From: a virus
Strand: one strand, 5' to 3'
Virus record (IMG/VR): IMGVR_UViG_3300000116_000220
Location: 1-24,011 of that record
Length of the DNA: 24,011 nucleotides
Shown here: in pieces, positions 1-24,011 of the stretch
Layout: every line of letters begins with the position of its first letter
How positions within the stretch are numbered: position 1 is the stretch's first letter
The notes under the pieces: generated by a model
The model's database searches: none
What the model was told of the DNA's origin: nothing
What the model saw: the letters and a program-made list of their open reading frames with translations, nothing else
Translations under genes and position numbers: made by a program

Positions 1-1044
1 GGCGGCAGATGCTAACCTTCCGCGAGGTACTAAGGCTTTGTCTTTGTCACCCACCTTACAGGTCATCTCGTCCAGCCCGTTCATCTGCTGGTAGATAGGA
101 GAGTTTTGGGTTCCTAGTTTTAGTCCGTACACATCACCACCACTTGTGAGTTGGTCGCCTCCAATAGAACCGAGTTCTCCTCCGCAGTCTCCCCCTCCTT
201 TCATGTAAACTCCTTGGCTTGCTCCTGTTCCACGAAGTCTCATGCAATTCATTAAAAAATCTCGGTCAGAGTCTGGGAGACTGTCACAGTCGGTAATTTT
301 ATTTTTCAATTGGTACGCAAGACCCATGGCTCTGTTTTGAGCCTCGGTTAAGTCTTTAGCTGCTTGCTCTAGTTCAGCTGGGGTAGCGTCTCTATACCCA
401 AAAGCTTCGCTTGCCGCTTTAAACAACAATGTGCGAGCCCCTAGTCCTCTCATCTGACGTTGATTGGCTTTGACCCATTTGTCGATGTCCGGTCCCTCCA
501 TTCCCATTGCTTTCAAGGATTTGGTCTGTGCTGCTATTGCCACAGCGGTTTGTTCTTCAAGCCATGGTTTGGCAGCTTCCTGGTCTACAGCAGGAGCGTT
601 CATATCAAGAGGGGTAGGACCTACCTCACCAGTATCAGCGTTATCTCCTCCATCCGTTTTCTCTGATGCCAACACAGCTTTATTAGCTTCATACTCTTGT
701 ACAGTGGCATCCCATTCGGATTGGGTAAAAACGGTGTCTTTACCTGCGTTTCCACGAGGGTTAAATCCTGCGGACCTGTACGCAACTTTGTCTTCAGGGG
801 TAGCAGAGGTGCCACCGGCATACCCATACGCAATCTGTCCAGCTGCGGCAGTTGCAAGCTCGCGGGCTTTTCCGGGGTTGAGTTTTTGCGTTGTGTCAGG
901 CTTTGCGACTTGGGGAGGCAGGTCATTTGGCGCGAAATTAGCTAACATTTTAACAGCACTTTTAGGGTCTGCAGTAAACTTGCTCTCAAACAAAGAACCG
1001 CCAGACTCTTGGTATGCGCTCAAAAAAGATTCGTATTTTCCCAT
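1..1044 (-). CDS. Unrecognised protein following the tail tube gene, 3' end beyond window
   Basis: Reading the minus strand from the ATG at 1042-1044 gives 348 codons without a stop, up to base 1, so the gene is truncated by the window edge. The product begins MGKYESFLSAYQESGG and is rich in Ala, Gly, Asp and Gln. It has no signal peptide or membrane segment. A Gly-rich stretch with Cys residues lies near residues 282-330 (GGGDCGGELGS). In T4 the gene after gp19 is the portal gp20, but I see no portal-like features here, so this is not an obvious portal. Its place directly after the tube, behind a hairpin and a TATATAATA element, suggests a late virion or tail-associated protein; that is inference. 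The ATG is preceded by an A/T-rich leader and only a distant AGGGAAG. I am sure it is coding, but do not know its function. Confidence 0.85.
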   Translation of the reverse strand, partial: MGKYESFLSAYQESGGSLFESKFTADPKSAVKMLANFAPNDLPPQVAKPDTTQKLNPGKARELATAAAGQIAYGYAGGTSATPEDKVAYRSAGFNPRGNAGKDTVFTQSEWDATVQEYEANKAVLASEKTDGGDNADTGEVGPTPLDMNAPAVDQEAAKPWLEEQTAVAIAAQTKSLKAMGMEGPDIDKWVKANQRQMRGLGARTLLFKAASEAFGYRDATPAELEQAAKDLTEAQNRAMGLAYQLKNKITDCDSLPDSDRDFLMNCMRLRGTGASQGVYMKGGGDCGGELGSIGGDQLTSGGDVYGLKLGTQNSPIYQQMNGLDEMTCKVGDKDKALVPRGRLASAA

Positions 1045-1057
1045 GTTATATTAAAGT

Positions 1058-1090
1058 AGGCTTCCCTGATATTATATACCAGGAAAGCCT
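1058..1090 (-). terminator. Hairpin between tube gene and the next gene, with a TATATAATA loop
   Basis: An 11-base stem (1058-1068 with 1080-1090) encloses an 11-base loop. Ten positions are Watson-Crick pairs. The pair 1064/1084 is C/A on the plus strand but becomes G-U in minus-strand RNA, so the hairpin is better as a transcript of the minus strand, the coding direction. The bases after it are A/T-rich (ACTTTAATATAAC) but have no clean U-run. It may be a weak terminator, an attenuator or an mRNA 3'-end stabiliser for gp19. Confidence 0.6.
1070..1078 (-). promoter_or_regulatory. TATATAATA element, inside hairpin loop
   Basis: This minus-strand 9-mer is one of four exact copies in gaps between genes. 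It resembles the T4 late promoter core TATAAATA. It lies 25 bases before the ATG of the next gene, so a start site just after it would leave a short leader. It sits in the loop of the hairpin at 1058-1090. Confidence 0.45.
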
Positions 1091-1114
1091 ATAAACTTTT
1101 TAAATTAAAAAATA

Positions 1115-1783
1115 TTATACAGCAATTGGAGACATTACAGAATCGATATCAGAAGTCTCAGTAAACTGGACAGCGAAGTCGTAACGTAAAGTCATCTCAA
1201 TAGTATGAAAGTCGTTAGTAGAGTAATTGAACTCACCAAGCTTCCAGCCCTTTGGATAGCAGCCGTAAAGGTTAACATGTGTTACCGGGTTACGGTGTGC
1301 GTCTAATTGCCAGATAGTAACAGTACGCTTAAAGATAGGAGCTTCTGTAATGTTAGCAAGACCTTCTGGGCTTACGTTTACATCACTAGTTCCGTTACCT
1401 AGACCTGCGTAATGAATACCGTAGACTGGGTCGTACACACTTCTCATCCACGCAAACAAAGCATCAGCTACATCACCTTTAATTAAGTTATCAAAAGTAA
1501 CAGTGATTTCATCAGGGCTAGGCTTGCCAGGATAGTAGAACTTTTCGTTTACACGATGTACTTCAATATCTTCAACAGTAAAGCCTGGTTGAGTAATTTG
1601 TTTCGCAGCCAATGTTAAACGTGACTGGTCATTCATACCTGGAACATTACTTAACGCGCCAGCGAATCTTGGAATATGGATTTCCCATGCGTAAGCACGG
1701 AAAGATTCCAGAGCGTGGGATAGACGAGGAGAATCAGCGATTAGCTCTGCTGCTCGTTCTACGTAGTATTTGCCGTCTGCCAT
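1115..1783 (-). CDS. gp19: Tail tube protein, T4 gp19 family
   Basis: The 222-aa product should polymerise into the inner tube of the contractile tail through which DNA passes. Support comes from the tube-like layout: the phrase FRAYAWEIHIPRFAG near residues 28-42, QPGFTVEDIEVHR in the middle, and a C-terminal part with YGCYPKGWKLGEFNYSTND followed by a beta strand. Support also comes from its place directly after the sheath gene, as in T4. At 222 residues it is longer than T4 gp19 (163 aa), the extra length being mostly a mid-protein loop and C-terminal extension. The ATG follows a GAGG Shine-Dalgarno motif and an A-rich spacer. A TATATAATA element lies 17 bases before the start, so separate late transcription from the sheath gene is possible. 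Confidence 0.88.
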   Translation of the reverse strand: MADGKYYVERAAELIADSPRLSHALESFRAYAWEIHIPRFAGALSNVPGMNDQSRLTLAAKQITQPGFTVEDIEVHRVNEKFYYPGKPSPDEITVTFDNLIKGDVADALFAWMRSVYDPVYGIHYAGLGNGTSDVNVSPEGLANITEAPIFKRTVTIWQLDAHRNPVTHVNLYGCYPKGWKLGEFNYSTNDFHTIEMTLRYDFAVQFTETSDIDSVMSPIAV

Positions 1784-1800
1784 TTAATTTTTTACCTCAG

Positions 1801-1809
1801 TATTATATA
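1801..1809 (-). promoter_or_regulatory. TATATAATA element upstream of tail tube gene
   Basis: This minus-strand 9-mer (CTATATAATA with its flanking C) is identical to the copies at 1070, 6179 and 11072. It stands 17 bases before the gp19 ATG and just before that gene's GAGG ribosome-binding site. Spacing here is compatible with a late promoter whose transcript starts near the ribosome-binding site. Confidence 0.5.
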
Positions 1810-1822
1810 GTGTTATACACTA
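1808..1822 (-). terminator. Small hairpin spanning the sheath stop codon
   Basis: A perfect 6-base stem (1808-1813 with 1817-1822) with a 3-base loop overlaps the sheath TAA stop at 1813-1815 and abuts the TATATAATA element. The stem is half A/T and no U-run follows, so as a terminator it would be weak. It may mark the 3' end of the sheath message or be chance. Confidence 0.35.
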
Positions 1823-4209
1823 GCTGATTGATTTGTCAAGTTTAGTTCGAATACCAAGATTTCAGCGGTCTTAGTAGGCTTAAGAATAATCTTGCACCAG
1901 AGCTCGTTGCGGTCAACTCGGAGCGGAGTATTAGTTGTAGAATCACACACAGTTTGGAATGCTGTGATGCCTCTTCGTTGTTGGATATCTGCCAAAGCAG
2001 GGTTAATCACGCTTCGTACAGCCTCCCAAGTTACAGGGTCGTTAGGCTCGAAGACGAATCTGCGAGTCGACTGTAGTACCATGCGTCGTAGGAAAATCAT
2101 TAGGCGGCGAACGTTAACACGGTCTAAAGCTGTTGGAGCTCTTTGACCAGTCCGTTGACCGTAGATAACAATACCGTCAGTGTTAAACTTAGTTATTGGG
2201 TTTACTATATTACCAGGACCATAAAGCGCATCTCTGTCACCTTGGTTTAATTTAACTTCAACATCAATTGGTTGAGTTAAACGTCCACGGCTAAGACCGG
2301 CTGGAGCAAACCAAGGGTCTGCCACTTCGTCAGTAAAGCACATTTGTCCTATAGCGTAAATTGATGGGTCATACCATCTGTCCGCACCTGTGTAAGCGTC
2401 GAACTGTTTTACCCACGGCCAATATACAGCAGCGTAACTACTGTTAATAGCAGCAGTTCTGCCGTCAGCAGCGCCGTTGGTCCAATCAATAGCTTGTTGT
2501 GAATTTCCAAACCCTACAGGAGGAGCAACAACCGCTAAGAAATTTTGGGTATTTTGCGCTAAAGTAATAAGAGCGTTCTGCACACTTTGTTGGGTAACGC
2601 CTGGAACAGAAGCGATAGTAACCGGAGTGTCCTCAGAGTCTAAGGCATATATACCAGTCTTTGCACCTGTTGTGCCTACCAAAGCAGCGGTAACATTTGT
2701 ATTCGTCATATTACCTCCGTAACTTCCCGCGTCACCATTAACACCACCCTTAGAATCAAGAGTGGCTTCCTGCAAGGTTATACACCTCCAAGATTTAGAT
2801 GCTTCTGCATTGCTTCCTGGAGTGGCTGCGCCACCGACCCAAGGGGCAAGAAGAGTTAATGCTCCACCGAAAGTGGTAGGAGCGGTCCAATTGGTTAAAC
2901 CTGAGACCGTTGCTGAGAAAGCGGTGTCATTTGGGTTTACGGCTGTGGTGAAGGTACCGTTATCAAAGGAGTAGAAGTTACCTTTAACATAATCAGAGAC
3001 TGAATTTTCTAGACCTTGGGTCAGAACATCCTCTGGGTAAAGGCTTGTTGCGGTAGTCGTATCAGTAGGCTTTGTAATCGCCATGGTGTAGGACTCTTCT
3101 GTACCTCCATCGGACTGAATGTTCAAATCAAATCTGCCAGCGTTATTGCTTTGAGTGAGAGCGTATCTTAAACCTCTGTATTGAATACCTGCGGTGTAAT
3201 TGACTGCGGAGTAGTTGTAACCTAATCCTGGGTACAGAGACGCGAGTTGGTAACCTCCTTGGCTACCAGATAAACTCATTGTCGAGCCACTAGGGGCATT
3301 CTCACCTCTAATAAGAAGACTTGATAAACCTACGGTGCCAGCTCCTGAAGGATTGGTTAGGAAGTTATCTTCTGGACCACCTACTCCCGCCCAAACACAT
3401 AACGTGCTAGACGCTGCTAATTGACCCGCAGGTGTGCCGTCGTTTGCACGGAGAGCCGTGTCTGCTGCTATAAATGTGAGGTCATTAACATCAATCGGGG
3501 TTGCTGATAAGTAGTTACCTGTGTAAGTGACGCCTGATGCAAAGTAAGTATTCGCTGTGAAAGAAGCAGCGTTGGTGACGCTACCTCCAGCTTCTCGACC
3601 TACCACCATACCACTAGCGGCTCCGTAGCCACTTGGAATGTACTGCATTTGACCTTGGTTAATATCAAACGCTTGCCCGAACCCTGCTGCAAAGGCGTTA
3701 TGCCAATCTACGCTAGTCCAGTCCGCGTCAGGGGTTGACGGGTAAATAGAAGCGCCTGGCGTACCTGACACGTAAGGACGCTCACGGTAAACGTAAACGG
3801 AAGTTTCGTCTCCTAAACTAGCACCTGCTTTGTCGAATGCTTGCATATCAAAGCGATACACAAAGTCATTGTTCATCGAACTTACATTAATAGCGGCGTG
3901 GGGTGCACTCGCTAACGTAAATACGTTATTAGAGTCCTTCGCATCAACAGTAGCAGCTCTAACGTAGTAGAGTTGGTTCGTCTTTTGCAAAACCTCTAGT
4001 GCACCAAAGATACCTTGTCCGCCTGTCACTAAGTCGGGGGTACCAAAAGTACGTAGTAGGTCAGCGGGAGACGTGAGTAGAGTTGCTTTGTTGACAGGTC
4101 CGCGTGATGCGAAACCTACCAAACCAACAACGGATGGATTGACAGAAGGTGCGTAATCAGATACGTCCTTTTCAATCGTGTATACACCGGGGGAAACGAA
4201 ATTAGCCAT
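1813..4209 (-). CDS. gp18: Contractile tail sheath protein, T4 gp18 family
   Basis: The 798-aa product forms the sheath around the tail tube that contracts to drive infection. The N-terminus carries the family opening FVSPGVYTIEKD (residues 4-15), followed by VGLVGFASRGPVN and a LLRTFGTPD segment. The C-terminal domain (about 685-798) contains VNVRRLMIFLRR, RRFVFEPNDPVTW and the final strand-rich ILKPTKTAEILVFEL, matching the conserved sheath core that polymerises with neighbours. It is about 140 residues longer than T4 gp18 (659 aa). The extra length lies in the Gly/Ser/Thr-rich middle, where sheath proteins vary and face outward. The ATG has an AAGG motif 7 bases upstream, overlapping the stop of the preceding small gene. 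Its neighbour downstream is the tube gene, the usual order. Confidence 0.96.
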   Translation of the reverse strand: MANFVSPGVYTIEKDVSDYAPSVNPSVVGLVGFASRGPVNKATLLTSPADLLRTFGTPDLVTGGQGIFGALEVLQKTNQLYYVRAATVDAKDSNNVFTLASAPHAAINVSSMNNDFVYRFDMQAFDKAGASLGDETSVYVYRERPYVSGTPGASIYPSTPDADWTSVDWHNAFAAGFGQAFDINQGQMQYIPSGYGAASGMVVGREAGGSVTNAASFTANTYFASGVTYTGNYLSATPIDVNDLTFIAADTALRANDGTPAGQLAASSTLCVWAGVGGPEDNFLTNPSGAGTVGLSSLLIRGENAPSGSTMSLSGSQGGYQLASLYPGLGYNYSAVNYTAGIQYRGLRYALTQSNNAGRFDLNIQSDGGTEESYTMAITKPTDTTTATSLYPEDVLTQGLENSVSDYVKGNFYSFDNGTFTTAVNPNDTAFSATVSGLTNWTAPTTFGGALTLLAPWVGGAATPGSNAEASKSWRCITLQEATLDSKGGVNGDAGSYGGNMTNTNVTAALVGTTGAKTGIYALDSEDTPVTIASVPGVTQQSVQNALITLAQNTQNFLAVVAPPVGFGNSQQAIDWTNGAADGRTAAINSSYAAVYWPWVKQFDAYTGADRWYDPSIYAIGQMCFTDEVADPWFAPAGLSRGRLTQPIDVEVKLNQGDRDALYGPGNIVNPITKFNTDGIVIYGQRTGQRAPTALDRVNVRRLMIFLRRMVLQSTRRFVFEPNDPVTWEAVRSVINPALADIQQRRGITAFQTVCDSTTNTPLRVDRNELWCKIILKPTKTAEILVFELNLTNQSASV

Positions 4210-4217
4210 ATTTTACC

Positions 4218-4394
4218 TTAAATTATACGAAGAAGTTGTCTTTTACAAAGTTCACGCACAGTATCGGTTAGGGATTTTTCTGGAATAGAAATAGATTGTC
4301 CTGGAGATAGGCAGATGTGTTCATACAAGCCACCTGATTTTAGAACTACTTCTAAATCCTGTCCTGCTACGTTAGTTACGACTTTGTTTTTCAT
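4218..4394 (-). CDS. Small 58-aa protein of unknown function between gp15 and sheath
   Basis: I do not recognise this protein. It begins MKNKVVTNVAGQDLEV, contains GGLYEH and a Pro/Ser turn (LSPGQSISIPEKSLTD), and ends in a basic stretch (ELCKRQLLRII). Alternating hydrophobic residues suggest a small beta-rich fold with a C-terminal helix. There is no membrane segment. I chose the ATG at 4392-4394 because AGAGGAAG sits 5 bases before it; an in-frame ATG at 4410-4412 would add MIEEVK but has no ribosome-binding site and overlaps a TCTAAATA promoter-like sequence. Tight placement between two tail-assembly genes, 8 bases before the sheath start, suggests a minor virion or assembly protein, by position only. 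Confidence 0.75.
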   Translation of the reverse strand: MKNKVVTNVAGQDLEVVLKSGGLYEHICLSPGQSISIPEKSLTDTVRELCKRQLLRII

Positions 4395-4399
4395 TTTAA

Positions 4400-4407
4400 C
4401 TTCCTCT
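4400..4407 (-). promoter_or_regulatory. Ribosome-binding site that sets the 58-aa gene start
   Basis: AGAGGAAG on the minus strand lies 5 bases before the ATG at 4394 and downstream of the alternative ATG at 4412. It therefore favours the shorter protein. Confidence 0.75.
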
Positions 4408-4412
4408 ATCAT

Positions 4413-4420
4413 TATTTAGA
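4413..4420 (-). promoter_or_regulatory. Late-promoter-like TCTAAATA upstream of 58-aa gene
   Basis: TCTAAATA on the minus strand is one substitution from T4 late core TATAAATA. A start 5-7 bases downstream would keep the AGAGGAAG ribosome-binding site in the message and exclude the ATG at 4412, consistent with the shorter start. Single site, so weak evidence. Confidence 0.35.
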
Positions 4421-4464
4421 GGGGTGGAACTTTGAAAACGTATATATTTACCTAATTTTGCTAC

Positions 4465-5295
4465 CTACGTAGTACCAGAGGGTGGGTACACAACTAAGGT
4501 TTCCTCAGCATTTTGTGTTGGAGGTCCTCCGCTAGTACTAAACGGTATGTCGACGTCTAAAGTAGTCTCGTAATTCATCTCTTTAATCTCCCCATTAGAT
4601 TGAATCATGTACTGACGAGTGGGCATGTAGGTTTCGACGCTAAAGGTAATAGTTTTTCTAATTATCCTGTCTTGTCTATCTCCTACAGTCAAGGTGGAGT
4701 TATCTCCTACGGCAGTTATAAAAGCACACGCGTTTATCATGAAATCTGTCTCTACTCTTAGATGAGGGCGGAACTTCTGCATTACATACTCTAGAAGCTG
4801 GTTCATATCTTCAACGTAGCGCGTCCATAAATGTAACTGGTAAGATACATTGACTGCAACCGGGGCTAAAGAGGCGACGCGAGTAAATCGGTTTCTTTTA
4901 TGGTCCTTAACAGTCCAGTATTCAATATCGTAGTTAGGACGTCGTCTGTCTGTTGCCTGTTCGGTATCACTAATCGCTAATGTAATAACAGGAAGGGTTA
5001 AGTTCCTTGTTTTAAATAACTTAGCGATGGCTCGTTCTGGGTTTGCATAAAACACAGGAACACTCGCAATTTCTAAATCCTCACCTAGAATTTGTGCGTC
5101 ACTAAAAAGCCCAAGAAGTTCTTTGGACGTATCACGATAAAAAGACAGGCTACGAAAATTTTTATTTTCTCTATCAAAAATCTGTCTCTTGATATCAAAA
5201 ACATTAGGAATACGATGCCCGTTTAACTCAACCTTTGTCGTACCATCAATGGCAGGAGGGTAAGTGTATCCGTACGGAGGACCTGATACAAGCAT
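4465..5295 (-). CDS. gp15: Tail sheath stabiliser / tail completion protein, T4 gp15 family
   Basis: The 276-aa product should cap the top of the tail, stabilising the sheath and joining the tail to the neck. It matches T4 gp15 (272 aa) in length and in several aligned stretches: VPVFYANPERAIAKL (79-93) against VPITYASKEHFMMKL, LPVITL (101-106) against LPRINL, and YQLHLWTRYVEDMNQ with FRPHL (152-179) against YELSIFTRYEDDMFQ with FQPHF. The T4 sequences are from memory. The tail end (250-276) is Pro/Ser/Thr-rich and probably flexible. Its ATG overlaps the gp13 stop (TAATG at 5293-5297), so translation is probably coupled. I considered gp14, but the LWTRYVEDM region fits gp15. Confidence 0.88.
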   Translation of the reverse strand: MLVSGPPYGYTYPPAIDGTTKVELNGHRIPNVFDIKRQIFDRENKNFRSLSFYRDTSKELLGLFSDAQILGEDLEIASVPVFYANPERAIAKLFKTRNLTLPVITLAISDTEQATDRRRPNYDIEYWTVKDHKRNRFTRVASLAPVAVNVSYQLHLWTRYVEDMNQLLEYVMQKFRPHLRVETDFMINACAFITAVGDNSTLTVGDRQDRIIRKTITFSVETYMPTRQYMIQSNGEIKEMNYETTLDVDIPFSTSGGPPTQNAEETLVVYPPSGTT

Positions 5296-6176
5296 TAGTA
5301 TGTTGTGAATACGGCTGGTTCTTCAATCTCAGATAGAAGCTGATTTTCCAAGAGTTCCATTTCTCTTTGGGACTCTGCGATAAGAGCGGGACCATTGAGT
5401 TGGGCTCCACCTTGGGGGGATGGGAGGGTTGCATACTTACCCCTAATCTCACCTAAGATACCTTTAGATATTGCTAAGGTATATCTTTGCATCCAACTAA
5501 TGAAGTAATGGTGAAGAGTGTCTGAATTAAGAGACTTGTATTCTATAACTACATCCTGCAAATCATCTGTTACAGGAGTGGGGTATACCATGAGATATTT
5601 ATTTTGTACGATTTGGAAGGAGCCTTCCCGACCCAAAATCTTTCTCATGGTCTTTAGATGCATTTTCATCAGCAAAAAATCACTTACAGCGAAGTCCTGG
5701 AACAAGAAGTTGTCTTGGAAATACTTGATGAAGAAGTCCATTTCCAGAGATTGTCCAGCTAAAGGTATGCTAAGCAAAGACTTCTTGTATGCAGCGTACC
5801 TGAAATTGTTTACCATGAAAGATGGTAACTCGTACATATTGCAGTTGGCACTCGTTTGAAAGGCACACAATTGGGTACACCAATCCGGTGCATGGTAATC
5901 CAACTTGCTTATAGCTTCATCTATAGCGGTTAAAAGTTGGAAATCAGAGAGTTCTACTCTAACAACAGGATGACCTAAGCGCGCTTGAACCCAATCTTTT
6001 ATAATAAGGTAAAAACGATTGAACTCGATGTCATCGGAGAAATACCGCCTATTAAGGCTGTCGTAGGGGATGTCCCCTGAGGGGTTTATAAAATTGTCAG
6101 TGTTGGTTCCAGCGCCTTCGCGTTGTACAATAAAAGGACCCCAGGCAAAATTGGGTTTGACGGGCTGTGCACTCAT
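5295..6176 (-). CDS. gp13: Neck (head completion) protein, T4 gp13 family
   Basis: The 293-aa product should act at the portal vertex after DNA packaging, preparing the head for tail joining. T4 gp13 is 309 aa. Family-like features are the N-terminal RLGHPVVRVELSDFQLLTAI (about 66-85), which precedes a helix with paired acidic residues, a central YLMVYPTP strand, and the C-terminal GEIRGKY (242-248) followed by GGAQLNG (256-262) and a Glu/Gln-rich helix. The start codon has no Shine-Dalgarno motif; TATATAATA lies only 2 bases upstream of the ATG, and a strong hairpin isolates it from the capsid gene. The next gene is gp15 with a one-base overlap. No gp14 gene lies between, unlike T4, where gp13 and gp14 act together. 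Confidence 0.88.
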   Translation of the reverse strand: MSAQPVKPNFAWGPFIVQREGAGTNTDNFINPSGDIPYDSLNRRYFSDDIEFNRFYLIIKDWVQARLGHPVVRVELSDFQLLTAIDEAISKLDYHAPDWCTQLCAFQTSANCNMYELPSFMVNNFRYAAYKKSLLSIPLAGQSLEMDFFIKYFQDNFLFQDFAVSDFLLMKMHLKTMRKILGREGSFQIVQNKYLMVYPTPVTDDLQDVVIEYKSLNSDTLHHYFISWMQRYTLAISKGILGEIRGKYATLPSPQGGAQLNGPALIAESQREMELLENQLLSEIEEPAVFTTY

Positions 6177-6178
6177 AC

Positions 6179-6187
6179 TATTATATA
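6179..6187 (-). promoter_or_regulatory. TATATAATA element immediately before gp13 start
   Basis: This exact 9-mer on the minus strand is followed by GT and then the gp13 ATG. If it were a late promoter core, the transcript would begin inside the gene; if it is transcribed from upstream it is an A/U-rich leader without Shine-Dalgarno. Its function is therefore ambiguous. Confidence 0.4.
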
Positions 6188-6192
6188 TAGAA

Positions 6193-6219
6193 GAAGCCCA
6201 GCCAAAACGGCTGGGCTTC
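6193..6219 (-). terminator. Strong hairpin after the major capsid gene
   Basis: A perfect 11-base, GC-rich stem (6193-6203 with 6209-6219; GAAGCCCAGCC) closes a 5-base loop, 26 bases after the capsid stop. In the coding direction it is followed by TTCTATATAT, a poor U-run, so it may terminate partially or protect the 3' end of the abundant capsid message. It is the most stable-looking hairpin in the window. Confidence 0.72.
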
Positions 6220-6245
6220 CTTTATAAGTATCCTTAGAAGGATTA

Positions 6246-7886
6246 TTAGTAAGCGCCACCTAGACGACCAGCCTTCATGAAAGGAGTAGTCAAGTAACGG
6301 CTATCTGCACCAACAATACGGATGATTCTGTAGAACCTCGCAGCTGGAGAAATTTGAGCAGTCGCGTAGCGAGTAATCAAACCTTTTCTTGGCTGGAAGG
6401 TATTAGGGTCCGTGATAGTTGGAAGCATTTGGAGCGGAATGTACGGAGCGTACACGAAGCCAGCATCCATCGGAGAAGAGCCCTTGTAACCAAGGAGAAG
6501 CTCGTCTTCAGGATATAGCGGGTCAACGTAAACGTCGTATTGTCCCATCCACTTGCCTTTGTATGTGATAGCAGCGCCTAGCTGTCCTGCGTTATCCGTA
6601 GGGATACCGCCTTCAAGCTTAGCAGCCGATTGCAACATAGCAGCGACAAAAGGAGAACATACAATCCAGTTAGCACCACCGCGTAGGGTAGTTCTGTAAA
6701 TATCTTGCGAAGCAAAGTTAATTACACCAATCAAGTTGGCGTATACTTCACCTACGTGACGAGGAGCAAGTCCAAGTGCAGTCGTACCGAAGTCGCAGAA
6801 GAATACGTTAGACCCATTACTGCGTCCAGGCATATCACCACCATCTATGCTACCAGGGTTAGACCCCGCTACTGTAGCAGACAAAGCGGCATCACTACCA
6901 CGACCAGCAGGCTCGTCGTAAGTAAATGCACCAGGAGCAGCACCAGCTGTTGAGGAATTATGAGGAAGCTGACCCGTAGGAGCTCCATCAGAACCAAAGT
7001 TGTTAGCGTTAGCTTGGTTTTGGTAGTCATATAGACCGCCACCAATCGGGTTACCGACAGAATTAAAGTCGTAAGCGATGTTACGGATTGATTCTACCAA
7101 TTCACGGTCGATTTCCAAAGCAACTTCCTTAGAAAGAAGCTCAGTCAATTCACGCTCTAGGTCCAAGTTGTGGTAAGCACGAAGGTCTTGTGAAGCTTCC
7201 AACGTCCATAGGGCGCGGAACTTACGAGTACGTGCAGTTACAGCTTGCTGTTCGATTGTGAAGTTAACTTCAGGGATAGCTGAAGCTGACAAACGCTCAC
7301 CAGCTGACACAAAGTATTGAGCAGCGAGTAGGTTTTCATTCGGGAAAGCAGCAATCTTACCACCAGCAGTACCAGAACCCATAGTTGTCATAGCAGACAA
7401 ACCTACGCCAGCAGCAGTACCAGAGTAAGCGAAGTTACCTGAGGCAGTGATACCAGCATCTGAGTCCAAAGAACCGATGTTGTTTTGTGTCTGAGCGATG
7501 TTACCACCATATACCATACGGTACTTAGAGTAAACCACTTCACCACGGCGAGTGCCATTAGCACCTTCACCTGCACGGTTGTAACCTAGATAGAAAATCT
7601 GGGAAACAGGACCTTGCATTGGCTGTACGCCACAAATCTTGTTGGCGATTAGCTGCGGGAAAACCCGCCGAACGAGAGGGAAAGCAAACTTTTGGAAAGT
7701 TCCGAGGTTACCCACGGTTGTTGCTTCTTCAAGAGTACCGTGGTCTTGAGAATTCTCAGTAAGAATGCTCTTGGCTTGGTTCTCTAAAAGAACGGCAGTC
7801 ATCTGACGTGTTGATTCGTCTGTGATACCTTCCAGAATTGGCTCCCACTTCTCACAAAGGGACGTTGCAAATTTGTCATTTAACAT
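6246..7886 (-). CDS. gp23: Major capsid protein, T4 gp23 family
   Basis: The 546-aa product builds the head shell with an HK97-type fold (T4 gp23 is 521 aa). The N-terminus carries a helix WEPILEG then a maturation site, LEE before ATTVGN (52-60), which fits the Leu/Ile-x-Glu rule of the gp21 protease and would release a 54-residue propeptide. The conserved ICGVQPMQGPVSQIFYL follows at 84-100. The core LEASQDLRAYHNLDLERELTELL and EIDRELV helices lie at 229-264, and the C-terminal part has YAPYIPLQM and DPNTFQPRKGLITRYA (about 479-508). A Gly/Ser/Ala/Asn-rich stretch at about 277-375 looks like a surface insertion. An AAGG motif lies 15 bases before the ATG, which follows the scaffold stop by 4 bases. 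Confidence 0.96.
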   Translation of the reverse strand: MLNDKFATSLCEKWEPILEGITDESTRQMTAVLLENQAKSILTENSQDHGTLEEATTVGNLGTFQKFAFPLVRRVFPQLIANKICGVQPMQGPVSQIFYLGYNRAGEGANGTRRGEVVYSKYRMVYGGNIAQTQNNIGSLDSDAGITASGNFAYSGTAAGVGLSAMTTMGSGTAGGKIAAFPNENLLAAQYFVSAGERLSASAIPEVNFTIEQQAVTARTRKFRALWTLEASQDLRAYHNLDLERELTELLSKEVALEIDRELVESIRNIAYDFNSVGNPIGGGLYDYQNQANANNFGSDGAPTGQLPHNSSTAGAAPGAFTYDEPAGRGSDAALSATVAGSNPGSIDGGDMPGRSNGSNVFFCDFGTTALGLAPRHVGEVYANLIGVINFASQDIYRTTLRGGANWIVCSPFVAAMLQSAAKLEGGIPTDNAGQLGAAITYKGKWMGQYDVYVDPLYPEDELLLGYKGSSPMDAGFVYAPYIPLQMLPTITDPNTFQPRKGLITRYATAQISPAARFYRIIRIVGADSRYLTTPFMKAGRLGGAY

Positions 7887-7890
7887 AATA

Positions 7891-8475
7891 TTAATTTATT
7901 ACCTTATTTTGGCTAAGGTTAAGCACGTCTTCGGTTAAGAAGATGTTGTTAGCCGCTTCGGGAGAAGTACGACTCGAGTCTGTTTCGTTAGTTATAACTA
8001 CAGCACTTTCAGAAGACTTAAACGGAAGTTTAGAATTTTCTTTAAGCGATTGGTTTGTTTCGTTCAAACTCGATACTTTACTAGAAAGCATTGAGTTTTC
8101 GTGAAGAGAGTTACTTAGCTTAAAGTTTAAAGCTTTAATACTCTCTTCTAGTTCCGCAATCTGCGACTGTTGCTTTGATACTGCAGAATCTACGTCTTGT
8201 GATTCTACTTCAGCTGCAATCATTGCGCGGATGTTTTCATACATACGAAAACCGCGAAGGACGTCATCGTCTGCTTCGAGTTCTTGTTTGGCTACATCCT
8301 TAAGGTCCTCTATTTTAGAGCGTAAAAAGCCACTTACTTTGGCTTCCATAAGCTTAGCTTCTTCCGCGACGCGTTCAGTAACCGCGCCTTCTACAAGACT
8401 AAGTACTTCTTGGAGACCGGTTTCTGATAAGCCGTCTGGGAGTAGTTCGGCGATTTGTTCGATTCTTTTGTTCAT
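7891..8475 (-). CDS. gp22: Prohead scaffold / core protein, T4 gp22-like
   Basis: The 194-aa product is acidic and almost entirely helical by appearance, with heptad-like Leu/Ile spacing from about residue 99 to 145 (QQSQIAELEESIKALNFKL). It should assemble the transient core on which the capsid forms and then be cleaved by gp21. Potential Leu/Ile-x-Glu cleavage sites are frequent (IAE, LSE, LME, LEE, LTE). The last 40 residues are Ser/Thr/Asn-rich. T4 gp22 is 269 aa, so this one is shorter. Identification rests on coiled-coil character and its place between the protease and capsid genes, the T4 order, as scaffold sequences diverge widely. A TAGGAAAT motif before the ATG is the likely ribosome-binding site. 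Confidence 0.85.
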   Translation of the reverse strand: MNKRIEQIAELLPDGLSETGLQEVLSLVEGAVTERVAEEAKLMEAKVSGFLRSKIEDLKDVAKQELEADDDVLRGFRMYENIRAMIAAEVESQDVDSAVSKQQSQIAELEESIKALNFKLSNSLHENSMLSSKVSSLNETNQSLKENSKLPFKSSESAVVITNETDSSRTSPEAANNIFLTEDVLNLSQNKVIN

Positions 8476-8490
8476 GAAAATATTTCCTAC

Positions 8491-8498
8491 TGTTTATA
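8491..8498 (-). promoter_or_regulatory. Late-promoter-like TATAAACA upstream of scaffold gene
   Basis: TATAAACA on the minus strand differs from the T4 late core TATAAATA by one base and is preceded by TAGA. The surrounding TAGATATAA-CAG resembles the sequence before the 228-aa gene at 10363-10373. It would separate capsid-scaffold transcription from the protease gene in the 56-base gap. The start site would fall close to the TAGGAAAT ribosome-binding site, which is tight. Confidence 0.4.
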
Positions 8499-8531
8499 TC
8501 TACTAGGTTTAGGAAAAAAATAGTGTTTTTT

Positions 8532-9137
8532 TTACTTTAAAACTTGCTTTAAAGCAGTTAAGTAAATCCTTTCCGATTCTAGATTGTTGTGGTAATCATC
8601 AAGGGAGCGTTGATTCTCCATTAACTGTTTGTGTTCCACGAGAGATGGGAAGGCGTTTTGGCATGATGGGTCAGCTACCATGTCCCAAGTAATCATACGT
8701 AGATTATCCTGAACCATGTAGGCATCTTCTTTCATGTCGTGTTCTACGCTACCTGTAGCGCGTGAAGAAATACCAATACGAACTCCTGCTTTGATTAGCT
8801 CTTGGAGGATACGTCCTGATGGCGTGTCTAAAAATTCCGCTTCGCCGATTAAATTCTTGCCTTCCATTTTTAAATCGGTGATGATGTGCGAGACGTTAGA
8901 TAGGTGAACCACTTCATCATTTGGGTGGTCTAGCTCACCGCATAGGCGGCGCTCATCTAACATAGGTTGAAGCTTTTGTACTTCTCGCTCTAACAACTGC
9001 GTTGGGTAGATGCGACCGTTTCCATTCTTACGCTCAGCTTCACTAAAGATGCCACGTACTTTCATACTTTTGTTTTTTCCTTTAGCCTCGCTAAGGATTT
9101 GTAGGGGTTGAAAATCGTTGAAGTCGCGTAGTAACAT
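8532..9137 (-). CDS. gp21: Prohead maturation protease, T4 gp21 family
   Basis: The 201-aa serine protease should cut scaffold, capsid and core proteins after Leu/Ile-x-Glu during head maturation (T4 gp21 is 212 aa). The family signature is clear: RKNGNGRIYP (36-45), CGELDHP with the presumed catalytic His71, GEAEFLDTPSGRILQELI (98-115), and VRIGISSRATG with the presumed nucleophile Ser124 or Ser125. VADPSCQNAFP (154-164) follows. The catalytic assignment comes from knowledge of herpes-like phage prohead proteases. The final 35 residues are polar and may be trimmed on activation. Its ATG overlaps the upstream stop as TAATG at 9135-9139, so its synthesis is probably coupled to the preceding core-like gene. 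Confidence 0.95.
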   Translation of the reverse strand: MLLRDFNDFQPLQILSEAKGKNKSMKVRGIFSEAERKNGNGRIYPTQLLEREVQKLQPMLDERRLCGELDHPNDEVVHLSNVSHIITDLKMEGKNLIGEAEFLDTPSGRILQELIKAGVRIGISSRATGSVEHDMKEDAYMVQDNLRMITWDMVADPSCQNAFPSLVEHKQLMENQRSLDDYHNNLESERIYLTALKQVLK

Positions 9138-9646
9138 TATGCTTTTAAGTATGCTAGAAAATCAGAGTGTGATTTTGGTTTTGTTTTTGTTTTTTTCTCC
9201 CTTTTCTTAGGAGCTTTGGATACGTTGGTATTGCCCGGCACTGTTGCTTTTTTAGGGTCTAGACCTTTTTCGCTTCCAGCGAAGTTAACGCCAATGTTAC
9301 CGACTGTCGTAGCTTCTTGAATTTTTTGAATGATTCGCAATGCTTCGTTTAAAGTATCTACCTCTTCAGGAGTTACTGAGACGGGAGGGGTTTCTGGAGC
9401 TTCTGCTACAGCTTCTGCTACAGCTTCCCGGATAACCTCCTCTTTTAGTTCTTGTACTTCAACACCCGGAATACCTTTTAGGAAACTATGTCTCTGTGCA
9501 TCGGACATTTCCACTAAAGTATCTTCAGGATTCATCGCTGGCATATGGGCTTGGTGACCTGTATTAGGGTCATATGGATTCTTGGTGGTGTCAGTTAAGG
9601 CTCCACCAAGAATCTCATCAGCCATTTGTGCCATGGATTTAGTCAT
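9137..9646 (-). CDS. Putative processed head-core protein with capsid-like cleavage site
   Basis: I do not recognise the family of this 169-aa protein. Residues 62-111 are a Glu/Ala/Val-rich helix with several Leu/Ile-x-Glu sites (LKE, IRE, LNE, IQE). At 109-119 it reads IQEATTVGNIG, almost the same as LEEATTVGNLG at the maturation site of the capsid protein. After this point residues 120-169 are strongly basic (APKKREKKTKTKPK) and end in SDFLAYLKA. I infer that gp21 cuts after Glu111 and leaves a basic peptide in the head, in the manner of T4 core and internal proteins. By position it corresponds to T4 genes 67/68. Its start directly abuts the preceding stop, and its stop overlaps the protease start. 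Confidence 0.8.
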   Translation of the reverse strand: MTKSMAQMADEILGGALTDTTKNPYDPNTGHQAHMPAMNPEDTLVEMSDAQRHSFLKGIPGVEVQELKEEVIREAVAEAVAEAPETPPVSVTPEEVDTLNEALRIIQKIQEATTVGNIGVNFAGSEKGLDPKKATVPGNTNVSKAPKKREKKTKTKPKSHSDFLAYLKA

Positions 9647-10333
9647 TTACTTTGCTTTATCGGCTTCTGCTTTGGCTCTATCCGCCATGGTCTGTTTGTG
9701 TGCAGCGTCCATTGCGTCAGACTCGTCGTCCTCTTTCAGCTTCTTCTTCATGAAGTCTAGCTTGCCTGGCTTAGTTTTAGACTTGTCGCCTTTGCGTTCG
9801 CCAGTTTCGAAGTCACCTTTATCGCCTTTCTTAGACTTTTGGTTAGACTTGTCGCCTTTACGTTCACCAGTTTCGAAGTCGCCTTTATCATCGTCGTCTT
9901 TCTTGTCAGCAGACTTATCGCCTTTCTTCTTGCCTTCAGAGAGTTTGATGTAAGTCTTACCGTCCATCTCGTAAACATCACCTAGTGAGTGCTCAGCACT
10001 ATCAAAGGTAACATCGTTAATGAAAAGGTCAGCGTGAGACTCGTCCAGTTGAGCTGTAGTATCATCGTCTAGTTCTTCTGCTAATACAAACAGGTCACCT
10101 TCGATTTCAAACACTTCATCACTCATAGCAAAGACAGAGCTATCCCACTCGTAAAGAGCTGGTGCATCTTGCTGTACGTATTCGTTAGAGTCTACTTCTT
10201 CAGCTGGCGCTGCGGTTGCTTCTAGGTCAGTGACGGGTATAGAGTAACCCAAAGATTCAAGAAGAGTGTTGCGGGAAGCGTCGTCTAAAGAGCGCATACC
10301 GCAAGAATTGGTTTCGTTTATTAAGTATTTCAT
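9647..10333 (-). CDS. Putative head-core protein with short internal repeats
   Basis: The 228-aa protein is of no family I know. The N-terminal part (about 36-135) is acidic and contains three copies of a 14-residue unit: LYEWDSSVFAMSDE (60-73), VFEIEGDLFVLAEE (74-87) and VYEMDGKTYIKLSE (120-133), probably beta hairpins. The C-terminal part is highly charged with two copies of KGDFETGERKGDKS (150-163 and 172-185). Potential gp21 sites include LAE, LSE and LKE. Placement two genes before the protease suggests a prohead core component; this is inference. The ATG lacks a ribosome-binding site: the AGAGGAAA upstream instead fits an ATG followed at once by a stop, 18 bases earlier. Confidence 0.75.
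   Translation of the reverse strand: MKYLINETNSCGMRSLDDASRNTLLESLGYSIPVTDLEATAAPAEEVDSNEYVQQDAPALYEWDSSVFAMSDEVFEIEGDLFVLAEELDDDTTAQLDESHADLFINDVTFDSAEHSLGDVYEMDGKTYIKLSEGKKKGDKSADKKDDDDKGDFETGERKGDKSNQKSKKGDKGDFETGERKGDKSKTKPGKLDFMKKKLKEDDESDAMDAAHKQTMADRAKAEADKAK
9779..9889 (-). repeat. Two direct 43-base repeats, 66-base period, inside 228-aa gene
   Basis: Copies at 9781-9823 and 9847-9889 differ at 3 of 43 bases, all silent in the encoded KGDFETGERKGDKS peptide. The intervening 23 bases also encode Lys/Ser-rich residues. A local in-frame duplication explains it; the silent-only differences suggest selection on the peptide or a fairly recent origin. Confidence 0.9.
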
Positions 10334-10346
10334 GAGTACAAAGAGG

Positions 10347-10373
10347 TTACATCTTGTTTCCTCTGTTATATCT
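10347..10373 (-). promoter_or_regulatory. Promoter-like TATAACAG, AGAGGAAA and an ATG-TAA pair before 228-aa gene
   Basis: On the minus strand AGATATAACAG (10363-10373) overlaps AGAGGAAA (10357-10364), then AAG-free spacing leads to ATG at 10350-10352 followed immediately by TAA at 10347-10349. The real ATG follows at 10331-10333. AGAGG can also pair with the CCTCT at 10342-10346, a 5-base stem. This layout could be a translational control element or an accident of a changed start. Confidence 0.4.
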
Positions 10374-10387
10374 AGTTAAGTTATCCT

Positions 10388-10852
10388 TTAAGAGACGTTA
10401 TTTTTCTCTAGCATTTCTTCAATCTGTGCTAGACGTACATCTTGCTCTTCATCACGAGCATCGATATCTTTCTGAGATACGGTGTTTCCTAGGTCGGAAA
10501 ACTTCTTAACCCATTTTCTACCTCGCTTAGTTACCAAAGGTACAAGTACGAAGATTGCTGCGTACCACCATCCGAGCTGAAAAATTAAACTTTTTGTTTC
10601 GTAGATAGTACTTGCTGTAGTTCCTGGTGCGGGCTTGCCTGAGTTGGCAGCAGCTAATGCTACAGCATCACTTACGGGCGCATCGTTACTAGGGTACGCC
10701 ATTTGAGCAACGGCTACACCAGCGCCACCACCTAAAGCAGCGGTTGCTGGTCCACCCAAACTTCCTGCTGCTGCTCCAGCCGCGCCTCCAAAGATGGGGG
10801 CTAATGTTGAACAGCTAGAGGTTAGCAGCAGAATGCTTATTAAAAGTTTCAT
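10388..10852 (-). CDS. Small lipoprotein-like membrane protein with glycine-zipper segment
   Basis: The 154-aa product starts with a short hydrophobic signal-like stretch ending in TSSC, so Cys14 could be a lipidation site, although Thr at the -3 position is atypical. Residues 19-50 are Gly/Ala-rich with repeated small residues (FGGAAGAAAGSLGG), resembling a glycine zipper. A second hydrophobic stretch at about 91-107 (LGWWYAAIFVLVPLV) is followed by a basic cluster (KRGRKWVKK) and a charged helix (128-150). Its ATG overlaps the TGA of the preceding gene, so the two are coupled. Candidates are a holin, spanin component or infection-stage membrane protein; nothing in the sequence decides. A lysis role is only positional guesswork. 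Confidence 0.7.
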   Translation of the reverse strand: MKLLISILLLTSSCSTLAPIFGGAAGAAAGSLGGPATAALGGGAGVAVAQMAYPSNDAPVSDAVALAAANSGKPAPGTTASTIYETKSLIFQLGWWYAAIFVLVPLVTKRGRKWVKKFSDLGNTVSQKDIDARDEEQDVRLAQIEEMLEKNNVS

Positions 10853-11067
10853 TCAGCGTCTGGAGTTTCCTCGTCGTCGCCTGCTGTCTTTTCGACCACA
10901 TAGTCAACCGCGTCAGTTAGAACCTCTTGAGTTCCGTCAACGATTTTGTTGGTCATAGCGCATGAAAGCAGGAATAAGCCTGCGAGAGCTCCCAGTACAA
11001 ACATGAAAAGAGCTTTCCAGTTCGCTAAGATGAGAGTATTGATATTATTTAAGATGGTTTTCCACAT
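10849..11067 (-). CDS. Small single-pass membrane protein, unknown function
   Basis: The 72-aa product has a polar N-terminus, one hydrophobic segment (about 19-36, ALFMFVLGALAGLFLLSC) and an acidic tail (GDDEETPDAE). LLSC at 33-36 matches a lipobox, which would make it a lipoprotein if processed; otherwise it is a membrane anchor with an acidic exterior. It overlaps the next gene by 4 bases (ATGA). No Shine-Dalgarno precedes the ATG; TATATAATA lies 4 bases upstream. Overlapping pairs of small membrane proteins are common for spanins, but here both proteins have lipobox-like cysteines, so the comparison is loose. Confidence 0.65.
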   Translation of the reverse strand: MWKTILNNINTLILANWKALFMFVLGALAGLFLLSCAMTNKIVDGTQEVLTDAVDYVVEKTAGDDEETPDAE

Positions 11068-11071
11068 AGTC

Positions 11072-11080
11072 TATTATATA
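11072..11080 (-). promoter_or_regulatory. TATATAATA element before the 72-aa gene
   Basis: This exact 9-mer is separated from the ATG at 11065-11067 by GACT. As with the copy before gp13 it is too close to the start codon for a normal late promoter driving this ATG, yet the gene has no Shine-Dalgarno. It may instead start transcripts for the downstream genes or act as an A/U-rich translation leader. Confidence 0.4.
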
Positions 11081-11104
11081 GGTTTTAAAAAATTAATTAA
11101 AATA

Positions 11105-12769
11105 TTATTCTGTAGGTCCTGACGGAGGTGGGAAGGAAACCGAAACCTCACTAGGCAGGATGTATCCGTTGATATAAATATTGGCGCGATTGACTGAAGG
11201 GTTTCCGGAGTTAGTACGTTTGTATCGGAAGGTGCCGCCTATGCCCGGCTGCGATGGCTCGTCGAGTTTAACAATAACTTGCGAGAAACCACCTCCTTCA
11301 GTACCATTGCTGTCGCCAGCCTGAACGAAGCCCCCGATAGATACGCCATCAGCGCCATCGAAGTAAATATAGGCGGAATCTACGCTGTCGCTGCCCGCAT
11401 CGACTTGTATCCAGGTGGAAAGTATAACATGACTTGCATTTAGCGGCACACCATAATTTGAAGGGGAAGCAATTGTATAGCTTGGTCCTGGATTCGAGGT
11501 AAGAAGGGTTTGTTGTTGAGTTTGTACAGTATCGCCGGTGAGGCTATTAAACGCATTCTCTAACTGGTTTCTAAGCACGTTAAGTTGTTCTTGTAGGCTG
11601 GCTAACCCACTACCCCTATCAATTTCCTCGCTCAAACGTTTTTCTTGGTAAGAAGCGGTAACCACAGGATTCGTAACGCTAGGGTTTACAGAAGCCGCTA
11701 ATGCCTGTCGCTCATTTAAAGTTAGTTCGGCTGTCCGGAAGAACGGGCGGATATCGTATAACCAATTTTGAGGGATTGGGTTGTTTAAGGTGTAAGTGTC
11801 GTTAACAAACACGTAGGCTATTGGTAGGAAGAAAGAGGCGTTGCGATTTCGCTGTGCCCAGGCTGTCAAACTATTCTCTTCGAGGTCATTGCGGATATCG
11901 GCTCTAGAAAAACAAATATTTACAACATCGTCTGGCATAGGGTAAGTTCCTACGCGAGGGTCACTAGTGAGAGTTCCGTCTGGATTTTTTGCATTAATGT
12001 TAATCTCCTCGTCAGGTTGACCGATGGTCTGGTACCTTTCTCCAATAGTTATACCAACTTCTCGTTTGTCGTTTCCAGTTACTAACCCAGCACCTTTTAC
12101 TACTGCTAGTTTGCATTGCCCATTTCCAATCGCAACATTTAATTCCTCGGCATTTCCAGGAATGAATGGGTCATCTTGAGCTCCGTTTACAGTAGTAATA
12201 CCTACTACGTCAATACGACCTGCAGGAGCGTTAGTTACATCAGCCAATTGGACGGACTGAAAGTCTGCTGTATTAAAACCATCAATACTAATATTCCCTC
12301 CAGGAAAATTGAAGACGGCTGTCCGACCTACTGAGTAGCCAGGGCTTCGTGATTCGCCGGGTGCGGGTTGGTTGTTGGGAGGATTTCCTGTGTTGTATTC
12401 CCAATCACCTGAGCCGATGACACCGTCTTGTCTTGTAGGGGGGTTTCCCATTCCTTCGGTGCCATTATAAACACTTTCTAAAGTAGAGCCTGGAACCCCG
12501 TCACCGTTAGAACTTCTTTGGACACGCCCTATAAAGTTTCCAGGGTTAACAGAAATCGTGCCTGGAATAGCATTATTAATAAATGGCTTTAGCTCAAGGA
12601 TACCGTTTCGATTCACGGTAACTCCTACGTCCGCTTGCTGCAACTCATCGATTTGGGTTTGCAAACGTCTGTCATTCTTCAACAAGTCTTGAAGGGGTAA
12701 ATTGTCGACCTTGTAGTAATAAGGGTCTGACGGTAAATAAAATCTGATGTCTTCCGAGATGCGTGCCAT
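11105..12769 (-). CDS. Virion structural protein (probably fibre or baseplate-attached)
   Basis: The 554-aa product has an N-terminal segment SDPYYYKVDNLPLQDL (14-29) that resembles the same region of the next upstream gene's 1417-aa protein, including the DN-x-PL core. A hydrophilic, Asn/Gly/Pro-rich body follows, then LPIAYVFVNDTY (315-326) and DIRPFFRTAELTLNER (339-354). A predicted coiled coil lies at about 376-412, and a C-terminal beta-rich domain runs from 428 to the end, closing with PSGPTE. This suggests a trimeric fibre or baseplate protein docked by its N-terminus. I recall similar IRPFFRT phrases in marine T4-like phage structural proteins, without any search. Its ATG overlaps the preceding stop (TAATG). 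Confidence 0.75.
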   Translation of the reverse strand: MARISEDIRFYLPSDPYYYKVDNLPLQDLLKNDRRLQTQIDELQQADVGVTVNRNGILELKPFINNAIPGTISVNPGNFIGRVQRSSNGDGVPGSTLESVYNGTEGMGNPPTRQDGVIGSGDWEYNTGNPPNNQPAPGESRSPGYSVGRTAVFNFPGGNISIDGFNTADFQSVQLADVTNAPAGRIDVVGITTVNGAQDDPFIPGNAEELNVAIGNGQCKLAVVKGAGLVTGNDKREVGITIGERYQTIGQPDEEININAKNPDGTLTSDPRVGTYPMPDDVVNICFSRADIRNDLEENSLTAWAQRNRNASFFLPIAYVFVNDTYTLNNPIPQNWLYDIRPFFRTAELTLNERQALAASVNPSVTNPVVTASYQEKRLSEEIDRGSGLASLQEQLNVLRNQLENAFNSLTGDTVQTQQQTLLTSNPGPSYTIASPSNYGVPLNASHVILSTWIQVDAGSDSVDSAYIYFDGADGVSIGGFVQAGDSNGTEGGGFSQVIVKLDEPSQPGIGGTFRYKRTNSGNPSVNRANIYINGYILPSEVSVSFPPPSGPTE

Positions 12770-15700
12770 TATAGTAATCTATCCATGTCAAATAAGTTGA
12801 GAGAGCGAACTCCTACTCCGTAAGTGTATGTTGACCCTGCGTCTCGTCCCTCTCCTCCAGCAGCACCGGATTGATGGGACCTGTAGATGGAGACTCCATT
12901 AACTTTGTCCTCGGACAAATGTTTTGCGTTTTGCCATGTATTTGAAGCAGTTTGGTCGAACCAGTTTCTCATATATCCTTGCCAATCCATATTGATAGGC
13001 GGTAAAGGGAACTCAGGTTCAGCCGTTGTATATATCCAACCCTTATCAGGGTCACCTGCATAGGATGCATTACCGTCACCGGATACTACGTTATAGGAAC
13101 TAAACCCACCTAATCGACTTTGCATAGTAGCCACACCTTTATCAAACAGGTTGCTTGGGTGTCCCCACCCAAACACACGTACAGCGGCGGAGGTCTGGTA
13201 TATACCTTGAATGTAATCTGAGTCAGTACCTACTTTTCTTAATTGGTCTGAGTTGGCTAATGTTCTGACGTTCTGCGTCCAATGAGTGTAACCCTGTCCG
13301 TTTACTTGGTCAACAAATGAACCTCCTAAATCAGCAGTTCCTCTATAGGAGCCGTCTCCAGCAGGTGGCGCGTTTTGAGTGGTCCCGCTTAATGTACTTA
13401 CATCGTAGTAACTCTTCAAATCACCTCGCGTAGAAAGCATTAACCTGTATACGCCAGCGTTATGGTAAGAGTTTCCTAAAGCACCGTAAGTACTTCTACG
13501 TCCACCACGTCCATAGTAATCTAAAGATACACCATTCCACCACTTACCAAAAGGTCCATGGTAGTTGGCTCCGACCACTGGGGGGCTCGAATTACTATCA
13601 CCTAAACAATATATTTCAGGGTCACCATTATTAATCAAACAGTTAGCAGCGTGGATTCTAGAGGTATCTGCTATGTTCCACATATGAATACGACTTCCCA
13701 TACAAACTAGGTCTGCTTGTAAAGCGTCAGATTGTGCAGTGCTATCAGCCAACCACCCATACGTGGCTAATCTAAACCCATCTTCCCGCTCATCACCTAT
13801 ACAGGCAGCAGAGCCTGGGTTATTAGTGCCAGCCCATATGCCTAAGCCACCGGGATTTCGGTTTCCAAACCCTACTGGAGAATAAAGAGGGTATCCAGGA
13901 GCCGTAGCGCCTACCCGCGCACCTACCTGATTTGTTTTGGCGTTGTCGTGATTACGTCCATTTAACCAATCACTTTGGAATTCGCCGGTGTAACCACCTT
14001 CAGTATTTCCTGTGCCTGCGTCTATAGGTTCTCCAGCTGCGCTGCCACCAGGGATGCTTTCATCAACCGGCTCCGGAGGAGGTACGATTGTGCCGTTGCC
14101 GCCGCTATTGCCTCCGCCGTCAGTACCTTCCTCACAACCGGTTCCATATAAATTATAATGAGAGCCTGATACATGTTTTGGCAACGTGTAGTGATGCCAG
14201 TTTACTAAGTTTGAATCAACGTAACTATCGCCTACTGCACGAACACACATACCGCCTGTCGTGGCTGCGTCATGTTCCTCGTCTGGAAGGATATAATTAA
14301 CTAAAGGGTTTAATGGTTCTCCGACACCAGCAAGGCTGACCGAGGCACCTGAGTCGACTCCCATAGTGCCGCTAGTGAATGCGTTAGGGTAAAATTTAAC
14401 ATGACCTCCAGAAGTACACATAGTAAATTGTTCGTTAGCATTTTCAAGGTATTGACTAGCGTAATCAGTCGCAAGAACATCTACGGAGTCCAGGGCGATA
14501 GTACCAGCTGCATTACCAACAACCTTGCCTCCCAATCCATAAAATTGGATTCCTGAATTCTTATTCGCCACCATACAAGCCCGTGTAGAGTGTACATGAA
14601 CCATAGTATGGTTAGAAGATGATTGAAGATTATCTAGGTTGTTGAGGAGTGTATACCCCGAAACATCTAGAATATTGTCTGTGCCTTCCAAAGTCGGTGG
14701 CTTTATTAATAGTTGTGAGCTATCCTCTACTAAGAAAGGTACTCCAAATCGAGCTGATTTAGTAGGTCCTGTAAGTTCAACGACAGCGTTGTCAGTAGCC
14801 ATAACCCCGTTACTAATCCAACTTCTAAACTGTCGTTCGACATTGTTTACTGGATAATAGTTATGAGTTGTTGTACATCCTGATGTTCCTCGGAATGCGA
14901 GAGTTGAGCCTTGAGAAGCTATACCGACGCGACCCTTACCTGCATCTATAGAATCTACTGTGTATACAGAGTTAACTATATCGGCAGTGGAGTTATTTGT
15001 AGCGATTATACCCGGCTTGTTTTGTAAACGGTAGGGAGTTGCTCCAAAGTGTGTAGCGGGCAGTGCTGAAACATCGGTGCCGTAAGCGTACTCTGAGTCC
15101 ATGCCTGTTTTCACAGTGTGAAGCCAATCACTTCCTCCCCATCTACCAAAGTACTTAGGGATATTATTCATACGGAAAGGAGTTAAGGTCGAGTTTTTAC
15201 TTACTAATATGTTTTGGTTATTACTGTCGACGTGGAAATTGGCTCTGTTTCGTATGCGAAGTTTTGGCGTGTTTGCGGTACTTGTTCCATTAAAAGGTTT
15301 TGTGTACATTATAAAATCATACAAATCAGGTCGTTTAAATAACGAATCCAAATTAAACCCATATGTGAAATTAGAACTCTCTAACTGAATTCCATACTCC
15401 GAATTATGATTGGAAGTAATTTGAGGAACTCTAATTTGGCTACGGCTGGCGTAAACACCATTACCTGCATTCAAGAAGCTATTAAGTCGTCCCTTGAATT
15501 CAAAATCTGTTCCTTCTAAATAAATACCATCTCCATTACAGTTTGCGACATTAATAGTTGTTGTAAGAGTATCTCCTCCTACGCCGGAACAGTTGTCAAG
15601 ATTCATACCTCGAGGACTTGTATGCCCTGGACTAGGCTTTTGTTGGGAGCCTGCGTTTGGAAGTGCAGAAGTTCCTTCCCCTACAACCGGAACGGAAGCC

Positions 15701-17022
15701 GTATTCCAGCTAACACCCCCACGAACTGTACAGTTACGTAAATCCATACCTCTCTTAGACTTACCAAAATAATTTAAATATTTTCTGCTATCGGTATAAG
15801 GAGTTTCATCCCATTGAATATCCGAGTTTAAACCTATAAAACCTGTACCGTCTTGGAGACGGGAAGTATCAGTTATAGAAGTTTTTGTGTAATTTCTCCA
15901 CCCAACACAATGTCCTGTAATCTTAACTCTAGAGTTTTTGGCATTGTATCCTGCCTCTACGGCAAACATGGCAGCAGTATTATCTAATATTACCTCTGAG
16001 TTTTCTATATCAAACCCGGTATTTGCGAGGTGTGCTGCGCCTGTACCCCCTTCGGTGTCGTTGGCACCTGTAGAGCCATCCGTTAAAATATTACGAAGAA
16101 CGATAGAGCCTTGGCAGTCTTTGAGGGAGACGGCACTAAACCAGTTTCCATACCCAAAGAGTGTAGATTGCCCTCTTGTAATTAGACCCTCTCGCTTATA
16201 AAGCAAGCCATCGTATTTAGTGGTTTCCTGCATAGCGGACGCGGTTGAGGAGCCCCAAAACGCCATCGCATCTCCAGTCGATGCGGAGATAGAACGGTCC
16301 ATGATTGCGTTCCAAGGGTTTAGTTGAAATTGACCATAAGTGCCAGTCCCTAGATTGTCATAGGAGGCATTACCGCTTGCAACATGGACAGAAATATTAC
16401 TAAATTGTCTGTCAGTGTCAGGACCTACAGTAGTAATGATGTGAGCATTAGAGTTCCAGCTTTCTTGGTTGAAGAAGTGTACTCCTCCTCGAGTAGCAGA
16501 AACATCCATCATAATAGAGGATGCGTCAGTTGACTTTACTCCGTTAAGTAGTTCCGCTGCGCCAGCGGGACTTGAACTTACATTTACCGTAGCGGCAGCT
16601 GAGGCGTCCACATGCTCAAAATAAGCCTGGTTTCTAACCTCTAGGATACCATCGCCTTCACATGTAATGTTAGCCAGTTCTAGTTTTCCTAAGTTTCCAT
16701 AAGTACAAAGTTCAATCAGAACAGGAAATTTTAATCTTTTAGGAATCCGCTCAATAATAGCTTCTATGCTATCATAGATGCCTTTGCTTTGGTCTACGTT
16801 TCCAGCAGCGGATAATGTAAAGGTTACACCTTGTGGGTTTCCTCCAGGAAATCCCAAAGCTTCATACAATGTATCAGTTCGGTCCTCTAAGTTCCATAGA
16901 GGCATATTGTCCTGCTCCCAGTTATAAAAAGAACTTGGGTCGTATTTAGGGACATCTGCTGCCCAGTTTAGAGGGATATAGCCATTGCCACCCTCACTAG
17001 TAATTGTTTTGAAGCTTGCCAT
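12769..17022 (-). CDS. Large tail fibre / tailspike-like protein with beta-helix character
   Basis: The 1417-aa product begins with YIPLNW and YDPSSFYNWEQDNMPLWNL (27-45), probably the attachment segment shared with the 554-aa protein. Residues 86-130 (ERIPKRLKFPVLIEL, LGKLELANITCEGDG) lead into a long stretch of short repeated turns (about 120-560) with alternating Asn/Gly, such as NCNGDGIYLEG and NAGNGVYASRSQI, which reads as a right-handed beta helix. A low-complexity Gly/Pro/Glu hinge lies at about 965-1010 (GGGNSGGNG, PPPEPVDE), followed by an aromatic, Gly/Asn/Ser-rich C-terminal part likely to form the distal, receptor-binding region. No catalytic motif is recognised. It overlaps both neighbours by one base, so translation is coupled. 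Confidence 0.8.
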   Translation of the reverse strand: MASFKTITSEGGNGYIPLNWAADVPKYDPSSFYNWEQDNMPLWNLEDRTDTLYEALGFPGGNPQGVTFTLSAAGNVDQSKGIYDSIEAIIERIPKRLKFPVLIELCTYGNLGKLELANITCEGDGILEVRNQAYFEHVDASAAATVNVSSSPAGAAELLNGVKSTDASSIMMDVSATRGGVHFFNQESWNSNAHIITTVGPDTDRQFSNISVHVASGNASYDNLGTGTYGQFQLNPWNAIMDRSISASTGDAMAFWGSSTASAMQETTKYDGLLYKREGLITRGQSTLFGYGNWFSAVSLKDCQGSIVLRNILTDGSTGANDTEGGTGAAHLANTGFDIENSEVILDNTAAMFAVEAGYNAKNSRVKITGHCVGWRNYTKTSITDTSRLQDGTGFIGLNSDIQWDETPYTDSRKYLNYFGKSKRGMDLRNCTVRGGVSWNTASVPVVGEGTSALPNAGSQQKPSPGHTSPRGMNLDNCSGVGGDTLTTTINVANCNGDGIYLEGTDFEFKGRLNSFLNAGNGVYASRSQIRVPQITSNHNSEYGIQLESSNFTYGFNLDSLFKRPDLYDFIMYTKPFNGTSTANTPKLRIRNRANFHVDSNNQNILVSKNSTLTPFRMNNIPKYFGRWGGSDWLHTVKTGMDSEYAYGTDVSALPATHFGATPYRLQNKPGIIATNNSTADIVNSVYTVDSIDAGKGRVGIASQGSTLAFRGTSGCTTTHNYYPVNNVERQFRSWISNGVMATDNAVVELTGPTKSARFGVPFLVEDSSQLLIKPPTLEGTDNILDVSGYTLLNNLDNLQSSSNHTMVHVHSTRACMVANKNSGIQFYGLGGKVVGNAAGTIALDSVDVLATDYASQYLENANEQFTMCTSGGHVKFYPNAFTSGTMGVDSGASVSLAGVGEPLNPLVNYILPDEEHDAATTGGMCVRAVGDSYVDSNLVNWHHYTLPKHVSGSHYNLYGTGCEEGTDGGGNSGGNGTIVPPPEPVDESIPGGSAAGEPIDAGTGNTEGGYTGEFQSDWLNGRNHDNAKTNQVGARVGATAPGYPLYSPVGFGNRNPGGLGIWAGTNNPGSAACIGDEREDGFRLATYGWLADSTAQSDALQADLVCMGSRIHMWNIADTSRIHAANCLINNGDPEIYCLGDSNSSPPVVGANYHGPFGKWWNGVSLDYYGRGGRRSTYGALGNSYHNAGVYRLMLSTRGDLKSYYDVSTLSGTTQNAPPAGDGSYRGTADLGGSFVDQVNGQGYTHWTQNVRTLANSDQLRKVGTDSDYIQGIYQTSAAVRVFGWGHPSNLFDKGVATMQSRLGGFSSYNVVSGDGNASYAGDPDKGWIYTTAEPEFPLPPINMDWQGYMRNWFDQTASNTWQNAKHLSEDKVNGVSIYRSHQSGAAGGEGRDAGSTYTYGVGVRSLNLFDMDRLL

Positions 17023-17606
17023 TAGAAATCAATAGTCCATCGTATGACTAAAATAAAGGAATCGGTTTTCGCAATAGGCGTGAAATACCTGTATGCGCAA
17101 AGTAGTGAACCCTCAGGGGTTGTGCGGTAGGGGTTTTTACAAAAGAGCCCGACTTCATCGAGTTCGGAACCATTAGCAGATTGCTCATCAATCACCAACT
17201 GCCACATACATTTAGTATTTGTGATTCTCTTGATGTATGCATGGGGGACTACCGCGAAAGTTGTTGTTCCTCCTGCAGCAGAATTTACTGCTCCGTTGGC
17301 TACTAAGTTATGGACATCGAGGTCAATTAAACCATTGCCATAGGCATCTTGGGCGAGAGGACTTCCCAAATCATTTGTCGTAGAGACCTGTAAGCCCTCA
17401 CTCCCCCCGACACCTATCTTAAAGTAAGTTAACTGGTACTCCTCGACATTAGCAGTTGGAGGTGCGTCAAACATCTCAGAAAGGTTCGCTCCCATACCAC
17501 TACAAATAACATTTTTGTCTTCGTAGTGAAGTTCGCGTGTGCCATCTGGAAAATGTTTCCAGACTTCAATGTGTCCCACCGGGTTGTAGTTTTCGTAAAA
17601 TTTCAT
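17022..17606 (-). CDS. Small tail protein related to the ends of the 1567-aa protein
   Basis: The product is 194 aa from the ATG at 17604-17606, just after the preceding stop (TAACATG); a TTG at 17613-17615 would add three residues. Near its N-terminus, GHIEVWKHFPDG then NVICSGMG matches the start of the 1567-aa protein (GNIEIIQSCGD then NMVTDGV). Its end, FTPIAKTDSFILVIRWTIDF, resembles the end of that protein, which contains TDYITIIWDTTFV. It also has QLVIDEQSANGSELDEVGLF (about 135-154), typical of phage tail-fibre or collar-type C-terminal folds. It could be a minimal paralogue or a short fibre/baseplate partner. Its stop overlaps the start of the beta-helix gene as TAATG. Confidence 0.75.
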   Translation of the reverse strand: MKFYENYNPVGHIEVWKHFPDGTRELHYEDKNVICSGMGANLSEMFDAPPTANVEEYQLTYFKIGVGGSEGLQVSTTNDLGSPLAQDAYGNGLIDLDVHNLVANGAVNSAAGGTTTFAVVPHAYIKRITNTKCMWQLVIDEQSANGSELDEVGLFCKNPYRTTPEGSLLCAYRYFTPIAKTDSFILVIRWTIDF

Positions 17607-17607
17607 G

Positions 17608-20600
17608 TTAGACAAAGGTTGTATCCCATATTATAGTAATATAATCTGTATTATTCCAATCAATTTGTAGTCCCGGAGGAAACATAACTTTTTTATTACT
17701 TAGATTGAACACAGGGTTTTTATCAGGGTTATCTACATTATATAGTCCTACTCGAGAACCTTGTGAATATGAAACTCCTGTACCACTTATTTGGTAAGCC
17801 GTGTTTAATTTTTCATATGTTTTTTTATAATCAATGGTGTGTAGACCCATTGCTCCGATTCCACCCATGTAATAATCTAAGAAATGCCAGTCATCTTTAG
17901 CAAGCTTTAAAACATATCTTATAGTTTTATGTGCGTAAGTCGTTGCTGCTGGGAGAGTAAAGGAAGATGCTATAAAACCGGCACTTGCATCATGGATATT
18001 AGTAGGGGTATGTGGATGCTTATAAATATAACCATCACTATTCACAACACCCATTTGGTTGAGGGTTCCTGATACCAGACCCATTCCACTGGACGCTAAA
18101 CCTTTCCCCGATTCTACGTCTTGGTTACGTGTGCCAAATGTACCAGACCCAAAGAAGAGTCCTGCTGATGGTAGGTATGCTCCCATGGTAATTGCGTCCT
18201 CTAAACTCAACTCCCCTGTAGGAGAAGGTGCCATTGGATTATTTATCTCTAAGGTAGAGCTAACACCGTCAGCGTATATTATTGAACTATAATCAAAGTA
18301 ATTAATATGGTTAAGGAACTGACCTAGCTCACCCGGGGAATTAGCAGGAGTTGTCGATTGAAGGGTACGGTCGCTAGGCTGCGGGAATTCCGGGAAGGCG
18401 AATGTCTCTCCTGATACACGCCAATCATTTTGAGGTTGTTCTTTCCACGAATACGTTTTGAACGACTTAATGTTTATTGTTTCGTCTTCCGCATTAGTAT
18501 TAGGGAACTCTAGCGTTGCAATTATCTTTGTAGTAGGTCCAAAAGTTGGAGCCTTGAACACAGGAGAAAGGAAGTGAGTGTAATTAATGACATCATTAGT
18601 TGCGCTTACACTACCCCACCCCCATGTAGCATCATCGCTTGAGGAAGCTGCAAACTGTATTGAACTTACCCAAGTCCCTCCTTGAGCGTTAATCTGCGCC
18701 GCACTTCGGACAGAATCCCAATTCTGTGCGGCAAAATTATATGTGTACTTATCCCCGTTGTACATGGAGTACAACCTCATTTCTGCGGTGGTGTCATAAG
18801 CAGCTTTGGATTCGGTTACGTTTGTATCCCATCCTACAGCCATGTAGTCTGATGCGGAGATATTGTAATCCTGTAAAATAAAATTACTAATAACTTGTGG
18901 TCTGTGGGTTGTGGAATTAAACCCGGAAACGCCGAGGGTTGGGACTACAGCGGTATTAGGTACTGTACTCTTCTGAACAATTCCTGCTGGGGTGAATGCG
19001 TTTGCTTCCCATTGTTGATACCCATAGGTTGTGCCCCAATCTGGGGGTGAGTCTATATTACTAAGTATCCCGTTGTTAAGCGATTTTATTACAGTGCCAT
19101 CACTGTATTTTGTGATGTGGTTGTCTGCGTACGGCTCGCTTGTGAATATTCCTGCGTCTCTTTGCCACAAATCATTTCCTGTGTTTACTACTAGCGCTGA
19201 GTCGTTCAAGGCGACGTCGTATAACGTATACTCCCCACCAGACGCATCCATAATATTTAATTGGTACTGTGTCTCTCGGTCTAACCCATTGACTGCCATA
19301 TTGGATATCATTTCAGGGGTGGTCGCTATAAAACTACGAGGGGTAGTAGCTCGGCTACTATTAACTTTAAGTTTAGTGTAGTTGTAATTTGTTCCCCATG
19401 TTTGGTTTGTGAAATCATAGTACTTCTCAATGGAAGGTGCTATTCCAGGGTTAAGGGAAGGTCCACGAAGACTTAGATTTTTAACCATAACCTTTCCGCC
19501 ATGGTTCTGTGGTGAAGATGTCGCTGTTCGTGTACCCACTAAAAGTGCTCCTATACGGTATCGACCAACCAATGGACCATCTTCTATATTATCCAGGCGG
19601 TCAGGGTTTACAGCTATCCCAGCAGCATCATTTATTCTAATAAGTTTATCATACTCAAAAGAAGTATACTTATTTTGAGAAGATGGTAACGGAAGCATGT
19701 AAAGCGAGGATAGTTGGCGGTTATACCCATGCCCATTGAAGAAAGCGTCGTCCGCTGCGCCATTCGGAAGAGTAGGTCGTTCAAAGTTACCTGCACTCCA
19801 ATTCCAATACAATTTTAAGTTGCTTGTCTCAGCTATTGCACTTAGTATGAAATGACTGCCTCTGCCTAAGTCGTTTTGCTCTTCACTGGTGATATCCATA
19901 GAAAGAGTGTAGTTACCTCGATTCACGGGGATGTATGTTTGACCTACATTAGCGTTTGTGTAGCTCGTCTCATTTACCTCTACACCCCAGTCAGTAGCTT
20001 GCGCATTTTGATTTGCTATCGGGTAAGAAAAAGTAGGGAAGGAACGTCGTATTACCGTAGAGCCATTTTGCCCAAAAGTATTGTTGTAATACGGGGAAAA
20101 GTTTCCAGGGAGCGTAGTATTGATGGTCGCCGGGTTGATAGTGCCATTTTGCTGTACAGTAGCAGGGTTGGGGGTGAAGTAACTTCCGAATACGTTATAG
20201 GAATCGTGAAGTCTTAGTTCTTTCTCCCCTCTAGATTTTGCTTTGAGTACAGCAACAAACGCAGGGTCAGTAGCATCTTTCGTACTTCCCTTTAAAGAAA
20301 GTCTATAAGACTTGGTCGGTTCTAAACCAACTATATTTTGCACTAATTGATTAACGGGCATAACTTCCTCAGAAGTAGTAGGGTTATAGATTGAGTTACG
20401 TATTTGTTCGGCTTCTATTGAAGTAGGGTCGTACTTCTGGGAACTAAAACTTAACGAGGAGAATATTGCTCCGGATGTAACTCGGGACCAAGAACCTGAA
20501 CTTAATGCCCAGTTTGAATAACGAGTTGCATAATCGGTACCCTCATCGCCTTTGTTGTAGGAGTAAACCCTCCACTCTCCTAGAGGACCAAAACTTAAAT

Positions 20601-22311
20601 CTTTTATAGCGTAAAAACAGAAACCGTTAGCGTCGGTTCTTCCGCTTGCTTTTATCTCTAACGTATAACCTTCTCCATTTACAGAAGGGGGAAGAGTTAC
20701 CGGTACACTGAATTGAAGCCATGTATTTTTAGTATCGAAAGTAAACTTTTTAGATATCCCACCATCTTGAAACTCATCACATACTCCAGTGATTGGGTCT
20801 GGGTAAAACGCGTAAGAGTTTCCTTGAGTATCTTTTAAAGTAGCTTCAATGTATCCGCAGTTTGCGGCTGCAGCTTCTCCTGACACCATGCCGTTAAAGT
20901 AGAGCATATAAGTGGCGTTATTATCTTCTTGTCCCCGTACACCTTTACCTAAATTATTAGGTGCAGTGTCACTCTCATTCATAAAAGCAAACAGGTTGCG
21001 GTCAGTGTAAGGAGGGAGGAATATTTGGGATATCGATGCAGCTCCGCTCGATGCTAAATCGGCGGAAGAGGCGTGTAGCAGAACTCCATTGTAAACGGAA
21101 GAAAAAACTTTATTTTGTTGAAGTCCCTCTGTTAGCGGTTGTACATAACCTAAGCCAGAAGCGCTTTCCTTAAAGGTAGGGTTATCGGAAAACTTAGCTA
21201 ACGGATTTACTTGACTCCATCCTATTATTCCTACCAAGCCTCGTTCACGAGCCTTAACTGCATTATTTACTTCCGAGTATGGGGAAACCAAATCATAAGT
21301 ATGATTGAAGTCGCTGTTTAGTAGACGACTCTGGTGCTTCAAGAAATTAGGGTTTTCTAGTATGTAACTACTGTCACTCAACAATTCTAATTTTATAATA
21401 TCAATATAAGGATTTACATAATTAGTTTCCCAAGGAGCAAACGTCCAATCCTTATACTCTAAAGCAGGGAAACTGTACTCAATAAAGTACTGTCCGTTCT
21501 GATTGAAGTCCTCCATTCGAGCATGCCCTTCAAGTTTAAAACGAAAGCTGTCGACTCCGTAATTGTCCGGAAGTTTAATCTGTTTTCTAGTTGTCTTTTC
21601 TGCGTCGCCAAATAGAACAAACCGGTCTTGAGTAAAATCGTAGTACTCATAAATCTGACCTAAGCGTCCTCTGGCTATACGTACGTCGAAGGTGGCTTCA
21701 TACGCCTTACCGTGGGTAAGGACATGGTAAACTTCTCCTAAACTCATGTCTACTTGCTGAGAAATTATCGTATGTACTTGTCCTTGCCTGACCTCAAATC
21801 GTGTAACCTCCTTTGTGCCTTCTGCAAAAGGGGTAGTTATTCTGGAGATAGGGTCTTTGTCGGGGTTCGGGGGGTCGTCTTGTCGGAAATCCCACTCTGA
21901 GAAGTCCTCTAACGTGCTATCCTTAATTAAGTTAGCTTTATGGGATTGCTTAGACATCCACTGGTTATTCCCTATAGAGGAGTAGCAGTCGAGCATTTCA
22001 AAATTATTATTTTTATTTGGGGTGAGGTATTGATACCTTACTCCCGATTGCTCCATAGAACTAAACCAGAAACGAGAGTTTCTTGCATTGTAGTAATACT
22101 CAGCACTTCCTAAGCTCATCGCCTGTATTTGATAACTAGAGACTGAGCTTGTTCCTACCTCCATTGCACTTCCGCCAAAGGGGTTCGGCATATAGGTCAT
22201 TATGTCAGCTATAGATTTTCTTACACCATCAGTAACCATGTTACTACCTTTAAACAAGGTGGTATTTTTATCGCCGCAGCTTTGAATTATTTCTATGTTG
22301 CCTTTAATCAT
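17608..22311 (-). CDS. Giant modular tail fibre / adhesin-like protein
   Basis: The 1567-aa product seems to be a string of jelly-roll-like, carbohydrate-binding-type modules between an N-terminal docking segment (1-45) and a C-terminal segment (about 1340-1567) that both resemble the 194-aa protein. Module ends show the recurring AIKDLSFGP (568-576) and MVKNLSLRGP (942-951). An aromatic hairpin recurs: YYDFTQDRF (223-231), LYWNWSAGNF (834-843), YYDFTNQTW (964-972), YNFAAQNW (1191-1198). Such modules bind sugars in many families, so host-surface recognition is the likely role; this is inference. No catalytic site is evident. Its ATG follows the previous stop after 2 bases. Confidence 0.82.
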   Translation of the reverse strand: MIKGNIEIIQSCGDKNTTLFKGSNMVTDGVRKSIADIMTYMPNPFGGSAMEVGTSSVSSYQIQAMSLGSAEYYYNARNSRFWFSSMEQSGVRYQYLTPNKNNNFEMLDCYSSIGNNQWMSKQSHKANLIKDSTLEDFSEWDFRQDDPPNPDKDPISRITTPFAEGTKEVTRFEVRQGQVHTIISQQVDMSLGEVYHVLTHGKAYEATFDVRIARGRLGQIYEYYDFTQDRFVLFGDAEKTTRKQIKLPDNYGVDSFRFKLEGHARMEDFNQNGQYFIEYSFPALEYKDWTFAPWETNYVNPYIDIIKLELLSDSSYILENPNFLKHQSRLLNSDFNHTYDLVSPYSEVNNAVKARERGLVGIIGWSQVNPLAKFSDNPTFKESASGLGYVQPLTEGLQQNKVFSSVYNGVLLHASSADLASSGAASISQIFLPPYTDRNLFAFMNESDTAPNNLGKGVRGQEDNNATYMLYFNGMVSGEAAAANCGYIEATLKDTQGNSYAFYPDPITGVCDEFQDGGISKKFTFDTKNTWLQFSVPVTLPPSVNGEGYTLEIKASGRTDANGFCFYAIKDLSFGPLGEWRVYSYNKGDEGTDYATRYSNWALSSGSWSRVTSGAIFSSLSFSSQKYDPTSIEAEQIRNSIYNPTTSEEVMPVNQLVQNIVGLEPTKSYRLSLKGSTKDATDPAFVAVLKAKSRGEKELRLHDSYNVFGSYFTPNPATVQQNGTINPATINTTLPGNFSPYYNNTFGQNGSTVIRRSFPTFSYPIANQNAQATDWGVEVNETSYTNANVGQTYIPVNRGNYTLSMDITSEEQNDLGRGSHFILSAIAETSNLKLYWNWSAGNFERPTLPNGAADDAFFNGHGYNRQLSSLYMLPLPSSQNKYTSFEYDKLIRINDAAGIAVNPDRLDNIEDGPLVGRYRIGALLVGTRTATSSPQNHGGKVMVKNLSLRGPSLNPGIAPSIEKYYDFTNQTWGTNYNYTKLKVNSSRATTPRSFIATTPEMISNMAVNGLDRETQYQLNIMDASGGEYTLYDVALNDSALVVNTGNDLWQRDAGIFTSEPYADNHITKYSDGTVIKSLNNGILSNIDSPPDWGTTYGYQQWEANAFTPAGIVQKSTVPNTAVVPTLGVSGFNSTTHRPQVISNFILQDYNISASDYMAVGWDTNVTESKAAYDTTAEMRLYSMYNGDKYTYNFAAQNWDSVRSAAQINAQGGTWVSSIQFAASSSDDATWGWGSVSATNDVINYTHFLSPVFKAPTFGPTTKIIATLEFPNTNAEDETINIKSFKTYSWKEQPQNDWRVSGETFAFPEFPQPSDRTLQSTTPANSPGELGQFLNHINYFDYSSIIYADGVSSTLEINNPMAPSPTGELSLEDAITMGAYLPSAGLFFGSGTFGTRNQDVESGKGLASSGMGLVSGTLNQMGVVNSDGYIYKHPHTPTNIHDASAGFIASSFTLPAATTYAHKTIRYVLKLAKDDWHFLDYYMGGIGAMGLHTIDYKKTYEKLNTAYQISGTGVSYSQGSRVGLYNVDNPDKNPVFNLSNKKVMFPPGLQIDWNNTDYITIIWDTTFV

Positions 22312-22313
22312 TA

Positions 22314-24011
22314 TTAATGTTGTTGGTCTCTGAATCCGTAGACTCCGTCCGTTGCAGAGTGACTGCCTCCCCAGTATTCCAAGTACTCGCTTCTTGAACC
22401 CCCCGAAGTATGATAAGTACCAGAAGAATCTCTAGCGTCTCTTGAGGATTTATTGTTTCCTAATCTATCGAAGAATTGAAATGCTCCCCAAAACTCTGGT
22501 TTCTGTAAATCATCCGCATATTTATTATAGAGCTCATTTACTAAACTAATACTTTTTATTGTCACTCCATTATATTCTCCGGTACGCATAGGTTTTGCTA
22601 CCTCTAAATAGTAAACAGATTGGTCGTCGTGTACCGGACCTGCGGAGGCGAAGTATCCGTCGAGAGGTCCTTGCACAGATAAGGAGCGATAAGATAACGG
22701 GGTTCTATGGTTATGAGTGTTGAAACCGAATTGGAAGGTCTCATCTTCTTCTGTTTGGAATCCACTCGCATCAAGACGTACTGCAGTTAAAGGGACCTGT
22801 AACCATTCTTCCTGAGGTGTCATATCTTTTGCTTCTGCCCATCTGCGATTATTCCAATTGAAAGCCCACGAACGACATAAGAAGTCTTCGTAACCGTTTC
22901 CAAGGAAAGGTTTTTGCTCTACAACAATCCGAATAAATACTTTTTCGTCTACCGGGGTTTCGGCGGCTAACTGCGCTACCTGCGCACGTAAGTTTAGTAG
23001 GTAGTTGGAGTTAGGTAATAATTTATTTCCCACCATCCCATTGCTTGTAGGTGTTAGACTGGCAGGGGACATCTCTTTGAATTGTACGTCACGGATTCCA
23101 AAAGTAACTTTAGCAGCTTGGGCAATCCCGGGCTGTGCTTGCATAGGTGTTATCCAAAGTTGGTGGTTGTCCGATTTCTGGAATGTCGACGAAACAGTGA
23201 CAGTTCCGCTATAAGTTTTCCAATCTTTTCCTGAATCTTCGGTACTGCTGAACAATGGGTTTACTTGGTTTCCGGACAAATCAGTTGTTGTGTTTATCCA
23301 AGTTCCTCCCGTTCCATCAGCCAAAATTTGTTTCCATTGACCTCCGCTCCCACGGTTAATTACGCTATATGTAAGTAAAGGGATTCCCAAGCTATTTGAG
23401 GAGGCATCTAAAGTAATAGAGTATGTTCTACCTGGTTCCAAATACCGCAGGTTAGCAGGAGTATACCTGCTCCCAGTATCAACCCGTGTTGCTAGGGACG
23501 GGTTATTAATAAACCCAAGAATACTGCTTGTAGATAGTTTACCTCCTCCGCTACAACTAAGTTTAACAAAATTAAGGGCGCTCGCATTAGTTTCAATTAA
23601 AGTAGCGGAGGCGTTTAAATCAATGCTAGTGTTAGCAGTTAGTTGTGCAGAAATACCAGAGGCTCTATATTGGTCGATTAAACCCCAAGCTGCTATAGAA
23701 GAGGTACTTCTGTTGAGGGCGGCGTCATCCCTAGGAGGAAACTTAAACCGTCCGTTATAAGAGTAATTCATATTGCCATCCAACGGGTAACGAACCCTAA
23801 CGGTTTCGCGTGGGTTGGTCGTTGTATGCCTCTGGATGAACGTTATTCCCGAAGGTCCTAGTTTGTCTGCATTATAACTTGTACTGGTTTTAGAATTGTA
23901 GACAGCTAACGAGTTTACGTTAGGCGCCACAGTATCAATTCCCGATAAAAGTACTCCGTTTGAAAAATACTCTGTGTTCGGAGCTTCAAAAAGGTCTAGA
24001 GAATGTCTATA
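22314..24011 (-). CDS. Tail fibre-like protein with jelly-roll modules, 5' end beyond window
   Basis: The frame stays open for 27 codons upstream of the GTG at 23928-23930, up to the window edge, encoding a sensible sequence (SLDLFEAPNTEYFSNGVL). I therefore treat the gene as starting outside the window and the GTG as internal. The visible 565 residues hold two modules like those of the 1567-aa protein; counting residues from the GTG, the first (about 163-287) runs from YLEPGRTYSITLDASS to IRDVQFKEMS, and the second (about 304-422) contains SWAFNWNNRRW and ends YRSLSVQGPL. The C-terminus is Gly/Ser/Tyr-rich with EYLEYWGGSHSATDG. A fibre or surface-binding role is inferred. Its stop is 2 bases before the start of the giant modular gene. 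Confidence 0.85.
   Translation of the reverse strand, partial: YRHSLDLFEAPNTEYFSNGVLLSGIDTVAPNVNSLAVYNSKTSTSYNADKLGPSGITFIQRHTTTNPRETVRVRYPLDGNMNYSYNGRFKFPPRDDAALNRSTSSIAAWGLIDQYRASGISAQLTANTSIDLNASATLIETNASALNFVKLSCSGGGKLSTSSILGFINNPSLATRVDTGSRYTPANLRYLEPGRTYSITLDASSNSLGIPLLTYSVINRGSGGQWKQILADGTGGTWINTTTDLSGNQVNPLFSSTEDSGKDWKTYSGTVTVSSTFQKSDNHQLWITPMQAQPGIAQAAKVTFGIRDVQFKEMSPASLTPTSNGMVGNKLLPNSNYLLNLRAQVAQLAAETPVDEKVFIRIVVEQKPFLGNGYEDFLCRSWAFNWNNRRWAEAKDMTPQEEWLQVPLTAVRLDASGFQTEEDETFQFGFNTHNHRTPLSYRSLSVQGPLDGYFASAGPVHDDQSVYYLEVAKPMRTGEYNGVTIKSISLVNELYNKYADDLQKPEFWGAFQFFDRLGNNKSSRDARDSSGTYHTSGGSRSEYLEYWGGSHSATDGVYGFRDQQH

Follow-up and report, generated by a model that had tools for sequence, protein, structure and literature searches.

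The function of most T4-type prohead core proteins is poorly known, and so is what T4-type head proteases recognise beyond three residues of their substrates. A review of the field assigns to the prohead protease gp21 only L/I-x-E as its recognition sequence (PMC9026906). In T4, gp21 is reported to shed its first nine residues and the core protein gp68 to be degraded to small peptides, while the N-arms of the major capsid protein gp23 become ordered and contact neighbouring subunits on shell expansion (PMC9958956). Here we describe a Far-T4 head block in which the predicted first residues of mature gp23 recur within a second, candidate head protein encoded nearby, and we show that the two copies co-vary between genomes in two deeply separated clades.

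The locus lies in a 24-kb IMG/VR record, the whole of which was analysed and is called the window below. On its minus strand it encodes, in order, a 228-aa charged protein, the 169-aa protein that is our main subject (the partner), gp21, a gp22-like scaffold, gp23, and neck and tail genes (Table 1). The capsid protein was assigned as a Far-T4 gp23 by its match to the PF07068 profile (4.8e-81). Among the matches listed for it, those to isolates are below 40% identity, with RM378, a 595-kb metagenomic phage, cyanophages and immuto near the top; INPHARED yielded no isolate belonging to the clade of the window. The 228-aa protein has no convincing match among Pfam or PHROG families, is at most a positional counterpart of T4 gp67, and contains an imperfect internal repeat of mixed charge resembling KKGDKGDFETGERKGDKS. 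The gp21 frame, 201 aa in the window, is far longer (425 to >700 aa) in some relatives (L438:3006-4283, L139:1347-3854, L138:1148-3217 and L155:2014-4221), suggesting a fused extension in some clades.

Table 1. Positions in the window of the head-block genes and of the predicted sites and segments discussed in the text.
Feature	Position	Strand	Remark
gp23 major capsid protein	6246..7886	-	PF07068 4.8e-81
LEE-ATTVGNLG in gp23: predicted maturation site and first residues of mature gp23	7701..7733	-	CTTGAAGAAGCAACAACCGTGGGTAACCTCGGA
Alternative LTE site, gp23 propeptide residues 42-44	7755..7763	-	10 residues upstream of LEE
gp22-like scaffold candidate	7891..8475	-	between gp21 and gp23; LxE sites, motif absent
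gp21 prohead protease (S77)	8532..9137	-	PF03420 4e-20, phrog_207 6e-52
LSE near gp21 N-terminus, then AKGK; candidate self-cleavage site without motif	9087..9095	-	
169-aa core-protein candidate (partner)	9137..9646	-	stop overlaps gp21 start
Basic tail of 169-aa protein, residues 112-169	9140..9313	-	12 Lys, net +9
IQE-ATTVGNIG in 169-aa protein: predicted protease site and gp23-like segment	9290..9322	-	ATTCAAGAAGCTACGACAGTCGGTAACATTGGC
Front part of 169-aa protein, residues 1-111	9314..9646	-	acidic in most relatives
228-aa charged protein adjoining the 169-aa gene	9647..10333	-	position only

A first-pass annotation of the window had drawn attention to the peptides IQEATTVGNIG and LEEATTVGNLG, to their likeness at the level of protein rather than DNA, and to a Lys-rich piece of 58 residues after the supposed cut in the 169-aa protein. 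We find both peptides exactly where it placed them, on the minus strand; the residues EATTVGN are encoded mostly by different codons in the two genes; and the tail that follows the Glu of IQE indeed comprises 58 aa, among them 12 Lys, 1 Arg and 4 acidic residues. ATTVGN can be encoded at only these two places in the window. The word common to both peptides is EATTVGN, and a shared word of at least these 7 residues arises in just 5 of 20,000 shuffles of the 169-aa protein, while no other pair among the 15 window genes compared shares a word of more than six residues. The annotation also took the gp23 peptide to mark the place where gp23 is normally cut. An L/I-x-E is present there, but the cut is predicted from this motif, and its exact position is not proven because a second LxE (LTE) stands 10 residues before LEE; an LxE similar to this LTE occurs in 94 of 108 relatives.

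Scanning IMG/VR with gp23, gp21 and the 169-aa protein yielded several hundred loci, and relatives of the 169-aa protein were found in many Far-T4 contigs. Upstream of gp21, the partner carries [LI]xE and then, mostly after 1 to 9 residues, T-[TS]-x-G-x-[IL]-G; the gp23 of these relatives carries the same combination just before TFQKFAFPLVRR. At least 2.6 kb of sequence is available upstream of gp21 in 96 distinct loci, and by a strict pattern 81 of these have the motif in both proteins. Of the remaining 15, about nine show a degenerate version where the motif would be expected, and a recognisable partner is absent from about six of the 96. Partners were picked by a pattern that contains the motif, so that genomes having lost it stay hidden in these counts. 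Four partner calls proved spurious and were left out, L077, L136 and L277 from every test and L311 from the final counts. Only four columns of an alignment of 24 partner sequences are invariant, three of them within the motif. The annotation's expectation that homologues should keep ATTVGN holds for the core T..G.[IL]G, which is retained in the partner family, but not for ATTVGN itself, position 6 of which may be N, S, M, Q, G, A or others in the partner. A motif profile run along seven long contigs gave no convincing case of the motif in a third protein; its weak matches were scattered through large or unrelated frames, and one of the seven (L322) has a degenerate partner. The subclade to which that contig belongs, together with L135 and L325, has a Cys-rich degenerate partner form (EMTTGGCCGCSMSG) and a gp23 that retains TTTGHLG. 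A head block of the same Far-T4 type also occurs in a 130-kb contig (L438:2136-6638, QCKN01000003.1) of the Prochlorococcus single-cell genome AG-409-P03; one member may thus have a cyanobacterial host, or else have been sorted along with the cell as a particle. Judged from the sequences compared, the twin motif is neither a product of chance nor specific to this window.

The two copies also change together. Diverse Far-T4 contigs supplied 107 distinct gp23/partner pairs, over which the similarity of a genome's own pair averages 32.6 BLOSUM units, compared with 24.7 for shuffled pairs (sd 0.69), and none of 20,000 shuffles reaches the observed value. The motif-based choice of partners cannot create this difference, as pairs are compared with shuffled pairs of the same set. 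If shuffling is confined to clusters defined on the gp23 body, the excess remains significant (p<=0.001 at distance cuts of 0.30-0.45, p=0.03 at 0.25), and if one random genome is drawn per cluster, the median p is <0.01 with 68, 24, 18 or 9 clusters; related genomes are not independent, and these two tests correct for that in part. The signal draws both on the core (position -3) and on an inserted spacer, which is long in both proteins of 38 genomes, short in both of 34, long in gp23 only in 32, and long in the partner only in none. The match is therefore not obligatory along the whole length, as the 32 genomes with a long spacer in gp23 alone make plain. Representative gp23/partner pairs are AAYGPGTTTVGSIG / FHYGPGTTTVGSIG (L212), GVTTGSTTVGHLG / GLTAGATTVGHIG (L346) and DITAAATTTGQLG / MSAAATTTGQIG (L314); outside the tested set, the Prochlorococcus-associated contig has QTTVGRLG / KTTVGRIS, with a rare Arg in both. 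The annotation had proposed looking for co-variation of the motif between the two proteins in homologues, and it proves to be much stronger than expected.

A second, deeply diverged clade repeats this within-genome matching with unrelated sequence. In relatives of Flavobacterium phage immuto, gp23 shares about 28% identity with that of the window's clade. Immuto (with its protein immuto198) and these relatives encode, between portal and gp21, a small basic protein of 60-90 aa with an LxE, whose segment matches the start of the genome's own gp23 in many of the relatives. The segment itself differs from that of the window's clade: one such pair, gp23 start and upstream basic protein after the Glu, reads QSSTGTGGTFSAGDGEQW / QSSTGTGASFTPGTGAQY (L469, the partner segment also being given as QSSTGTGASFTPGTGAQYATP) and another ANVNTSGGAGFSAGAGETW / ANVTQVGGSGFTAGAGETY (L201). 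Own pairs in this clade score 32.3, compared with 20.5 for shuffled pairs (0 of 20,000), and the 20 long-form pairs taken alone share 8.95 identities of 18, compared with 7.49 (0 of 20,000). Other members have a shorter segment ending in Y-x-T-P, as in Microcystis phage Mel-JY01, and immuto itself (EMSTTGAVGGY) and RM378 have similar short segments. Because the direct profile match between the partners of the first clade and immuto198 is weak (E 0.009), we do not claim common descent of the two partner families. In RM378 the gene directly before gp21, p116 (L521:5321-6190), contains IEE-MTTTGDIAGYDAP, and in Mel-JY01 the gene in the same place (L522:4494-5030) contains NEE-NVTGNVDGYETP; the partner family thus probably exists in cultured Far-T4 relatives.

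As to the identity of the 169-aa protein, PHROGs and Pfam gave no convincing match, and tblastn against INPHARED gave none. It is best read as a counterpart of T4 gp68, and not as a member of that family because it has no sequence similarity to gp68; homology was rejected on a profile comparison (E 0.3) along with the lack of a convincing PHROG or Pfam match. T4 gene 68 also lies directly upstream of gene 21, with overlapping start and stop, and its product also combines an acidic front with a strongly basic end (-14/+23 in T4). The 169-aa protein has the same acidic N-terminal and basic C-terminal halves, with median charges among partner relatives of -8 for the front and +9 for the tail, and its gene directly precedes gene 21 in the window, other sequence often lying between the two in relatives. 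T4 gp68 is a core protein cut by gp21, whereas the cut in the 169-aa protein is predicted, and gp68 is without a copy of the gp23 N-terminus. We also considered a T4-type internal protein with a capsid targeting sequence (CTS), in which the cut falls near the N-terminus after a targeting peptide of ~10 residues, and rejected it: the predicted site here is at residue 111 of 169. The structure model of the partner consists of separate helices only; at low confidence, it places a helix at residues 93-114, running into the IQE site.

That the 169-aa protein is a substrate of gp21 (S77) is plausible but inferred. The [LI]xE expected of such a substrate is conserved in the partner family, with P3 mostly L or I, and, in the wider form [LIMVF]xE, stands within 10 residues before the motif core in 105 of 108 partners and 107 of 108 gp23 proteins. 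Together with a tail that is positively charged after the motif in 105 of 105 partner relatives, this upholds, by inference, the first-pass proposal of a second gp21 substrate that yields a basic internal peptide. We propose that the protein belongs to the prohead core and fills the place of T4 gp68 there, its acidic, helical front part entering the core. At maturation gp21 would probably cut it after IQE, as it would cut gp23 after LEE, and leave a basic tail of 58 aa whose new N-terminus, ATTVGNIG, would mimic the N-arm of mature gp23, ATTVGNLG. Selection would keep both ends alike if they are read by a common receptor, for which the N-arm site of the gp23 subunits in the shell is the best guess, and the Lys-rich tail could hold DNA or fill arm sites left empty by gp23. 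That the two ends co-vary without sign of DNA copying suggests that they have a docking partner in common while the head matures. On the gp23 profile, the motif segment aligns with T4 gp23* from residue 19 onwards, the N-arm region; the structure model of gp23 (pLDDT 42) is not good enough to locate the arm. The tail might not stay in the head, because T4 gp68 is reported to be broken down further. For this explanation as a whole, predicted cleavage and receptor included, we consider the case evenly balanced. We lean slightly against its fullest form, in which the released basic core peptide would be a co-evolving N-arm mimic, repeatedly re-matched across deep lineages, that takes shell docking sites and ties the shell to DNA or times maturation.

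Several other explanations would account for part of these observations. T, G, A and S are abundant in the segments, and low-complexity Thr/Gly stretches might merely look alike by chance or through ordinary phylogenetic drift; this we find scarcely credible, given that no shuffle in 20,000 reaches the own-pair score, that the excess is significant within clades and with one genome per clade, and that the second clade co-varies with a different sequence. A piece of gene 23 might instead have been copied into the core gene by duplication or gene conversion and refreshed by recombination, giving identity without functional need. The partner and gp23 profiles do align over 34 columns spanning the helix-LxE-motif region (E 6e-5), so that the piece may descend from an ancient common ancestor. 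However, codons identical at matched residues number 219 of 650 in the window's clade, compared with 228 expected from codon usage, and 40 of 89 in the immuto clade, compared with 39.5 expected. Codon identity is thus at chance level in both clades, which rules out recent gene conversion as the cause, and we regard copying as very improbable overall. These counts indicate instead that the likeness of gp23 and its partner is kept, or re-made, by selection on the protein.

Such selection could in principle come from the protease itself. The first-pass annotation had suggested that cleavage here needs the residues after the cut; gp21 would then read P' residues, and both substrates would co-evolve with its groove. 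A changing groove would produce co-variation, [LIMVF]xE precedes the segment closely in both proteins, and the related SPN3US protease prefers Ser at P1' (PMC10052503). If gp21 read these residues, however, its other sites should carry them and their distance from the cut should be fixed, and neither holds. The gp22 proteins have about 12 [LI]xE sites each and the motif in 0 of 107, and the N-terminal LSE of gp21, an LxE conserved among the relatives listed and the counterpart of the T4 self-cleavage site, is followed by AKGK or the like. Moreover, P1' is occupied mostly by Ala in gp23 and mostly by Met in the partner, and the distance from core to Glu differs by at least 3 residues between the two proteins in 33 of 104 genomes, the core lying at about P2' in one protein and P5'-P8' in the other in 32 genomes. 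T4 gp21 substrates examined have no common sequence past P1'. The suggestion is weakened by these observations, and we judge it unlikely. A receptor acting before cleavage is a different possibility: uncut gp23 and the uncut core protein would bind a common prohead partner, such as gp22, portal or a chaperone, and so co-assemble core and shell. Both segments follow a predicted helix in low-confidence models, the helix-plus-motif regions align as profiles, and the core must contact gp23 in proheads. Yet such a receptor would leave the conservation of LxE shortly before both segments unexplained, and part of the similarity sits directly after the Glu, so this too seems improbable to us. Mimicry of the gp23 N-arm fits better than extended recognition by the protease, and we prefer it because the expectations of protease reading fail and the segment aligns with the N-arm region of T4 gp23*.

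In the open literature searched we found no description of such a mimic of the gp23 N-terminus. A segment kept alike in two unrelated head proteins by independent mutation would point to a shared binding site that is directly testable. The twin motif would also offer a sequence-only route to the core protein in uncultivated phages where homology search fails, as it does here, where none of the family libraries searched gave a convincing hit for the 169-aa protein. Like the partner as we read it, the T4 internal proteins IPI-IPIII are trimmed by gp21 after L/I-x-E and leave a packaged product, but their targeting sequence is short and N-terminal, and the residues after the cut in IPII (ARVGAG) and IPIII (ASVVKA) are unlike those of gp23. 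In T4, the gp23 segment was seen in no second protein of the head among those examined. The T4 vertex protein gp24 (gene 24, L124:8324-9607) has LRE and then STTTNSNSIG at its start, somewhat like the Far-T4 gp23 start ATTVGNLG. T4 gp23* differs in having an extra N-fist before its N-arm segment (PMC9958956). This N-fist could have been inserted in front of an arm motif that is older.
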